Origin: Arachidicoccus rhizosphaerae
Lineage (GTDB): Bacteria; Bacteroidota; Bacteroidia; Chitinophagales; Chitinophagaceae
Reading direction: 5' to 3'
DNA: 64,000 bases
NCBI RefSeq assembly: GCF_900107765.1
Contig: NZ_FNQY01000005.1
Location: 1-64,000, forward strand
Positions 1-64,000 of this stretch are shown one piece after another. Positions within the stretch are counted from its first letter, which is position 1; every line of letters begins with the position of its first letter. The translations under genes were made by a program, and so were the position numbers. Below the pieces are notes generated by a model. That model worked only from the letters and a program-made list of their open reading frames with translations. It was not told the origin of the DNA and made no database searches.

Positions 1-1
1 A

Positions 2-15
2 CAGTAATTCAGAGT
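2..15 (+). repeat. Left terminal inverted repeat of the IS
   Basis: CAGTAATTCAGAGT, the perfect reverse complement of 1914-1927. Base 1 (a) and base 1928 (a) do not pair, so the repeat stops at 2 and 1927. Confidence 0.8.
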
Positions 16-170
16 AGAATTTCTTTTTACTGTTGACGGAGCTTCCAGAGAATGACAAAAAATATTTTTCGCACTAATTTAATTATAGTTTCTTTGTAGG
101 GTAGGATTTGTGTTGGCAGCGCAGCAAGCTAAAATCCTGTATTAAAATAAAATACTATATAATGAGCACA

Positions 171-262
171 GTATCGCCCAGGCGATACCTCAATATTCTC
201 CATAACTTTTTACTTTTATCAACTTCGAGTTGACAGCCCGTTCCTGAGACGGGCTTTTTTTT
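171..262 (+). terminator. Hairpin series in the IS leader ending in a Rho-independent terminator
   Basis: Three consecutive hairpins stand upstream of the transposase. GTATCGCC/GGCGATAC (171-178 with 181-188) has a 2-nt gap. TCAACT/AGTTGA (219-224 with 228-233) has a 3-nt loop. AGCCCGT/ACGGGCT (235-241 with 249-255) is followed by a T run to 262. The last is a textbook intrinsic terminator. It could insulate the transposase from outside transcription, a common IS strategy, and it leaves only about 100 bp for an internal promoter. Confidence 0.7.
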
Positions 263-449
263 GCGTTAAGAACTAATACAAATATACAATATATATTAAT
301 TATAAACAACTAATATTTAATAAAATAAAAAATATTTTCCGCGATTTAGCCCTTTTTTTGCTTAGGAGAATTTTCAGGATTTCTGTTCTACGGATCTGGT
401 ATACCAGCTCGACAAAATACACTCCCATTTTGTTGGTTCACCCAAGCAA

Positions 450-1739
450 TTGTTTGGTGATGTAAAAGATAGTCGCATAGAAGGGTGCTGTACTTATAGC
501 CTCCCAAATTTATTGATGCAGTGCGTCTACATGTTTCAGATACACGGTGGTAGTCGTAATAAAATGAATGGTCTGGCATGCTATGGTAAGTATTTTAAAG
601 AGAATTTTGAGCTTCAGTTCCCTGGTTTGACCTGGGCTCATTTTGACACCGTAAACAACGCCATTGGTTCTGTTAGCACCGATGACCTTTCCAATGCTCG
701 CAAGCTCCTTATTAAGCAATTGATCAGGAAGAAAGTGTGTAGGGCCAAGGATGGGTATCACCACATTATCTTTGATGGAACTGGTGTGTGCAGTTATAAG
801 AATGCACCCGTGGACAACGCTTATTATAGAACAAAAAACGACACCACTACTTATTATGCTTATGTGTTGGAGGCCAAACTCCTTACAAACGACAATATGG
901 TATTATCTGTAGCCAGTGAAATGCTCAACAACGATAACAATGAAGAATTTGACAAACAGGACTGTGAGGGCAAAGCCTTTAAGCGGCTGGCGGCCCGCAT
1001 ACATGAGGATTTTCCGCGTCTTCCAATTTGCATTCATTTAGACGGGCTGTATGCCAATGGCCCTGTAATGGACATCTGCGAGCAATATGGCTGGAAGTAT
1101 ATAATTACACGGAAGGATGGTAATTTAAAAAAACTTGATGAGCAGATAATAGACAAGAGTTCTAAGGAAAAGAAGGTTTTTAGCTACCCGGTAGTCGTCA
1201 ACCCGAAAGGTAAAAATGTTATCTATGGCGACGCTAGTTTTTGCTGGGTAGATGGGCTCACCCATCAGGATCATCAATTTAATTATATGGAAGGCTTAAT
1301 ACCTGTTTATGATCCAAAGCAGGAAGCCACGGAGTTCACTAAGTTTGCCTATATAACAAACCTTGAAATCAAGGACTCTGCTGTAGATAATGATAAGCTG
1401 GAAAAAGCTGTCATTGCGAGGGTAGAATGCGGAAGAGTACGCTGGAAAATAGAGAACGAGGGGTTTAATATCCAGAAGAATAATGGCTTTAACATGGAGC
1501 ATAAGTTTGTCCGAAATAGCATCATTAACCTGCATAAATACTATATCCTGCTTCAGATAGCTCACATTATTACACAGCTGGCTATAAAATCAAAAGTGGT
1601 ATCTGCATTTTTAGCAAAAGACGGAAGAGCAACGGTTCAGCTGTTGTGGACAATGCTAATGTCCGTAATAACTGTGACGCTTCTGGATGCCGAAAAACTA
1701 TATGCGGGACGTGCTAAGTGTCAAATCCGGCTGGAATGA
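450..1739 (+). CDS. DDE transposase, IS4-superfamily-like
   Basis: It would cut and join DNA at the ends of the surrounding insertion sequence. A plausible catalytic triad is visible: Asp109 in IIFDGTG, Asp198 in IHLDGLYANG and Glu335 in WKIENEGFN. The segment around Glu335 resembles the C-terminal catalytic block of DDE_Tnp_1 enzymes. The start is unusual. TTG at 450 is the first start-like codon used here, but the frame is open back to 366 (stop TAG at 363-365) and the upstream residues read like a natural N-terminus without any ATG. The gene may therefore begin at another non-ATG codon, or have lost its start. The element's exact IS family is not assigned. Confidence 0.8.
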   Translation: MFGDVKDSRIEGCCTYSLPNLLMQCVYMFQIHGGSRNKMNGLACYGKYFKENFELQFPGLTWAHFDTVNNAIGSVSTDDLSNARKLLIKQLIRKKVCRAKDGYHHIIFDGTGVCSYKNAPVDNAYYRTKNDTTTYYAYVLEAKLLTNDNMVLSVASEMLNNDNNEEFDKQDCEGKAFKRLAARIHEDFPRLPICIHLDGLYANGPVMDICEQYGWKYIITRKDGNLKKLDEQIIDKSSKEKKVFSYPVVVNPKGKNVIYGDASFCWVDGLTHQDHQFNYMEGLIPVYDPKQEATEFTKFAYITNLEIKDSAVDNDKLEKAVIARVECGRVRWKIENEGFNIQKNNGFNMEHKFVRNSIINLHKYYILLQIAHIITQLAIKSKVVSAFLAKDGRATVQLLWTMLMSVITVTLLDAEKLYAGRAKCQIRLE

Positions 1740-1913
1740 GTTTGGGGCAGGAGGATAAGCCGTTAAACCTTACTGAAAAACAATTTATTAACCCCTAACA
1801 CAAAAACAAAACCAAGCCAATCTGCACCAAAAATTAAGACTCAGCCTACTGAGGTGGCCAAACTATGCCTGATATCGAAAATCCTGTCTTAAACCGGAAA
1901 AAGTAAATAATTC

Positions 1914-1927
1914 ACTCTGAATTACTG
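1914..1927 (-). repeat. Right terminal inverted repeat of the IS
   Basis: Reads CAGTAATTCAGAGT on the minus strand, identical over 14 bp to the left end at 2-15. It marks the lysS-proximal boundary of the element. Confidence 0.8.
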
Positions 1928-1966
1928 AAAAATAAGAACCCTTCTGCAAATTCACGAATTCCTTAC

Positions 1967-1974
1967 TATCTTTG
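1967..1974 (+). promoter_or_regulatory. Bacteroidota -7 promoter box of lysS
   Basis: TATCTTTG matches TAnnTTTG and ends 6 nt before the ATG at 1981. Transcription would start at about the initiation codon, giving a leaderless or nearly leaderless mRNA. No exact TTG -33 element is seen at the expected distance. The box overlaps the upstream in-frame TTG at 1972, which argues against that longer start. Confidence 0.6.
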
Positions 1975-1980
1975 CGCCCT

Positions 1981-3498
1981 ATGAGTCAGAATCTTTCAGA
2001 ACAAGAAATAATCCGGAGAGACAAACTAAAAGCACTGGAAGCGGCAGGCATCCAGGCTTATCCAGCTCCGTTATACCCCGTAACGCATTATTCCGAGGAC
2101 ATCAAGTCCGGTTTTACCGAAGAAAATAAAGACGACTTTGCAGATGTCACCCTGGCAGGAAGAGTCATGAGCATCAATGATAAAGGCAAAGTATTCTTTA
2201 TAAAAATCCAGGACAGCAAGGGAATCATTCAGTTATATGTCAAAAGAGATGAAATCTGCCCTGAGGAAGATAAAACATTCTGGACCCTTGTCATAAAAGG
2301 ACTCGACCTGGGTGATTTTCTGGGTGTTAAGGGCTTTGTTTTTATTACAAAGACTGGGGAAACCTCCATTCACGCAAAAGAAATCACTTTACTGGCAAAA
2401 TCCTTAAAACCCTTGCCAGTAGTTAAAAGAGATGAATCAGGTCATGTTTTTGACGCCGTATCCGACCCAGAGTTCAGATACCGTCAGCGTTATGCGGACC
2501 TGGTGATCAACCCGGACGTAAAAGATACTTTTATTAAAAGGACCAAAATCATCAATACCATCCGTGAATACCTAAACGCACAAGGCGCATTAGAGGTCGA
2601 CACACCGGTATTGCAAGCCATTCCTGGCGGAGCGGCTGCAAGGCCTTTTATCACGCATCACAATGCCCTGGATGTCCCCTTCTATCTGCGTATAGCGAAC
2701 GAGTTATATCTGAAAAGACTGATTGTAGGAGGTTTTGACTGGGTATATGAGTTTAGCAGAAATTTCAGAAATGAGGGAATGGACCGGACACACAATCCGG
2801 AGTTCACAGTATTGGAATGGTATACTGCCTATAAAGACTATATCTGGATGATGGAAATCACTGAACAGCTAATGGAAAAACTCGCCATTGCAGTTCATGG
2901 CACCACTGAAGTTCCGTTAGGAGATAAAATAATCAGCTTTAAAGCACCCTTTAAAAGAATTTCCATATTTGATGCCATTAAAGAAAATACCGGCATCGAC
3001 ATCAGTAATATGGATGAAGCGGGTCTAAGAGAAGTATGTAAGGAATTAAAAATCGAAGTAGCTCCAAATATCGGTAAAGGAAAGTTGATTGATGAGATAT
3101 TTGGTGAAACATCTGAACATACCTACACACAACCGACCTTTATTATCGATTACCCTGTTGAAATGTCGCCACTTACCAAAAAGCATCGTAGCAAGGCAGG
3201 TCTGGTGGAAAGATTTGAACTAATGATCAACGGTAAAGAAGTGGCCAATGCTTATAGCGAACTTAACGACCCGGTAGATCAAAGAGAGAGATTTGAAGAG
3301 CAGTCTAAACTCATGGAAAGAGGCGATGACGAAGCCATGTTTATAGATCAGGACTTTTTAAGAGCACTGGAATACGGCATGCCGCCAACCAGCGGTATCG
3401 GTATCGGTATTGACAGACTGGTTATGATGCTGACCAATCAGGTAAGCATACAGGATGTGCTCCTATTTCCCCAGATGCGTCCGGAAAAACAGGATTAA
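1981..3498 (+). CDS. lysS: Lysine--tRNA ligase (class II)
   Basis: Charges tRNA-Lys with lysine in the cytoplasm. The 505-residue length and domain order fit bacterial LysS: an N-terminal OB-fold anticodon-binding domain (about residues 55-150) and a class II catalytic core with motif 2 (FRNEGMDRTHNPEF, around residue 260) and motif 3 (GIGIGIDRLVMML, near the C-terminus). An in-frame TTG at 1972 would add three residues, but it lies inside the TATCTTTG promoter box, so ATG at 1981 is preferred. The gene stands alone: an IS ends 53 bp upstream and a 58-bp palindrome follows the stop. Confidence 0.97.
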   Translation: MSQNLSEQEIIRRDKLKALEAAGIQAYPAPLYPVTHYSEDIKSGFTEENKDDFADVTLAGRVMSINDKGKVFFIKIQDSKGIIQLYVKRDEICPEEDKTFWTLVIKGLDLGDFLGVKGFVFITKTGETSIHAKEITLLAKSLKPLPVVKRDESGHVFDAVSDPEFRYRQRYADLVINPDVKDTFIKRTKIINTIREYLNAQGALEVDTPVLQAIPGGAAARPFITHHNALDVPFYLRIANELYLKRLIVGGFDWVYEFSRNFRNEGMDRTHNPEFTVLEWYTAYKDYIWMMEITEQLMEKLAIAVHGTTEVPLGDKIISFKAPFKRISIFDAIKENTGIDISNMDEAGLREVCKELKIEVAPNIGKGKLIDEIFGETSEHTYTQPTFIIDYPVEMSPLTKKHRSKAGLVERFELMINGKEVANAYSELNDPVDQRERFEEQSKLMERGDDEAMFIDQDFLRALEYGMPPTSGIGIGIDRLVMMLTNQVSIQDVLLFPQMRPEKQD

Positions 3499-3539
3499 TC
3501 AAGGAAAGGAGACACCACCTTAATTTCAAGCCAATTTCA

Positions 3540-3597
3540 TTATTTTCTTAATACTAGAGGCCCCACACGTGTGGGGCCTCTAGTATTAAGAAAATAA
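3540..3597. repeat. 58-bp perfect palindrome, probable bidirectional terminator
   Basis: The left arm 3540-3568 and right arm 3569-3597 are exact reverse complements with no spacer. The centre is CACACGTGTG, flanked by GGCCCC/GGGGCC and AT-rich outer arms. It starts 42 bp after the lysS stop. As RNA it would form a 27-bp stem with a tetraloop-sized turn, and the outer arms supply a U-rich side in either direction. Intrinsic terminators rarely reach this length without a loop. Confidence 0.85.
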
Positions 3598-3661
3598 CAT
3601 GCAGCTATTGGCAGGCCTTCAACATATGTCCATCTAAAATTATAATTGACTATAGAAAATT

Positions 3662-3708
3662 AAAAAGACCCATCCCTATTGATTGGTTATAATCAATACG
3701 GACGGGTC
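3662..3708 (-). terminator. Intrinsic terminator of the haem operon
   Basis: On the minus strand, GACCCGTCC-TATTGATT pairs with AATCAATA-GGATGGGTC across a short loop with small mismatches, followed by TTTTTA. It lies 47 bp past the stop of the DUF6607 gene, the last gene of the operon. Confidence 0.65.
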
Positions 3709-3754
3709 AAGAATTCAGATATTTTCATTCTATGGATTGTTTACTCCAATCCAT

Positions 3755-4693
3755 TTATAATGTATCCAGAATCACTACATATTTATCCATTAGCCGTCTG
3801 ATTGCGGCCTTCCTGTCCTTTGGTTCAGCTTTGGTTTGCGCATTTTCCAAATCATCTAATGATTCATAAAGACGCTTGCCATCCACCTTTCCTTTTAACT
3901 GAACAAAATCTGCTTTGTCAAGGATCTCATCCCAGTTACCACGTACATCAGCCCAAAAATCAGCCTTATAGCCGCTCCAGAAGGTCTTTGCTGCATCACA
4001 TTCACCATCTGGGAGTCTTACATAATCATTATAGCCTTTTTCCTCAGCAAGAGTACTATCAGAAGTATTATCTTTTCTGATAATTTTCTTATTGTCCTGT
4101 TCATGGATATACCCCTGATCAGAAACCACAAGACGGTTTGTCCTGTTCATTACATTATAGTCCTTTCTGGTTGTATATTCTCTTCTGGGTAAAGGAGCAT
4201 CCGTTGTATTCAGCCAAAAGGTCTGATCGTTCAAATTAACCCATTTCCCGGCACCCATATAACGAGGTGCGTCAGTCACTTCCCAAACAGATTGCGTCCA
4301 GGTATCCTTAACATCTTTGGGAGAGACTTTTACTTTTTTCCAGGTTTGATCTTTTACATACTCCCAGCGAACATTTTTTTCAAAATCCCAGTCTTCACGC
4401 CAATGCTTGATAATTGTTCCGCCTGGTACAACAAGAATATGCTGAATCACCACTTTTTTGGGTGTTTTTATTATTGGCAATTCATATTCCGTAACCGGGC
4501 GATTATCCCTTGGATGTGATTTGAATGTATTGTTCGTGTCGTTGGTAAAAGTCTCGGCATAGTTAAAGGTTACCGCAAAGCAGCCACATAACTTATCGAT
4601 AGAAGATTTATCCAGTGCAGACTGAGCATGACCAAGGCTAATCCCCATTGGCACTGCCATTAACAGCGGCAGAATTTTTTTAGAAATTCCCAT
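3755..4693 (-). CDS. DUF6607 family exported protein
   Basis: A 312-residue protein with a signal peptide (MGISKKILPLLMAVPMGISLGHAQ) and no further membrane segments, so it is probably periplasmic or outer-membrane associated. The sequence, rich in Trp, Tyr and Asp with WREDWDF and GAGKWVNLNDQTFW segments, matches my memory of the DUF6607 family, whose biochemical role is unknown. It is the third gene of a minus-strand unit, 55 bp after the HmuY gene. Its constant place beside a TonB receptor and HmuY suggests a role in haem handling; that is inference from context only. Confidence 0.75.
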   Translation of the reverse strand: MGISKKILPLLMAVPMGISLGHAQSALDKSSIDKLCGCFAVTFNYAETFTNDTNNTFKSHPRDNRPVTEYELPIIKTPKKVVIQHILVVPGGTIIKHWREDWDFEKNVRWEYVKDQTWKKVKVSPKDVKDTWTQSVWEVTDAPRYMGAGKWVNLNDQTFWLNTTDAPLPRREYTTRKDYNVMNRTNRLVVSDQGYIHEQDNKKIIRKDNTSDSTLAEEKGYNDYVRLPDGECDAAKTFWSGYKADFWADVRGNWDEILDKADFVQLKGKVDGKRLYESLDDLENAQTKAEPKDRKAAIRRLMDKYVVILDTL

Positions 4694-4748
4694 AATTAAA
4701 AATTTATAGATTGATGATTATTGCTTTATTTATTTAAAATTGTACTTC

Positions 4749-6167
4749 TTATTCAGCTGCTTTTACAAGCGCATATTCAATGTTCGGATAACCTCTGGTT
4801 CCGCCATCCTGACTGATAAAGTTGTTGAATCTCAGTTTATAGTAATTGCCGATCGGATCTTTGATAATAAAGAATCTATCTGTATATACTCCAATGGCAG
4901 TCCCGGTAGTTGCACGCCAATTTGAACCAATGGCATCTCTTTCTCCACTAAAGCTCAGACCAGTCAGATCCTTGGCAGCGAAGGCGTCATACTTAACATC
5001 TGCCGTCTTGACTTCAGCAGCCTGCACACCGTCATAATTATTAATAAACACAAGATCAGAGAATGGATAATAAATGGAACTACTACCGGTGCTGGTATAA
5101 TAAGAACCTACACCCCATTGAAAATCCCACTTTTTACCGGCCGGCATCACATCCACTAAACTACCATTATCCAGGCTGACATAAGAGAAAGTATGTGAAT
5201 CATCTTTGGTAATATCAACAGTCTTAAATGTTGCGTCCGCGATTTTTGCATATTGCAACTGGTAACCGCCATCTTTTTGGATAATTCTGATTTTCATCCA
5301 GTCTCTGTTTCCGTCAGAATGTGCAGCAGCTTCGCCTCTATTGAGAATATATACTTTATTGGCTGAAGCGTCAGAAGAAATGGCACCAATCACGGTTTTT
5401 GATAAATCACCGCTAAAATCATCCACTTTTGCCAAATCACCTGATGTATAAGTACTGGTTAATACGATGCCGGCAGTATCCGCTGCAGTAACCTGGGTTA
5501 AATCCGTCTTATTGATCGCCACGGCCATTGCTTCAGGCAGCGTATTATTTAGGATTACTCTAAAGTCATCCCCGCTATAAAAACCCAGATCCCATTTGAT
5601 GCGGTTAACTGCAGTTTGCTTATTGGCGCTTAAATCTACAAATACCACATTTTCAGCTGCGCTGCCACCTTCACCACCATTGATCTTCATACTGCTTCCC
5701 TCTGAAACAATTGCAGAAAATACAACATTCAGGGAATCTGTCATCCCAACAACAACCGAACTACTGACGGAACCGATAACGAAACTCAAAAATTCATCCC
5801 CGTCAAGAGTGACTCCTGCTGCCTTGGTAACCTTAAATACGGCTTCCTGTGCACCTTGTTCATAAGGAACTTGCAAAACACCGTTGGAAGCAACCGGATC
5901 GGTTTCATATTGAGTGCCGTATGTCACACCATTCTCACCCAATTGAACTTCAATAGTACCTGCTGCATCTGCCGCTCTGGAAAAATTCAGGTGTACTTCC
6001 AGCGAAGATTCATCTGCACTGAAACCCACTTTACTTGATTCAAACTGAACCTGGTTGGCTGCCACAGGAGGATCATCCTTTTTGCAGGCAGTTAATGAAA
6101 AAGCAACGACACTCACTAACAGCATTATTTGTTTAAATGCTTTAAATTGAAAACGAAAACTCTGCAT
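4749..6167 (-). CDS. HmuY family haem-binding lipoprotein
   Basis: A 472-residue surface lipoprotein: the lipobox FSLTAC puts the lipidated Cys near residue 28, followed by KKDD. The N-terminal third resembles a Calx-beta/immunoglobulin-like segment (GTIEVQLGENGVTYGTQYE). The remainder has HmuY features: an early NRIKWDLGFYSGDDFRVILN region, and a C-terminal YYLRFNNF-type strand with a final EYALVKAAE. HmuY proteins capture haem and pass it to a TonB receptor, which is the gene immediately upstream (54 bp apart). Substrate specificity for haem is inferred from the family; haem-ligating residues were not identified. Confidence 0.82.
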   Translation of the reverse strand: MQSFRFQFKAFKQIMLLVSVVAFSLTACKKDDPPVAANQVQFESSKVGFSADESSLEVHLNFSRAADAAGTIEVQLGENGVTYGTQYETDPVASNGVLQVPYEQGAQEAVFKVTKAAGVTLDGDEFLSFVIGSVSSSVVVGMTDSLNVVFSAIVSEGSSMKINGGEGGSAAENVVFVDLSANKQTAVNRIKWDLGFYSGDDFRVILNNTLPEAMAVAINKTDLTQVTAADTAGIVLTSTYTSGDLAKVDDFSGDLSKTVIGAISSDASANKVYILNRGEAAAHSDGNRDWMKIRIIQKDGGYQLQYAKIADATFKTVDITKDDSHTFSYVSLDNGSLVDVMPAGKKWDFQWGVGSYYTSTGSSSIYYPFSDLVFINNYDGVQAAEVKTADVKYDAFAAKDLTGLSFSGERDAIGSNWRATTGTAIGVYTDRFFIIKDPIGNYYKLRFNNFISQDGGTRGYPNIEYALVKAAE

Positions 6168-6221
6168 TTCTATTGATTTAAATAATTAAAATTGTTATTA
6201 CATATTTTATATAAACCGCAT

Positions 6222-8366
6222 TTACGGCCAGCGCCAATTAATTCCGATAAAATAACTTCTTCCGTAGCTCAGCGGCAGCGGACCTCCGGTACTATGTGCC
6301 ACTTCCCCGCCCATACTGGTATTATTCAAATTGGTAACATTGAATATATTCTTAACACCGGCACTTAACTTCAATGCTTTAATAACCGGAACACTGGCAC
6401 TAAAATCCAGCCAGTTAAAAGAGCCTGTTTTTGCTAAAAAGGGGCGCTGCTCCCCATCTATCTCATCTATTTCATATTGAGACAGCGCTCCTGTGAATTT
6501 ATATTGCAGCCCTAGCTCGAGCTGAGATTTAGTAAACACATAACTAAGATCTGCGCTCAGCTCAGGGGACCAGACAAATTCAGGTAAATTTGAACTGGCA
6601 TAAGTCTGATCAGCGTAATAGGTATTATATTTAGCCACATAAGCAAATCCTAAACCTGCGTGAAATCCTCCGGACTGCAGCTGGGCATTGAGAGAGGTAC
6701 CTAATGTCTTATATTTCGCCAGATTTATATAAGAATAGACATTCGTTCCCAAACTGGGATCTAAGGCCATTTCTATCCTGTTTCTATAATCATTATAGAA
6801 GAAATTCCAATCCGCACTTGCCTGTAAACCGGAAGCCGGTAAATGCAGCCAGCTAACAGAAGCGCTATAGGCATGCGCATATTCTGCCTTTAAATTTTCA
6901 TTTCCTTTGATGGAATGGTTGGCATCAAAGAACCAAAAATATAATTCTCTAAGCGCAGGGGCTCTGAAACCGCGTGCATAAGACAGTCTTAACGCGAGGT
7001 CATGCCCTAAATTAATTTTTGCGTTTAAGGCCGGAATGACCGGCGGAGCATCATAGATGGAATTTTTGCTAAAGCGAAGACCTGGCCGGACTGCTAACCA
7101 GCTGAAAGGCTTATAATCTCCTGACACAAACAAAGAATAATTATCAATGGTCGGTTCGCCTTCAATTCTTGGTCCGCTCCCTTTCTCATGGGTTAGTTCA
7201 AGGCCAATTAAGCCTTCCAGCTTTTCATTGAATTTGTGATGGCCTGTGAGTCTTATAAACCCGCTGTTAAAATCCGATTTTTCCTGTAAATCGGGATCCG
7301 GAATTAAATTCCTTACTCCAGTTTCAGTATTATAAGTCGTGGTTCTTGTTCTACGGCTATAAAGTTGATAAGAGCCATCCATATTAAAGCGCCAGCTTTT
7401 CTCGGGCGTCCAGTTAAGATTCATCTGATGCGTGGATCTGTCCGTCAGATACTCTTTATCAGTAGCCTGCAGGGTATTCGGATTTTCGGCTCCAAGCGAC
7501 CAGATATCTTCCTGGAGATATTGAAATCTATACCATCCGCTCCATTTCTTATCCTGAAAACCAACCCTGGCTCCTGCCAGCCACTGCTCTTTAGGTAACC
7601 AATCCTTGGTTCTGGAACCTTTGTTTTCCTCAGCAGTCCAGCCACCAAAATTATTTCTGGTCAAAGAAGCATCTGCAAATATCTTTCCTTTACGCCAGTT
7701 TAATCCAAGATTTCCATTATGTACACCATCCTTATCGAATGGCTGATATTCATTCCCAGCCGTCTGTTCCAGTAAATTGATCTCTGCGCCAAAATGGCCT
7801 AATTTCGGCTCTTTTACTTGACTGATGGTAAGGCTTGTTGATTTTGTAATTATATTGATTACACCGGCCAGCGCGTCAGCGCCGTACATGACAGATAACG
7901 GTCCCTCTACGATTTCAATCCGTTCAATGCTATGTAAATCTATCTGACTCAAACTGTTTCTGGTAGCTCCTCTATCTAATAATGGAACACCGTCCAGCAA
8001 TATTTTTATATTCTCCCCGGCCATACCTAGCAACGAAATATCTGTTTCACCCAGGGTCTGATCCGTCGACATCCGTACGCCGGTCATTGTTCTGAGAACA
8101 TCCAGCAAATCGGTACCATGCCTTCTTTCAATCGCCTTCTTATCAATCACACGAATTCTGTAAAGTGATTTTTGCAAACCTCCCGGCTCAAACATACCTA
8201 TCACTACAACTTGTTGTAATTCTGATACTTTACTGCTGTCTGTCCCTTTTTCCACATGAAATGTATCCGACTTTCCAATACCTTGGCCTTTAGCAGCAGC
8301 AACTGCTGACAATCCATATAAAAAGCCAACTGCAAAAATCCACTTTCCAATTCTCCCCCAGCTCAT
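6222..8366 (-). CDS. TonB-dependent outer-membrane receptor, probable haem receptor (HmuR-like)
   Basis: Imports a ligand across the outer membrane using TonB energy. The 714 residues comprise a signal peptide, a TonB-box-like segment (QQVVVIG), a plug domain (about residues 60-165, ending GPLSVMYGADALAGVINIITK) and a C-terminal beta-barrel with alternating aromatic strands and a terminal aromatic residue region (YFIGINWRWP). It lacks the large N-terminal CarboxypepD_reg domain and SusD partner of glycan receptors, which fits a metal or haem receptor. It is first in the operon with HmuY and DUF6607. No clear TAnnTTTG box was found upstream and no Fur site was recognised. Confidence 0.88.
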   Translation of the reverse strand: MSWGRIGKWIFAVGFLYGLSAVAAAKGQGIGKSDTFHVEKGTDSSKVSELQQVVVIGMFEPGGLQKSLYRIRVIDKKAIERRHGTDLLDVLRTMTGVRMSTDQTLGETDISLLGMAGENIKILLDGVPLLDRGATRNSLSQIDLHSIERIEIVEGPLSVMYGADALAGVINIITKSTSLTISQVKEPKLGHFGAEINLLEQTAGNEYQPFDKDGVHNGNLGLNWRKGKIFADASLTRNNFGGWTAEENKGSRTKDWLPKEQWLAGARVGFQDKKWSGWYRFQYLQEDIWSLGAENPNTLQATDKEYLTDRSTHQMNLNWTPEKSWRFNMDGSYQLYSRRTRTTTYNTETGVRNLIPDPDLQEKSDFNSGFIRLTGHHKFNEKLEGLIGLELTHEKGSGPRIEGEPTIDNYSLFVSGDYKPFSWLAVRPGLRFSKNSIYDAPPVIPALNAKINLGHDLALRLSYARGFRAPALRELYFWFFDANHSIKGNENLKAEYAHAYSASVSWLHLPASGLQASADWNFFYNDYRNRIEMALDPSLGTNVYSYINLAKYKTLGTSLNAQLQSGGFHAGLGFAYVAKYNTYYADQTYASSNLPEFVWSPELSADLSYVFTKSQLELGLQYKFTGALSQYEIDEIDGEQRPFLAKTGSFNWLDFSASVPVIKALKLSAGVKNIFNVTNLNNTSMGGEVAHSTGGPLPLSYGRSYFIGINWRWP

Positions 8367-8504
8367 ATAATGTTATTTCGGCTGCAAAGGTCCACTACAG
8401 AAGGGGTGTTTATTTATCGAAACGGGAAAATAAGTATCGTAATCAGGAAATTTTCATATAAAATCAATACAAAAGGATTTTTTTGGCGCTTAAACAGAGC
8501 ATAA

Positions 8505-8554
8505 AAAAAGACTTTTTGCTGCAGTTTAATTGCACTTCAGCAAAAAGTCTTTTT
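8505..8554 (-). terminator. Intrinsic terminator after the sulfatase gene
   Basis: Arms 8505-8521 and 8538-8554 are perfect 17-bp inverted repeats (core GACTTTTTGCTG). On the minus strand the stem is followed by a T-rich stretch. It lies 26 bp beyond the sulfatase stop and separates it from the haem operon. Confidence 0.8.
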
Positions 8555-8579
8555 ACATTATTTGATAAAACAGAATTCT

Positions 8580-10109
8580 TTACTCCAGCTCTTTTCTGAT
8601 TTCCTCCAGTCGCTTTTGCAACTGTTTTACCTTATTCGGATATTTAGCGGCCAGATTTTCTAACTCAGCTTTATCTTCTGAGATATGGTATAACTGGGGT
8701 TTTTCACTATTTCCGGATTCAATATTTACATTACTTAAAACGGCTGGTCCACTATGAGGTTCAATATATTTCCAGCCATCACTAACGATACCTAAAGTCA
8801 TATTGGCAGCCTGCTCCACCACCTCTGATCTGCCTTTGTCGGTTTTCCCCAGTAAAGTTTCCAGGTTATTTTTGCTATCTGTAAATTCTGAAGCAGGGAG
8901 TTTTTCACCCAGCAGAGAAGCAAAGCTGGCCATCAGGTCCATCTGGCTAAACAAAGCATCCGTCTTTACCGCTTTAACTTGCCCCTTCCAGTAAACAATA
9001 AAAGGAACACGGGTCCCGCCTTCCAATGCACTATATTTTCCACCCCTGAAAGGACCAGTCGGTTTATAATTTTCAGCATGGGCAGTTTGCTCAGCCTGAT
9101 CCAGATAACCATCATTTAACACGGGCCCGTTATCGCTGGAAAAAATAATTATTGTATTGTCCAGAATACCTCTTTGTTTTAAAGCCGCTAAAATCACACC
9201 TACGCTATGATCCATTTCCAAAATAACATCCCCTCTATACCCTAACTTGCTTTTCCCCTTAAAAACAGTTGCCGGCATTCTGGGAACATGGATATTTTGA
9301 ATGGCATAATAAAGAAAGAAGGGTTTTCCGTCTTTTAAACTTCGATCAATAAAATCAATTGATTTTGTATTGAAAGTACCTCCCAATTCTTCATCTGTCC
9401 ATGTCGCCCGCTTGCCTCCTGACATAAAACCAATACGTCCGATACCATTGGTTATATGACCATCATGTCCCTGACGGGGATCACTATGAATTTTGAGCAT
9501 TTCCGGGTGTTGCTTCCCCGTCAACTCTTCAGGAAATTGTTTTTGATAATCCACCTTAATAGGATCTGCGCTGTCAAGGCCTACAACTTTTTGATTCTCC
9601 ATAAAAACCGTAGGCGTTCTGTCTGCCGTAGCTGGGAAAATGAAAGAATAGTCAAATCCGACTTCTCTGGGGCCAGGATTAACTTCCTGATTCCAGTCGA
9701 TCGGAAAATGATCACCCAGGCCCAGATGCCATTTACCCACCACCCCAGTCATATAACCGGCTCTTTGAAAAACTTTTGGCAAGGTCGTAATATCAGTCGG
9801 AATAATCAGATTGGCATTCCCGGGTAAAATGTTTGTTCCTTTTTTACGCCAGGCATACCGGCCTGAAAGAATAGAAAACCTGGAGGGTGTACAGGTAGAA
9901 GCAGTACAATGCGCATCCGTAAATTGTCTGCCGTTTTGTGCCAGCCAGTCAATATTAGGCGTTGCAATCGCCCTAGCCCCATAACTGCTCAGGTCTCCAT
10001 ACCCTAAATCATCCGTATAAAGAATCAATACGTTGGGTCGTTGCTGCGCAAAACCTTTCAGGGCGAATATCGAAAAAAATGATGCCAACAAAATTGTAGA
10101 AAATCTCAT
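8580..10109 (-). CDS. Secreted type I sulfatase (arylsulfatase family)
   Basis: Hydrolyses sulfate esters. A signal peptide (MRFSTILLASFFSIFALKGFAQ) is followed by the alkaline-phosphatase-fold start PNVLILYTDDLGYGD with metal-binding Asp33/Asp34. The formylglycine site is C-T-P-S-R (Cys73), and the second signature GVVGKWHLG follows. At 509 residues it has normal length. A longer frame to 10181 adds 24 residues before the signal peptide, so ATG at 10109 is chosen. No SusC/SusD genes lie nearby, so this is not an obvious polysaccharide locus. The maturase needed for Cys-type sulfatases is not in the window. The substrate is unknown; a sulfotransferase cluster lies 20 kb away. Confidence 0.9.
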   Translation of the reverse strand: MRFSTILLASFFSIFALKGFAQQRPNVLILYTDDLGYGDLSSYGARAIATPNIDWLAQNGRQFTDAHCTASTCTPSRFSILSGRYAWRKKGTNILPGNANLIIPTDITTLPKVFQRAGYMTGVVGKWHLGLGDHFPIDWNQEVNPGPREVGFDYSFIFPATADRTPTVFMENQKVVGLDSADPIKVDYQKQFPEELTGKQHPEMLKIHSDPRQGHDGHITNGIGRIGFMSGGKRATWTDEELGGTFNTKSIDFIDRSLKDGKPFFLYYAIQNIHVPRMPATVFKGKSKLGYRGDVILEMDHSVGVILAALKQRGILDNTIIIFSSDNGPVLNDGYLDQAEQTAHAENYKPTGPFRGGKYSALEGGTRVPFIVYWKGQVKAVKTDALFSQMDLMASFASLLGEKLPASEFTDSKNNLETLLGKTDKGRSEVVEQAANMTLGIVSDGWKYIEPHSGPAVLSNVNIESGNSEKPQLYHISEDKAELENLAAKYPNKVKQLQKRLEEIRKELE

Positions 10110-10153
10110 ATATGAATTGTACTTAATGACTAAGAGAACAATATCCCTTGATT

Positions 10154-10161
10154 CAAATGTA
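10154..10161 (-). promoter_or_regulatory. Possible -7 box upstream of the sulfatase
   Basis: TACATTTG on the minus strand, 44 bp before the chosen ATG. No TTG was found at the usual -33 distance, so support is partial. Confidence 0.35.
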
Positions 10162-10232
10162 CAAAAAACTGGCAATTCCATGCCTCTTCCCGGCTTATTT
10201 CCATTCCTTATCTCAACTTGTATATAAATGCA

Positions 10233-10264
10233 ATATGGCTATACAATTAAATGTACAGCCATAT
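10233..10264. terminator. Hairpin after the DUF6600 gene
   Basis: ATATGGCTATAC pairs with GTACAGCCATAT with one mismatch and an 8-nt loop. It lies 30 bp past the stop of the minus-strand DUF6600 gene. The only T run is on the plus-strand side, so intrinsic termination in the gene's direction is uncertain. Confidence 0.4.
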
Positions 10265-10293
10265 CTTCTTTTTATAAAGTTACTGATTGTAAA

Positions 10294-11721
10294 CTATCTG
10301 CCTCTGGTGGCTCTTCTGGAACTGCTGGAAGAAGAATTACTTCTTTGTTGTACTCTTTCTACTCTTTGTTCCGTACGCTGTGCTCTTTGGGCCTGTTGTT
10401 GTTGCGCTCTTTGGGTAGCTCGTTGCGCTCTTTGCTGTGCAGCTGCACGCTGCTGAGTGGCTCTTTGCTCTTGAGCACGCTGCTGTGTTGCTCTTTGTTG
10501 CTCTGCGCGTTGCTGTTGCTCTGCACGTTGCTGTTGCTGGGCACGCTGCTGCTGTTGTGCCCTCTGCTGTTGTTCAGCTCTTTGTTGCGTAGCCCTTTGT
10601 TCAGCAGCGCGTTGCTGAGTGGCTCTTTGTTGCTGCTGACTTCTCTGCTGAGCAGCTCTTTGTTGTTGAACACGCTGCTGAGTGCTGGTTGAAGGCTGCG
10701 TCCTTGTCGGCGTTGACCTTTGGGTGTTTGTATTACTGCGCACCGGTGCAGTGGACCTGGTAGCGCCATTTGTTCTGTTTGTATTCGATCTGGATGGCGT
10801 GGTACCTCTTTGCGTATTCGTACGGTTATTGCCCTGATTGACACCTGGACTTGTCGTTCTAGAGCCTTCTCTGACAGCCGGCCGGTAAACATGCAGCTCA
10901 TTATTTCTTAACCCTGCACTTCTGGAGTTATTGGTACTCACCACTCTGGTTGTTCTGACGGCTCTTCCCGTGCTTCTGGATACATCCCTTGCCTGTGGTC
11001 CCATTGCATAACGGTCATGTCCGGAACCTCTGTAATTAGAAATAATATTGGAGCGTCTGATAATAGTATTATACCTGCTTCTGGGTATATAATAATTATG
11101 AATATTATGATACCCTAAATATCTTCTGGGCATAAAAGTCCAGAAATTAATAGGAATCGATCCAACAGAAAAGCTCAATCCTATACTGGTACCCGGAGCT
11201 AACGGTGCCCAGCCATACATATCTGATGTTGAGCTCCAGCCCACCCAGGCTGGTCCCCACTGATAACCAGGAACCCAATACCAGCCATACATATTATTAT
11301 ACCCCCAACGACCATAATGGAATGGCGCCCATCCCCAGTTATAGTTAGACACCCAGGTCCAGCCATAATTAGTATAAGTCCAATACCCGTTAGTAGAATA
11401 AGGTTGAAAGCCTTGAACATTAGCAATCCACACACGACCGTAATTCGGATCAGAAACCCAGCGGCCGTAAGGAGCTAATTGTGTATAAAAATCGTTAAAG
11501 CTAATTTGTGCGTTGCTGCCATCATTGCTATATTGATCATAGTTGTCGTCATTATAATCATAGCTGTTATCATAACTATTATCATTGCCATTGTTATAGT
11601 TATTATCATAGCCATTATCATAATTACCATAATCCTCCTGCGCATAAGCGGTTGTATTGCAACCAAATGCAAATATTCCCGCTGTAAAGAGAATTAATAG
11701 TGATGGAAAATACTTTTTCAT
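10294..11721 (-). CDS. DUF6600 / YXWGXW-type exported protein with Gln/Arg-rich tail
   Basis: A 475-residue exported protein. The N-terminus is a signal peptide with a Cys at 21 (FAFGC), possibly a lipobox, or cleavage after AYAQ. Residues 28-70 are an Asn/Asp/Tyr-rich linker. Residues about 78-180 are dense in Trp, Tyr and Gly (YGRWVSDPNYGRVW, WTWVSNYNWGWAPFHYGRW), as in DUF6600 proteins. A Thr/Arg/Ser/Asn-rich hinge follows. The last roughly 130 residues are nearly pure Gln, Arg and Ala (QQRAQQQQRAEQQ type), then a serine run. Function is unknown; such proteins are cell-envelope associated by their signal. The tail is encoded by an imperfect CTG/TTG repeat tract. Confidence 0.8.
   Translation of the reverse strand: MKKYFPSLLILFTAGIFAFGCNTTAYAQEDYGNYDNGYDNNYNNGNDNSYDNSYDYNDDNYDQYSNDGSNAQISFNDFYTQLAPYGRWVSDPNYGRVWIANVQGFQPYSTNGYWTYTNYGWTWVSNYNWGWAPFHYGRWGYNNMYGWYWVPGYQWGPAWVGWSSTSDMYGWAPLAPGTSIGLSFSVGSIPINFWTFMPRRYLGYHNIHNYYIPRSRYNTIIRRSNIISNYRGSGHDRYAMGPQARDVSRSTGRAVRTTRVVSTNNSRSAGLRNNELHVYRPAVREGSRTTSPGVNQGNNRTNTQRGTTPSRSNTNRTNGATRSTAPVRSNTNTQRSTPTRTQPSTSTQQRVQQQRAAQQRSQQQQRATQQRAAEQRATQQRAEQQQRAQQQQRAQQQQRAEQQQRAEQQRATQQRAQEQRATQQRAAAQQRAQRATQRAQQQQAQRAQRTEQRVERVQQRSNSSSSSSRRATRGR
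10380..10700. repeat. Imperfect Gln/Arg-codon repeat tract
   Basis: About 320 bp of degenerate tandem units built from TGTTG, CTG and CGTTG blocks, the complement of CAG/CAA and CGC/CGT codons. It encodes the Gln/Arg/Ala tail of the DUF6600 protein. Unit length varies (about 12-24 bp), so length variation by slippage or recombination is plausible. Confidence 0.75.
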
Positions 11722-11838
11722 AATATGATTTTAGGTAATTACTAATAATTGTTATGCAAGTACAATACCAACTTGCATAACTATGACACCGAAATATAAC
11801 CAATGTTTAATAAAACCTGCAATTTTAACTACCAGGCA

Positions 11839-12561
11839 TTAGCTTTTCATTAATTTCCTGGCTCTTTCCAAATCATCCGGAGTATCAATTTCTACTCCCA
11901 TTTTTGAAACTTGTACCATTCTGAGGGGTACTCCGTTTTCCAAATATCTTAAACATTCAATTTTCTCCGCAAGTTCCAGAGCAGTCATTTCCCATTTGGT
12001 AAATTGAATCAAAGCCTCTTTTCTAAAAGCATATACGCCTTTATGTTCATAGCAGGTGATGGCTATATCAGTATTGCGTGGATAAGGAATTCTGGATCTG
12101 CTAAAGAGTAAAGAGTTGTTTTTCTTATCCACTACGACTTTAACGCAATTAGGATTATTCATCTGGTCTTCTTCCTCAAACGGCTGCATTAAAGAGGCTA
12201 CCTGCACCTGCGGATCTTCAAATGCAGCTACAAGTCTTGCCAGTACTTCCTGATTGATAAAAGGAGTGTCACCCTGGACATTCAGGATTATATCCACTTC
12301 CATGTCTTTCGCTATTTCAGCTATCCGGTCACTTCCACTTTCATAATGACTTGCCGTCATTTTAGCTAATCCGCCATGAGAAGTTATCTCATTAAAAATA
12401 ATATCACTGTCGGTGGCCACCATTACCTGATCAAAGAGTCCGGTTGCCAGGGTTCTTTCATAGGTATGCCTGATGACTGTTTTACCGGCCAGGTCCTGCA
12501 TCAATTTGCCAGGAAACCGGGAGGCCTTATAGCGAGCGGGGATTAATGCAACTACTTTCAT
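11839..12561 (-). CDS. kdsB: 3-deoxy-manno-octulosonate cytidylyltransferase
   Basis: Activates Kdo as CMP-Kdo for lipopolysaccharide inner-core synthesis, using CTP in the cytoplasm. The N-terminal nucleotide-binding motif ALIPARYKASRFPGKLM and the following VIRHTYERT are diagnostic. NVQGDTPFI carries the metal-binding Asp region and a C-terminal EIDTPDDLERA closes the fold. The 240 residues match the family. It lies 36 bp downstream of mtgA in the same direction and may be co-transcribed with it, pairing two cell-envelope genes. Confidence 0.96.
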   Translation of the reverse strand: MKVVALIPARYKASRFPGKLMQDLAGKTVIRHTYERTLATGLFDQVMVATDSDIIFNEITSHGGLAKMTASHYESGSDRIAEIAKDMEVDIILNVQGDTPFINQEVLARLVAAFEDPQVQVASLMQPFEEEDQMNNPNCVKVVVDKKNNSLLFSRSRIPYPRNTDIAITCYEHKGVYAFRKEALIQFTKWEMTALELAEKIECLRYLENGVPLRMVQVSKMGVEIDTPDDLERARKLMKS

Positions 12562-12597
12562 ATTGATAGATTAAAGTATTATAGGAAATAAAATTTA

Positions 12598-13302
12598 CTA
12601 TTTAGATACTGTCAAAGTTTTTATTTTTTCATTATCCTGGATATTGCGCATCTGCCTTAAAATCCAGCCGGCTTTAAAATTTACAAACTTACTTCTAGGC
12701 TTTACTGTATATTTTTTCGGATTAGGTAAACAGGCAATTATGGAAGCAGCCTCATTTCTGTTTAGATGGGCTGCATCCTTCTGATAATAACTTTCCGCCG
12801 CAGCCTGGATGCCGTAGATTCCTTTACCCATTTCAATGACATTTAAATAGACTTCCAGTATCCGCTTTTTACCCCAAATCCATTCAATTAGTTTGGTATA
12901 CACAAATTCCGGCGCCTTCCTCAGATACTTTGTCACTCCTGATCCTTGCCACAAAAATACATTTTTAGCAGTCTGCTGACTTATCGTACTGGCAGCGGAA
13001 CCCCTGGAACGCTTTCCTTTTTCACTTTCCAGACTTTGTTTGAGTGCGGGCCAGTCAAAACCGCCATGTATTGCAAATAACTGATCTTCACCTGCGATGG
13101 CAGCAAGTTTTGCATTTCCGCTAATTTTATCATATGAGACATAATCCCTTTTAAGTCCATTGCCACTTACCAGACTTCCGAGTTGTGTCAAAGTAATAGG
13201 CGGCATAACCCATTTACACACGACAAGGTATATAATGGACAGGGCAAACAGTTTTAATCCTGTCTTTAAAATCCAGATGCAGACACGTTTAATTTTTCTC
13301 AC
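12598..13302 (-). CDS. mtgA: Monofunctional peptidoglycan glycosyltransferase
   Basis: Polymerises lipid II into glycan strands at the inner membrane. It has one N-terminal transmembrane segment (ILKTGLKLFALSIIYLVV) and a GT51 domain: the catalytic-Glu region AAIAGEDQLFAIHGGFD, the GSAASTISQQTAKNVFLW motif, RKAPEFVYTKLIEWIWGKKRILEVYLNVIEMG, and GIQAAAESYY. No transpeptidase domain follows. A longer frame to 13377 exists, but GTG at 13302 lies 4 nt after a TATCTTTG promoter box and starts a typical basic N-terminus (VRKIKRV), so the 234-residue form is preferred and the mRNA would be leaderless. Confidence 0.9.
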   Translation of the reverse strand: MRKIKRVCIWILKTGLKLFALSIIYLVVCKWVMPPITLTQLGSLVSGNGLKRDYVSYDKISGNAKLAAIAGEDQLFAIHGGFDWPALKQSLESEKGKRSRGSAASTISQQTAKNVFLWQGSGVTKYLRKAPEFVYTKLIEWIWGKKRILEVYLNVIEMGKGIYGIQAAAESYYQKDAAHLNRNEAASIIACLPNPKKYTVKPRSKFVNFKAGWILRQMRNIQDNEKIKTLTVSK

Positions 13303-13306
13303 TGGG

Positions 13307-13314
13307 CAAAGATA
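13307..13314 (-). promoter_or_regulatory. -7 promoter box of mtgA
   Basis: TATCTTTG on the minus strand, ending 4 nt before the GTG at 13302. A TTG lies about 23 bp further upstream (13338-13340), slightly beyond the usual 19-21 spacing. The placement decides the gene start. Confidence 0.55.
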
Positions 13315-13400
13315 ATGGCAAATTCCTAAGGCTGCGCCAACGGAATAAAAACAAACATTTATCGGGGCAAAAGTCACCTGCTTTAGCGGAGCAATCTTTT

Positions 13401-14684
13401 TTATTTCGCTATTTGGAAGGACATAAGTGGCATATTTTTAAAACGGGCGAATAATTCAACCTCTGGCTCCAACCCTTTTAATAATGTTTTGATTTCAGCT
13501 GACTTAAGAGTTGTAAAAGGCAGAATTTTGATTTTAAGCCCCGGCACAGGTGCGCTTTTAACCTTACCCGCACTTTTGGCAGCGGTCGTCTTTTCCACTT
13601 GCCAGCTGGCCAGTATTTTACCATTTCTTACTACAGCGGGCCTGAACATCCCATTAACGGTTATAATCTGGCGATTAAATTCAGGTGCCAGCATGGCTGA
13701 CCTGTCTTTATAACTGATCAGATACTCATCAAAGGCAGCCAGTAAATGCAAATTATCCCCCTTCCCGGATGAATTTCCCGGCTTCGAACCTCCACTTTTC
13801 GACTTGCCGGCTGACTGTACATCGGACCAATAATATAAATCTGTATTTTTAATGGAACTGTTCTCTGTTTTTTTATTCACTTCCTGCTTTTCCCAATGTA
13901 CCAACTGATCCCCCAGTTCAACTAATGCCTTTTTAATTTCAGTTATATTGAGTCCCGACCACCAGGCAAAATCTGCTACACTGGCTGGCCCACGAGTGGA
14001 AAAATACCGGCTGGCCAACTCTCTGACACCCGCCGCTCCCTGCAGCTCTTTTTTTAAACGCAGGGCCTTTTCCATATTTTTCCCTAACATATTTTCGACC
14101 AAGCCATAACTATGCTTTTCATTTTTCACAGCACCACTGCAGATAATCCCTTCCAACTCTGCGTGCATTATATAATGATTGCTGCGATACTCATCCATTG
14201 AAAAGCCCCTTTGTTCCAAATGGCTGACCAGTTCCGCCTTTGACAAGTACGGTTCGTCGGATAAGATCCTGTATATGGCTTCATCTGCTTTTGCATATTC
14301 CTGTTGTAAAATACCCAGATGTTTATCTCTGCTGAACAGCGCTTTTTTTATAGCAGGTGCCGTTAAATGTAAGATCCAAAGCAAATCTTCACCAGCTAAT
14401 AACTGCCAGGTTGGTCTGAGGGCATGGGTTCTCACAATATGGCCTTTCTCAAATGCTTTTTGTATTACGGCACCGGTCAGAAATTTTGCCTCAGCACAGT
14501 GGCCTAGTCTGTGACAGATTGCCCACTGTACCATATCAAAATGCTGTGCCTGTAATGCACCCATCCTCTGAACAAGGTGAGCTACATCCAGTACCTCATG
14601 CACGCTTAAGTGCTGTGCATCTATTCGGGCATCCAATAAATGCTGCTGCCCCTCAGGCAATTTTACTTTGGAGGTTGAAGCCAT
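13401..14684 (-). CDS. Winged-helix DNA-binding domain protein (HTH_42 / YcaQ-AlkX-like)
   Basis: A 427-residue protein of the HTH_42 family: an N-terminal VLDVAHLVQRMGALQAQH segment, the characteristic GHIVRTHALRPTWQLL motif, repeated winged-helix modules, a central RYFSTRGPASVADFAWWSGL, and a C-terminal LLAAFDEYLISYKDR...GMFRPAVVRNGKI block. YcaQ relatives are DNA glycosylases acting on crosslinks; many homologues are only described as winged-helix proteins, so enzymatic activity here is unproven. Its start overlaps the flavin-reductase stop by 22 bp, indicating translational coupling within the tyrosine unit, although no metabolic link is evident. Confidence 0.82.
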   Translation of the reverse strand: MASTSKVKLPEGQQHLLDARIDAQHLSVHEVLDVAHLVQRMGALQAQHFDMVQWAICHRLGHCAEAKFLTGAVIQKAFEKGHIVRTHALRPTWQLLAGEDLLWILHLTAPAIKKALFSRDKHLGILQQEYAKADEAIYRILSDEPYLSKAELVSHLEQRGFSMDEYRSNHYIMHAELEGIICSGAVKNEKHSYGLVENMLGKNMEKALRLKKELQGAAGVRELASRYFSTRGPASVADFAWWSGLNITEIKKALVELGDQLVHWEKQEVNKKTENSSIKNTDLYYWSDVQSAGKSKSGGSKPGNSSGKGDNLHLLAAFDEYLISYKDRSAMLAPEFNRQIITVNGMFRPAVVRNGKILASWQVEKTTAAKSAGKVKSAPVPGLKIKILPFTTLKSAEIKTLLKGLEPEVELFARFKNMPLMSFQIAK

Positions 14685-15562
14685 AGAATTGCAAGTGCTT
14701 TTTCAAGATTATTTTCCCGGATACTTTTTTGTGCAAATAAGTGCAGTTCCCTGATACACTCATTCTCACTTAAACCTGATTTAAAGATAGCATTAATTTC
14801 GGGTAAACTTAAAAGTTCTGCCAACTGTTTTTCTGTGGGCACCTTTTCCATATTTCCTATTCTGCCCAATTCATTTCCAGTCAATATGTGGGAAAACCGG
14901 ACATGCTCAGGCAGACTGTCTACGCCAATCCCCATGGTTCTGAGCGGCTTTTCCACTTCAAACAGGTTTTCTGCCGTAACACGGCAATACCAATTGGCGC
15001 CAAGCCTTGCCACTAAATCCATTTTAGCCTGATCAATCTGTCCGGCTTCATTTAGCACCTCTTCCCTGACATGAATTTTAATAATCTCTGCAAAAACCAG
15101 ATTTCCTGCCCCGGGTCCGGTTCCAAGCGGTTTTATTTCCTGAATAAGGCATTCAAGCTGCATAGGTGACTCCAATACTCTGGGAGGGCTAACCAGGTCA
15201 GAAGGCTCCATGGTAAAACCTGCCTTCTGAAATTCATTCACGCCTCTTGGATACTCTGTACTGGCAAGAGAGGTCTGCTGAACCATTGAATAGCTGACAA
15301 TATTGATCACAGCCTCCCCCACTTCCATCACATTTTCCAGACTGTGTTTGATGGTATTATCCCGGACTCTTCTTGCCGGAGAGAAAATACAAACCGGGGG
15401 ATTAGTGGAAAATAAATTAAAGAAACTAAAGGGACTGAGATTAATCTCTCCCGCTTTGCTGATGGTAGATACAAAACAAATCGGCCGGGGAGCAATTCCA
15501 TGCTGTAGCCATGACTGCAGTTCAGTAGTGGATAACCGGGCCGGATCCAGACTTCTTATCAT
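14663..15562 (-). CDS. Flavin reductase-like FMN-binding protein
   Basis: A 299-residue protein with a flavin reductase-like domain. The N-terminal RPICFVSTISKAGEINLSPFSFFNLFSTNPPVCIFSP is the typical FMN-binding core, and the GTGPGAGNLVFAEIIKIHV strand follows. It is longer than stand-alone flavin reductases, with an extra C-terminal helical region of about 90 residues. It lies 45 bp after the FAH gene and overlaps the next gene. Genes like this often sit in tyrosine-degradation loci of Bacteroidota by my recollection; its substrate is unknown. Confidence 0.85.
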   Translation of the reverse strand: MIRSLDPARLSTTELQSWLQHGIAPRPICFVSTISKAGEINLSPFSFFNLFSTNPPVCIFSPARRVRDNTIKHSLENVMEVGEAVINIVSYSMVQQTSLASTEYPRGVNEFQKAGFTMEPSDLVSPPRVLESPMQLECLIQEIKPLGTGPGAGNLVFAEIIKIHVREEVLNEAGQIDQAKMDLVARLGANWYCRVTAENLFEVEKPLRTMGIGVDSLPEHVRFSHILTGNELGRIGNMEKVPTEKQLAELLSLPEINAIFKSGLSENECIRELHLFAQKSIRENNLEKALAILWLQPPK

Positions 15563-15607
15563 TATTAAAAGCGTTTTTCAGCGAATATTGATTATCAAAG
15601 AGAGTGA

Positions 15608-16609
15608 CTACATTTTCTTTAAGGCAATTAAAGAAAAATCTCCGCCTTCACTATCGGCTTCCATTACGTTATGCAGTTTACCAAGACCGGTAATTTCCAG
15701 TTCCACCTGATCTTTGGGTTGCAGCCACTGAACCGGATAATCACTGTTTTGTAATAACCCTGTTCCGTTGAGTTCCAAAAAACACCCTGTTCCAACCGTC
15801 CCTGAACCGATGACATCTCCGGGTAATATGTCCGCTCCATACGCACATCTTTCGATAATTTCAGCAAAGGTCCAGTCCATATCCTTGACATTACCTTCTG
15901 AGACCTGGATGCCGTTGACCTTACAAGTCATGGCAAGATCATAGGTCTTTCCGGTATGTCCTTTCCTAGTCGGGGTTAAATAGCTTTCTAATTCATCGGG
16001 AGTGACCAGCCAGGGACCGATTGCCGTCGCAAAATCCTTTCCCTTTGCAGGTCCTAAATTCAGCTTCATTTCCTCCATTTGTAAAGTACGGGCGCTCAGG
16101 TCATTCATTATGGTAAAACCAGCTATATAATCATCTGCTTCACTGGCAGTAATATTTCGTCCCTTTTTCCCGATGACTGCGGCTATTTCCAGTTCAAAAT
16201 CAAGTTTCAGAAAATGATCAGGCATTAATCTTACCGCTCCCGGTCCGACAATCGCATTATGATTGGTAAAATAAAAAATCGGATACTGATCAAATTCGGC
16301 GATCATGTCAACTTTTCGGTTTCTTCTGGCCGTGACTACATGTTGTCTGAATGCATAACCATCCCTGCAAGAGGTGGGATGCGGGACAGGGGCCATTAAT
16401 TCATAAAAAACTTCTTCTTTAAAAGATTGTCCTTCCTCCAGTTTTTTTTGTACCTCTTTGGCCCTGTTCATTAAAGGCGCCTCCCCCATTAAAAATGCCG
16501 CCATATTATCCGGGATTTGTTTATCGCAGCTATTTAAATTATAAATATGGCCTTTATAATAAATCCCTAAGTGCTCATTGCCTTCTGTTTTATAGGAGAC
16601 TAATTTCAT
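15608..16609 (-). CDS. Fumarylacetoacetate hydrolase family protein, probable fumarylacetoacetase
   Basis: Expected to split fumarylacetoacetate into fumarate and acetoacetate, the last step of tyrosine catabolism. The 333-residue FAH-fold protein has a metal-binding acidic cluster in LDFELEIAAVIGKKG and MNDLSARTLQ, then GKDFATAIGPWLV and the family motif GDVIGSGTVGTGCFLE. It is shorter than mammalian FAH (about 420 residues) but usual for the bacterial two-domain form. It faces hmgA-hppD across a 566-bp intergenic region, which fixes the pathway assignment better than sequence alone. Confidence 0.9.
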   Translation of the reverse strand: MKLVSYKTEGNEHLGIYYKGHIYNLNSCDKQIPDNMAAFLMGEAPLMNRAKEVQKKLEEGQSFKEEVFYELMAPVPHPTSCRDGYAFRQHVVTARRNRKVDMIAEFDQYPIFYFTNHNAIVGPGAVRLMPDHFLKLDFELEIAAVIGKKGRNITASEADDYIAGFTIMNDLSARTLQMEEMKLNLGPAKGKDFATAIGPWLVTPDELESYLTPTRKGHTGKTYDLAMTCKVNGIQVSEGNVKDMDWTFAEIIERCAYGADILPGDVIGSGTVGTGCFLELNGTGLLQNSDYPVQWLQPKDQVELEITGLGKLHNVMEADSEGGDFSLIALKKM

Positions 16610-17175
16610 ATGTATCTTTTTATACGTTTAACAGTTGATAATTAATTGAAGCAACTCCTTGTTGCCGACCGTGTACAAAGCGAAGCTAGTAAAAATTACC
16701 ACAAAAACTAACAAATGTTATAAAAGTTCTTTAAATTCGCTCCCCGAATGCAGCCTGTTTATAAATATGCTGTAACTTAGAGATATGAACAGACATGTAT
16801 CGGTTATTCTGTCCATTTTTTTAGATGCAATTAGACATACAACATATCATCAAGGCGTTTAGCTCTCTGGAGTTCAGAGCCCTCTTCCAGCATCAGCTGG
16901 TTGCAAAACTGGTTTTTGCTCAATACTAATCTAATAGTTGGTCATCCCCTTTCGGTCATTTTTCCTGATTTCCCACAAAATATTTGAACGTTAAATACAG
17001 GCATTCACTCAAATGCCAGGTGTTACAACAAATAAGAATTTATCAGCCGTAAAACAGGTACTGATTCATTCAGCTTATTTGAACGTCTGGAAATCAAAAA
17101 GTAAAGCAAGGCATTGACCTGTAGAGCTTCGGCATCTATCTTATTCACTTTTACAAGTCCATTAAATTATTAACC
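16610..17175. other. 566-bp divergent intergenic region between fah and hmgA
   Basis: No gene was recognised. It must hold the promoters of both tyrosine-degradation units. TAACAAATGTTA (around 16700-16711), a 5-bp-arm palindrome, is a possible operator. Imperfect -7-like strings (AATATTTG near 16980, CTTATTTG near 17078) face hmgA, but neither matches TAnnTTTG exactly. No riboswitch or tRNA was seen. Confidence 0.4.
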
Positions 17176-18336
17176 ATGCCTTATTACCACCAAGCAGGCA
17201 AGATTCCGCCAAAAAGACATACCCAGTTCCGCAAACCGGATGGGAGCCTATTTGCGGAAGAGCTCGTTTCAACAGAAGGGTTTTCCAGTGTATATTCCCT
17301 GGTTTACCATACCCATCCGCCAACCTTAGTCAAAAAACTGGGAGAAGCCTATGACATTAGTCCTAAAATTGCCAGGGCCCGTCATTTAAAACATACCAGT
17401 CTGAAAGGGTTTAATATAAAACCTGAAAAAGACTATATGGACAGCAGAAAGCCGGTTCTGGTCAATGAAGATTTACAGATTATACTGGCAGCTCCTGAAA
17501 ATTCCATGGAAGACTATTTTTTCAAAAACAGCCAGGCAGATGAACTCATCTTTGTACATCGCGGTACGGGTAAACTTAAAACAGGTTACGGAGATATTTC
17601 CTTCGGATACGGCGATTACCTCGTCATACCCAGGGGGACCATTTATCAGATGCATTTTGACACGGCGGATAACCGGCTGTTCATCATAGAAAGCTTCAGC
17701 CCCCTTCATATACCGGGCAAATATCTGAACAAAGCAGGGCAATTAATGGAACATGCCCCTTATTGTGAAAGAGATATCCGCATCCCTGAAAATCTGACGA
17801 CTAATGACCAAACCGGTGACTTTAAAATCCTCATTAAAAAACAAGGTTTGATCTATCCTTATATTTACGGCACACATCCCTTTGATTATATCGGATGGGA
17901 CGGTTGCCATTATCCCTGGGCCTTTTCCATTCATGACTTTGAGCCTATTACCGGAAGATTACATCAGCCACCACCTGTTCATCAAACCTTTGAAGGCCAC
18001 AACTTTGTCGTCTGCTCCTTTGTGCCGAGAAAATATGACTATCATCCATTATCCATTCCGGCACCCTACAACCATTCTAACGTAGACAGCGACGAGGTAC
18101 TCTATTATGTTGACGGAGACTTTATGAGTCGCAAGAGCGTTGAAAAAGGACAAATCACGCTGCATCCGGGGGGTATTCCACATGGACCTCACCCAGGTAC
18201 CGTGGAAAAATCCATTGGCAAAGAAAGTACCGAAGAACTAGCCGTCATGATTGACCCGTTTCGTCCCTTGCAACTAACCGAATATGCGATTGATATTGAG
18301 GACCCGGACTATTATAAAAGCTGGCAGTCCGAATAA
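17176..18336 (+). CDS. hmgA: Homogentisate 1,2-dioxygenase
   Basis: Opens the aromatic ring of homogentisate with O2 and Fe(II) to give maleylacetoacetate. The cupin-type sequence shows DELIFVHRGTGKLKTGYGDISFGYGDYLVIPRGTIY (N-terminal cupin). The C-terminal block has HSNVDSDEVLYYVDGDF, where His and Glu are the expected iron ligands, and GGIPHGPHPG with the third ligand. At 386 residues it is shorter than the roughly 430-440-residue human/Pseudomonas form, as usual in Bacteroidota. hppD follows 55 bp later. Confidence 0.95.
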   Translation: MPYYHQAGKIPPKRHTQFRKPDGSLFAEELVSTEGFSSVYSLVYHTHPPTLVKKLGEAYDISPKIARARHLKHTSLKGFNIKPEKDYMDSRKPVLVNEDLQIILAAPENSMEDYFFKNSQADELIFVHRGTGKLKTGYGDISFGYGDYLVIPRGTIYQMHFDTADNRLFIIESFSPLHIPGKYLNKAGQLMEHAPYCERDIRIPENLTTNDQTGDFKILIKKQGLIYPYIYGTHPFDYIGWDGCHYPWAFSIHDFEPITGRLHQPPPVHQTFEGHNFVVCSFVPRKYDYHPLSIPAPYNHSNVDSDEVLYYVDGDFMSRKSVEKGQITLHPGGIPHGPHPGTVEKSIGKESTEELAVMIDPFRPLQLTEYAIDIEDPDYYKSWQSE

Positions 18337-18391
18337 TCAAATTATAGAAGCTTCTAAAAAATACTGATCACATCTAACTATTAATTATAAA

Positions 18392-19552
18392 ATGACTAGT
18401 ACAGACACAAAAACAACGAAACCTGAGGCCAAGACCTTTCAGGAGAAAATCGCCCAGGCAGACAACTTTTTGCCCATCAACGGCACTGATTATATTGAGT
18501 TTTATGTGGGCAACGCCAAACAGACAGCCCATTATTATCAGACCGCTTTTGGTTTTCAACCCGTGGCTTATAGCGGGCCCGAAACAGGGGTTCGGGAGTA
18601 TGCTTCTTATGTTTTACAGCAAGGAAAAATCAGGCTGGTGCTGACCACGGCCTTACATTCTGATTCGGAAATAGCTGAGCATGTCAAAAAACATGGTGAC
18701 GGAGTCAAAATCCTTGCACTGTGGGTAGATGATGCCAGGTCCGCATTTGAACAGACGATAAAACGAGGCGCAAAACCATATTTACCTCCCGAGAAATTAA
18801 CGGACAAAGAGGGAGAAGTCTGGCGCTCCGGTATTTATACTTATGGCGAAACCGTCCATATGTTTATTGAGCGGAAAAACTATCAGGGTGCCTTTCTGCC
18901 CGGATATGTCAAATGGTCGCCGGCTTACAGACCGGAGCCAGTAGGCCTTCTCTATGTAGACCACTGCGTAGGTAATGTCGGCTGGAACCGGATGCTGCCT
19001 ACCGTAAAATGGTATGAGGATGTCATGGGTTTTGTCAATATCCTTTCTTTTGACGACAAGCAGATCAATACAGAATATTCTGCCCTGATGAGCAAGGTGA
19101 TGAGTAACGGGAACGGCTATGCTAAATTTCCGATCAACGAGCCTGCAGAAGGACCCAGGAAATCTCAGATCGAAGAATACCTCGAATTTTATGAAGGGGA
19201 AGGCGTACAACATATAGCAGTAGCTACACATGATATCGTATCCACCGTCCGTGCCCTGCAGGCCAGGGGCGTGGAGTTTCTACAGGCACCTCCGGCCGCC
19301 TATTATGAGGACCTGACTGCAAGAGTGGGTGAAATCCAGGAAGACATCGCTCCTTTACAGCAACTTGGCATACTGGTCGATAGCGATGAAGAAGGTTATC
19401 TGCTGCAAATTTTCACCAAACCTGTTGAGGATCGTCCGACTTTGTTTTTTGAAATTATTCAGCGCAGAGGAGCACAGAGTTTTGGTGCAGGTAATTTCAA
19501 GGCACTATTTGAGGCCATAGAAAAAGAGCAGGCCAAAAGAGGGAATCTCTAA
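18392..19552 (+). CDS. hppD: 4-hydroxyphenylpyruvate dioxygenase
   Basis: Converts 4-hydroxyphenylpyruvate to homogentisate, feeding HmgA. It has two VOC domains: an N-terminal one starting at DYIEFYVGNAKQTAHYYQTAFGF and a C-terminal catalytic one. The Fe(II) ligands are visible as His in VDHCVGNVGWN, His in GVQHIAVATHDI and Glu in TLFFEIIQRRG, the last with the conserved C-terminal GAGNFKALFEAIE gate helix. Length (386) is typical. It is probably co-transcribed with hmgA; the shared terminator follows at 19570. Confidence 0.97.
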   Translation: MTSTDTKTTKPEAKTFQEKIAQADNFLPINGTDYIEFYVGNAKQTAHYYQTAFGFQPVAYSGPETGVREYASYVLQQGKIRLVLTTALHSDSEIAEHVKKHGDGVKILALWVDDARSAFEQTIKRGAKPYLPPEKLTDKEGEVWRSGIYTYGETVHMFIERKNYQGAFLPGYVKWSPAYRPEPVGLLYVDHCVGNVGWNRMLPTVKWYEDVMGFVNILSFDDKQINTEYSALMSKVMSNGNGYAKFPINEPAEGPRKSQIEEYLEFYEGEGVQHIAVATHDIVSTVRALQARGVEFLQAPPAAYYEDLTARVGEIQEDIAPLQQLGILVDSDEEGYLLQIFTKPVEDRPTLFFEIIQRRGAQSFGAGNFKALFEAIEKEQAKRGNL

Positions 19553-19569
19553 AAAAACAACCTTAATTG

Positions 19570-19618
19570 AAAATCCCCAGCTAAAATCAACCAGAAGTTG
19601 AATTAGCCGGGGATTTTA
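19570..19618. terminator. Bidirectional terminator between hppD and the RND pump
   Basis: AAAATCCCCAGCTAA (19570-19584) pairs with TTAGCCGGGGATTTT (19604-19618) with one mismatch. A and T stretches on both sides serve the convergent hppD and RND transcripts. Confidence 0.75.
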
Positions 19619-19669
19619 TCTTCACCTTAAAACCATGCTTATTTTATGTTTGCTGCCGCAGTTTAACTG

Positions 19670-22600
19670 TTATTCGCGCAAATCCACTTTTATCTTTTTG
19701 CGTTTGGCAAGTTTGGCGATCAGCACAAACCATACTGGCACAATAAATATCGCCAGTGAGGTGGCGGCCACCATTCCTCCCATTACGGTCCAGCCTATCG
19801 TCTGTCTGGAAACAGATGCCGCACCGGTGGCAAAGGCCAAAGGCATTACCCCGAGTATAAAAGCCAGCGATGTCATCAGAATCGGTCTTAAACGAATCTG
19901 CACCGCGTGCAGGGTCGCCTCTACAATATCTCTTCCTTGCTGAACCCCCTCATTCGCAAATTCTACAATCAGGATCGCGTTTTTGGCCGCGAGTCCGATC
20001 AGGGTGATCATACCAATCTGAGCATAAATATTATTAGTCAGATTCGGTAAAAAATGCAGGGTCAACATAGAGCCGAATAAACCTACCGGTACGGCAAAGA
20101 GTACGGCAAACGGAACGCTCCAGCTTTCATAGAGTGCCGCCAGGAACAGGAATACGAATATAATGGAAGCTGAGAATACAAGAGCCGTACTTTGTCCGGC
20201 TTTGATTTCCTCTCTTGACATACCCGAGAATTCGTATCCATAACCTTCAGGCAGTACTTTATCCGCAACTTCTTTCAGTGCATCAATCGCCTGACCACTA
20301 CTGTAACCTGGTTTTGGTGCCCCTGAAATCTCAATTGAACGATAGATATTGAAGTGGGAGATAACCGCAGGTTGTTCAATTGTCTGTACAGAATCAATTA
20401 AAGAACCTAAAGGAATCATATTACCTACTGCATTTCTTACATAATAATCATTCAAGCTGGACGGTGTCGCTCTGAATGAACTGTCAGCCTGGGCCACGAC
20501 CCTGAAGTTACGGCCATAAAGGTTGAAGTCATTAATATAACTACTACCCAGAAGCGTTGACATCGTGCTATATACATCCGACACCTGAACACCCAATTTT
20601 CTGGCTTTATCTCTGTTCACATTGATCTGATAAGCCGGCGTCTTCGTATTAAAGAAGGTATAAGCCATGGCGATTTCCGGACGTTGGAACAGGGCGCCGA
20701 TGAACTGTTGGGCCACTTTCTCAAATTGCTGGATATTATCTGTGCTACCACGTTGTTGCAGCTCAAATGTGAAACCGGCAGTTGCACCCAGACCTGGGAT
20801 TGCAGGGGGGCCGATGGCCATTACGCTTGCTTCTTTAAACCCGGCACATTTTTGCTGAATTTCAGCCAACACACCATTTAAGCGATCTCTTTCACTGGTA
20901 CGTTCATCCCAGGGTTTCAGCCCCACAAACAAGGTACCGGAGTTAGATTTGAAAGAGAAGTTGGCAATATTTAACCCTGCAAGTCCACCGACAACATCAA
21001 CAGCCGGTACACTCTGAACAGAGTCCATGATCTGTTTAATCATCTCAATACTTCTGGTAGTTGAAGTACCTTCCGGCATCTGATAGGTTACGTATAAACG
21101 ACCTTCATCTTCCTGTGGAATAAACCCGGTAGGCTTCGTCTTGAACAGGAAAATAAGTGCTACTACCAGAACCACCAATAATCCAATAACCAAAGGTGTT
21201 TTCCGAATCCAATTACCGACTGCTCTGGTATAGGCAAGGCTTAGCTTTTCAAACCAGCGGTTAAACGCGGCAAAGAATTTATTAATACCTCTTGGGTTTT
21301 CAGATTTTTCCTTGTGCGGACGCAACAGCATTGAACAAAGAGCAGGTGTCAGAGACAGCGCCACAAAGGCAGAGATAATCACTGAAACCGCAATGGTGAT
21401 CGCGAATTGCTGGTACAGCTGACCGGAGATACCCGGGACAAAGCTAACGGGCACGAATACCGCAGCCAGAATAAGGGCTATCGCCACAACTGGTCCGGAG
21501 ATATCGTTCATGGCTTTTTTCGTGGCTTCCTTCGGTGATATTTTCTCACTATCTATATAGTGCTGTACCGCTTCCACGACCACAATGGCATCATCCACCA
21601 CAATCCCGATGGCCAGTACAAAAGCGAAAAGGGTCAGCGTATTAATTGTAAATCCAAGCGGTATAAAGAATATAAAAGTACCAATGAGGGAAACCGGAAT
21701 CGCCAGCAAAGGAATAATCGTTGCCCTGATGTTTTGCAGGAATAAGAATACCACCAGTACCACCAGAATCAATGCTTCAACAAAGGTGTGCAACACTTCA
21801 TTAATAGACACTTTTACCACGGTAGCAGTTTCATTAGGTACTGCAAAATCCACATCCTTAGGGAAGGATTTTTTCATGGTTGCCAGTGTCTTCATGATTC
21901 CATCATAGGTTTCCAGCACATTCGCGCCGGGGGCCTGATAGATCAGCATAAATGCTGCTTTATGACCATTTACAAACGGGTTCTTACTGTAATCAAAGTG
22001 CCCGAGTTCCACATTGGCCACTTCACCCAGTCTTACCAGTGAACCGGTGCTGGGATCCGCTCTCACAATGATATCCTTGAACTGTTCTACCGTATTCAGA
22101 CGGCTGTTTGTCAGTACAGAATATTCAAATGCCTGATCCTGTGGCTGTGGATTACCGCCTATGGTACCGGCTGCAACCTGCAGATTCTGTCCGCTGATCG
22201 CTGCAGTTACATCATCTGGCGTCAGATTCAGTGCAGCCAGTTTATTCGGGTTTAACCAAATACGCATACTAAAGTCATCCCCTACTGCAAACACATCCCC
22301 TACCCCGGGTACACGTAAAATCGCATCCTTCAGGTAAATATTGGCATAGTTACCTAAAAACTCCGAATTATGCGACCCTTGTGGTGAATATAGCGCAAGT
22401 ACCATCATCATATCCGGATTACGCTTTTTGGTCGTAAGTCCGATACGCTTAACGGCATCCGGCAGGGTTGGTTCGGCCACACTCACACGGTTTTGAACGT
22501 CAAGAGTGGCAATATCAATATCGGTTCCAATTTCAAAGTTTACTGTTATACTGGCCTGTCCGCTACTGGTACTGTTACTGGTCATATAAGTCATCCCAGG

Positions 22601-22819
22601 CGTACCATTTACCTGCGTTTCAATGGCCGTTGTGGTCGTCTGCTCAATCGTTTCCGCATCGGCACCGGTAAAGGTTCCGGATATTGACACCGTAGGCGGT
22701 GTAATACTTGGATATTGCGCAACAGGTAAGACAAATATCGAAATCAGCCCCACCAGCACGATCACAATGGATATTACAATCGCTGTGACCGGCCTTTTTA
22801 TAAAAGTATCTGCTATCAT
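19670..22819 (-). CDS. RND (HAE-1/AcrB type) inner-membrane efflux permease
   Basis: Proton-driven export of drugs or other hydrophobic compounds through a tripartite pump. At 1049 residues it has the AcrB architecture: a first TM helix, porter domain, a TM4 proton relay with paired Asp in LAIGIVVDDAIVVVEAV, a second porter domain, and a TM10 Lys in LIGLAAKNAILIVEFANE. It is the last gene of the TolC-HlyD-RND operon on the minus strand, 60 bp after the adaptor gene. Substrate specificity cannot be read from the sequence. Confidence 0.95.
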   Translation of the reverse strand: MIADTFIKRPVTAIVISIVIVLVGLISIFVLPVAQYPSITPPTVSISGTFTGADAETIEQTTTTAIETQVNGTPGMTYMTSNSTSSGQASITVNFEIGTDIDIATLDVQNRVSVAEPTLPDAVKRIGLTTKKRNPDMMMVLALYSPQGSHNSEFLGNYANIYLKDAILRVPGVGDVFAVGDDFSMRIWLNPNKLAALNLTPDDVTAAISGQNLQVAAGTIGGNPQPQDQAFEYSVLTNSRLNTVEQFKDIIVRADPSTGSLVRLGEVANVELGHFDYSKNPFVNGHKAAFMLIYQAPGANVLETYDGIMKTLATMKKSFPKDVDFAVPNETATVVKVSINEVLHTFVEALILVVLVVFLFLQNIRATIIPLLAIPVSLIGTFIFFIPLGFTINTLTLFAFVLAIGIVVDDAIVVVEAVQHYIDSEKISPKEATKKAMNDISGPVVAIALILAAVFVPVSFVPGISGQLYQQFAITIAVSVIISAFVALSLTPALCSMLLRPHKEKSENPRGINKFFAAFNRWFEKLSLAYTRAVGNWIRKTPLVIGLLVVLVVALIFLFKTKPTGFIPQEDEGRLYVTYQMPEGTSTTRSIEMIKQIMDSVQSVPAVDVVGGLAGLNIANFSFKSNSGTLFVGLKPWDERTSERDRLNGVLAEIQQKCAGFKEASVMAIGPPAIPGLGATAGFTFELQQRGSTDNIQQFEKVAQQFIGALFQRPEIAMAYTFFNTKTPAYQINVNRDKARKLGVQVSDVYSTMSTLLGSSYINDFNLYGRNFRVVAQADSSFRATPSSLNDYYVRNAVGNMIPLGSLIDSVQTIEQPAVISHFNIYRSIEISGAPKPGYSSGQAIDALKEVADKVLPEGYGYEFSGMSREEIKAGQSTALVFSASIIFVFLFLAALYESWSVPFAVLFAVPVGLFGSMLTLHFLPNLTNNIYAQIGMITLIGLAAKNAILIVEFANEGVQQGRDIVEATLHAVQIRLRPILMTSLAFILGVMPLAFATGAASVSRQTIGWTVMGGMVAATSLAIFIVPVWFVLIAKLAKRKKIKVDLRE

Positions 22820-22879
22820 TACTAATTTTTTTCTGCTCTAATTAAAATTTGGCTGTTGTATTAAAAGACTAGATACCGG

Positions 22880-24040
22880 CTATTTTGCTGCAGCCTGACC
22901 ACCGGCAGCTCCGGCAGCTTTAGGTGCACCAACCTGCACTTTGGCCCCTTCAGACAGTTTTTGTTGCCCTTCTGTAACAATTACCTGACCAGCTGTCAGA
23001 CCATCGGTAACAATGATATTGTCTCCTATTGGCTGACCCAGCTGAATCTTATTTTGTGTAACGGTACCACTGTCCGTTAAACGGTACACGTAATATTCCC
23101 CTAACTGTTCAACAATTGCTTTATGTGGAATCAGTAAAGAAGCTGAACCATTATCGGTTTTGACTTTCACGGCAGTAGTCATCCCGGCTTTCAGCATCCC
23201 TTTATCATTATTAAAAGATAAACGAACCTTGACAGTACCTGTCTGTGGATCCACTGCCCTGTCAATCAAATCAATGGTACCATATCCTGGATAGCTGTCT
23301 GCTCCGAAGGCTAAAGAAAAAATCTGATTTTTAACAGCAGTTCCCTGATTTTTCATTTTTTCAAAACTGTAAATCTGGTCTTGTGGCACATTAAAGTCTA
23401 CCGCCATTGGGTTATCCGTGGATATCTGGTTTAAAACCGTATTACCGGCAACCACAGAAGTTCCCACCCGTACGCCGGAGATACCTATGGTCCCGCTAAA
23501 GGGAGCATAAATCGTCGTAAATTTAGCATTGGCGCCTACTGCATTCAGGTTGGCTTTAGCGGCCGCCACTTGTTTTTCTGCAGTCGCCAGTGCAGCGTCC
23601 GCATAATCGACCTGCTGTTTGGCGATGGCGTCCTGCTCATCTAACTGATGATATCTGGCTGCATCTTTCTGGGCTTTCACCAGTGCGGCTTTCTGAACTT
23701 CCAGTTCCGCTTTGGCATTCTGGACATTTGCATTATAAATTTGGGCATCAATGGTATATAATTTCTGTCCCTGAGAGACATGCTGACCGTCTTTAAAATA
23801 GATTCCGGTAACATAACCGCTTACCTGTGACAATATGGTCACTTCTTTTAATGCAGTAACGGTACCTGGATATTGTACATAATAAACAGCGGCTCCCGTC
23901 TGAACGGTATCCACACCAACGGCTACTGCAGGGGCTGCACCCTGGCCAGCCATAGCGGCTTGTTTATTGGAAGATTTACAGGAAACCGCCAGTGTCAGTA
24001 TGGCTGTACCGGCAATGATGGAGAGTTTTGTAAAAGACAT
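22880..24040 (-). CDS. RND efflux periplasmic adaptor (membrane fusion lipoprotein)
   Basis: Links the permease to the outer-membrane channel. The 386-residue protein has a lipobox LAVSC near residue 21 and a barrel-sandwich hybrid domain (VSGYVTGIYFKDGQHVSQGQKLYTID). A coiled-coil hairpin rich in Ala/Lys/Gln follows, then the second lipoyl half (FTTIYAPFSGTIGISGVRVGTSV) and beta-barrel and membrane-proximal domains. The C-terminus ends in an Ala/Gly-rich tail. It lies between the TolC-like gene (33 bp) and the permease gene. Confidence 0.93.
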   Translation of the reverse strand: MSFTKLSIIAGTAILTLAVSCKSSNKQAAMAGQGAAPAVAVGVDTVQTGAAVYYVQYPGTVTALKEVTILSQVSGYVTGIYFKDGQHVSQGQKLYTIDAQIYNANVQNAKAELEVQKAALVKAQKDAARYHQLDEQDAIAKQQVDYADAALATAEKQVAAAKANLNAVGANAKFTTIYAPFSGTIGISGVRVGTSVVAGNTVLNQISTDNPMAVDFNVPQDQIYSFEKMKNQGTAVKNQIFSLAFGADSYPGYGTIDLIDRAVDPQTGTVKVRLSFNNDKGMLKAGMTTAVKVKTDNGSASLLIPHKAIVEQLGEYYVYRLTDSGTVTQNKIQLGQPIGDNIIVTDGLTAGQVIVTEGQQKLSEGAKVQVGAPKAAGAAGGQAAAK

Positions 24041-24073
24041 CTTATGATGGGTTTAATAGTTTTAGAATGGAAA

Positions 24074-25384
24074 TTAATATTTGATCTGACCTAATGCCTG
24101 CTCAACATCGAGCTTATCACTTAATAACTGGTATAATGCATTAGAATAATTTACCTGCGCACTACGTAAATCCGTTTCTGCCGTGATAACATCCAGATAG
24201 ATTTTCACACCTGCTTTATATTGTAATGTAATGGTGTTATATACTTCTTTGGCCAGGTCCACGTTTTCCTTTAATGCCAGATAGGTACTTAAATCGCTTT
24301 TATATACAGCCATCGCTGAAGTCAGTTGCGTATTGGCCGAGTTCAGAAAATTCTCCTTATTGAGTTTCACTAAATCAATCTGCAGATTTGCCTGCCGGAT
24401 ATTTTCTTTTCTTTTGCCTCCCTGAAAGATAGGCACCCCTAACTGTAGCCCGAAATATGAATTGGGATAATTGGTATTATACAATTTACCAAAATCCTGA
24501 TTCATATAACTCAGGTTGTAATTAGCAAAAGCAGAAAGCGTAGGAATAAAGCTCCATTTTTCGTACTTCAGGTTAGCGAATTGTAACTGCTGCTGCGTTT
24601 CCAGTTGTTGATACTCTATACGGTTTTTAAAATCTACCGTTTGCGTCGTATCAATCATCGCTAAATTTTCAAGTTCAGCACTGTCGGTATGTAAGCTTAA
24701 TTGCTGATCGGCCGGATAGCCCATTAATTCCTTTAAGTTAGCATATTTGGCTTTTAAAAGTTCTGAAGAACTTTTGCGTTGAGCAACTGCATTATTTAAA
24801 GAAATAGTTGCTCTTTTATAGTCGATATTATCAACAATGCCTCCTTTATACTGATTGGTAGCATCTCTGAGACTGGTTTTCAGACGAATAATATCTTCAT
24901 CCAGCACCTGGATCTGCTTTTCCGTTAATAATACATCATAAAAGGCCTTGCTTACATTCACGGCTACATCAATTTTAGTAGCTTCAATGTCCTGTTCAGC
25001 GCTTTTTTTCACAATGCCCTTTGTTGAGGAAGCTAATAGGGCATCTCTGTTAAAGATATTCTGGGTCAGACCAAACTGAACACCGGAATTGTTTCTCACC
25101 CCGGATTTGGTGGCTGAACCATTGAAAAGCGCAGTGGGCAATTGGAAATAATGCTGATACGAGGCATCCATGGAGATCTGAGGGTACCAATCCGCTAATT
25201 TACCCCTAATCTGGCTATTTGTAATCTCCTGATTAACATAGGACTGTTTGAGCAGTGGGTAATGTTCCATTGCATATTGAACACAACTTTCCACAGTAGC
25301 GCTATCAAGTGTGGCGGGCTGCTGTGCCTTTAGTTGCGTACTGAGCCCTGCCAGCAAACCTAAAAAACAAATGTATTTTCTCAT
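24074..25384 (-). CDS. TolC family outer-membrane efflux channel
   Basis: The outer-membrane exit duct of the pump. It has a signal peptide (MRKYICFLGLLAGLSTQLKAQ) and two repeated OEP domains of long amphipathic helices, e.g. DYKRATISLNNAVAQRKSSSELLKAKYANLKELMG and YLDVITAETDLRSAQVNYSNALYQLL. The 436 residues are usual. It is the first gene of its operon; the promoter and a palindromic operator lie about 170-230 bp upstream of the ATG, leaving a leader of roughly 190 nt. Confidence 0.93.
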   Translation of the reverse strand: MRKYICFLGLLAGLSTQLKAQQPATLDSATVESCVQYAMEHYPLLKQSYVNQEITNSQIRGKLADWYPQISMDASYQHYFQLPTALFNGSATKSGVRNNSGVQFGLTQNIFNRDALLASSTKGIVKKSAEQDIEATKIDVAVNVSKAFYDVLLTEKQIQVLDEDIIRLKTSLRDATNQYKGGIVDNIDYKRATISLNNAVAQRKSSSELLKAKYANLKELMGYPADQQLSLHTDSAELENLAMIDTTQTVDFKNRIEYQQLETQQQLQFANLKYEKWSFIPTLSAFANYNLSYMNQDFGKLYNTNYPNSYFGLQLGVPIFQGGKRKENIRQANLQIDLVKLNKENFLNSANTQLTSAMAVYKSDLSTYLALKENVDLAKEVYNTITLQYKAGVKIYLDVITAETDLRSAQVNYSNALYQLLSDKLDVEQALGQIKY

Positions 25385-25550
25385 TTATAAAAATTTCTGT
25401 TGCAAACACTGTTTATTACCTATCTGTAAAAACCGGAAAACGGATGAAATCCTTAAAATGCAAACCTACCTACATCGACTTACTCAAAATTAAGTTATTT
25501 GCACTGGTTTTTACCTCATAAATCCCCTTTGTTTAATGCTTTATCCCAAT

Positions 25551-25569
25551 AAACGTTTAAACAACGTTT
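25551..25569. promoter_or_regulatory. 19-bp palindromic operator of the first RND pump
   Basis: AAACGTT-TAAAC-AACGTTT: perfect 7-bp arms around a 5-bp spacer. It sits 11 bp downstream of the -7 box at 25580-25587, overlapping the expected start of transcription, which fits repression by a dimeric (for example TetR-type) regulator. No regulator gene is adjacent, so the repressor would act from elsewhere. Confidence 0.65.
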
Positions 25570-25579
25570 TTAGGAAAGG

Positions 25580-25611
25580 CAAAAGTAGTTTATCCCTCGA
25601 AAAAAATCAAA
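25580..25611 (-). promoter_or_regulatory. Promoter of the first RND pump operon
   Basis: On the minus strand TTTG (25611-25608), 20 bp spacing, then TACTTTTG (25587-25580): an exact match to the Bacteroidota housekeeping promoter. It drives the TolC-HlyD-RND operon. Confidence 0.8.
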
Positions 25612-25859
25612 CAACTGTTTAATTTTTGAATTACAAAAGCAGATTTTAACATATAATAGGCAAGTTTCAGGCTCCTAAGAAATGAATTTAAACACTTGCA
25701 TATCAGTATTTTATATTTTTCTTAAATCCCTCTGGCTTCGGTAAATATTTCGGTAAACGGCGAAAGGAAAATGGCCAAAATTCAGAATTCCGCCTTCCGA
25801 AAATGACATTTCAGGCAACTTTCAGACAGAATTTCTCGAATTTGCCGAGTAGTATAAAC

Positions 25860-25895
25860 GATAAAGGTCTGCTCTAGGTTAAGCAGACCTTTATC
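25860..25895. terminator. Hairpin terminator after the first DPP-IV-like gene
   Basis: GATAAAGGTCTGCT (25860-25873) pairs perfectly with AGCAGACCTTTATC (25882-25895) around an 8-nt loop, 53 bp past the stop of the minus-strand peptidase gene. The rest of the 25385-25948 gap holds the pump promoter and operator and nothing else recognised. Confidence 0.65.
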
Positions 25896-25948
25896 TCAAT
25901 AATATATTATTTTTCAAGTATTTATAAAATACTTATTTCCGCTGTTAA

Positions 25949-28312
25949 TTATAATCTCGGATCCCGCTGATAATGGATGTTAAATTCTTTGGGCGGCGTC
26001 TTTCCCAGCAGATTTTTTACAAAATAATCCCAGCGACGACGCATCATATACGTACTATATTCTCCGTATCCATGCCGGCTGTTAGGGAAAACAATCAGGT
26101 CAAAGTCTTTGCCCGCTTTTTCAAGCGCTTCCACCACCAGCAGGGTATTGGAAGGCGGCACATTATCATCTGCCAGACCATGTACCAATAGAAGCTTTCC
26201 TTTTAATTGTCCTGCATATAATTCATTGGCCTGGGCGGCATAATCTGAATGTTGTACCAGTCCATTATAGCGTTCTCCCCAATCGGCCTCATAGTTTCTG
26301 TTATCGTGGTTGCCAGATTCTGCAATCCCCACCTTAAAGAAATCCGGATACTTAAACATGGCAGCTGCAGTGGCAAATCCTCCGCCGGAGTGGCCCCAGA
26401 TACCGACTTTATTGGTATCAATATATGGACGTTCTGCCGCAAGCTGCCGGATGGCAGCTATCTGGTCCGGCAATGTATTGGTTGCCATATGACCGTAGCT
26501 CATATCATGGAACTGCTTGGTTCTGTTCGGATTGCTGGATCCCTCCAGCTGCAATACTATAAACCCGAGTTCTGCCAGGGATTGATTATCATTTCTGGAA
26601 GCGGTAAATGACCAGCCTCCTACACTTCCTCCCTGCGGACCGGGATAGATATAATCAATAATAGGATATTTTTTATTGGGATCCAGATGTGTTGGCAGAT
26701 ACAAAAGACCATACAAATCGGTTTTACCGTCGGCAGCCTTTACTGTTATCGGAGTAATGGGTTTCCAGCCTACCGCTTTTAAGCGTTCCACTCCGGCAGT
26801 TTCTAATTTAACTGTCTTTTTCCCGTCCAGAGACCTGAGTAAAGTTACAGGAGGTATATTGGGCTGGGAATAGGCATCTACATAATATTTTTCATCAGGG
26901 CTAAAGTAAATAGAATGATTGCCCACTTCCGGCGTTAAAATCTTAAAATCCTTGCCATCCATACCTACCGTACAAAGCTGGGCAAAATATGGATTCTCTT
27001 TTTGAAGGCCGACGGCCATAAAATACAGCTTCCGGTTTTTCCTGTCTACCTTTTTCAGATCGGTTACAATGTAGTTACCCGCTGTAATGGTATTTTTCAG
27101 CGCACCTGTTTTGGCATCATACAAATACAAATGTCCATAGTTATCTCTTTCGGAAAACCAGATAATTTCACCTGTTCCGCTTAAGTATCGCCAGTTAATC
27201 GCATCCCAGCCGGACTCAAACTGGGTAGGGACCGTTTCCTGGAAAATTTCCCGTACCGCTCCCGTGGAGGCATCTGCCATTCTGACCTTTTCGATTTTAT
27301 GATCTCTGGAAGTGGAGACAAAGGCCAATTTGCTGCCATCTTCACTCCACTCAATATCATTCATCCTGCCATCGTTGCTGATATTATCACTTAAAGTGGA
27401 TCTTCTGGGGTCGGCCGGAACATCCAGCATCACCACCTTGGGTTGATCTACATACACGACACATCGGTGAATTTTAAAAATAGCCGTATCTCCTGGCAGT
27501 TCATACTTCCATGCTTCCAGTTTCGGTGCTCCGACATTTGTGGAAACCAGGTACATATCATGGACATTTCTCTGGTCTTGTTTATAAGTTGCTACTTTTT
27601 TAGAATCCGGCGACCAGGTAACGACTGCTCTGTCACTATGGACCCAGCCGGCATTGTCCGTACTATACCCAAAATCTTTGATACCATCTGTGGTCAGCTG
27701 CGTTTCTTTACCATCCACCAGGCTTCTGACCCATAGATTATAATCCCTGATAAAAACCTCTTTGGCTTTATCAGGAGAGATAACCCCAGGTTCTTTTTGC
27801 AGAGGGCCATGCCTGCGATCTGTTTTTATTCCATCCGCCTGGACACCAGCTGAGAGTGCTTTTTTATTGATATCGTAATTCCACATCTGCCCTTTATAAG
27901 CAAATTCGATTGATTTCAGATCATCCGAGAATTGTATGGTCTTAAGCGGCAGCCTGTCCGCATTCATATTATCTCCCGTCTTAGCAGTTAACTGGCTGGC
28001 CAGATTCCCGGCATCAAAAGCCGGGCTTCGGCTGCCTTTTTGCGCATCCACGATCACAAATTCGCTTCCTTTATCTGTTAAAATACGGTACCAGAACTGA
28101 TGGGTTCCTCTTATCCAATTGGGCCGGACATCCGACCGGTCCACATATTGATTAAGATTATATCCCAGAAACTGTTCTGCCCTCTGGTAATCTTCTACAG
28201 TCAATACCTGGTTTTCAGCACCGGCTGTTTGTTCATTTACCTGAGCATGCACAACAGAGCCATTGATTGCTACGCCGCTTAAAATCAGCATAGCCAGTAT
28301 CGGTTTTAGCAT
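25949..28312 (-). CDS. S9 family serine peptidase (dipeptidyl peptidase IV-like), exported
   Basis: Probably removes N-terminal dipeptides from peptides in the periplasm. It has a signal peptide (...NGSVVHAQ), an eight-bladed DPP-IV-type N-terminal propeller, and a C-terminal alpha/beta hydrolase. The triad is visible: Ser in GIWGHSGGGFA, Asp in HGLADDNVP, and His in PNSRHGYGEYS. At 787 residues it is of DPP-IV length. A stand-alone gene; a second, distinct S9 enzyme is encoded at 40415-42595. Confidence 0.92.
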   Translation of the reverse strand: MLKPILAMLILSGVAINGSVVHAQVNEQTAGAENQVLTVEDYQRAEQFLGYNLNQYVDRSDVRPNWIRGTHQFWYRILTDKGSEFVIVDAQKGSRSPAFDAGNLASQLTAKTGDNMNADRLPLKTIQFSDDLKSIEFAYKGQMWNYDINKKALSAGVQADGIKTDRRHGPLQKEPGVISPDKAKEVFIRDYNLWVRSLVDGKETQLTTDGIKDFGYSTDNAGWVHSDRAVVTWSPDSKKVATYKQDQRNVHDMYLVSTNVGAPKLEAWKYELPGDTAIFKIHRCVVYVDQPKVVMLDVPADPRRSTLSDNISNDGRMNDIEWSEDGSKLAFVSTSRDHKIEKVRMADASTGAVREIFQETVPTQFESGWDAINWRYLSGTGEIIWFSERDNYGHLYLYDAKTGALKNTITAGNYIVTDLKKVDRKNRKLYFMAVGLQKENPYFAQLCTVGMDGKDFKILTPEVGNHSIYFSPDEKYYVDAYSQPNIPPVTLLRSLDGKKTVKLETAGVERLKAVGWKPITPITVKAADGKTDLYGLLYLPTHLDPNKKYPIIDYIYPGPQGGSVGGWSFTASRNDNQSLAELGFIVLQLEGSSNPNRTKQFHDMSYGHMATNTLPDQIAAIRQLAAERPYIDTNKVGIWGHSGGGFATAAAMFKYPDFFKVGIAESGNHDNRNYEADWGERYNGLVQHSDYAAQANELYAGQLKGKLLLVHGLADDNVPPSNTLLVVEALEKAGKDFDLIVFPNSRHGYGEYSTYMMRRRWDYFVKNLLGKTPPKEFNIHYQRDPRL

Positions 28313-28740
28313 ATGATAATTGTTATTACTTGATTTAGTGCCGCTAAGTTAGTTAAAAAACATAGCCTTCCAAGTCAAAAACTACTACTCGTTATTATGC
28401 ATTCGTTTGCGTTAAAATTTCAAATGGACGAACATGGAATGGACCGGTACAAAACCTGTTCATTTAATACATTGAAAATCAAAACTAATAATCACCAGTT
28501 TTTTCAGCAATCTGCAATCTGTTCCCTGTCCAAGAAATGCATGTTCAAACTTGGGATTTTCTTGCATAATTTATGACTGCATCTATCCTATCTGACTCCT
28601 TATTTCCTTACATTTGAGTTATAGATCTTGCAGCCATTGATTGTCTTGTGGGAGTAGATGTTTAATTAATTTCAATTGTCTGAATTTAAACAATACTAAA
28701 CAGTCAGGATTGGCCCCGAGACCGAGCGTAAATAATAAAT
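28313..28740. other. 428-bp divergent intergenic region
   Basis: No gene was recognised between the S9 peptidase (minus) and the glycan cluster (plus). TACATTTG at 28609-28616 could be a -7 box for the glycosyltransferase gene, but it lacks a visible -33 partner and would leave a leader of about 120 nt. Confidence 0.3.
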
Positions 28741-29775
28741 ATGAATAAAAAAATAATATTGGGATTGCCTGCGATATTCGGTTTGGGACATTTAATAAAA
28801 GAGAATTTACAGTATCTGGGGTTTGAAGTGATCGATATCAGTTTTGATTATCGTCATTTTAAATATAAGAATATATTTGATAGACTTACCAACCTTTTTT
28901 ACAAAACTATTTTAAAAGATAAATCCTATAAGGATAAGCTTCGTTTTGCAGCTTATCAGCAAACAATAAAGGAAAATTTAGACGCCGTTACAGGCAGGGT
29001 TGATTATGCATTTATTATCAGGCCGGATACTTATGCGGAAGAAATCTTACAATTAATCAAAGGCAAAACGGACAAACTTATCGGTTACCAATGGGACGGC
29101 ATACAACGGTTTCCCTGGATTGAGAATTTCATTCCTCTCTTTGACCGTTTTTTTGTTTTTGATCCTGAGGATACGCAATTTGCGAATTTACAACTGCCTT
29201 ATCTAGGTAATTTCTACTTTACACTGCCCAGATTGATTCAAAACCCTGCACCTAGCCAAAACCTAGCTTATTTTGTGGGCACCTACAGCAAGGAACGCAT
29301 TGAAATCCTGTCCCAACTGCATTCCCTTTTAAGTAAAACAAGGTTACAGATCAGCATGCATATGTATTCAAGAAAAAAAAGAACGCTCCCTGCCGATCAG
29401 CAATTCATTGATTTAACGACCCGTACCCTTAGCTATGAACAGAATATAGAAACCGTTAAAAATGCCTTCTTATTAATCGACATCACAGTGGACTGCCATA
29501 AGGGATTATCTCTTCGTTTTTTTGAAGCGCTCTGCTTTGACAAAAAACTAATCACGAACAACCCTGATGTACAATATTATGAATTCTACCATCCGGATAA
29601 TATTTTTATTTATGGAAAAGATGAATTAAGCCAGTTCGAATCATTTATTCGTAAGCCTTATCACACCATTGACCATAACATTAAACAAAAGTACAGTTTT
29701 GACAACTGGATCCGTTACGCCCTGGATATACATCCGCATATACCTATCGCCCTGCCCCTAATGACAAATGATTAA
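28741..29775 (+). CDS. Glycosyltransferase-like protein, LPS/capsule type (CgeB-like)
   Basis: A 344-residue cytoplasmic protein with two Rossmann-like halves. It starts KKIILGLPAIFGLGHLIKENLQYLGFEV; the C-terminal half has LSLRFFEALCFDKKLITNNPDVQYYEFYHPDNIFIYG, which is typical of nucleotide-sugar-binding segments in GT-B transferases of LPS and capsule clusters. Donor and acceptor are unknown. It is the first gene of the surface-glycan cluster and overlaps the convergent sulfotransferase gene by 4 bp at its stop. Confidence 0.7.
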   Translation: MNKKIILGLPAIFGLGHLIKENLQYLGFEVIDISFDYRHFKYKNIFDRLTNLFYKTILKDKSYKDKLRFAAYQQTIKENLDAVTGRVDYAFIIRPDTYAEEILQLIKGKTDKLIGYQWDGIQRFPWIENFIPLFDRFFVFDPEDTQFANLQLPYLGNFYFTLPRLIQNPAPSQNLAYFVGTYSKERIEILSQLHSLLSKTRLQISMHMYSRKKRTLPADQQFIDLTTRTLSYEQNIETVKNAFLLIDITVDCHKGLSLRFFEALCFDKKLITNNPDVQYYEFYHPDNIFIYGKDELSQFESFIRKPYHTIDHNIKQKYSFDNWIRYALDIHPHIPIALPLMTND

Positions 29776-30638
29776 GGCTGGTCTTGGGTTAATTTGCTGA
29801 ATACCGGCACATAACCTTGCAACCAGCTCTGTAATGCTGCGGCTTCATCAATCAACCCTTTGTTTTTTATAAATGGTTCCAGATTTAGCACCTTGCTCTG
29901 AAGTTTCTTTTTAAACAACTGCTGATAAGGTAAATACTGTAAAGCGTCCAAGCCCCACTTATCCTTCATTGAATCAAATATTTCCTTGCTGTGATGCATT
30001 AGAGACGCCTGATCCACCACCATAAACTGCCCTTCAGGGAGGGTCTGGATTAATTTTTTAACCTGCTGATTATATAGCAGCCAGGTCTTCAAAAAATGTT
30101 CGGCCCATTTTTTTTGTAACAGGTTCATCCGTCTTTTCTGTTTGAACCGGACCCAGATCCATTTATGGATACCCTTTTTTGCCGCATATTTATTTTCTGT
30201 CCGTTTATAAATTCTGGAAATTAAGGAACCGGCAACGGTCATATAATCTCTGATAACAATCAGATACACGGCTCCCGGTAATATTTTCTGATATTCATCT
30301 AAAAACAGACAGGTCCTGGGTTCTTTCCACCCCCATAATGCCTGACCGGCATTCTTATGTTTTATAATTTCCAGGATCTGCGCTCTCTCCTTTTCACTAA
30401 AGGATTTTGGCATGGAGGTTACCAGGCCATTAAAATGGAGTCCGCCACGGGTGAGTACCTGCTTATGAAAATCCAAAAAGTCCTCATCTTCATAATGACC
30501 TTCCTTATTGCCTACGCTTGCGCCCAGCAACCGCGTACCTACATGTAATCCACATTTATGAAGCCATTGGGCCAATAAAGAAGTCCCGGACCGGTGCATG
30601 CCGGTAATCACTATTGCCTGGCTTTGATTATTGCCCAT
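29772..30638 (-). CDS. Sulfotransferase family protein
   Basis: Expected to move sulfate from PAPS to a hydroxyl of a glycan or lipid. It has the 5'-phosphosulfate-binding loop VITGMHRSGTSLLAQWL near the N-terminus and a downstream LIVIRDYMTVAGSLISR segment like the 3'-phosphate-binding motif; WGWKEPRTCLF lies between them. There are no membrane helices in 288 residues. Its start overlaps the stop of the APS kinase gene by 11 bp, so donor-making and donor-using enzymes are translationally coupled. The acceptor is not known. Confidence 0.88.
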   Translation of the reverse strand: MGNNQSQAIVITGMHRSGTSLLAQWLHKCGLHVGTRLLGASVGNKEGHYEDEDFLDFHKQVLTRGGLHFNGLVTSMPKSFSEKERAQILEIIKHKNAGQALWGWKEPRTCLFLDEYQKILPGAVYLIVIRDYMTVAGSLISRIYKRTENKYAAKKGIHKWIWVRFKQKRRMNLLQKKWAEHFLKTWLLYNQQVKKLIQTLPEGQFMVVDQASLMHHSKEIFDSMKDKWGLDALQYLPYQQLFKKKLQSKVLNLEPFIKNKGLIDEAAALQSWLQGYVPVFSKLTQDQP

Positions 30639-31167
30639 TCAATTCTTTTTGTTGTAAGATAAATTCCAATAATTCCTCAGAGGATTCCTTGATGCTGTTT
30701 AAATCAGTATGTAAATGCAGATCCGGATTCAGCGGCTTTTCAAACGTGTCACCTACTCCCGTCAGATTAGGTAATTTATCAGGATCTCCGTCCGGCAAAA
30801 AAGCTCTTTTATACAATCCTTTTGTATCTCTATGCATTAAAACCTGCAAGGGACAATCCACAAATACGGTTTTAATCCGTCCCGGATATAGTTTTTTTAG
30901 TCCCTGACGTACCTCTCTGTAGGGATGAATCGCACTGATAATTGCAACCATTCCCTTTTTTGAACATTCAGCAGCTACTTTGGTAAGGCGACGAAGATTT
31001 TCAAAACGATCCTCTTTTGAAAATCCTAAGTCTTTGCAAAGTGTTTTTCGGTATTTATCTCCGTCAATTACTTCTACCGCTATCCCTTTTTTTTCTGCCA
31101 AACGCTTAACCGCCAGGGCAAGTGTCGTTTTTCCTGCCCCGGATAATCCGCAAAATTGAATAATCAT
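30628..31167 (-). CDS. cysC: Adenylylsulfate (APS) kinase
   Basis: Phosphorylates APS to PAPS. The 179-residue P-loop protein shows Walker A GLSGAGKTT (residues 7-15), the family block VIDGDKYRKTLCKDLGFSKEDRFENLRR and the substrate loop AIHPYREVRQ, then TKGLYKRAF. Two variations are visible: DGDN is DGDK, and the usual ISP(F/Y)R is IHPYR. No ATP sulfurylase (CysDN/Sat) is in the window, so APS must come from elsewhere. Placement beside a sulfotransferase points to glycan sulfation rather than assimilation. Confidence 0.9.
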   Translation of the reverse strand: MIIQFCGLSGAGKTTLALAVKRLAEKKGIAVEVIDGDKYRKTLCKDLGFSKEDRFENLRRLTKVAAECSKKGMVAIISAIHPYREVRQGLKKLYPGRIKTVFVDCPLQVLMHRDTKGLYKRAFLPDGDPDKLPNLTGVGDTFEKPLNPDLHLHTDLNSIKESSEELLEFILQQKELNGQ

Positions 31168-31273
31168 ATAGTTCCCATTTGTTCTTCACTAATATAAATG
31201 TATAACAGGTTTAAAACAAATTATATTCCAAAAATATTCAATATTAGTTTTTTATCCCATGACCAGAAGTTTG

Positions 31274-32308
31274 TCAAGCCAACAGCGCTTCCCAAAAATC
31301 ATAATTAATATACTGAGGCTCTGTTAATTGTCCTGTCCGGACAAAGCATTTTTGCAGCACTGATAAAGCAATAAGATCTTCTGTTTTTCTGTTTTTAAAT
31401 TGCTCAATATACTGATGAGCATGCTGGATAATGGCCTCTGCCTCCGTAGGATGATCGATATAATATTGTAAACGCTCCTCTAAATCAGAAAAGTCGCTTT
31501 TAATCTCACTATAATGGTAATCAGCTATCAGCCTGCCTTCCATAAACCAGGTTTCATAAGTCGGTCTGGGCATAACGGCTATAGAATTCGTTGACATAGT
31601 CCATTTTAGGTTGGTGGCTACGTCATTGCCTTCTATGGCCAGAATAAATTTATATTGTAAGTGTTCATATAAAGAGATTTTGGGTTTTATCCATAACGGC
31701 GGGATATCCGCATTTTTTGAAATGGTCCCTGCATCACAGAGTGGAGATCCGAAATACATGCGCATAAAATCATAACGATGCGGCTTACCGGCAATAGCCA
31801 ATCTAAAAATAGCTTTGTTCATTTTATCTTTAAAAGGAATAGCATCTTTTAAAAATACAAAATGTCGTATTTTATCCAGATTCAGGATGACTGACTGTTG
31901 ATTGTCTCCTGTAACCGGCCTGCTTTTGACAATGGAAGCTATGACGGGCACCTTCGTTACATCCCCTTGCAGATACCGCCATTTTAATGCTCCTGAGAAC
32001 CATCTGGTATATTCATAAGTATCAAAAAAGTAGACGGATTTTAAGGCACGCTTAAATCTATGCTCCTTTAACGGCTTTAGTTCCGGCGGCAACCCATCCT
32101 CGTTCACAAAAGAAAGTTTATTGTAATAATTCACTCTTTGTAAAATATAATCCGCTTCCGGATGATCTTCCAAAGTAGCCAGCTTTTTTTGCAACTTCTT
32201 TTGATGGAAGCTCCCCCCGATATTATAGCGTATGATCCCCTTCAGATAATAAACCAGTCTGCTTGGTTTATTATGCAGGATCCTGTTTAAAAAGTTCATC
32301 TCTTTCAT
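31274..32308 (-). CDS. Glycosyltransferase family 90 (CAP10/LpsA-like)
   Basis: A 344-residue cytoplasmic protein. The C-terminal block YKFILAIEGNDVATNLKWTMSTNSIAVMPRPTYETWFMEGRL is the signature region of GT90 (CAP10, LPS-modifying, POGLUT-like) enzymes, and RMYFGSPLCDAG fits the upstream part. Such enzymes add pentose or hexose to LPS or capsule. It is upstream of cysC by 106 bp on the same strand. A weak TAATTTTG box lies at 32367-32374 (minus) about 60 bp before the start, with a TTTG only 16 bp further up. Confidence 0.85.
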   Translation of the reverse strand: MKEMNFLNRILHNKPSRLVYYLKGIIRYNIGGSFHQKKLQKKLATLEDHPEADYILQRVNYYNKLSFVNEDGLPPELKPLKEHRFKRALKSVYFFDTYEYTRWFSGALKWRYLQGDVTKVPVIASIVKSRPVTGDNQQSVILNLDKIRHFVFLKDAIPFKDKMNKAIFRLAIAGKPHRYDFMRMYFGSPLCDAGTISKNADIPPLWIKPKISLYEHLQYKFILAIEGNDVATNLKWTMSTNSIAVMPRPTYETWFMEGRLIADYHYSEIKSDFSDLEERLQYYIDHPTEAEAIIQHAHQYIEQFKNRKTEDLIALSVLQKCFVRTGQLTEPQYINYDFWEALLA

Positions 32309-32613
32309 TTTGCTTTCTCCAAGTCCATTCGAAAATCGGGGTGCTGAACCTCTCCCGTTGATCCCGCAAAATTAATTTCGACCTGAATAGCAAAATATCC
32401 GTTATACGCAATTAACAAAGCAACACAATAGCTTTTTAAATATCTAAACACTCTCCAACCATTGTTTTAAAGGATCTGATTCGCTATCAGGATATAAATC
32501 AACCATATCTGTTATTTTTAGCATTTTTCGAAACTTTTAGAATAAGCCCTTATTTAGCAGTAAATTAGCTGATTTTAATATTTTTTTACGCCTTAAACGC
32601 CCCCTTCCAATAA

Positions 32614-32763
32614 TTACCCTTTGATATCAAAAAAAACCGTAATTTTACCGTCCTGCTCAAAAAAGCGGGTGAAGGAGATGGCTTTTGCAATCTCCGCTAG
32701 TTTGTGGCCAGGTTTTCCATAAAAAAGACAGATCGGGCCATTATTATCTAAAAGCAAGCGCAT
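32614..32763 (-). CDS. Possible small ORF of 49 residues, or gene remnant
   Basis: In the 453-bp gap between the GT90 gene and the next plus-strand gene, the minus strand reads an intact 49-residue frame from ATG (32763) to TAA: MRLLLDNNGPICLFYGKPGH, then a KLAEIAKAISFTRFFEQDG segment, ending KITVFFDIKG. The composition is protein-like and the stretch is richer in G and C than the AT-rich spacer to its left. Its ATG overlaps the ATG of the divergent gene. I do not recognise the family; it may be a genuine small protein, a degraded gene end, or chance. The remainder of the gap (32309-32613) shows nothing coding. Confidence 0.3.
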   Translation of the reverse strand: MRLLLDNNGPICLFYGKPGHKLAEIAKAISFTRFFEQDGKITVFFDIKG

Positions 32764-33835
32764 GATGGATTATAAATTTTTAATTTATACCTCATACAGT
32801 TACGGCATCCCCATTGGCCGTCCACTGGAACTTGAAATCCTTAAAAGAGGATATCAGGTGCGCTGGTTTAGCTATATCCCGGAAACCAAATCACATCTGC
32901 CAAAAGGCAGCCAGCTTCTAGAAAGCATTCAGGAAGTCGTCAGTTATGACCCGGATATTATTTTATCCATTACCGATTATGTACCTGATTTTCTTTCCGG
33001 ATTAAAAGTCCAGGTTTTTCATGGGTTTAACCCGGCCAAAAGATCAGAAGATGATCATTTTAATATCCGTGGTTTTTACGACCTCTACTGCACGCAAGGC
33101 CCTTCCACCACGCTCAGATTTCAAGAAAAACAAAAAGAAGATCCTCATTTTGAGGTCGTTGAAACCGGCTGGCCTAAAATGGATCCTTTATTTGAGAAAG
33201 CAGAAGAAAAGTCGGGTTCTTTGCCCGTCATTTTAATTACGTCCACTTTTAGTCACCGCCTAAGCCTTGCTTTAAGAGAGGATGTACTGGAAGAAGTAAA
33301 AAGGTTGTCAGAGACCGGCAAATATCAGTTTATCACAGTACTGCATCCCAAGCTGCCCCAGCAGACCGTTGCAAAATGGCAATCGCTGATGGGGCCTTAC
33401 TTTACTTATTATGACACCACAGACCTGATTCCATTATTCAAACGAGCAGACATCATGCTCTCTGACACAACCTCCGCCATTCAGGAGTTTATGCTGGCAG
33501 ATAAGCCCATCGTAACATTCAGACACAGAAGGCCGAACGATTGTGTCCTGAATGTGGAAGAGGTACAGGAGCTGGAAGCCGCACTGGACCTTGCGATCCA
33601 GCGTCCCCAGAAGCAGTTGGCCGCCATCCGTAAAGAAGCGGATCTTAATCACCCTTACAGAGACGGGCAAAGCAGCGCGCGTGTAATAGATGCCTGTATC
33701 GCCTCCCTGCATAAGGACAAATCCCACCTAAAGAAAAAATCACTCAATATTATCCGAAAATATAAAATCAGGAAATTATTACAGTACTATCCTTTAAAAA
33801 CTTATCGCAGACCAGCCTATAGACCCAAACAATAG
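32762..33835 (+). CDS. CDP-glycerol glycerophosphotransferase-like protein
   Basis: A 357-residue GT-B-like protein. The C-terminal half contains DLIPLFKRADIMLSDTTSAIQEFMLADKPIVTFRHRRP, the nucleotide-binding region shared by CDP-glycerol glycerophosphotransferases (TagB/TagF) and UDP-GlcNAc 2-epimerase-like folds, preceded by FITVLHPKLP. It lies in the glycan cluster, 86 bp before a GT2 gene in the same direction. It may transfer a polyol phosphate or a sugar; which one is not readable. Two ATG codons occur in tandem at the start. Confidence 0.75.
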   Translation: MMDYKFLIYTSYSYGIPIGRPLELEILKRGYQVRWFSYIPETKSHLPKGSQLLESIQEVVSYDPDIILSITDYVPDFLSGLKVQVFHGFNPAKRSEDDHFNIRGFYDLYCTQGPSTTLRFQEKQKEDPHFEVVETGWPKMDPLFEKAEEKSGSLPVILITSTFSHRLSLALREDVLEEVKRLSETGKYQFITVLHPKLPQQTVAKWQSLMGPYFTYYDTTDLIPLFKRADIMLSDTTSAIQEFMLADKPIVTFRHRRPNDCVLNVEEVQELEAALDLAIQRPQKQLAAIRKEADLNHPYRDGQSSARVIDACIASLHKDKSHLKKKSLNIIRKYKIRKLLQYYPLKTYRRPAYRPKQ

Positions 33836-33921
33836 AAATAAGAAATAAGTATTTGATGGAAATAAGCGAGGGATGACAGTGGTCTGTTCTGTATATTTTT
33901 TCATTAAAAAATCCGCCTTTT

Positions 33922-34764
33922 ATGGAACTGTCCGTTATAATCAGCAGCAGCAACCAAGACGTCAACTGTTTAAATAGGACTTTAACCGGATATGCTAATC
34001 AAAAATTCAGCGATTTTGAACTGATTTTGGCTGGCCTGCCCCCCAATCAAGCGGTCAAAGATTTATTAAAGTCATTCAACCGAGTTTTCCACTCCATTAA
34101 AATCCTGGAACCGGCAACAAATATGGCAGCCGTCCTAAATGAGGCTATTCAGCAAAGTGAAGCAGATTACCTGGTATTTACCAAATCCAACTGTATTCCC
34201 AGAAATGACTTTCTGGAAATCCACCATCAGCGTAAGGAAGAGACATTTTTTTTATCGGGCGGCCATTTCAGATTACCCCCCTCCATTTACCAAGACCTGC
34301 AGCTGGACCATATCAACCAGCAGACCTGTTTTGAGCTCAGATGGCTGAAGCGGCAGGGACTGAAGTTTTCCCTAAAAAATCAGCAATTGTCCAAAAACAA
34401 GATCAAGTCTAATATTATCAATGCGTTGCTGCCGGGCAAAGCCGTCTGGAATCCGCATAACGTATCTTGCTGGAAGAAGGACCTGTTGGACATTAACGGC
34501 TTTGATGAACAAATCACAATGCAGGCCGATCAGGTAAAGGATCTTTCACAGCGGCTGCAAAACAATGACATTAAGGGCATCAAAGTGCACTTTAACGCCA
34601 TATGCCTGCATTTGAATCAACAGGATATTCAAAAGCCGGCCGGCCTGAACTCTGCCCAGCCCGCTTTAAAAACAATTCGGACCGGCAAACCCGCCTGGAC
34701 CAATTATGGCATTTATAAAGGACAACCCGTGAGAGTTCCTTACACGGAGCTGGATCAGGGCTAG
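33922..34764 (+). CDS. Family 2-type glycosyltransferase
   Basis: A 280-residue GT-A protein starting ELSVIISSSNQDVNCLNRTLTGYANQKFSDFELIL, the classical GT2 opening. Next come AAVLNEAIQQSEADYLVFTKSNCIPRNDFLE (the DxD position reads TKSN, so the metal motif is atypical) and a C-terminal VWNPHNVSCWKKDLLDINGFDEQ block that matches acceptor-side motifs of chondroitin/LPS polymerase-like GT2 enzymes. Its stop is 3 bp from the convergent stop of the kinase-like gene. Confidence 0.75.
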   Translation: MELSVIISSSNQDVNCLNRTLTGYANQKFSDFELILAGLPPNQAVKDLLKSFNRVFHSIKILEPATNMAAVLNEAIQQSEADYLVFTKSNCIPRNDFLEIHHQRKEETFFLSGGHFRLPPSIYQDLQLDHINQQTCFELRWLKRQGLKFSLKNQQLSKNKIKSNIINALLPGKAVWNPHNVSCWKKDLLDINGFDEQITMQADQVKDLSQRLQNNDIKGIKVHFNAICLHLNQQDIQKPAGLNSAQPALKTIRTGKPAWTNYGIYKGQPVRVPYTELDQG

Positions 34765-34767
34765 GCT

Positions 34768-35859
34768 TTACAACTGCCGGTTTCTGCCTTTGGCGTTTTT
34801 AAGCACAGAGCGCATGGAAGGCATTAGCATTTGTTTTAAATGAATTTTCAGAATTTTGCCCATGGTCCTTGCTTTTACGAACCGAAAATTATGATAATAA
34901 TTGGCCAGTTCGTATTTGAGTTGTTCAATTTTCTCATCCGAAGAAAGTTCATCCGGCAGCATGGCATCCATTAGTTCACGAACCCTGTACCGTTCAGTGG
35001 CAATTCTGTAGGCTGTTCTGGAACGTTCCTCCGCCTGGTATTGTTTTATGGATTCACTGTCCAGGTGTTTTACCACCTCCTTTACAATGGGATAGTTTTC
35101 CTTGGCAAATTGGGGCAGGTAGAGCCTTAACCTTCCTTCATAACATTGTTGATCAAAATCAATGGCCCGGATATTATATTGGGTCCCTTCAATATCAGGC
35201 GTTATATCTACGACAAAATTATAAGAACGCATATCTCCAAGCAGCCGTATAAAGCAGGACTCATTGAATTTCACAAAGGTCTTCAAAAGCCGGACCTTAT
35301 TAGTATCCGGGCTTTCCAGATAGTCCCTTATAAATATATCACCCGGTATTCCGGCAATATGCTCCTCAATCAGGGTCTGCCCATAGGTAAAAAAAGTCAC
35401 CCTGGAAGTGGCCAGCAAATGTTCCCATTCTAATCCATAGATCCGGTTCGCATCCGCTTTTTTTATATAAAAATGGTCATAATTGCCATTATTGACATTA
35501 ATAATCCGGATCCTGAACGGCTGACTATTACCAAAGCTGCAAAAATCAATTCTTTCGACATTCAGGTTTTCTGCAAAGCTGTAATCCCCCTCAGTCTTCA
35601 AAATGGCATAGCATTTTAAAAGCCCGTCTTTTAAAAACTCCCATTCCCGCATATCATAACTGACCTGCTCCCAGGCCGTTTCCTGACCATCTTTATCTAT
35701 CAGCGGCCGGGCATAAGTAAAATGAATCAAATCCTGATACTCAATGGGCAGGATAATCTCCCTGCCATAGTTTTTCAGATAAACGCGCAGCTTTTCACTG
35801 ACAGGAAAAATTGGTTTTTTTCTGGAAGGAGGGGCTGCTTTCTGGGGTACTATACGCAT
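34768..35859 (-). CDS. Kinase-like (APH/LPS-kinase fold) protein of the glycan cluster
   Basis: I do not recognise a named family. The 363-residue protein contains RLLGDMRSYNFVVD, followed about 20 residues later by IRAIDFDQQ. These sit like the catalytic loop (D....N) and metal-binding Asp of the aminoglycoside/LPS kinase fold. A preceding LIEEHIAGIPGDIFIRDY resembles the hinge. The canonical HxD His is Gly here. A TTG at 35892 extends the frame by 11 residues, but ATG at 35859 is preferred. Context suggests phosphorylation of a core sugar; that is inference. Confidence 0.6.
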   Translation of the reverse strand: MRIVPQKAAPPSRKKPIFPVSEKLRVYLKNYGREIILPIEYQDLIHFTYARPLIDKDGQETAWEQVSYDMREWEFLKDGLLKCYAILKTEGDYSFAENLNVERIDFCSFGNSQPFRIRIINVNNGNYDHFYIKKADANRIYGLEWEHLLATSRVTFFTYGQTLIEEHIAGIPGDIFIRDYLESPDTNKVRLLKTFVKFNESCFIRLLGDMRSYNFVVDITPDIEGTQYNIRAIDFDQQCYEGRLRLYLPQFAKENYPIVKEVVKHLDSESIKQYQAEERSRTAYRIATERYRVRELMDAMLPDELSSDEKIEQLKYELANYYHNFRFVKARTMGKILKIHLKQMLMPSMRSVLKNAKGRNRQL

Positions 35860-36008
35860 ACATTGTCTAAAATAAAGTCTGTCCCAATGCAAATATTGTT
35901 TCGCATTGAATGGTCTAAAATTACGATTTAATTACGGAAAGCAGTGACCTGCTTACTCCGCTTCATGAATAATGCCATATGAACTATACTTATATACCTT
36001 ACCTATCA

Positions 36009-37739
36009 TTAATAGCCGGCCAGGCTGTCATCACCCCTGATATCAGCGGCAGCCTGCATGCCTATTTTACCGGGACTGGCCTTACCACCGGCTTTCTGGT
36101 CAAATAAAATGATTTCTGTTCTGCCGATGCCGTTTACGGTTTTTAACGCATAGCCCATCTGCACCAGACTATCGGTTACGGCTACAGGCAAACCATCTTC
36201 CAGCATGATCTGATCAGGCAGCCACTGATGATGAAACTTTGGTGCCTCCGTAGCCTGTCCGGGTGTTTTACCATAATCAATGATATCCACGATTGTCTGG
36301 AAAACTGAGGTAGGGATAGTAGTGCCCCCTGGAGTTCCGACTACCATATAGGGCTGCCCTTTTTTCAGCACCAGCGTCGGACACATGGAGCTCAGCATTC
36401 TTTTACCGGGTTCTATCTGATTGGCAACACCGCCCACGGCACCGAACATATTAGGTACACCGGGTTTAGCGCTAAAGTCATCCATCTCATCATTGAGCAG
36501 AAACCCAGCTCCTTTCACCACTACCCTGCTGCCAAAATTGCCATTCAGTGTCGTGGTAATCGAAACCAGGTTCCCCTGATTATCGGCCACTGCAATATGC
36601 GTCGTCTCATTATGCTCATATACATTGCCCGCATTCACTGCGGAAGACGGAGTGGCTTTTTGCGGATTAAAATCCTTCATTCTGGCGGCTAAATAATGTT
36701 GATTCATCAGTTCTTTTTCCGGCACCTGGAAATAATCCGGATCCCCCATATATTTTGCACGGTCCGCATAGGCCCTGCGTTCCGCCTCCACCATGATGTG
36801 AATGGCTTTAGCAGATAAAAATCCCATGGTGTCAATATTAAATGGAGCGATCATGCCCATCATCTGAGCCAACAGAAGGCCACCGCTACTGGGTGGCGGG
36901 AAACTTATAATCTGATAACCGTGATAATCAAATGAGACAGGGGTTCTGGGTGTTGCCTGATAACCGTCTAAATCCTTTAAACCAATAATGCCACCACTGG
37001 CAGTAACGGTCTCAACCAAACTTTGCGCTGTTTCCCCCTGATAAAAACCAGAAGCGCCCTGATCGCGGATTTTTTTCAAAGTCGCTGCCAGCTCCGGCTG
37101 GATGAGCAGATCTCCCTGTTGCCAGTCCGTCTTTTTTACAAAAGCAACCGGATAGTCATTATACCGTTCAAAATCTTTTTTAAACCGGTTGAGCAACGCC
37201 GCCTCCGCAGCAGTGATCTTAAACCCCTTGGCGGCGAGTTCTATGGCAGGATTTATCAATTTCTCAAAGGGTAATCTGGCATATTTATACATGCCGAAAA
37301 TACCCGCTACAGCTCCCGGCACCCCAACAGACAAGACTCCGTCCTGGGATTTATGTAAATCAGCCGCTCCGTTACTATCTAAATACATATCCCTGAAAGC
37401 TTTCAAGGGTGCTCTTTCTCTGAAATCCAGCGCCTGGATCTGCCCTTTGGCATTTCTGGCCACCATAAATCCGCCACCGCCAATATTACCAGCCTGAGGA
37501 TATACGACCGCCAGCGCCAGCTGGGTGGCGATGGCTGCATCATAAGCATTTCCTCCCTGTTTTAATATATCCGCACCTATCTGAGCGCCGTAGGCAGAAG
37601 CACATACGACCACACCGTTTTCAAAATGGCCGTTTTTTACCGGACCAGGCTGCCCTGCAACATAAGAGCTAATAAAAATTATACTAATCCATACAAGGAT
37701 GACATTCACGCAATGATGTATTTTCTTGGGCATTAACAT
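36009..37739 (-). CDS. ggt: Gamma-glutamyltransferase
   Basis: Cleaves and transfers gamma-glutamyl groups (glutathione and related peptides) in the periplasm. A signal peptide ends near SYVAGQ. The precursor is auto-cleaved before Thr379 in NETTHIAV, which becomes the N-terminal nucleophile of the small subunit. GNIGGGGFMV, PPPSSGGLLLAQMM and the C-terminal VVGTPGGTTIPTSVFQ are family motifs. At 576 residues it is complete. It stands alone, divergent from the enoyl-CoA hydratase gene. Confidence 0.96.
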   Translation of the reverse strand: MLMPKKIHHCVNVILVWISIIFISSYVAGQPGPVKNGHFENGVVVCASAYGAQIGADILKQGGNAYDAAIATQLALAVVYPQAGNIGGGGFMVARNAKGQIQALDFRERAPLKAFRDMYLDSNGAADLHKSQDGVLSVGVPGAVAGIFGMYKYARLPFEKLINPAIELAAKGFKITAAEAALLNRFKKDFERYNDYPVAFVKKTDWQQGDLLIQPELAATLKKIRDQGASGFYQGETAQSLVETVTASGGIIGLKDLDGYQATPRTPVSFDYHGYQIISFPPPSSGGLLLAQMMGMIAPFNIDTMGFLSAKAIHIMVEAERRAYADRAKYMGDPDYFQVPEKELMNQHYLAARMKDFNPQKATPSSAVNAGNVYEHNETTHIAVADNQGNLVSITTTLNGNFGSRVVVKGAGFLLNDEMDDFSAKPGVPNMFGAVGGVANQIEPGKRMLSSMCPTLVLKKGQPYMVVGTPGGTTIPTSVFQTIVDIIDYGKTPGQATEAPKFHHQWLPDQIMLEDGLPVAVTDSLVQMGYALKTVNGIGRTEIILFDQKAGGKASPGKIGMQAAADIRGDDSLAGY

Positions 37740-37966
37740 GGTCGTATTTATTTAGCTGAAGGGGCACTTAAAAAGTAAAATTAACCAATCCTTTGCAGTT
37801 GGCCGTTAATTTTTCCGCTTCCTTTATTAAGCCAGGCGCAAATAAATATTCCGGCAGATTTGCTACCATAATTTTAAAATATTTTTCAAAGGAATTACAT
37901 TCAAATGCTTTAACTTTCGGCTAGGAATTAGAAATAGAATTATCTATACAGCAAAAATTAGAATCT

Positions 37967-38755
37967 ATGATAGTCGATGAAAAAGAAGCAAAAGAAGGAT
38001 TTGTAAAATCAGAGGTACATAATCATATATCTACCATTTTATTTTATCACCCCAAGGGCAATGCCCTTCCCTCCAAACTATTAAAAAAGCTAAAAGAAGA
38101 AATAGACCATGCCTCTCATGATGACAATGTAAAAGTAGTATTACTCAGATCCGTACAACATGACGTATTCTGTTCAGGTGCATATTTTAATGAATTACTG
38201 GAGATTAAGGATCAAAAAGCAGCGCAGACCTTTTTTATGGGATTTGCGGAAGTCATAAAATCCATGCGCAAGTGTGCCAAACTTATTGTAGCAAGAGTAC
38301 ACGGCAAGGTAGTGGGCGGCGGCCTGGGTCTGGTAGCGGCGGCAGATTATGCCATTGCCCTGGAAGGAGCCGATGTCAGACTCAGCGAACTTTCCATTGG
38401 CATTGGCCCTTATGTCATTGCGCCGGCTATGGTTCGCAAAATGGGCCTGTCTTCCTTCAGTCAGCTAGCCATTGATGCACATCTATGGCGCAACTCTGAC
38501 TGGGCGCGCAGAAAAGGATTGTATGCAGAGCTACATCCTAATAAGGCCTCCATGGAAGAATCCATAGAAAGACTCACGACCTCTCTAGCTAAAAATTCTC
38601 ATGCGGCCAATACGAACCTGAAAAGGATGTTCTGGGAAGATACCGAAGACTGGGACAACCTGATGCAGGACCGTGCCGCCAAAACCGCAGAACTCTTACT
38701 GCAGGATCAGGCGCAGCAATTCCTGGCCCAGTTCAATAAAAGCGTAGTATTTTAA
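37967..38755 (+). CDS. Enoyl-CoA hydratase/isomerase family protein
   Basis: A crotonase-fold protein of 262 residues. The oxyanion-hole segments are visible: HDVFCSGAYFNELL and VHGKVVGGGLGLVAAADYAIALEGADVRLSELSIGIGP. The Glu in SELSIGIGP occupies the second catalytic position; the first catalytic Glu is less clear, since the loop reads GLVAAAD. It may serve fatty-acid or branched-chain amino-acid breakdown. The C-terminal helix region is normal. It stands alone, followed by a clear terminator. Confidence 0.85.
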   Translation: MIVDEKEAKEGFVKSEVHNHISTILFYHPKGNALPSKLLKKLKEEIDHASHDDNVKVVLLRSVQHDVFCSGAYFNELLEIKDQKAAQTFFMGFAEVIKSMRKCAKLIVARVHGKVVGGGLGLVAAADYAIALEGADVRLSELSIGIGPYVIAPAMVRKMGLSSFSQLAIDAHLWRNSDWARRKGLYAELHPNKASMEESIERLTTSLAKNSHAANTNLKRMFWEDTEDWDNLMQDRAAKTAELLLQDQAQQFLAQFNKSVVF

Positions 38756-38780
38756 GTTTCTGATTAAACAATATAAAAAC

Positions 38781-38817
38781 AAAACCCCGTACAGCAATAA
38801 ATGTGACGGGGTTTTTT
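38781..38817 (+). terminator. Intrinsic terminator of the enoyl-CoA hydratase gene
   Basis: AAAACCCCGT (38781-38790) pairs with ACGGGGTTTT (38806-38815) and is followed by more T residues; 25 bp past the stop codon. Confidence 0.85.
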
Positions 38818-38900
38818 GTTTTCTATTGTTGGTTATTCGCCTCAGGCAAATAGGTTGATTGCTCCGGCTGTCACGAATCTGAAAAAGTCCATGGACCAGG

Positions 38901-39500
38901 TTAATCGGCCAGTACTGTAATCAGACTTTTGATAATGGCGCCTAATTTTACGGCTTCAAAAATTTTAATCTCCGGTGTGCCTTCAGCCACCAGTTTAGAT
39001 TCATGCGCATTGACGCAAAGTTCACAACCGTTCACCGCAGAAACGACCAGGCTAACCAGTTCAAAAGCCTCCTTTCCAATGACCGGATTCATCATAATAG
39101 ACATTTTGATGCCTGCAGGCTGGTTGTTGTAAACGTCTTTACCCGCAAAATGCCTGAAACGGTAGAAAATATTGTTGACATTCATTAAAGAAGTCAAAGC
39201 AACAATTTCTGCCAGTTCTTCCTTGGAAGCACCTGCCTCAGCAGCCGCCGCTTTAAAGGCTTTTTTCAACGGAATGAATTTTTCATTAACGGCAACACTA
39301 TATGCAATCAGATAGGCCTCTTTCTGGGATAAATTCTGTGCATTTTTAAGCGCATTGCTTACGTTGATTTTCAAATCCTTAATATAACGTGCATTCGTAT
39401 CCAATAACAGTTCAGCTTCTGCTGAAGGGGTATATTCTTCTACCTGTAAAAAATTCAGCAGGTTGTTATATGTTTCGTTTTCAATTGCAATAACTGACAT
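38901..39500 (-). CDS. AhpD-like alkylhydroperoxidase (carboxymuconolactone decarboxylase family)
   Basis: A small thiol peroxidase/reductase partner. The redox motif C159-E-L-C162 with His166 (NGCELCVNAHE) matches the AhpD active site. The all-helical 199-residue sequence fits two CMD repeats, the first (about residues 40-110) lacking the CxxC. It lies 135 bp after the peroxiredoxin gene on the same strand, and a hairpin-plus-U-run between them suggests partial termination. As in AhpC/AhpD pairs, it probably reduces the peroxiredoxin; this is inferred from pairing. Confidence 0.88.
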   Translation of the reverse strand: MSVIAIENETYNNLLNFLQVEEYTPSAEAELLLDTNARYIKDLKINVSNALKNAQNLSQKEAYLIAYSVAVNEKFIPLKKAFKAAAAEAGASKEELAEIVALTSLMNVNNIFYRFRHFAGKDVYNNQPAGIKMSIMMNPVIGKEAFELVSLVVSAVNGCELCVNAHESKLVAEGTPEIKIFEAVKLGAIIKSLITVLAD

Positions 39501-39558
39501 AAATAATCTTTTTATTAGTTGTTAATCACCCGGCCAATCCCGGGTATGCTGCATGTTT

Positions 39559-39590
39559 TAAAAAAAGGCAGGCGCATAACGCAGCCCGCC
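39559..39590 (-). terminator. Terminator or attenuator between ahpC and ahpD
   Basis: On the minus strand GGCGGGC pairs with GCCTGCC (one G-U) over a loop of about 10 nt, followed by TTTTTTT. It lies downstream of ahpC and upstream of ahpD, so it could reduce ahpD expression relative to ahpC. Confidence 0.6.
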
Positions 39591-39635
39591 CTTCTTTTTT
39601 TCTTAGTTGTTACTATTTCAAAACGCTGCAGGAAA

Positions 39636-40205
39636 TTAGTTCAATTCAGCATTTAACTGAGCGGTCAAAGTTTCTTCACCTTTGTTCCAGTTACATGGAC
39701 AAAGTTCATCTGTCTGTAAACCATCCAGTACACGGATCACTTCCTGTACATTACGGCCTACGTTCAGATCATTAATGCTGACCCAACGAATGACACCTTC
39801 CTGATCAATGATAAAAGTCGCGCGGTAGGCTACTTTTTCATTTTCTTCCAAGATGCCCAGTTCTTCCGCCAGGGATTTAGACGTATCAGCCAGCATCGGG
39901 AATTTTAAATCTCTTAAATCCTTGTGATCTTTTCTCCAGGCTACGTGTACAAACTCGGAATCAGTGGAAGCACCGATTAAAGTGGCATCACGATCAGTAA
40001 ACTCGTCATAGTTTCTATTAAATTCAGCGATTTCTGTAGGGCATACAAAAGTGAAATCTTTAGGCCACCAGAATAGCACTGTCCATTTACCTTTCAGGTC
40101 CTCGTTACTTAAATCAATAAATTCTTTGCCTTTTTCGGTGGAAACGGCTGCTTTTTTACTAAACTGAGGAAACTGACTTCCGATGGATAAAATTCTATTG
40201 CTCAT
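39636..40205 (-). CDS. ahpC: Typical 2-Cys peroxiredoxin, AhpC-like
   Basis: Reduces hydrogen peroxide and organic peroxides. The peroxidatic Cys55 is in FTFVCPTE, and the C-terminal ELCPCNW holds the resolving Cys (168 or 170), with two Cys instead of one. The 189 residues match the AhpC/Prx1 size. The gene precedes ahpD. A TAGTTTTG box lies 46 bp upstream; no OxyR or PerR operator was recognised. Confidence 0.93.
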   Translation of the reverse strand: MSNRILSIGSQFPQFSKKAAVSTEKGKEFIDLSNEDLKGKWTVLFWWPKDFTFVCPTEIAEFNRNYDEFTDRDATLIGASTDSEFVHVAWRKDHKDLRDLKFPMLADTSKSLAEELGILEENEKVAYRATFIIDQEGVIRWVSINDLNVGRNVQEVIRVLDGLQTDELCPCNWNKGEETLTAQLNAELN

Positions 40206-40251
40206 TTTTAATCCTTTTTATTTATATGATTGATAATTAATTATTACGATG

Positions 40252-40259
40252 CAAAACTA
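40252..40259 (-). promoter_or_regulatory. Candidate -7 box of ahpC
   Basis: TAGTTTTG on the minus strand, 46 bp before the ahpC start codon. No TTG at the ideal -33 distance, which may reflect activator dependence or a wrong call. Confidence 0.4.
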
Positions 40260-40414
40260 ACAAAATTCTTCATAGCTAAAAATTGTTATTAGCTATACTG
40301 ATATAGATAAAATCTATTAGAAATATCGATTTCGCACCACTATTGCCCTTCAGGTAGCTGTACCGTCAATAATCCCTTAAACTTTCTTACTTTTAGAGCC
40401 AAAATTTCTAACTA

Positions 40415-42595
40415 ATGATGCGTATCAAATATTTTATGATCGCCTGCATGGTCTCCGCCTGGAGTCTGTTTCAGGTACAGGCCCAGCCTTATGTAAATAA
40501 ATACAAATGGTCAAAGGATGGTGACCAGTATTATACAATTGATCAGGGACAGATTGTACAGGTACACCTGCCGGATCAGACGACGACCACCATTTTGTCC
40601 AAGGCGGATCTGACCACTCAAAGCATGAATCAACAGGTAAACCCGGAAGATTTCACCATCAGTGAAGACGGCAATAAAATCCTGATTTATACGAATACAG
40701 AAAAAGTATGGCGTTATCATACCAAGGGTGATTACTGGGTATATGACAGAGCGACTAAAGCACTCACCCAACTGGGCAAAGGACTACCGGCCAGTTCCCT
40801 GATGTTTGCAAAGTTCTCTCCCGACGCCCAGAAAGTGGCTTACAGCAGCGCCCATAATATGTACGTTGAAGAGCTGGCCACCCACAAAATCAAGCAATTG
40901 ACCAAAGACGGTACGGATAGAATCATCAATGGAACATTCGACTGGGTCTATGAAGAAGAATTTGGCGCCCGGGATGGATTCAGATGGTCTGCAGATAGTA
41001 AAAAGATAGCCTTCTGGCATGTGGACGCCAGAAGTATCAAAAATTTCCTGATGATCAACAATACGGATTCCATCTATCCTTATACCATCCCGGTAGAATA
41101 TCCCGTCGTAGGGCAGGACCCTTCTGCAGTAAAAATCGGTGTTGTCAATATCGATAATGACAAGATCAGCTGGATGCAGATTCCAGGAGATGCCAGGCAG
41201 CATTATCTTCCCCGGATGGAATGGGCGGGCAATAATCAGATTATCGCCCAACAGCTGGACCGAAAACAACAAGTCAGTACCTTATACCTGGCGGACGCCT
41301 CCAGTGGCACCGCACACAGCATTTACAAAGAATCCAGTGACACCTGGGTCGATATTAAAAGTCGCTGGCATGGGGACAACCCGATTGGCTGGGATTTTAT
41401 TGAACAGGGTAAAGCCTTTTTATGGGTTACGGAAAAAGACGGCTGGCGTCATATTTACCGTGTAGATTTACAGGGTCATGAAAAGCTGATTACCAAGGGT
41501 GACTATGACATCCTGGATTTACTGGCTGTTAATGAAAAAGAGGGCTATGTTTATTTTATGGCTTCTCCTGAAAACGCAACGCAGGATTACCTTTACAGAA
41601 CCAAACTCGATGGCAGCGGTACGGCAGAACGTGTCTCAGCTGAAAATGAGCAGGGAACACATGCTTATAATATTTCCCCGAACGGCAAATATGCTGAGCA
41701 TACTTTTTCAAATGCCAACCGTTTTCCGATCAGAGACTGGGTCGAGCTCCCTTCCAATAAAATCATAGGACAGGCGCCCATAGCCAGAACCCTGCCTCCC
41801 GGATTCCCGCAGGTAAAATATATCCAGATTAAAACGGATGAAGGGGTAGTCATGGACGCCTCTGTTACCCTTCCGGAAAACTTTGATTCAACTAAAAAAT
41901 ATCCGGTTGTATTTTATGTGTATACAGAACCAGCCAGCTGTACCGTAAAGGACAGCTGGGGCAATGGTCGTAATTTTCTCTATCAGGGCGATATGCAAAA
42001 GGATGGCTATATCTATGTCAGTATAGACAGTCGGGGGACGCCAGCCCCCAAAGGAACTGCCTGGAGACACAGTATTTATAAGAAAGTCGGCATCTTAAAT
42101 ATCCATGATCAGTACGAGGCCGCCAAAAAGGTCATTGAATGGCCATATATTGATAAAGACAGAGTGGCCGTATGGGGCTGGAGCGGAGGCGGTTCCACCA
42201 CCTTAAATCTGATGTTCCAGCATCCGGATGTATATAAAACAGGTATTGCCGTAGCAGCGGTCGCTAATTTCCTGACTTATGACAATGTCTACCAGGAACG
42301 TTATATGGGACTGCCGACAGATGCTGATAATACCTACAAAATTGCTTCTCCGATCAGCCATGCTGCCGGCCTTGAGGGCAACCTCCTGGTTATCCATGGT
42401 TCAGGCGATGACAATGTGCACTATCAGAATGCAGAAATGCTCATCAATGAATTAATAAAGCACAATAAGATTTTCAGCTTTATGGAGTTCCCCAACCGCA
42501 CTCATGCCATTTCTGAAGGAGAAGGAACTTCCCGCTTTCTGGGCAATCTGTATACACATTATTTACAGGAGCACTGCCCCCCGGGAGGTAAATAG
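40415..42595 (+). CDS. Dipeptidyl peptidase IV family (S9B), exported
   Basis: A 726-residue exported serine peptidase with signal peptide (ACMVSAWSLFQVQAQ), DPP-IV propeller and hydrolase domain. The nucleophile is in VWGWSGGGSTT, Asp in IHGSGDDNVHYQN, and His in FPNRTHAISEG. The double-Glu substrate anchor of DPP-IV is visible as WVYEEEFGARDGFRWS, which makes dipeptidyl peptidase activity more secure than for the paralogue at 25949. It stands alone; a shared terminator follows. Confidence 0.94.
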   Translation: MMRIKYFMIACMVSAWSLFQVQAQPYVNKYKWSKDGDQYYTIDQGQIVQVHLPDQTTTTILSKADLTTQSMNQQVNPEDFTISEDGNKILIYTNTEKVWRYHTKGDYWVYDRATKALTQLGKGLPASSLMFAKFSPDAQKVAYSSAHNMYVEELATHKIKQLTKDGTDRIINGTFDWVYEEEFGARDGFRWSADSKKIAFWHVDARSIKNFLMINNTDSIYPYTIPVEYPVVGQDPSAVKIGVVNIDNDKISWMQIPGDARQHYLPRMEWAGNNQIIAQQLDRKQQVSTLYLADASSGTAHSIYKESSDTWVDIKSRWHGDNPIGWDFIEQGKAFLWVTEKDGWRHIYRVDLQGHEKLITKGDYDILDLLAVNEKEGYVYFMASPENATQDYLYRTKLDGSGTAERVSAENEQGTHAYNISPNGKYAEHTFSNANRFPIRDWVELPSNKIIGQAPIARTLPPGFPQVKYIQIKTDEGVVMDASVTLPENFDSTKKYPVVFYVYTEPASCTVKDSWGNGRNFLYQGDMQKDGYIYVSIDSRGTPAPKGTAWRHSIYKKVGILNIHDQYEAAKKVIEWPYIDKDRVAVWGWSGGGSTTLNLMFQHPDVYKTGIAVAAVANFLTYDNVYQERYMGLPTDADNTYKIASPISHAAGLEGNLLVIHGSGDDNVHYQNAEMLINELIKHNKIFSFMEFPNRTHAISEGEGTSRFLGNLYTHYLQEHCPPGGK

Positions 42596-42629
42596 CAATA
42601 AGCAAGGCAATACATAAAGTGCCTGATGC

Positions 42630-42674
42630 AAAATGGCGATCTATTTTAATTAAATTAAAGTAGATCGCCATTTT
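42630..42674. terminator. Bidirectional terminator between the DPP-IV gene and queE
   Basis: AAAATGGCGATCTA (42630-42643) and TAGATCGCCATTTT (42661-42674) are perfect 14-bp inverted repeats. The inner TTTTAATT/AATTAAA can extend the stem. It lies between convergent genes. Confidence 0.8.
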
Positions 42675-42695
42675 ACTTGTATATCAAAAAATCAC

Positions 42696-43457
42696 CTAAG
42701 GCACATTAATATACTTATGCACCTGTACGCAAAGGCTCCATGTAGACAAAGGATGTGTTTTTACATAGTCAATCATCAAAGGCAACATCTGTTTTTCCTT
42801 TGACCACTCCGGTTGCAGATATAATTTGCAATCCGGACTCACCTGGGCTGCATGCTGCTCTGCCCATAAAAAATCAGATTTATTAAAGACCACCACTTTA
42901 AGTTCCTGCGCCCGGGAAATCACCTCTGGCAGCGGCGCCTTAAATTTCTTAGGAGAAACGCATACCCAGTCGATCTCTCCAGAGAGCGGATAAGCACCGG
43001 AGGTCTCAATATGGACCCTAAAGCCAGCTGCATGTAGGGCCTTCGTTAAAGGACCTAGCTCATACATCAGCGGCTCGCCTCCTGTAACCACAACAATACA
43101 ACCCCTGATCATATCAGTGCCAGCTGCATCACCCAAGGCCTCCATAGATTCTGCTCCTGACGCAATTTCTGCGGCCTTAATATCTGAAAGAATCTCCTGG
43201 ATAGCATCCTGGACTATTTGTTCAACTGTTTTAACCGGATGAAGTTCGGCGTCCCAGCTTTCTTTTACATCGCACCAGACGCAGCCAACATCGCAGCCTC
43301 CAAGCCTGATAAAATAAGCGGCGCGCCCCTGATAGTTGCCCTCACCCTGTAAAGTATAAAAAGCCTCCATGACCGGCAAAGACTTGCCGGCATCGATCTG
43401 TATCTGTAGTTCAGCGCGCTCCATAGCGACCTCTGACATGCGGTCTTTTGTATCCAT
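42696..43457 (-). CDS. queE: 7-carboxy-7-deazaguanine synthase
   Basis: A radical-SAM enzyme of queuosine precursor (preQ0) synthesis. The iron-sulfur motif is Cys55-x3-Cys59-x2-Cys62 (GGCDVGCVWCD), the variant spacing used by QueE. It is preceded by EAFYTLQGEGNYQGRAAYFIRL and followed by VVTGGEPLMYELGPLTKAL. At 253 residues it is slightly longer than usual because of an N-terminal extension and an insert of about 30 residues after VEQIVQDAIQE. No other que genes are in the window. It follows folD by 17 bp. Confidence 0.94.
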   Translation of the reverse strand: MDTKDRMSEVAMERAELQIQIDAGKSLPVMEAFYTLQGEGNYQGRAAYFIRLGGCDVGCVWCDVKESWDAELHPVKTVEQIVQDAIQEILSDIKAAEIASGAESMEALGDAAGTDMIRGCIVVVTGGEPLMYELGPLTKALHAAGFRVHIETSGAYPLSGEIDWVCVSPKKFKAPLPEVISRAQELKVVVFNKSDFLWAEQHAAQVSPDCKLYLQPEWSKEKQMLPLMIDYVKTHPLSTWSLCVQVHKYINVP

Positions 43458-43474
43458 AATTAATCCTTACTCCC

Positions 43475-44356
43475 TTAGGCCTGTTGGCGCTTTTCGTAAG
43501 CGACCAGTGTGTTTTGCAAGAGCCCTGCTATGGTCATCAGGCCTACTCCACCCGGAACCGGTGTGATAAAGGAAGCCTTAGGTGCTACTGCATCAAAATC
43601 AACATCTCCTTTAATCCTGAAACCTTTTTTGGCAGTAGCATCCTCCACCCTTGTGATGCCGACATCAATGATAATGGCACCTTCCTTAACCATCTCAGCT
43701 TTTACAAAGCCGGGACGTCCCAGCGCTGCAACAACAATATCTGCCTGAAGACAAATTTCTTCCAGATTAGGTGTATGTGAATGGCAAAGGGTGACCGTGC
43801 AGTTACCATAGGGATTATTGGTACTCAGCAAAATACTCATCGGGCGTCCGACAATATTACTTCTGCCTATCACCACTGCATGTTTTCCCTTTGTAGAAAT
43901 ATTATAATGCTCCAGCATTAGCATGATTCCATAAGGGGTCGCCGGGATAAATGTCGGCATACCCAGGGTAAGATTACCGGCGCTCACCGGATGAAACCCG
44001 TCCACATCCTTGGCAGGATCAATGGCCGCGATGACCTTTTTTTCATCAATATGCTTTGGCAGGGGTAGCTGTACCAGGATGCCATCCACGCTAACATCAT
44101 TATTGAGTTTTTGGATCTCACTGAGCAGGTCTGCCTCTGTAATATCTACTTCTCGTCTGATTTCCGTAGACTGATAACCGATTTCCGCACAGGTTTTTAC
44201 CTTGCTGGCCACATAGGTTTCTGAGGCGCCGTTATTGCCCACCAGGATTACAGCCAGGTGGGGTGGGCGTGCACCGGATGCTATAATTTTATCAACTTTG
44301 GCCTTCAGTTGTTCTTTAACCGCCCTGGAGGCGATTTTTCCATCTAATAATTGCAT
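43475..44356 (-). CDS. folD: Bifunctional methylenetetrahydrofolate dehydrogenase/cyclohydrolase
   Basis: Interconverts 5,10-methylene-, methenyl- and 10-formyl-tetrahydrofolate. The catalytic Lys is in SETYVASKVKTCAEIG. IDGILVQLPLPKHI, GRSNIVGRPMSILL (NADP binding) and PVPGGVGLMTIAGLLQNT are all canonical. The 293 residues are normal. The gene starts 4 nt after a TATCTTTG box, so its mRNA is probably leaderless; queE is likely co-transcribed behind it. Confidence 0.97.
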   Translation of the reverse strand: MQLLDGKIASRAVKEQLKAKVDKIIASGARPPHLAVILVGNNGASETYVASKVKTCAEIGYQSTEIRREVDITEADLLSEIQKLNNDVSVDGILVQLPLPKHIDEKKVIAAIDPAKDVDGFHPVSAGNLTLGMPTFIPATPYGIMLMLEHYNISTKGKHAVVIGRSNIVGRPMSILLSTNNPYGNCTVTLCHSHTPNLEEICLQADIVVAALGRPGFVKAEMVKEGAIIIDVGITRVEDATAKKGFRIKGDVDFDAVAPKASFITPVPGGVGLMTIAGLLQNTLVAYEKRQQA

Positions 44357-44360
44357 GGCG

Positions 44361-44368
44361 CAAAGATA
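44361..44368 (-). promoter_or_regulatory. -7 promoter box of folD
   Basis: TATCTTTG on the minus strand, ending 4 nt before the ATG at 44356; implies a leaderless transcript. No clear -33 TTG is visible. Confidence 0.55.
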
Positions 44369-44557
44369 ATTTTAAAGATTGAAATTCCCTGATTTGACCT
44401 TATATTATCTAAATTTATAACATCTTCAACATTTTGCGGGGTATTACTGGAACTTATTTTTGATCAGGACAAAAAGCATTGACCAATTTTTTTAAAAGTG
44501 CAATTCATTTTAAATCAATTCATAATAAATTTGTGCCTGCACTATTTTCAAAAATAA

Positions 44558-44588
44558 TTTGTCAGTATTAAAAACAGTATTAATTTTG
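44558..44588 (+). promoter_or_regulatory. Promoter of the tetR gene
   Basis: TTTG (44558-44561), 19 bp, TAATTTTG (44581-44588): exact Bacteroidota promoter architecture, 24 bp before the ATG. The -7 box lies between the two operator sites described in the next entry. Confidence 0.8.
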
Positions 44589-44599
44589 CTAACGGTGTT
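44573..44599. promoter_or_regulatory. Double TetR operator over the tetR promoter
   Basis: Two nearly palindromic 9-mers, AACAGTATT (44573-44581) and AACGGTGTT (44591-44599), have centres 18 bp apart and bracket the -7 box. The same pair recurs in reverse orientation in front of the pump operon (45234-45260). The arrangement fits autorepression by occlusion. Confidence 0.78.
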
Positions 44600-44612
44600 A
44601 ACCTAATAAATC

Positions 44613-45206
44613 ATGGGTATTTCTGAAAGAAAGGCAAGACAAAAGGAGAATGTCCGCTCACAAATCCTGGAAATGGCCTGGCAAATTGTCAAGGACGAGG
44701 GCTGGCAGGCATTATCCATACGCAAGATTGCGGATGGGATAGAATACAGTGTACCTGTCATCTATGATCATTTCGCCAATAAAGAAGCCATCTTATTTGA
44801 ACTCTCCCTGCACGGGTTCGATTTGCTACAGCAGGAGCTGGACAAAAACATGAACATTGAACCTGCCGAAGCGCGTTTAAGAGCTCATGTTGAAAGTTAC
44901 TGGCATTTTGCCTTTCGCAATAAGGAATACTATCAATTAATGTATGGACTCGGGATGCCTTGCTGTGGTGCCGGCAAGATGAACGCCCAGGTCAATATAT
45001 TCAGGGACCGGATCCTGGAGGATATTGAAAAGGTCATGCAACAGCGTGGCTCTGATATGAGTCAGCTATGTTTTAAGTCGTATGCATTATGGTCAATTAT
45101 CCATGGTTTGATTTCCATTATGCAAATGCGCGTCTCTGATATTGACAACACATTAAACAAGCAGGTGCTGACTGATTCAGTAGAAGCCTTTATCAATAAT
45201 CTATAA
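44613..45206 (+). CDS. TetR family repressor of the downstream RND pump
   Basis: A 197-residue regulator. The N-terminal HTH is clear: EMAWQIVKDEGWQALSIRKIADGIEYSVPVIYDHFANKEAILFEL (about residues 18-62). The C-terminal ligand domain has an unusual Cys pair in YGLGMPCCGAGKMN, plus a further Cys in QLCFKSYALW. The pump genes follow in the same direction after 87 bp. Matching operator pairs in both promoters support control of itself and the pump. A thiol-based response to electrophiles is possible given the reductase gene at the end of the cluster, but that is speculation. Confidence 0.92.
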   Translation: MGISERKARQKENVRSQILEMAWQIVKDEGWQALSIRKIADGIEYSVPVIYDHFANKEAILFELSLHGFDLLQQELDKNMNIEPAEARLRAHVESYWHFAFRNKEYYQLMYGLGMPCCGAGKMNAQVNIFRDRILEDIEKVMQQRGSDMSQLCFKSYALWSIIHGLISIMQMRVSDIDNTLNKQVLTDSVEAFINNL

Positions 45207-45233
45207 TCCGGCTCTTTTTTTTACCACTAGCCT

Positions 45234-45260
45234 AACACCGTTATATTTTATAACACTGTT
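45234..45260. promoter_or_regulatory. Double TetR operator in front of the pump operon
   Basis: AACACCGTT (45234-45242) and AACACTGTT (45252-45260), centres 18 bp apart, are the mirror image of the tetR promoter sites. TAACACCGTTA is the exact reverse complement of 44590-44600. A TATATTTT string between the sites is a weak -7 candidate for the pump operon. Confidence 0.78.
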
Positions 45261-45293
45261 TAATTCTGAAAATTCCAGAAAATCTTAACGATC

Positions 45294-46481
45294 ATGAACA
45301 CAAATTCGATTTCTAAAAACAACAATTGGTATCTGGTATTGATTACGGCGCTATCCGTTATAGCAGCACTTGTCCTTGCCAGATGCACCGAACCGACCCA
45401 GGCAGCGGTAGGCAGCCAGCCTGCCCCTTCACTGCCGGTGATCCAGGTTCAAAAGGAACCGGTGACTACCTACAGGGATTATACCGCCACTGTAGAAGGT
45501 GCCAAGGATATTGAAATCCGCCCGCAGGTCAAAGGCATTCTCAGCCATATTTATGCAGACGAGGGGACCTATGTACAAAAAGGTCAGGTACTTTTTCAGA
45601 TTGATCCGCGCCCCTATCGCCAGGCATATGAGCAGGCGACTGCACAGCTGGCTTCTGCTAAAGCCTCCAGTCAGGTAGCCCGCATCAATATGGAACGCTT
45701 AAAACCGCTCGTTCAAAGAGGTGTTGTCTCTGATGTAGAGCTGCAGACGGCGAGTGCCACTTTTCAACAGGCAGAAGCGGCTGTAGCCGGTGCCAAGGCA
45801 GCGCAGCAGTCAGCGGCCATTAACCTGGACTATACCACCATTCATGCACCTGTGGCCGGTTACATCAGCTCTATTCCATACAAAACCGGAAGTCTGGTTA
45901 CGGATAACGATCCTCAGGCCCTTACCGTACTATCAGAAACCAGGCAGATGCATGTCTATTTTTCCATGAGTGAAAAGGATTTTATGGCCTTTAAAGCGGC
46001 CTACCCGGGAGGCAGTATCGAGGAAAAACTTACCAAAGTCCCCCCGGTAGAACTTATCCTGGCCGATGGCAGCGCCTATGAACAAAAAGGCAAGGTCGAA
46101 CTGGTGGAAGGCGCTTTTGATAAACAAGCCGGTGCCATTAGTTTCAGGGCTTCCTTCCCGAATGAACATGGGTTACTGCGTTCGGGCAATACAGGTAAAA
46201 TCCGTTTATCTGACCAGCCCATCAGTGGTATTTTAATCCCACAGGGAGCCACCTTTGAGATTCAGGACAAAATCTTTGCCTTTAAACTCATTGACAGTAA
46301 TAAAGTAAAAACCGTTCCGATTCAGATTGCTGTAAAGAAAGGCAATTACTATGTTTTAAGTGACGGGTTGCAACCGGGCGACAAAATAGTCCTCCAGGGG
46401 CTGGACAGATTGAAAAATGATATGCAGATCGCACCAGAAGCTGTATCCATTGACAGTCTGATTAAAGCCAATCCGTATTAA
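45294..46481 (+). CDS. RND efflux periplasmic adaptor
   Basis: Membrane-fusion subunit of the TetR-controlled pump. It has an N-terminal hydrophobic segment ending ALVLARC (possible lipid-anchored Cys, though Arg at -1 is not ideal). Then come the barrel-sandwich half VKGILSHIYADEGTYVQKGQVLFQID, a coiled-coil hairpin with many Gln/Ala, the second half YTTIHAPVAGYISSIPYKTGSLV, and beta-barrel and proximal domains. The 395 residues fit. Unlike the pump at 19670, the gap to the permease gene is long (289 bp) and contains predicted RNA structure. Confidence 0.93.
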   Translation: MNTNSISKNNNWYLVLITALSVIAALVLARCTEPTQAAVGSQPAPSLPVIQVQKEPVTTYRDYTATVEGAKDIEIRPQVKGILSHIYADEGTYVQKGQVLFQIDPRPYRQAYEQATAQLASAKASSQVARINMERLKPLVQRGVVSDVELQTASATFQQAEAAVAGAKAAQQSAAINLDYTTIHAPVAGYISSIPYKTGSLVTDNDPQALTVLSETRQMHVYFSMSEKDFMAFKAAYPGGSIEEKLTKVPPVELILADGSAYEQKGKVELVEGAFDKQAGAISFRASFPNEHGLLRSGNTGKIRLSDQPISGILIPQGATFEIQDKIFAFKLIDSNKVKTVPIQIAVKKGNYYVLSDGLQPGDKIVLQGLDRLKNDMQIAPEAVSIDSLIKANPY

Positions 46482-46633
46482 TCACTGATAAACCGGCCAC
46501 CCCATTAAAAATCAATCATTACGGCCCCATTACACACAATCATCTTTCATTAAAAAACCTTCTGAAGTATTATCGTTTCTAAAAGAATATAAGCAACTAT
46601 ATAATCATTAATACGGGCTTTGAAATCAGAAAG

Positions 46634-46713
46634 CCGGTTGTTCAGAAACACAGATTTTCTGAGTACAGGGATACTTATTGTCCAATTAAAACGGACAAGT
46701 ATCAAAGAACCGG
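46634..46713 (+). ncRNA. Possible three-way-junction RNA structure between adaptor and permease genes
   Basis: Within the 46482-46770 gap, CCGGTT (46634-46639) can pair with AACCGG (46708-46713) and enclose two hairpins. One is TCAGAAA/TTTCTGA (46642-46648 with 46656-46662). The other is GATACTT-GTCC/GGAC-AAGTATC (46670-46683 with 46693-46703, ATT bulge). There is no U run, so it is not a plain terminator. It could mark processing or tune expression of the permease relative to the adaptor. No known riboswitch or RNA family is recognised. Confidence 0.35.
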
Positions 46714-46770
46714 TAAAGTCTGTTTCTGCCAGTATGGTGAAGGTTACTTTTTCCTGCTAAAACATTATCC

Positions 46771-49700
46771 ATGTTAAAAAAATTCATTGAAAGACCGGTA
46801 TTATCGACTGTCATATCCATACTACTGGTTCTGGTGGGTCTTATCGCCCTTTTCACACTTCCCATTACGCAGTTCCCGGATATCGCACCGCCAACGGTTC
46901 AGGTGACAGCCAGCTATCCGGGCGCTAATGCGGAGGTCGTAGCAAGGTCTGTTGCGACACCTATTGAAGAAGCCGTCAACGGCGTGGAGAACATGACCTA
47001 TATGACATCTAACTCTTCCAATGACGGTACCATGACCCTGAATGTTTACTTTAAACAGGGCACTGATCCGGATATTGCCGCCGTTAATGTGCAAAACCGT
47101 GTATCCAAGGCCAGCAGCCAGGTACCTCAGGAAGTCATCCAGGCCGGCATATCCACTCAGAAACAACAAAACAGTATTATCATGTTCCTGGCGATGGCCA
47201 GCAAGGATAGCAGTTATGATGAAGCCTTCCTTCAGAACTACATAAAAATAAATCTGATTCCCCAACTGCAGCGTATTCCAGGGGTGGCCCAGGCGCAGCC
47301 TTTCGGATCCAGAGATTATTCCATGCGCATCTGGCTTAAGCCGGACCGCCTGAATGCCTATGGACTATCTCCTGACGATGTTACAAGAGCGATTCAGAAT
47401 CAGAGCAAGGAAGCCGCTCCGGGCAGACTGGGGCAGAGTTCCGCCCAGGTATTTGAATATGTCTTAAAATACCGGGGCAAGCTGACCGATGTATCAGATT
47501 ATGAAAACATCGTGGTCAAGACCGGAAGCGACGGGGCACTGATTCGGTTAAAGGATGTTGCACGCGTGGAATTAGGATCCTTTACCTATTCATCCAACAG
47601 CGCCTTGAATGGCCACCCGACTTCAGGTATTGCCATTTATCAGACTGCCGGCTCTAACGCCAACGATATCCTCACAGAAATCGAGCGTCAGACCAGGCAG
47701 TTCTCCAAAGATTTGCCGGAAGGCATCTCTATTACCACCATGTATAATTCGAAGGAGTTTCTGGACAGTTCCATTCACCAGGTGGTGGAAACGCTGATTG
47801 AAGCTTTTATCCTTGTTTTTATCGTTGTCTTTGTTTTCCTGCAGGACTTAAGATCCACACTGATCCCGGCTATTGCAGTACCGGTGGCTATTATCGGCAC
47901 CTTTTTCTTTATGAAGCTCTTTGGCTTCAGTATAAACCTGTTGACGCTCTTCGCCCTGGTACTGGCCATTGGTATTGTAGTAGATGATGCCATTGTGGTG
48001 GTGGAAGCTGTCCATGCCAAGATGGAGACCACCAGTCTTACTGCCAGAAACGCGACCCTGGCCTCCATGCGGGAAATCTCAGGGGCGATTATCTCCATTA
48101 CCCTGGTGATGGCAGCGGTATTTATACCGGTAGGCTTCATGGAAGGGCCGGCCGGAGTCTTTTACAGGCAGTTCGCCTTTACACTGGCCATTGCGATTCT
48201 GATCTCTGCCTTAAACGCCCTGACACTCAGTCCCGCCCTGAGCGCCCTTATTCTGAAAGGTCACGCCGATAAACATCCGGAAGCTATTAATGAAAACGGG
48301 GAGGTCGTCCCTGTTGAACAGGGAAGCGCTGCTAAAAGAAAGGGGCTGTCCGGCAGGTTCTTCAGTGCCTTTAATGCGGGATTTGCGGCCCTCACTGAGC
48401 GGTACCTGGCTGCCATCAGGCTACTGATTAAAAGAAAATGGCTGGCCATTGGTTTTCTGGTTGCCATTACCGGTGCCACCTGGTGGATGGCGCAGAAGAC
48501 GCCTTCCGGATTTATTCCGACCGAGGACCAGGGATTTTTACTCTATGCGGTCAATACCCCCCCGGGCAGCTCCCTTTCCACCACCCACAAGGCCATGGAA
48601 CAAATTGACAGCATCGTGATGCATGAACCTTTCACGGCGAATCATTATACCGTAGAAGGGCTGAACTTTATCTCCAATGCCAACGCCGCACCTTACGGCG
48701 CCGGTTTTATTCGGATGAAAAAGGCGGAGGACAGAGGTCCGTTAAAGAGCTTTGACCAGATTGCCGCCATGATGACCCAGAAAGTAGCCAGTGAAGTCAA
48801 AGGCGCCAGCGCCTTTTTCTTCACCTTCCCTACTATCCAGGGATTTGGTAATGTCAGCGGTTTTGAATTTATGTTACAGGACAGAGGGTATGGCAGCCTT
48901 GGACACCTGGACAGTGTGGCCCACGAATTTATAGGACAGCTGATGCAAAGAAAAGAAATCGCCTATGCCTTTACCACTTATTCTGCCGGAAATCCGCAGT
49001 ATGAACTGGAAATTGATGACGATAAAGCGTTGCAACTGGGAGTGTCCGTCGGCGATTTACTGAACACCTTGCAGGTTTATTATGGCAGCAGCTTTGTGGA
49101 TGATTTTAACCGCTTTGGTAAATATTACCGGGTGATTGCACAGGCAGATATTCCGTATAGAACGGATGAGGCTTCCCTGGACGGCATTTTTGTCAAGAGC
49201 AATACAGGTAAAATGATTCCGGCCAATCTCCTGGTGCATTTACAAAGGACCTACGGCCCGGAAACCGTTACCCGTAATAATCTATTTAATGCGGTGACCA
49301 TTAACGGTGTGCCTACACCTGGCTATAGTACGGGAGATGCGATCAATGCCATCAAAGAAACCGCGGTCAGATCATTACCTAATAACTTCCATTATGAATG
49401 GACTGGAATGACAAGAGAAGAGATTAACTCAGGCTCTCAGATCGTACTCATTTTTATTATGAGCCTGGTATTTGTGTACTTCCTGCTCTCTGCACAGTAC
49501 GAAAGTTATATCCTGCCGCTGGCGATTATTCTGACGATTCCTCTGGGCGTATTTGGCGTTATGGCCTTTATTAATCTGTTTGGCATTGATAATAATATTT
49601 ATGTCCAGGTCTGTCTGATTATGCTTATCGGCTTACTGGCTAAAAATGCGATTCTTATCGTGGAGTATGCGGTTCAGAGAAGAAAAGGAGGAATGCCACT

Positions 49701-50025
49701 GGTAAAATCAGCCTTACAGGCTGCCAGGCTGCGGTTAAGACCCATCCTTATGACTTCCTTTGCCTTTATTGCAGGGCTGCTGCCGCTGATGCGGGCCACC
49801 GGCGCCTCTGCACTGGGTAACCGCTCCATCGGAACGGGTGCTGTAGGCGGTATGTTGTCCGGCGTTCTTTTAGGCATTTTTATTATTCCGGTTCTTTATG
49901 TCATTTTCCAGTATTTACAGGAAAAAGTCTCCGGAAGCAATAAACATAAACGCATGAAGGAACCTACCTCCAACGGTCCGCTCCTGGGGCATACCATTGA
50001 AACGGCACCCACTCAATATAATTAA
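46771..50025 (+). CDS. RND (HAE-1/AcrB type) efflux permease
   Basis: The 1084-residue inner-membrane pump of the TetR-controlled cluster, with AcrB architecture. TM4 has the paired Asp in LAIGIVVDDAIVVVEAV, TM10 the Lys in LIGLLAKNAILIVEYAV, and LRPILMTSFAFIAGLLPLM follows. A cytoplasmic tail (HKRMKEPTSNGP...) extends the C-terminus. It has only moderate similarity in detail to the permease at 19670, so the two pumps are paralogues rather than a recent duplication. The outer-membrane gene follows after 5 bp. Confidence 0.95.
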   Translation: MLKKFIERPVLSTVISILLVLVGLIALFTLPITQFPDIAPPTVQVTASYPGANAEVVARSVATPIEEAVNGVENMTYMTSNSSNDGTMTLNVYFKQGTDPDIAAVNVQNRVSKASSQVPQEVIQAGISTQKQQNSIIMFLAMASKDSSYDEAFLQNYIKINLIPQLQRIPGVAQAQPFGSRDYSMRIWLKPDRLNAYGLSPDDVTRAIQNQSKEAAPGRLGQSSAQVFEYVLKYRGKLTDVSDYENIVVKTGSDGALIRLKDVARVELGSFTYSSNSALNGHPTSGIAIYQTAGSNANDILTEIERQTRQFSKDLPEGISITTMYNSKEFLDSSIHQVVETLIEAFILVFIVVFVFLQDLRSTLIPAIAVPVAIIGTFFFMKLFGFSINLLTLFALVLAIGIVVDDAIVVVEAVHAKMETTSLTARNATLASMREISGAIISITLVMAAVFIPVGFMEGPAGVFYRQFAFTLAIAILISALNALTLSPALSALILKGHADKHPEAINENGEVVPVEQGSAAKRKGLSGRFFSAFNAGFAALTERYLAAIRLLIKRKWLAIGFLVAITGATWWMAQKTPSGFIPTEDQGFLLYAVNTPPGSSLSTTHKAMEQIDSIVMHEPFTANHYTVEGLNFISNANAAPYGAGFIRMKKAEDRGPLKSFDQIAAMMTQKVASEVKGASAFFFTFPTIQGFGNVSGFEFMLQDRGYGSLGHLDSVAHEFIGQLMQRKEIAYAFTTYSAGNPQYELEIDDDKALQLGVSVGDLLNTLQVYYGSSFVDDFNRFGKYYRVIAQADIPYRTDEASLDGIFVKSNTGKMIPANLLVHLQRTYGPETVTRNNLFNAVTINGVPTPGYSTGDAINAIKETAVRSLPNNFHYEWTGMTREEINSGSQIVLIFIMSLVFVYFLLSAQYESYILPLAIILTIPLGVFGVMAFINLFGIDNNIYVQVCLIMLIGLLAKNAILIVEYAVQRRKGGMPLVKSALQAARLRLRPILMTSFAFIAGLLPLMRATGASALGNRSIGTGAVGGMLSGVLLGIFIIPVLYVIFQYLQEKVSGSNKHKRMKEPTSNGPLLGHTIETAPTQYN

Positions 50026-50030
50026 TATTT

Positions 50031-51569
50031 ATGTTATTAAAGTTTCTATCCATGCAAGATAAACAACCATTTTCTTTACAAAGTTTTATACTTATAAGGC
50101 GAAGATCGCCTTATAAGTATATCAGAACGCTGTTAATAATAAGTCTGCTTGTTTTTTGGGCCGCTTGTAAAACTCCGGCCCCGGTTCAATCAGCCAGGCT
50201 AAACAATGCAGCTCCCCTGCCGGCAACTTATCATTCAACAGATCAGTCGGCCGCAGCAGCCGGTGAAAACCCGGCCGGTACCACAGCTACAGCCACCATA
50301 CCCTGGGAAACATTTTTCAAGGATAGCAGCCTAAAAAAACTCATCCGACAGGGCCTGGACTATAATTACGATTTAAGCCTGGCCATTAACCGGATCAGTA
50401 TCGCGGAAGAGTGTTTAAAACAGGCAAAAAATCTCCAGTTACCCACACTGGGTATCTCTGCCACAGGCAGTACTACCCGGTTTTCCGATAACGGACTGAC
50501 CGGTCAGAGCATGACGGGTGCGGCTACCCATCATTATGAGGATTATACCCTGCAAGGACAGTTGAGCTGGGAGGCAGACATCTGGGGTAAAATTAAAAAC
50601 CAGCAAAAATATGAGCTGCAGCAGTTACTAAGCACCAGAGAAGCTGCACAGGCAGTGAGAACCCGCCTGATTGCGGACATTGCTACGGGCTATTATAACC
50701 TGCTTATTTTAGAAAAACAGTATCAGGTAGCTTCTTCCAGTCTGATACTGGCTGACAGCACACTGCAGCTGACGGAGCTGCTTAAATTTGCCGGGAAAGC
50801 AAATCAGCTCTCTGTTCAGCAGACCTCTGCCCAAAGACAGACAGTCGCTTTACTATTACCGGACCTGGAAGATCAGATATCCAATCAGCAAAATGCACTG
50901 CTTGCTTTGACCGGGGCCATGCCAGGCACTATCGGCGATCACAGCGACCTGGATGAGGTAAGCTTACCCGGCAATATCGTAGCCGGGCCGCCCGCTGATT
51001 TACTAAGCAACCGGCCCGATGTATTACAGGCGGAATGGCAGTTAAAAATGGCCATCAGTAAAATAGCGGTAGCTAAGGCAAACTTATATCCTTCGCTGCG
51101 TATCACGGCCACAGGCGGCGTTGAGTCCCTGAAAGCGAGTAATTGGTTTAACCTGCCCGCTTCTTTATTCGGGATAGTCGCTGGCAGCATCGCCCAGCCC
51201 ATATTTCAGCAAGGGGCGCTAAAAAAGGACTATCACATAGCGCAACTGGAAAAAGAAAATGCGGTCATCGCTTTTAGATCCACACTCCTGCAGGCGGTAG
51301 GGGAAGTCAGCAACGCCCTGACACATTACCAGAAATTACGCACTCAGGCAGAGATGGCGCTTAAACAGGTGGATACACTACAGTCAGGTGAACAAAATGC
51401 GGCCTTACTATACAAAAGTGGTCTGGCCAATTATCTGGAAGTCATCAGTGCACAAAACAATACGCTTCAGGCATCCTTAAACCTGGCCGCCATCCATGGT
51501 CACCAACTGATGGCTGCCGTGGAGATTTACCGAAGCCTGGGTGGTGGCAGGCAATTACAGGAAAAATAA
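50031..51569 (+). CDS. Outer-membrane efflux lipoprotein (NodT/OprM type)
   Basis: The channel of the TetR-controlled pump: a lipobox VFWAAC followed by KTPAPVQS, and two OEP repeats (e.g. SWEADIWGKIKNQQKYELQQLL, DLLSNRPDVLQAEWQLKMAISKIAVAKANLYPSL). The 512-residue frame starts 5 bp after the permease stop, but the signal peptide begins only near residue 30 (RRRSPYKYIRTLLIISLLVFWAAC). The start may therefore be ATG at 50052 or a later non-ATG codon. A 16-bp perfect hairpin lies inside these first codons. Confidence 0.92.
   Translation: MLLKFLSMQDKQPFSLQSFILIRRRSPYKYIRTLLIISLLVFWAACKTPAPVQSARLNNAAPLPATYHSTDQSAAAAGENPAGTTATATIPWETFFKDSSLKKLIRQGLDYNYDLSLAINRISIAEECLKQAKNLQLPTLGISATGSTTRFSDNGLTGQSMTGAATHHYEDYTLQGQLSWEADIWGKIKNQQKYELQQLLSTREAAQAVRTRLIADIATGYYNLLILEKQYQVASSSLILADSTLQLTELLKFAGKANQLSVQQTSAQRQTVALLLPDLEDQISNQQNALLALTGAMPGTIGDHSDLDEVSLPGNIVAGPPADLLSNRPDVLQAEWQLKMAISKIAVAKANLYPSLRITATGGVESLKASNWFNLPASLFGIVAGSIAQPIFQQGALKKDYHIAQLEKENAVIAFRSTLLQAVGEVSNALTHYQKLRTQAEMALKQVDTLQSGEQNAALLYKSGLANYLEVISAQNNTLQASLNLAAIHGHQLMAAVEIYRSLGGGRQLQEK
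50087..50121 (+). promoter_or_regulatory. 16-bp perfect hairpin in the 5' coding end of the outer-membrane gene
   Basis: TATACTTATAAGGCGA (50087-50102) pairs exactly with TCGCCTTATAAGTATA (50106-50121) around a 3-nt loop. It lies between the annotated start and the signal-peptide codons. Such a stem can throttle translation or protect an mRNA end. It may also mean the true start is downstream. Confidence 0.6.
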
Positions 51570-51643
51570 AACAGGCCGTATAAGGTGCTTTGCTTTTCAG
51601 GATCGATTCTCTTTAAGTTGCTTTTAGTTGTTTTAGTTGGAGT

Positions 51644-51683
51644 TTAATAGTTGTGGTGCCGTTATTGGACGGCACCCTATTAA
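51644..51683 (+). other. Hairpin between the outer-membrane gene and the OYE gene
   Basis: GGTGCCGT/ACGGCACC (51655-51662 with 51669-51676) is extended by TTAATAG/CTATTAA (51644-51650 with 51677-51683) with a 4-nt bulge. No T run follows. It lies 63 bp before the reductase ATG, so it may be a leader structure or a weak terminator. It is preceded by several TTTAGTTG-like repeats (51611-51653). Confidence 0.45.
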
Positions 51684-51746
51684 CCCCAGACAGCCTGATC
51701 AGCAAATAACCATACCATTTAAACTTTATCACAAAAATTAATACAC

Positions 51747-52814
51747 ATGGAAAAAATATTTACGCCATTTAATAAAAATGGCCTCCAGTTAAAAAACCAT
51801 ATTATAATGGCTCCTATGACCAGGGCCCGGGCCATAAATAATATCCCCAATGAACTGATGGCCACTTATTATGGCCAAAGATCTGAAGCGGGTCTTATTG
51901 TTACAGAAGCTACAGCCATCAGTGCGGATGCATTGGGTTATACCAGAATCCCCGCCATATACACAGATGCTCAGATTGAAGGCTGGAAGTTAATCACTGA
52001 CCGGGTACACCAAAACGGATCCAAAATCTTTTTACAGATTGTCCATTCGGGAAGAATCGGTCACACCGATAATTTACCCGTGGGGGCGCGGCTGGTAGGC
52101 GTTTCAGACATACAAGCCGCAGGACAGGTCTATACCGACACCCTGGCACTGCAGGATTTCTCTAAGCCTGAAGCACTGACCACCACGGAAATCCAACAGG
52201 TGGCTGGCGACTTTGTAAACGCCGCCAGAAATGCGATTCAGGCAGGCTTTGACGGCATTGAGCTTCATGCAGCCAATGGCTATTTAATGGAACAGTTTTT
52301 ACATCCGCTCATCAATAACCGGACAGACCACTATGGCGGCAGTATAGAGAACCGGAGCCGGTTTATTGTGGAAGTTGCCACCCGCATCAGCGCCGCCATC
52401 GGCAAATCCAGGGTAGGGATAAGATTTTCCCCTTATTCCACGTTGAATGATCTTGCTGAATATTCGAAGCAGGAGGTCCATGCAACTTATATCCATCTGG
52501 CTGAAAAATTAAATGACATTGGTCTGGGTTATATCCATCTGGCCCTGAACCCGGCAGCAGATCCCGCTACCTATCAGGCCATCCGTGAAATCTATAAAGG
52601 CAATATCATTTATTGTAATGGCCTGAACCTGCAATCAGCAGAACAAATTTTACAAGAGCAAAAGGCAGATCTGGTAGGCTTCGGTCGTCATTTTATCGCA
52701 AATCCTGATTTAGTGTCCAGATGGCAAAAAAATATACATTTACAGCAGGCAGCGGTGGATTCATATTTCAGTCCGGACTCCAAGGGGTATATAGACTACC
52801 CCCTTTTAAACTAG
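51747..52814 (+). CDS. Old yellow enzyme family NADPH:flavin oxidoreductase (alkene reductase)
   Basis: An FMN enzyme that reduces activated C=C bonds or nitro groups of electrophiles. The 355-residue TIM barrel shows NHIIMAPMTRARA, the active-site ELHAANGYLMEQFLHPLINNRTDHYGGSIENRSRF, where the usual His-x-x-Asn pair is intact, and a C-terminal GFGRHFIANPDL. The Tyr equivalent is in DHYGG. It follows the efflux operon by 177 bp in the same direction and resembles the pairing of NemA-like reductases with TetR regulators. Confidence 0.93.
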   Translation: MEKIFTPFNKNGLQLKNHIIMAPMTRARAINNIPNELMATYYGQRSEAGLIVTEATAISADALGYTRIPAIYTDAQIEGWKLITDRVHQNGSKIFLQIVHSGRIGHTDNLPVGARLVGVSDIQAAGQVYTDTLALQDFSKPEALTTTEIQQVAGDFVNAARNAIQAGFDGIELHAANGYLMEQFLHPLINNRTDHYGGSIENRSRFIVEVATRISAAIGKSRVGIRFSPYSTLNDLAEYSKQEVHATYIHLAEKLNDIGLGYIHLALNPAADPATYQAIREIYKGNIIYCNGLNLQSAEQILQEQKADLVGFGRHFIANPDLVSRWQKNIHLQQAAVDSYFSPDSKGYIDYPLLN

Positions 52815-52859
52815 TTTTTTATAATTGTGTTACCCGTTTTTAAGTTCAATCACAAAAAA

Positions 52860-52894
52860 GAGGTATCTGTTCTGTCTGTCAGAATAGATACCTC
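52860..52894. terminator. Bidirectional terminator after the OYE gene
   Basis: GAGGTATCTGTTCTG (52860-52874) pairs with CAGAATAGATACCTC (52880-52894) with one G-U. On the minus strand the stem is followed by TTTTTTG, which suits the convergent lipoprotein gene. Confidence 0.75.
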
Positions 52895-52971
52895 TCATTG
52901 TTTATTTCTACACTAAAAACTTTTTACGCAGATAAAGCAGGCTTGTGCTTCAAAAAGTGCAGCGGCTTACT

Positions 52972-53517
52972 TTAATTACGGGTGAATTCATAGTAGACAT
53001 AGGCGGTCTGCCCATCTACTTCGACCGGACTTACAAGGGTAAAGCCCTGTGCAGTTACATCAGTAATATCCAGTAAATATCCCTGAGTGACTGTTTTGGC
53101 CTTCTGGCCATCGATAATTTTCAACTGGAATTTCTTCTGACCGCCCTGATCTGTTCTTACGGACCAGATAATATTTCTTTTACCGGCATAACAGTCCCCA
53201 TTATCCTGGATGGTGTAAGTGCCATATCCGTTATGAGGAAGCACCCATTGACTGCCAATAAAACAGTTCGGCGTTACGTCATCAAATACAGTTGTTTCGA
53301 GTTTGACTTTAGTGAGTATAGTAGCGGAGGTATTACCGGCGTCATTAAATGTTTCCTTATGAGTGGAAGAGGCTGTATTTACACCTTCTACCCGCACATC
53401 AGATACCGTATAACTGCCATTCATATTCACCTTATCAATGGTATGAGAGGTGGTGGAACAGGAGGTAATAAACAGTAAGGCAAATACCGCCAAAAGAATT
53501 CCAAAATGTTTTTTCAT
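52972..53517 (-). CDS. Lipocalin-like lipoprotein
   Basis: A 181-residue lipoprotein with lipobox FITSC (Cys20). After a short linker the sequence is a beta-rich barrel: NMNGSYTVSDVRVEG, FIGSQWVLPHNGYGTYTIQDNGDC, NIIWSVR, FQLKIID, FTLVSPVEVDGQTAYVYYEFTRN. This pattern matches small lipocalin-like lipoproteins of Bacteroidota. Two Cys (in PNCFIGS and GDCYAGK) could form a disulfide. The ligand is unknown. It stands alone between a terminator and tsaD. Confidence 0.75.
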   Translation of the reverse strand: MKKHFGILLAVFALLFITSCSTTSHTIDKVNMNGSYTVSDVRVEGVNTASSTHKETFNDAGNTSATILTKVKLETTVFDDVTPNCFIGSQWVLPHNGYGTYTIQDNGDCYAGKRNIIWSVRTDQGGQKKFQLKIIDGQKAKTVTQGYLLDITDVTAQGFTLVSPVEVDGQTAYVYYEFTRN

Positions 53518-53670
53518 GCTTTTAGTTTTAATATAATTGGATAAAGTTTATTTAAATTCAATAGATTATAAAATCCCTCCCTGGTTTAAATCTTAAAATA
53601 TGCTTTTTTTATAATGCAATTGAAGTGCCAAAAATGCGATTATTAAAATTCAGGGACCTTAACTCCCTCA

Positions 53671-54681
53671 CTACCAACTAGCCCTGGCGGAAGGGCTTAT
53701 CTCCAAACCCGTAAATTGCCCGGCCAGATATTTATAGTAACCCGTCATGGCTATCATGCCTGCATTATCGACACAATATTGAAAATCAGGGCGATATGTT
53801 TCAACTCCTAACTGTTCTCCTAACTGCACAAGAGCAGCTCTAAGCCCTTTATTGGCACTCACCCCCCCTGCAATGCAGACGTGACGAATACCCGTTTGCT
53901 GAATGGCCTTTTTGAGTTTTTTAATTAATACATCAATAATGGTATGTTGAATGGAGGCGGCTAAATCAGGTAAATTCTTTTGAACAAAATCGGGGTCTTC
54001 ACTCATTTGCTTTTGCAAAAAATACAGAACAGAGGTCTTCACACCGCTGAAACTAAAATCAAGGCCAGGGACCTGAGGTTTTGCAAAACTAAAAGCCAGC
54101 GGATTACCTTCACTGGCATATTTATCAATTAACGGGCCTCCGGGATAAGGCAGTCCCAGAATTTTGGCCGTTTTATCAAAGGCCTCCCCTGCCGCATCAT
54201 CAATGGTTTCTCCGAGAACTTCCATTTGTAGCGGGCTGGTCGCTTTAACGATTTGCGTGTGGCCACCGCTGACCGTCAGACATAAAAACGGAAATTCAGG
54301 TTTATGCACTCCGATCAGATTGGCCAGCACATGCGCCTGCATGTGATGTACTGCTATTAAGGGTTTATTTAAGGCAAGAGCCGTTGATTTGGCAAACTGG
54401 GTGCCTACCAACAGGCTGCCGATGAGTCCGGGTGCCTGGGTAAAAGCCACTGCGTCAATCTGATTTAAGGTAATTCCGGATTCCTTGATTGCCGTATCTA
54501 CAACAGGCACTATATTCTGGATATGGGCCCGGCTGGCCAGCTCTGGTACGACGCCGCCATATTTTTCATGGACCTTCTGGGTTGCAATAACATTAGACAG
54601 GATTTGGCCATCCTGACAGATGGAAGCACTGGTTTCATCACAGGAACTTTCAATTCCCAGTATGGTAATGGGTGTAGACAT
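53671..54681 (-). CDS. tsaD: tRNA N6-adenosine threonylcarbamoyltransferase
   Basis: Transfers the threonylcarbamoyl group to A37 of ANN-decoding tRNAs with TsaB/TsaE. The ASKHA-fold protein starts ILGIESSCDETSASI; metal-binding histidines are in VHHMQAHVLAN, and FLCLTVSGGHTQIV and HVCIAGGVSANKGLR are family motifs. The C-terminal DNAGMIAMTGYYKYL completes it. The 336 residues are typical. It follows the MacB-type permease gene by 90 bp and has its own -7 box. Confidence 0.97.
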   Translation of the reverse strand: MSTPITILGIESSCDETSASICQDGQILSNVIATQKVHEKYGGVVPELASRAHIQNIVPVVDTAIKESGITLNQIDAVAFTQAPGLIGSLLVGTQFAKSTALALNKPLIAVHHMQAHVLANLIGVHKPEFPFLCLTVSGGHTQIVKATSPLQMEVLGETIDDAAGEAFDKTAKILGLPYPGGPLIDKYASEGNPLAFSFAKPQVPGLDFSFSGVKTSVLYFLQKQMSEDPDFVQKNLPDLAASIQHTIIDVLIKKLKKAIQQTGIRHVCIAGGVSANKGLRAALVQLGEQLGVETYRPDFQYCVDNAGMIAMTGYYKYLAGQFTGLEISPSARASW

Positions 54682-54704
54682 ATAAAATAAACTCCTTGGA
54701 AGGA

Positions 54705-54712
54705 CAAAATTA
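54705..54712 (-). promoter_or_regulatory. Candidate -7 box of tsaD
   Basis: TAATTTTG on the minus strand, 23 bp before the tsaD ATG; -33 element not clear. Confidence 0.45.
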
Positions 54713-54771
54713 GCCCAATCACCCGTGGATAACTAAAATAATTCTGAAACTTGAAAATCTTATCAAAGCAT

Positions 54772-56013
54772 TTAGTTACTGCGGATTGCCACCACCGGAT
54801 TTAATCGCGCGGCTATGGTGGCAGGTATGATCCCGGATAAAACCCCAAGACCGATACAGATGGAGAACGCCAGCAAGATGATACTGCCGGCAATAACAAT
54901 TGGAAAGGGCAAAATCGAACTTAAAATTATGGACAATACCCAGACCAGAAACAGACCCAGAAGCCCTCCAATGATGCATAAAAAGGCACTTTCTATTAAG
55001 AATTCCGTTAGTATGGTTCTGCTTTTAGCACCGATAGCCTTTTTAAGTCCAATCTGACTGCGGCGCTCCCGGACCGTTACAAACATAATGTTGGCAATAC
55101 CAAAGCCGCCGACCAAAAGAGATAGCCCGGCTATTATCCACCCGCCAATATTTAGGGACATGAAGACCTTATCGATTTGTTCCCGGAATAAGTTAATATC
55201 ATTTAATGCAAAATTATCGTCCTGTTTGGGGCTTAATCTTCTGACCTGGCGCATCAGTCCTCTAAGTTCATCGATTAAGGCCGAGTTGGGTACACCTTCT
55301 TTACCTTTTACAAAGATTTCTGGTCTTAAATGGTCAGCGTTATAAATACTGGCAAAATAATTATAAGGTACAATAATACTCTGATCAAACTGGAAAATAT
55401 TGATCATCTGCCCCTGTTTTTTTATTACGCCTATTACATTGACCTTCTTGCCATCAACGCTGATTTTTTTACCAATGGCTAAACTGGGCATTTTAAACAA
55501 CTGAGTGGCAACTTCCTGACCGATAACTGCAACAGCCATCCCTCTTTTAAATTCACTGGGAGTAATATAACGGCCATATTCCACTTCCACGGTCTGAACT
55601 GTATTAAATTCTTCCGTTGTTCCATATACATTGCCGCTATAGGTATTATCCTTGTAGCCTAAGGTCGCACTTGTATTATTCAAATAATACATATGTTCAG
55701 CCAGATCGGTATTTTTTTTCAAAAATTCGAGCTCACTGTATTTGACCTCCGGTCTGTTTACAAACTTCCACCAGGGATAATCACTGGTATTTAGAAATTC
55801 CCATTTGCCCACCTGAACCGTATTGGATCCCAGTTCATTCATATCAGACTGAACCTTTTGCTTGAGGCTGTTTACCAGAGCCAATACCCCAATTATGCAA
55901 AAAATCCCAATGGTAATCCCAAACAGAGAAAGAAAGGTTCTCAGTTTGTTGACCTTTAGTTCCTGCAGGGCCATCAGGAAGCTATTCCATAAGATTCTAA
56001 ACAGTTTTCGCAT
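54772..56013 (-). CDS. MacB/FtsX-type ABC transporter permease
   Basis: A 413-residue inner-membrane protein with one N-terminal TM helix (KLRTFLSLFGITIGIFCIIGVLALVNSL), a large periplasmic MacB_PCD domain (about residues 45-280) and three C-terminal TM helices of the FtsX domain (GGWIIAGLSLLVGGFGIANIMFVTVRERRSQIGLKKAIGAK and following). It belongs to mechanotransmission ABC systems such as MacB or lipoprotein export. No ATPase subunit is adjacent, so its partner must be encoded elsewhere. Confidence 0.9.
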   Translation of the reverse strand: MRKLFRILWNSFLMALQELKVNKLRTFLSLFGITIGIFCIIGVLALVNSLKQKVQSDMNELGSNTVQVGKWEFLNTSDYPWWKFVNRPEVKYSELEFLKKNTDLAEHMYYLNNTSATLGYKDNTYSGNVYGTTEEFNTVQTVEVEYGRYITPSEFKRGMAVAVIGQEVATQLFKMPSLAIGKKISVDGKKVNVIGVIKKQGQMINIFQFDQSIIVPYNYFASIYNADHLRPEIFVKGKEGVPNSALIDELRGLMRQVRRLSPKQDDNFALNDINLFREQIDKVFMSLNIGGWIIAGLSLLVGGFGIANIMFVTVRERRSQIGLKKAIGAKSRTILTEFLIESAFLCIIGGLLGLFLVWVLSIILSSILPFPIVIAGSIILLAFSICIGLGVLSGIIPATIAARLNPVVAIRSN

Positions 56014-56130
56014 AATAATAGCATCAAACCTACAGCAAAAAAGCGTCTGAAAGATAAAATCCCCTGATTTTTGGATGGATGGAACATAATCAGGTTATTT
56101 GGTCACGTAAAATATTTTTTTCAATATTTT

Positions 56131-56161
56131 TTTGGATATAAAAATTATTGAATTACTTTTG
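56131..56161 (+). promoter_or_regulatory. Promoter of tRNA-Pro
   Basis: TTTG (56131-56134), 19 bp, TACTTTTG (56154-56161): an exact consensus promoter, 29 bp before the tRNA. Confidence 0.8.
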
Positions 56162-56189
56162 CATCCCGCTGACGCAATAAAGCAGCAAT

Positions 56190-56264
56190 CGGGGCGTAGC
56201 GTAGCCCGGTCATCGCGCCTGGTTTGGGACCAGGAGGTCGCAAGTTCGAATCTTGCCGCCCCGA
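56190..56264 (+). tRNA. tRNA-Pro (anticodon TGG)
   Basis: Acceptor stem CGGGGCG pairs with CGCCCCG. The anticodon arm CCTGG-TTTGGGA-CCAGG places TGG at positions 34-36. The T arm contains GTTCGAATC. The discriminator is A and no CCA is encoded. It is transcribed from its own promoter and followed by a terminator at 56282-56316. Confidence 0.95.
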
Positions 56265-56281
56265 CAAATTAAGAACAAGAG

Positions 56282-56316
56282 AATCCACCAGAGTAAAATC
56301 GGTGGATTTTTCTTTT
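56282..56316 (+). terminator. Terminator of tRNA-Pro
   Basis: AATCCACC (56282-56289) pairs with GGTGGATT (56301-56308), followed by TTTTTCTTTT; 18 bp after the tRNA. Confidence 0.8.
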
Positions 56317-56512
56317 GCCAAAACCAGACCAGTTTTAACATGATCCACAATAACGGATCAACGGATCAATGCACAAACCAGTATCTTTACTTTTCCCTTC
56401 CACACTTTTAATGCTCAGCAGAAATTATTAAATTTGTCGAATTGCATCTACTAATTACGAGCCTGAAAGGCTAAGCAGGTAAAATAAAGGTTTACACCAA
56501 AACAATGACTTT

Positions 56513-57127
56513 ATGGCTAAAATTATCTGGTATTTCTTTGCGCTTATAATGCTCTTATGGGAAGGCTCACAAAACGGCAACTTGCTTTCTTGTAACAGGC
56601 CATATCAGGCTCCCAAAAAAACAACGCCGGACAGCATTATGTTAAAACCGCTCGTAGATCATTCACCCTATACTAAAGTCTCATTTACGAAAGCAGTATT
56701 AAAAGGCGCAGCGATTGTGGAACGCACAAATAGATATGGTGCCATCGGAGAGGATAAAAAATTAGCTGGCATTTATATCCACAGCAATCTTTATATCAAA
56801 GAAATCAAATCCTTCTTAGCCGATCCTGCCTATTCTACCGACCAAAAGATCATTGTTATTTGCCTGATACAAAACCTTAGGCTGGATACCTACCTGGACA
56901 TCCTTAACTATACCGCAGTTCTTTATAAAAATCAAAAAGTGGAAGAGATGGTACTTGAATGGGTCATTGCTCCAAATATCAATAAAAGACAGATCATTGC
57001 CCGGAGTTACAAAGACCCCAAAGTAAGACAACTCCTTAATCAAATCCGGCAAATTAACGGACTTTCTTCTACCACACGGCGAATTATCCAACAGATATTA
57101 ACCGGGGAGGAGACCAAATTTTTATAA
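56513..57127 (+). CDS. Unknown exported protein
   Basis: I do not recognise this 204-residue protein. It has an N-terminal hydrophobic stretch (KIIWYFFALIMLLW) and a Cys at residue 27 (NLLSC) that is too poorly placed for a confident lipobox. The rest is soluble, mostly helical in appearance, with two similar segments (TDQKIIVICLIQNLRLDTYLD; KVEEMVLEWVIAPNINKRQI). It is basic toward the C-terminus (RIIQQIL). It lies between tRNA-Pro and the convergent helicase gene with 55 bp to the latter's stop. No functional clue from context. Confidence 0.7.
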   Translation: MAKIIWYFFALIMLLWEGSQNGNLLSCNRPYQAPKKTTPDSIMLKPLVDHSPYTKVSFTKAVLKGAAIVERTNRYGAIGEDKKLAGIYIHSNLYIKEIKSFLADPAYSTDQKIIVICLIQNLRLDTYLDILNYTAVLYKNQKVEEMVLEWVIAPNINKRQIIARSYKDPKVRQLLNQIRQINGLSSTTRRIIQQILTGEETKFL

Positions 57128-57182
57128 TTAGAAATGCCGGTAAATAGATAGATGAGCTTAGCAGCACAACCTATCCTCAAAC

Positions 57183-60100
57183 TCATCTAATCATTTTTTT
57201 CTCAAAATACAGGTTTGGCAAAACGACCTTATATTCATTTTCTCTTTCCTTGTCCCACCAATGGACAATGAAGTTCACCTCTGCGCGGACCACCTTAAAG
57301 CCCTGTGAGGCTTGTTTTTCCACAAATCTTGTAAATTCTTTTGAGAACTGCACCACCCGGATTCCTTTTTGGTTTAAACATCCTCCTTCCACCACTGTCA
57401 AGGCGTCACCACTGACCAACTGTCCAATAGAACCTTGCTCCTTGCGGCTATGTCCGAGGTATATTTGCGTCATGTCCAGCGGCACCAAGATTTCTGCAGG
57501 GGCCAGATACTGCTGTTGATTTTCTACCCACTGCAACCCCTCAGCCGATATGCCATTTAAATAATCCCCATTCAGATGAATATTTAAATAGTTCTTTGCC
57601 CGGGTCATACCTACATAAAGCGCTCTTCTATCCTCATCTGTACGTAGCTGTGCGTCTTCCAATAACATAAATACCTGGTCAAATTCCTTTCCTTTGGCTT
57701 TATGAATGGTAGACACATAAATCAATTCCCCTTTTTCCCTATAAAAGTCCTCTAGCCTGGACTCCTCAATAAATAAATTCAAATCAGATTTATACCTGGA
57801 TTTAGGGCTAATCTGTTCAAAATCCCGAATCAGATTCAGGCATAAATCCAGATTGGCACTTCTTTGAAAACTGGATTTTAAAATTCTGATGGCCTCCTTC
57901 CATGTGTCATGATCGATCACCTTTTGATCAGAAGTTGTTCCAAGTAGCTCTACAAAATAACGAAGCTCTGCCAAAGCGGGTAATTTAAAGGCCCGGTTAC
58001 TCTGAATAAATCTGGCAGGAAGCCCAGCCATCAGTAACTGTCCCATCACCTGTAGCGCCTGGTCGTTTGTTTTAGTAAGGACACAGGTCGTTCCAATAAG
58101 GTCCGCCGATTTAACGGCATCCGCTAACGGTACAATCAGATTTTTATTAGCATAATGCACCACTTTCAAGCGCCCCTTATCTTGATCAACGGCTACAATC
58201 GGGTTATTTTTTAACCGGTGGAAAATAGTTTTAGCAAATTGATTGGTAAAATCCACCAGATTGGCCTTACTTCTATAATTTTCAATCAAATCATAAGACT
58301 TCGCACCAAACTCAGTAATCAGCCGCTCCATATACTCCGCACTAGCACCGCGGAACCCATAAATGTTCTGATCATCATCGCCCACAGCAATCACCCGCAT
58401 CCCTTCATTTTGCTGCATTAAAGCTTCTACCAGGGCAAACTCATGCTGGTCCATATCCTGTGCTTCATCAATAACCATGACTGTTTTGGTAACCCGGCTG
58501 ATGTCTACCTCTTTATCTTTAATCTTTTGTACAGTCTTTATAATCACCTCCCTAGACTCATCAACACTACCTATTTTCCCCAGTAAATCAAAAGCATACG
58601 CATGAAAAGTCTTGACATCTATATAATAAGCCGCTGCACCCACCAGCTGAATCAGTCTTTTTTTAAGTTCCGTTGCCGCTGCTCTGGAAAAAGTAAGCAT
58701 CAATAGCTGCTCATGCTTTATGTCCTCCATCAAGAGCAAGGCAGCCATCTTATGCACCAAAATCCTTGTTTTACCGCTACCTGGTCCGGCAGCTACAACA
58801 ATATACTGACTTTGCTGATCCTGGATAATGGCGTGTTGAGCCGGGGACAGTTCGCCGAAGAGCTGCTGAAATTTCTTATGGGTAATTTTGCGACTTAACT
58901 CCTCAGCCTTACTACCCGGGAAATATTTTCTTAGAAAAGCGCCGTAGTTTAGCTTAAAGTAATCCTCTGTAAAATTCAGGGCTGCCGTATAGTCTTCTAC
59001 CATTTTTTGGGCATACTCCCCTACGATATGGATTTGCTGAACCCTGTTCTCGTAAAACAGATACAGGTTTTGATAATCCTGTTTGGTAAACCTTTTCTTA
59101 TTATCTTTTTCAAGACGTTCAATAGTTAGTCCGTTATAAGAGACCATAAAACCGCCTTCAATTTTAATGGCTTCTATTCTGGACAAATAATATAAAGCAT
59201 CTTCTATTTCGGTATTACTGACCGGCTCTTTGTCAAATAAATGGAGTTGCTGCTGATAGGCATTTTTAAGTTCCTGTTCAGAAAATAACACCAGGGATTC
59301 AGGGGCATTATTCCCGGCGATCTCCACAACCTTACTTTCCCTCTCCCCTGCCCTTTTAAATAAAAACTGGAGAATAAAACGACTTAGCGCGTGTCGCTTT
59401 TCCATTTTCCCCTGTAATACTTCCACTTTTTGCAGACATTCCGCCTCAAAATGATAAGGGCTACCTCCGGCAAATCTCCGCTTTATCCATCCCGAAGTGG
59501 ACAAATAATTCAGCAAGACCTTTATTTTGCCGGGATTTACACCATCGATGCCTGTAAGCGCTGCCGCTGCATTGAGTTGCTTTAGATGAAAGGGCATGGA
59601 ACGATCCGAAAACTGCTGCAGCAAAAACTGCTCAAGTTGCCCGTAGGTTCTAAGGATATCCAGTACCCGGCTTTGTTTTTCTCCTTTTTTAATATAAACC
59701 GACAAATCCTTATTATCTGCCAATATGCCTTCCTCCCTTAACAGGTTCACAATCCGTATTACTTCTTCTTTTACAATCCCCAGATGATCACTGATATAAT
59801 CCACCCTGGACTCTGGCACCTCATCTGCTACTTGTTTACGGCTCCTGCTGGAAATCAGTTTTCTTACAATCCTTGCACCGTCTTCTTTTTGTTGCGGGGT
59901 AAACCGGTTTGACTGGTTAATTCTACCAACCGCTTCATCCGCATTTTTAACGAGCATACTACTGGCATAGACCCTGGGCATATTTTGGCCCCGCTCTAAA
60001 AAGCCCGCATTTTCCAGACTGGCAATAGCGGTATTTACTCTAGTCTCTACATCCTTAATATTATCCTCCCATCCAGCCTTTCTGGCAATCTCAAGTGCAG

Positions 60101-62042
60101 AATTAGACACTTTTGCCCTAAGTCTCGTTAAATCCTTGATGGCTTTCCAGACCTGTTGGATTTCTTTGATGGTTAATTTGGTCTGATTGAGCAGCAATAG
60201 ATGCTGACTTAAATCCTCCTCATTATACAACACATAACAGCTGGCCAGAATATCCTCATCTCTGCCAGCTCTACCTGCTTCCTGTACATAGTTTTCCAGA
60301 GAATCCGAGATTTCATAGTGGATCACCATGCCGACATCCTTTTTATCCACCCCCATGCCAAAGGCAGAGGTTGCCACCATAACATTTACTGCGCCACTCA
60401 AAAAAGCATTTTGATTCTCCGTTTTCTCCTGCACTTCCATCTTGCCATGATAAGGCCTGGCCTCCACGCCATCCTCCACCAGTCTTTGGGCCAGATCATA
60501 AGCCTTTTTGGTCCTGGATACATAAACAATAGTCGGGCAATTGCCATCATAAATCAGATTTCTCAGCTTTTGATACCGCTCCGTTTCTGTTTCTATGGGA
60601 ATCACCGAATAATGGAGATTCGTTCTTGCAGCACTAGCTGTAAATTCCAGCATCTCCAGATTCAGGTGCTGCTTAAAATAGGCCTTGATATCTTCAATCA
60701 CATTCTTTTTAGCGGTGGCAGAAAAGCAGGAGACCGGTATTGGGTCAGATAGCCCTTTTTGCGCTTGTAGCTCCCTGATAAAAGGTCCGATATAGGTATA
60801 GTCAATTCTAAAGTCCTGGCCCCAGGCAGAAAAACAGTGGGCCTCATCAATAACGAAGCGCACAATTTTCCGGCCCAGCAGTAATCGCTGCATGGTTCTG
60901 GATCTTAAAGACTCAGGCGAGATATATAATAAAGCGGCACTGCCATTTTCCACCCGCTCAATAGCCTTGGACCTGGCAATCGGATCCAGAAGCCCATTAA
61001 TCATGACTGCCTCCGTAATATTTTTCCCCTCCAAATTATCCACCTGGTCTTTCATAAGTGATTGCAGGGGAGCAATGACCACCGTCAGTCCTTTTACCGC
61101 TTCTCCACTCATGAGGGCCGGCAACTGAAAGGTAATAGATTTGCCACCGCCCGTCGGGAACACGGCTAAAAGCGACTTATCGCCAACCGCAGCCTGGACA
61201 GCCTCCTTTTGCAAGTCCCTGCCCTCATAACGTCTAAAAGCAGTAAAGCCGAAGATATCCTTAAGTGCTTTATGGATATCCCATTTCTTATCACAATAGC
61301 CACAGCCCTTCAGACAAGGTTTACTTCTTAACAGATACATCAGCTGATCCACCCTAGGAAAATTCTTCACGACCCAGGGCGGTGTTATTGAATAGCGATC
61401 ATTGACCGCTATCAGTGCTAATGCATAAGCCAGTTCAACAGGCGATTTCTCAATAAAATCATTAAGAGTTGCCTCAGCGCAGATCAAATCCCCGAACTTT
61501 AAGCGGATAAGCGCTTCCGGATTTTCATTATTATAATGCAGGGGGCTATTTACACGCAGGTAATTAAAAAAACCCGTAAAACGCGCTTCCTTAGACAGTA
61601 AACCCCAGAAGATTGCCTGCATCTGAGCATCCAGCTGATAAAAGCTGTTGATTTCGTCATAAAACAAGTCCCTGGCCTTGATAGCATCATTTAAAGGATT
61701 ATTCAGCGAATCTGATTGCAGTTTATCATCTTTAACCAGCTTGTGGTAAGGATTTTTGGGGAATAGCAGCGCAGAGAGTAGCAGGGTATCGATATAGTAA
61801 TCCTGTCCAATACCCGCATTTAATACAGAGTTTCCAACAAAATGAAGGTCATGAGCTAATATATTATGACCACAAACAAATGCGCTTCCTTTAATAAATT
61901 CCATAAATCCAGCAACCGAGGGATTATGATAACGACTTCCATCATCTTTTATCCCGCCGATATCCAGCAACTTTTTGCTATCTGGATCTATTTCTGTATC
62001 AATAAATGCGATTGCACTCATATAAGTTAAATCTGTTTTCAT
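57183..62042 (-). CDS. Giant fusion: DEDD-exonuclease-like domain, RecQ helicase and UvrD/PcrA helicase
   Basis: A single frame of 1619 residues (from ATG 62042; GTG 62099 and ATG 62021 also possible). Residues below are counted from 62099. An N-terminal 3'-5' exonuclease-like fold shows AFIDTEID (D34, E36), NILAHDLHF (D84) and NDAIKARD (D138), but the usual catalytic His is Asn. A Cys cluster CLKGCGYCD (262-269) follows. The RecQ core has FPTGGGKS (314-321), DEAH (418-421) and QEAGRAGRD (606-614), with RQC/WH-like modules to about 900. The SF1 UvrD core has GPGSGKT (1105-1111), IDEAQD, GDDDQNIYGFRG and VGMTRAKNYL. It probably unwinds and processes DNA ends in repair or defence. Confidence 0.9.
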   Translation of the reverse strand: MKTDLTYMSAIAFIDTEIDPDSKKLLDIGGIKDDGSRYHNPSVAGFMEFIKGSAFVCGHNILAHDLHFVGNSVLNAGIGQDYYIDTLLLSALLFPKNPYHKLVKDDKLQSDSLNNPLNDAIKARDLFYDEINSFYQLDAQMQAIFWGLLSKEARFTGFFNYLRVNSPLHYNNENPEALIRLKFGDLICAEATLNDFIEKSPVELAYALALIAVNDRYSITPPWVVKNFPRVDQLMYLLRSKPCLKGCGYCDKKWDIHKALKDIFGFTAFRRYEGRDLQKEAVQAAVGDKSLLAVFPTGGGKSITFQLPALMSGEAVKGLTVVIAPLQSLMKDQVDNLEGKNITEAVMINGLLDPIARSKAIERVENGSAALLYISPESLRSRTMQRLLLGRKIVRFVIDEAHCFSAWGQDFRIDYTYIGPFIRELQAQKGLSDPIPVSCFSATAKKNVIEDIKAYFKQHLNLEMLEFTASAARTNLHYSVIPIETETERYQKLRNLIYDGNCPTIVYVSRTKKAYDLAQRLVEDGVEARPYHGKMEVQEKTENQNAFLSGAVNVMVATSAFGMGVDKKDVGMVIHYEISDSLENYVQEAGRAGRDEDILASCYVLYNEEDLSQHLLLLNQTKLTIKEIQQVWKAIKDLTRLRAKVSNSALEIARKAGWEDNIKDVETRVNTAIASLENAGFLERGQNMPRVYASSMLVKNADEAVGRINQSNRFTPQQKEDGARIVRKLISSRSRKQVADEVPESRVDYISDHLGIVKEEVIRIVNLLREEGILADNKDLSVYIKKGEKQSRVLDILRTYGQLEQFLLQQFSDRSMPFHLKQLNAAAALTGIDGVNPGKIKVLLNYLSTSGWIKRRFAGGSPYHFEAECLQKVEVLQGKMEKRHALSRFILQFLFKRAGERESKVVEIAGNNAPESLVLFSEQELKNAYQQQLHLFDKEPVSNTEIEDALYYLSRIEAIKIEGGFMVSYNGLTIERLEKDNKKRFTKQDYQNLYLFYENRVQQIHIVGEYAQKMVEDYTAALNFTEDYFKLNYGAFLRKYFPGSKAEELSRKITHKKFQQLFGELSPAQHAIIQDQQSQYIVVAAGPGSGKTRILVHKMAALLLMEDIKHEQLLMLTFSRAAATELKKRLIQLVGAAAYYIDVKTFHAYAFDLLGKIGSVDESREVIIKTVQKIKDKEVDISRVTKTVMVIDEAQDMDQHEFALVEALMQQNEGMRVIAVGDDDQNIYGFRGASAEYMERLITEFGAKSYDLIENYRSKANLVDFTNQFAKTIFHRLKNNPIVAVDQDKGRLKVVHYANKNLIVPLADAVKSADLIGTTCVLTKTNDQALQVMGQLLMAGLPARFIQSNRAFKLPALAELRYFVELLGTTSDQKVIDHDTWKEAIRILKSSFQRSANLDLCLNLIRDFEQISPKSRYKSDLNLFIEESRLEDFYREKGELIYVSTIHKAKGKEFDQVFMLLEDAQLRTDEDRRALYVGMTRAKNYLNIHLNGDYLNGISAEGLQWVENQQQYLAPAEILVPLDMTQIYLGHSRKEQGSIGQLVSGDALTVVEGGCLNQKGIRVVQFSKEFTRFVEKQASQGFKVVRAEVNFIVHWWDKERENEYKVVLPNLYFEKKMIR

Positions 62043-62214
62043 GGCACTCCCCCGACTAGTCAAAACGGGACTGCGTACTGGATGCATCCCAAAAGCCACG
62101 AGAAAGATTATTCAAATATCGTGAAAATCAGTGAAAAAACGGCATGCGTTCAATTAACCTATTGAAACTCAGACAACCCATAAATTTTACCGAGCACACA
62201 GCGTCATAACCCTT

Positions 62215-63639
62215 TTAATCAAAAAATATATCCATGGTTAACTGACTATGGATGACTGAGTGGAAGTGGTTATTCTCTTTTACACCATAAGGGGTAATCA
62301 TTATCATAAAAATGCCTTTTCTCGTTTTTGTGCTACTGGCAAAAACACCTATTTTATTCCTTAGGTTATCTGCCATTTCTTTATTCACACTAATAAAATT
62401 CATCGAGAATTTAAATTCAAATAAATTGATGATCTGGTCCCTCCTGTCAATGACCAGATCAATCTGGGCTTTTCGCTCACCATCACTACCCAACCAGCAA
62501 GAAGTATTAGTTTGAATCATATCAATTCTCAATGCCCGCTTAATATCAGTTACATGTGTCAAGCCAATTAGTTCAAAGGCATAACCACTCCAAGCCCTAT
62601 AACTTGGGTCATCAATTCCGTTTATCCAATTATTGGCATCATCAACACTTGTACCTTCTATAAACTTTAAATAGAAAAGCGAATAAAAATCTACCAATTG
62701 ATACAAAACGCCATATTTTTTCTTCCCAAATGCATTGTATTTGCGAATAAAATTACTCTGTTCCAGTTCCATCAAAATTTTAGTCAATGAGCCCCCACTG
62801 GCTAGCTTTGTCATTTGAGCCAGTTCCTCTCTGGTCAGCCCCATACTTTTTTTGGCCAATGCTTTTACTACGGCAATATGCTGCGCTTCATTTTTAAACA
62901 GGGAATTATAGACCCCGTAAAAATCAGTTCTTAACTTCCCATTCTCGCCAAAAGCCATATCATTGATATTCTGAGCAGCGCTTTTCTTTGGATCTATATC
63001 TTCCAGATAAAATGGAATACCGCCCATTACCATATAAAACTGCATAATATTATACCTGGTAAATCCATCGCCCTTTTTTAAGATAAACTCCTCCGTTTCT
63101 CTGAGTGTAAAGGGCGCTAACTGCATCCGGTGCGTTACCCTGTTATACAAACCACCCCTGCCCATAATCAATTTATTTAACATCCAACTGGCAGCAGAGC
63201 CGCACACTATCAGAAAGATGTCATTTCTTGTACTTGCCCATGCATTCCAAAATAGCTCAAGAGCCGAGATAAACTCTGATCTAGAGGTATCCATCCAGGG
63301 TAACTCATCCAAAAAAATAATTTTCCGCTTCTCTCCCTTTGATTCTAACAACTTTTGTAATACCCGAAATGCACCAAACCAATCATTAATATCTGCGGTA
63401 TTTATATTTGAATTGGAATAGTTTTCAATGGCCCCTAAAAAATTAGAGAGCTGTGCTTTAGTGGATTTATTGAACAGTCCAGTGCAATAGAAGTCGAACT
63501 TCTCCTGAAAATACGACTTGATAAAATAGGTTTTCCCCACTCTCCTTCGCCCATAAATCGCCAAAAAGGTGGGTCTGTTTAGTTTAACCAGTTTGTCCAA
63601 TTCGAGTTTCTCCTGCTTACGTCCAACAAAAAAATCCAT
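62215..63639 (-). CDS. AAA ATPase with C-terminal DUF234 (nuclease-like) domain
   Basis: A 474-residue ATP-binding protein. Walker A is IYGRRRVGKTYFIKSY (near residue 30) and Walker B is KIIFLDELPWMD. The C-terminal part (from about 330) is DUF234-like, with KAQIDLVIDRRDQIINLFEFKFS, an Asp...Glu-x-Lys arrangement seen in PD-(D/E)xK nucleases. A winged-helix segment (LTREELAQMTKLASGGSLTKILMELEQSNFIRKY) lies between. Such ATPases are multicopy in Bacteroidota with unknown roles. The gene is preceded by an array of inverted 9-bp motifs and stands 172 bp upstream of the helicase start on the same strand. Confidence 0.85.
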   Translation of the reverse strand: MDFFVGRKQEKLELDKLVKLNRPTFLAIYGRRRVGKTYFIKSYFQEKFDFYCTGLFNKSTKAQLSNFLGAIENYSNSNINTADINDWFGAFRVLQKLLESKGEKRKIIFLDELPWMDTSRSEFISALELFWNAWASTRNDIFLIVCGSAASWMLNKLIMGRGGLYNRVTHRMQLAPFTLRETEEFILKKGDGFTRYNIMQFYMVMGGIPFYLEDIDPKKSAAQNINDMAFGENGKLRTDFYGVYNSLFKNEAQHIAVVKALAKKSMGLTREELAQMTKLASGGSLTKILMELEQSNFIRKYNAFGKKKYGVLYQLVDFYSLFYLKFIEGTSVDDANNWINGIDDPSYRAWSGYAFELIGLTHVTDIKRALRIDMIQTNTSCWLGSDGERKAQIDLVIDRRDQIINLFEFKFSMNFISVNKEMADNLRNKIGVFASSTKTRKGIFMIMITPYGVKENNHFHSVIHSQLTMDIFFD

Positions 63640-64000
63640 AAAAGCTAAATTTAATTATTACATATACTTTTTAATAATTCGTATAAAGATAATAATAAAT
63701 AGATTATATTTTTCTGGCTGATTATACGAACCTTAACTAGCCAAAAATACAATAAATTTCAGTTTTTGGCTAGTTATAGGACACTTAATTAGCCAAATCT
63801 TCTTTTTTATACAAAGAACTCGTTTTATAAAAATACTGAACAGCACAAGCAATATGAGTACATATCTTTATTTACATAATATTGTTAATTATATTATTCA
63901 ATTCATTATATTTTTTTAGCTGATTAGTGTGCCACTAACTAGCCAAAAACGTGTTTTTTTGTCGTTTTTGGCTAGTTATAAAAAATCCTCTGTAAAGCAC
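63640..64000. other. AT-rich upstream region of the AAA/DUF234 gene
   Basis: No gene was recognised in these 361 bp. They contain the motif array at 63716-63978 and very AT-rich spacers. No TAnnTTTG box with a proper -33 was found facing the ATPase gene. Confidence 0.6.
63716..63978. repeat. Array of seven GGCTRRTTA motifs in inverted pairs
   Basis: Seven 9-mers: GGCTGATTA 63716-63724 (+), TAACTAGCC 63734-63742 (-), GGCTAGTTA 63768-63776 (+), TAATTAGCC 63786-63794 (-), AGCTGATTA 63918-63926 (+), TAACTAGCC 63936-63944 (-), GGCTAGTTA 63970-63978 (+). Inverted pairs are always 9 bp apart, and the gap to the next motif is 25 bp both times. The second block repeats the first after 202 bp, including the flanking ATTATATTTTT. 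The 25-bp gaps are themselves arms and loops of hairpins (14-bp and 16-bp stems). Confidence 0.85.

Follow-up and report, generated by a model that had tools for sequence, protein, structure and literature searches.

A predicted ATPase-nuclease gene of Arachidicoccus rhizosphaerae is preceded by an inverted-motif array that is most likely the DNA target of its own winged helix

Why would a regularly spaced array of inverted 9-bp motifs lie upstream of a single ATPase gene, and which protein, if any, reads it? The question was raised by a 64,000-bp stretch of the A. rhizosphaerae genome (assembly GCF_900107765.1, contig NZ_FNQY01000005.1, positions 1 to 64,000; hereafter the window), for which the original prediction described seven copies of GGCTRRTTA in strict geometry and inferred that they are the target of the adjacent AAA/DUF234 ATPase. 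We confirmed that the array exists: it comprises six exact copies and a seventh with one mismatch, with gaps of 9 bp (three times) and 25 bp (twice) and an offset of 202 bp between its two blocks (Table 1). Only 2.86 exact matches were expected in the whole 64 kb, against six in 263 bp, and the one other exact match in the window, at 58316, lies in the neighbouring helicase gene. The predicted hairpins are also real, with 14-bp arms and a 15-bp loop in both blocks. By contrast, the suggestion that the array may run past the window end was not borne out, since no further exact copy was found up to position 78000, and what follows is a hairpin that, by eye, looks like the terminator of the upstream gene, and an unrelated minus-strand gene. 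Further, the pairs with a 9-bp gap, originally called head-to-head, are tail-to-tail, and those with a 25-bp gap head-to-head, when the half-site is read TTTTGG...TATA.

Table 1. Features of the array, the adjacent genes and related upstream arrays. Positions refer to the window unless a locus is named.
Position	Strand	Feature	Sequence	Start of 9-bp core	Remarks
57183-62099		1638-aa fusion of a RecQ-type and a UvrD-type helicase			beside the ATPase gene
62215-63639	-	ATPase-nuclease gene (474 aa)			AAA+/STAND ATPase (Walker A 30-37, Walker B 109-112), winged helix about 251-315, PD-(D/E)XK nuclease (E356, D394, E408-x-K410)
63712-63726	+	half-site 1	TTCTGGCTGATTATA	63716	
63732-63746	-	half-site 2	TTTTGGCTAGTTAAG	63734	tail-to-tail with 1, head-to-head with 3
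63742-63749	-	-7-like box, inferred promoter	TATTTTTG		overlaps half-site 2
63764-63778	+	half-site 3	TTTTGGCTAGTTATA	63768	
63784-63798	-	half-site 4	ATTTGGCTAATTAAG	63786	tail-to-tail with 3; dyad 52 bp from that of 1/2
63914-63928	+	half-site 5	core AGCTGATTA	63918	one mismatch; 5918-5926 of the extended stretch L003; below the cut-off of the half-site scan
63934-63948	-	half-site 6	TTTTGGCTAGTTAGT	63936	
63966-63980	+	half-site 7	TTTTGGCTAGTTATA	63970	
L251: 2870-2985		imperfect palindrome, two copies			upstream of the Wolbachia phage WO homolog
L258: 1370-1465		direct repeats, period 32 bp, 3 copies			same genome as the window, upstream of a gene matching PDC-S01
L261: 1339-1453		direct repeats, period 23 bp, 4 copies			same genome as the window, upstream of a gene matching PDC-S01 (weak match, 2.6e-20)

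To identify the gene, we compared its product with Pfam, PADLOC and the PDB. Pfam gives ATPase_2 (PF01637, 1.2e-14), whereas DUF234 (PF03008) is not listed for this protein at E up to 10, although the HMMER filters may hide weak matches, and is sub-threshold (0.0053, 17.6 of 22.5 bits) in a paralog from the same genome (L013). PADLOC gives a full-length match (PDLC04984, E 2.4e-186, protein 1-473 on profile 1-473 of 474) to PDC-S27, a candidate single-gene defence system described as an archaeal-type ATPase with a C-terminal nuclease of the PD-(D/E)XK type (PMC12988326); the defence function is a prediction there, and anti-phage activity was not measured here. The nuclease residues E356, E408 and K410 are present in 142 of 142 homologs and D394 in 141 of 142. 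An AlphaFold2 model (alignment of 70 sequences, pLDDT 93.7) has an AAA+ ATPase, a winged helix (helices 251-262, 270-277 and 283-294; wing strands 298-302 and 311-315) and a C-terminal domain, the fold of which was seen as secondary structure only. A phmmer search against PDB sequences gave no hit at E up to 1, but Foldseek placed the Pyrococcus abyssi Walker ATPase 2qen first, followed by Orc1/Cdc6 on origin DNA (2qby, E 1.1e-8, TM-score 0.35 by query, the same kind of fold but distant), ORC chains and, lower down, plant NRC proteins (NRC4, 9cc8) and Avs3 (8dgc). The adjacent helicase gene has matches to defence helicase profiles such as DpdF and GajB.

Two conditions had been named in advance that would have overturned the proposed association, namely that the motif pairs occur genome-wide, or that homologous ATPase genes lack any such array. 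Neither occurred. The exact pair GGCTRRTTA-N9-TAAYYAGCC is found in only two places of the 4.87-Mb genome, both in the array (the third pair contains the mismatch), which gives no indication of a regulon elsewhere. The four paralogs in the same genome (39-50% protein identity) each carry an upstream array of the same build, but with another core, for example TTTTGGCGAGATATA or ATTCCGCCAAATATA, and with best palindrome scores of 15-18; the unit of L013 likewise occurs in this genome only in its own array. That each paralog carries a different motif could not have been known to the original prediction. In a relative's genome (G001), a broken ortholog lies beside a homologous helicase gene (63-76% identity over the part seen) and has the window's type of motif, whereas no homologous helicase gene was found within 1.5 kb of the four paralogs.

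To test whether the array is a family trait, we collected 215 distinct full-length homologs, 142 from genus, family and order searches and 73 more from named contigs, after setting aside repeated loci and 41 HSPs that did not span the protein. A scan of genome contigs with the single protein found nothing, whereas a scan with an alignment gave at least 80 named loci. Not every match of the order-level search was retrieved; those with loci were taken, together with 80 stretches, and 15 more for the hold-out described below. The sample is drawn from genomes in which a relative was found at E<=1e-60 (19 of 117 family-level, 74 of 396 order-level and 15 of 296 phylum-level genomes), and it therefore speaks for close PDC-S27 relatives. 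In the 206 of 215 genes with at least 250 bp upstream and no N, a palindrome with an 8-24-bp gap and a score >=9 was found within 250 bp upstream in 190, against 15 of 206 dinucleotide shuffles and 49 of 206 downstream regions, the latter probably in part terminators by our inference; 16 of 206 genes lack such a palindrome. Aligned on the dyad, the units share one layout, with arms about 9-22 bp from the dyad (inner A-S-W-T-W-Y, then V-G-C-N-R-R, outer W-W-A-T-A-A). Two or three units were detected in 44 of 206 genes and only one in 128, and 26 of 48 successive units are 50-56 bp apart. Scanning 58 named loci with each gene's own half-site gave 149 hits in the first 400 bp upstream, by construction since the half-sites were taken from there, but only 5 in the first 400 bp downstream, 5 beyond 400 bp upstream, and none in genes or further downstream.

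The array is not clear in all distant homologs. Among seven plasmid or phage homologs outside that sample, a Butyrivibrio plasmid gene (L249) has a clean palindrome (score 15), and a Wolbachia phage WO gene (L251) has two copies of an imperfect one, seen by eye and missed by the strict score, with TATAAT in the loop, suggesting the same promoter-in-array layout with a sigma70-type box. Palindromes of uncertain kind were found in a gut phage (L255, score 13), Malaciobacter (L250, 11, at 18% G+C), Rhodothermus (L254, 11, 7-bp gap) and Desulfosarcina (L252, 9), and none at score 8 or more in a haloarchaeon (L253).

Which part of the protein might read the motif was examined by covariation. A first extraction of half-sites mixed head and tail dyads and gave almost no correlation between motif and protein (rank correlations 0.02-0.07), whereas re-registering with a profile plus the pairing score raised them to 0.18-0.26. 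This registration retained 179 of 209 genes with at least 200 bp upstream, the other 30 being left out of the code because they could not be registered; it uses no protein information, but the high frequencies of T10 and G14 are partly selected by it. Half-site identity rises from 0.46 for pairs at 35-40% protein identity to 0.96 for pairs above 80%, and in a joint regression the middle domain carries the most weight (0.19 against 0.09 and 0.06). Among residue-base pairs (179 genes, effective number 117), the strongest coupling is residue 281 with base 13 (Z 41.6), followed by 281-12, 309-11 and 284-16; residue 287 also covaries with base 16. In the model, which was made without any DNA information, residues 281, 284 and 287 are at the start of the recognition helix and 309 is in the wing. 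Some couplings outside the winged helix are also high (F25-13, Z 12.6; R120-22, Z 12.1; L157-11, Z 11.9), for which we have no explanation. In 86 representatives below 60% identity, S/T at 281 goes with G at base 13 in 33 of 34, N with A in 24 of 24 and, as a looser rule, D/E with C in 19 of 28, while K309 goes with T at base 11 in 38 of 41 and R309 with A in 21 of 29.

Relatedness does not explain these couplings. In pairs at 50-60% identity, base 13 agrees in 1126 of 1346 if the 281 class agrees and in 191 of 1752 if it does not, whereas three control columns give 45 against 40%, 47 against 41% and 58 against 40%. On a tree built without the winged helix, 27 of 37 changes of 281 class share a branch with a change of base 13 (Fisher 3e-22), as do 20 of 28 changes at 309 with a change of base 11; 281 is the best of 474 columns for base 13, and two control columns are not significant. 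Of 34 loci not used for the table, 23 were used (pair score >=5 and <90% identity to the training set), of which four had a residue outside the code (G, G, K and R), including the Butyrivibrio gene (G281). Seven of the 23 come from one genus and are therefore not independent. The rule gave base 13 correctly in 18 of the 19 covered genes, the one miss being L277 (N281, G observed), and base 11 in 21 of 23. The Wolbachia phage WO gene is among them (E281, C at base 13; its register is uncertain by one base, but C either way).

We next asked how the array relates to the promoter. Boxes of the Bacteroidota -7 type (TAnnTTTG) are concentrated 20-60 bp before the ATG on the gene strand, with 130 against 12 on the other strand over 209 genes. 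Of 179 registered genes, 120 have such a box within 12-120 bp of the ATG and 59 have none in range; the box nearest the ATG lies inside a registered unit in 66 and outside in 54, and in 38 of 120 its last base falls about 12 bp from the dyad, that is, on the half-site. In the window, the box listed in Table 1 is the only one between the gene start and the window end (63640-64000), with none on the other strand; the overlap of array and promoter holds for a predicted box only. The array sits farther from the ATG here (about 72 bp, and about 274 bp for the second block) than the family median of 36 bp, and therefore the second block needs looping or another role.

Taken together, the main inference of the original prediction, that the array is the DNA target of the adjacent ATPase, is strongly supported, and of the roles it offered autoregulation fits best. 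We hypothesize, with a probability of about 0.82, that the array is a private operator of the downstream gene, the product of which binds each half-site (about TTTTGGC-TAGT-TATA here) through its own winged helix, such that the start of the recognition helix (281, 284 and 287) reads the core and the wing (309) reads the inner flank. Facing half-sites, with neighbouring dyads of one kind about five helical turns apart here, would let several ATPase subunits assemble side by side, and the second block could loop. Since the inferred promoter lies inside the array, binding should shut the gene off, which would make a single protein the effector nuclease, the autorepressor and perhaps the sensor. 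In this view, relatives re-specify motif and recognition helix together, so that paralogs in one genome rarely share operators. The computation itself shows that, among close relatives, the array is family-wide, gene-private, upstream, covarying with the winged helix and often overlapping promoter-like boxes; actual binding, repression, cooperative assembly and release on phage attack are inferred from this, and as no binding or expression data were at hand, the covariation, strong as it is, leaves open to either answer whether the protein occupies its own array. Selection for insulation is likewise not shown, since 86 of 87 same-genome paralog pairs differ, but not more than equally distant pairs from other genomes.

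Such a system can be compared with several others. In PDC-S27 as described previously, no array, operator or DNA specificity was seen to be mentioned (PMC12988326). Archaeal Orc1/Cdc6 shares the AAA+ plus winged-helix fold, and its inverted repeats lie beside the protein's own gene, but the present system has a C-terminal nuclease, a promoter-like box inside the array and a motif that differs per paralog, and there is no origin evidence, replication and skew not having been examined. STAND defence ATPases (Avs) and NLRs are similar in fold, and some carry nuclease effectors, whereas here there is a predicted sequence-specific winged helix with a private DNA site and no large sensor domain. RptR represses the promoter of its defence island by binding repeats in it (PMC12255303), but is a separate small regulator, whereas here repressor and nuclease would be one protein. 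Literature searches on DUF234, DUF4143, COG1672 and PF01637 ATPases, on PDC-S27 and other PDC candidates, and on guilt-by-embedding with PADLOC found no description of such arrays, although this is not proof of absence in print; the palindromes of PMC13356809 concern CRISPR, and PMC1913061 was not seen to mention such an array. PDC-S27 is one of the common uncharacterised candidate defence genes, with 3503 in Archaea and 4562 in Bacteria in one genome set (PMC12988326). For its members, at least in Bacteroidota, the present finding adds a defined candidate DNA ligand, a partial recognition code and a testable control circuit to what was a domain list; it also points to a STAND/Orc-like ATPase-nuclease that appears to be its own transcription factor, and offers a way to see how paralogous proteins re-specify together with their sites.

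Alternative to, or beyond, an operator, the array might be an assembly or licensing platform, on which the ATPase oligomerises as archaeal Orc1/Cdc6 does on origin repeats, thereby setting the state of its nuclease (parked when on the array and active when off it, or the reverse); whether binding also controls the nuclease is open. Only in this sense does the origin-like option of the original prediction survive. We consider this less likely than the operator, but it is supported by the Foldseek ranking, by the genes with two or three units, often with a 50-56-bp period, and by the coupling of residue 120, an AAA-domain residue just after Walker B, with the outer bases 21-22, about where the initiator-specific motif of Orc1 would sit. 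However, a pure assembly site would not need to sit at the promoter region and often overlap the -7-like box, and most genes show only one detected unit. A more far-reaching version, no more than possible but of considerable interest if true, is that a large family of ATPase-nucleases, each with a private, re-specifiable DNA address on its own promoter, uses that address as an ATP-dependent parking or licensing site, where an Orc1-like assembly holds the nuclease inactive and the gene silent until infection disturbs it. The 281/284/309 code would then make part of the DNA specificity of a member predictable from its sequence, and residue 120 may touch the outer bases as well.

The option of mobile-unit ends, also proposed originally and taken here as the ends of a single-gene mobile element, is very unlikely as the general case. 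The distribution is patchy, with many copies or pieces (16 matches in G001, several fragmentary, and 35 first-look candidates in another genome, G426), relatives occur on plasmids and in phage records (143 and 7 records with a match), and one locus (L021) has, by eye, a block on both sides. However, matching ends on both sides were not found in general, since own half-sites are scarce downstream (the 5 hits fall in 22,069 bp of the 58 named loci), and the broken ortholog in G001 keeps the window gene's position beside the helicase gene. RNA hairpins acting as terminators or attenuators are also very unlikely despite the perfect 14-bp arms and AT loops, since half-sites covary with amino acids of the winged helix, the same half-site also occurs in tail-to-tail pairs, and the inferred start lies inside the array. 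An operator of some other, unlinked regulator is likewise very unlikely; nothing was found in its favour, and specificity tracks the downstream gene's own winged helix.

The many fragmentary copies of the ATPase family in G001 (L024-L038) suggest fast gain and decay. Upstream arrays may also extend beyond PDC-S27, as suggested by the direct repeats upstream of two genes of PDC-S01, another ATPase-nuclease candidate family, in the same genome as the window (Table 1).
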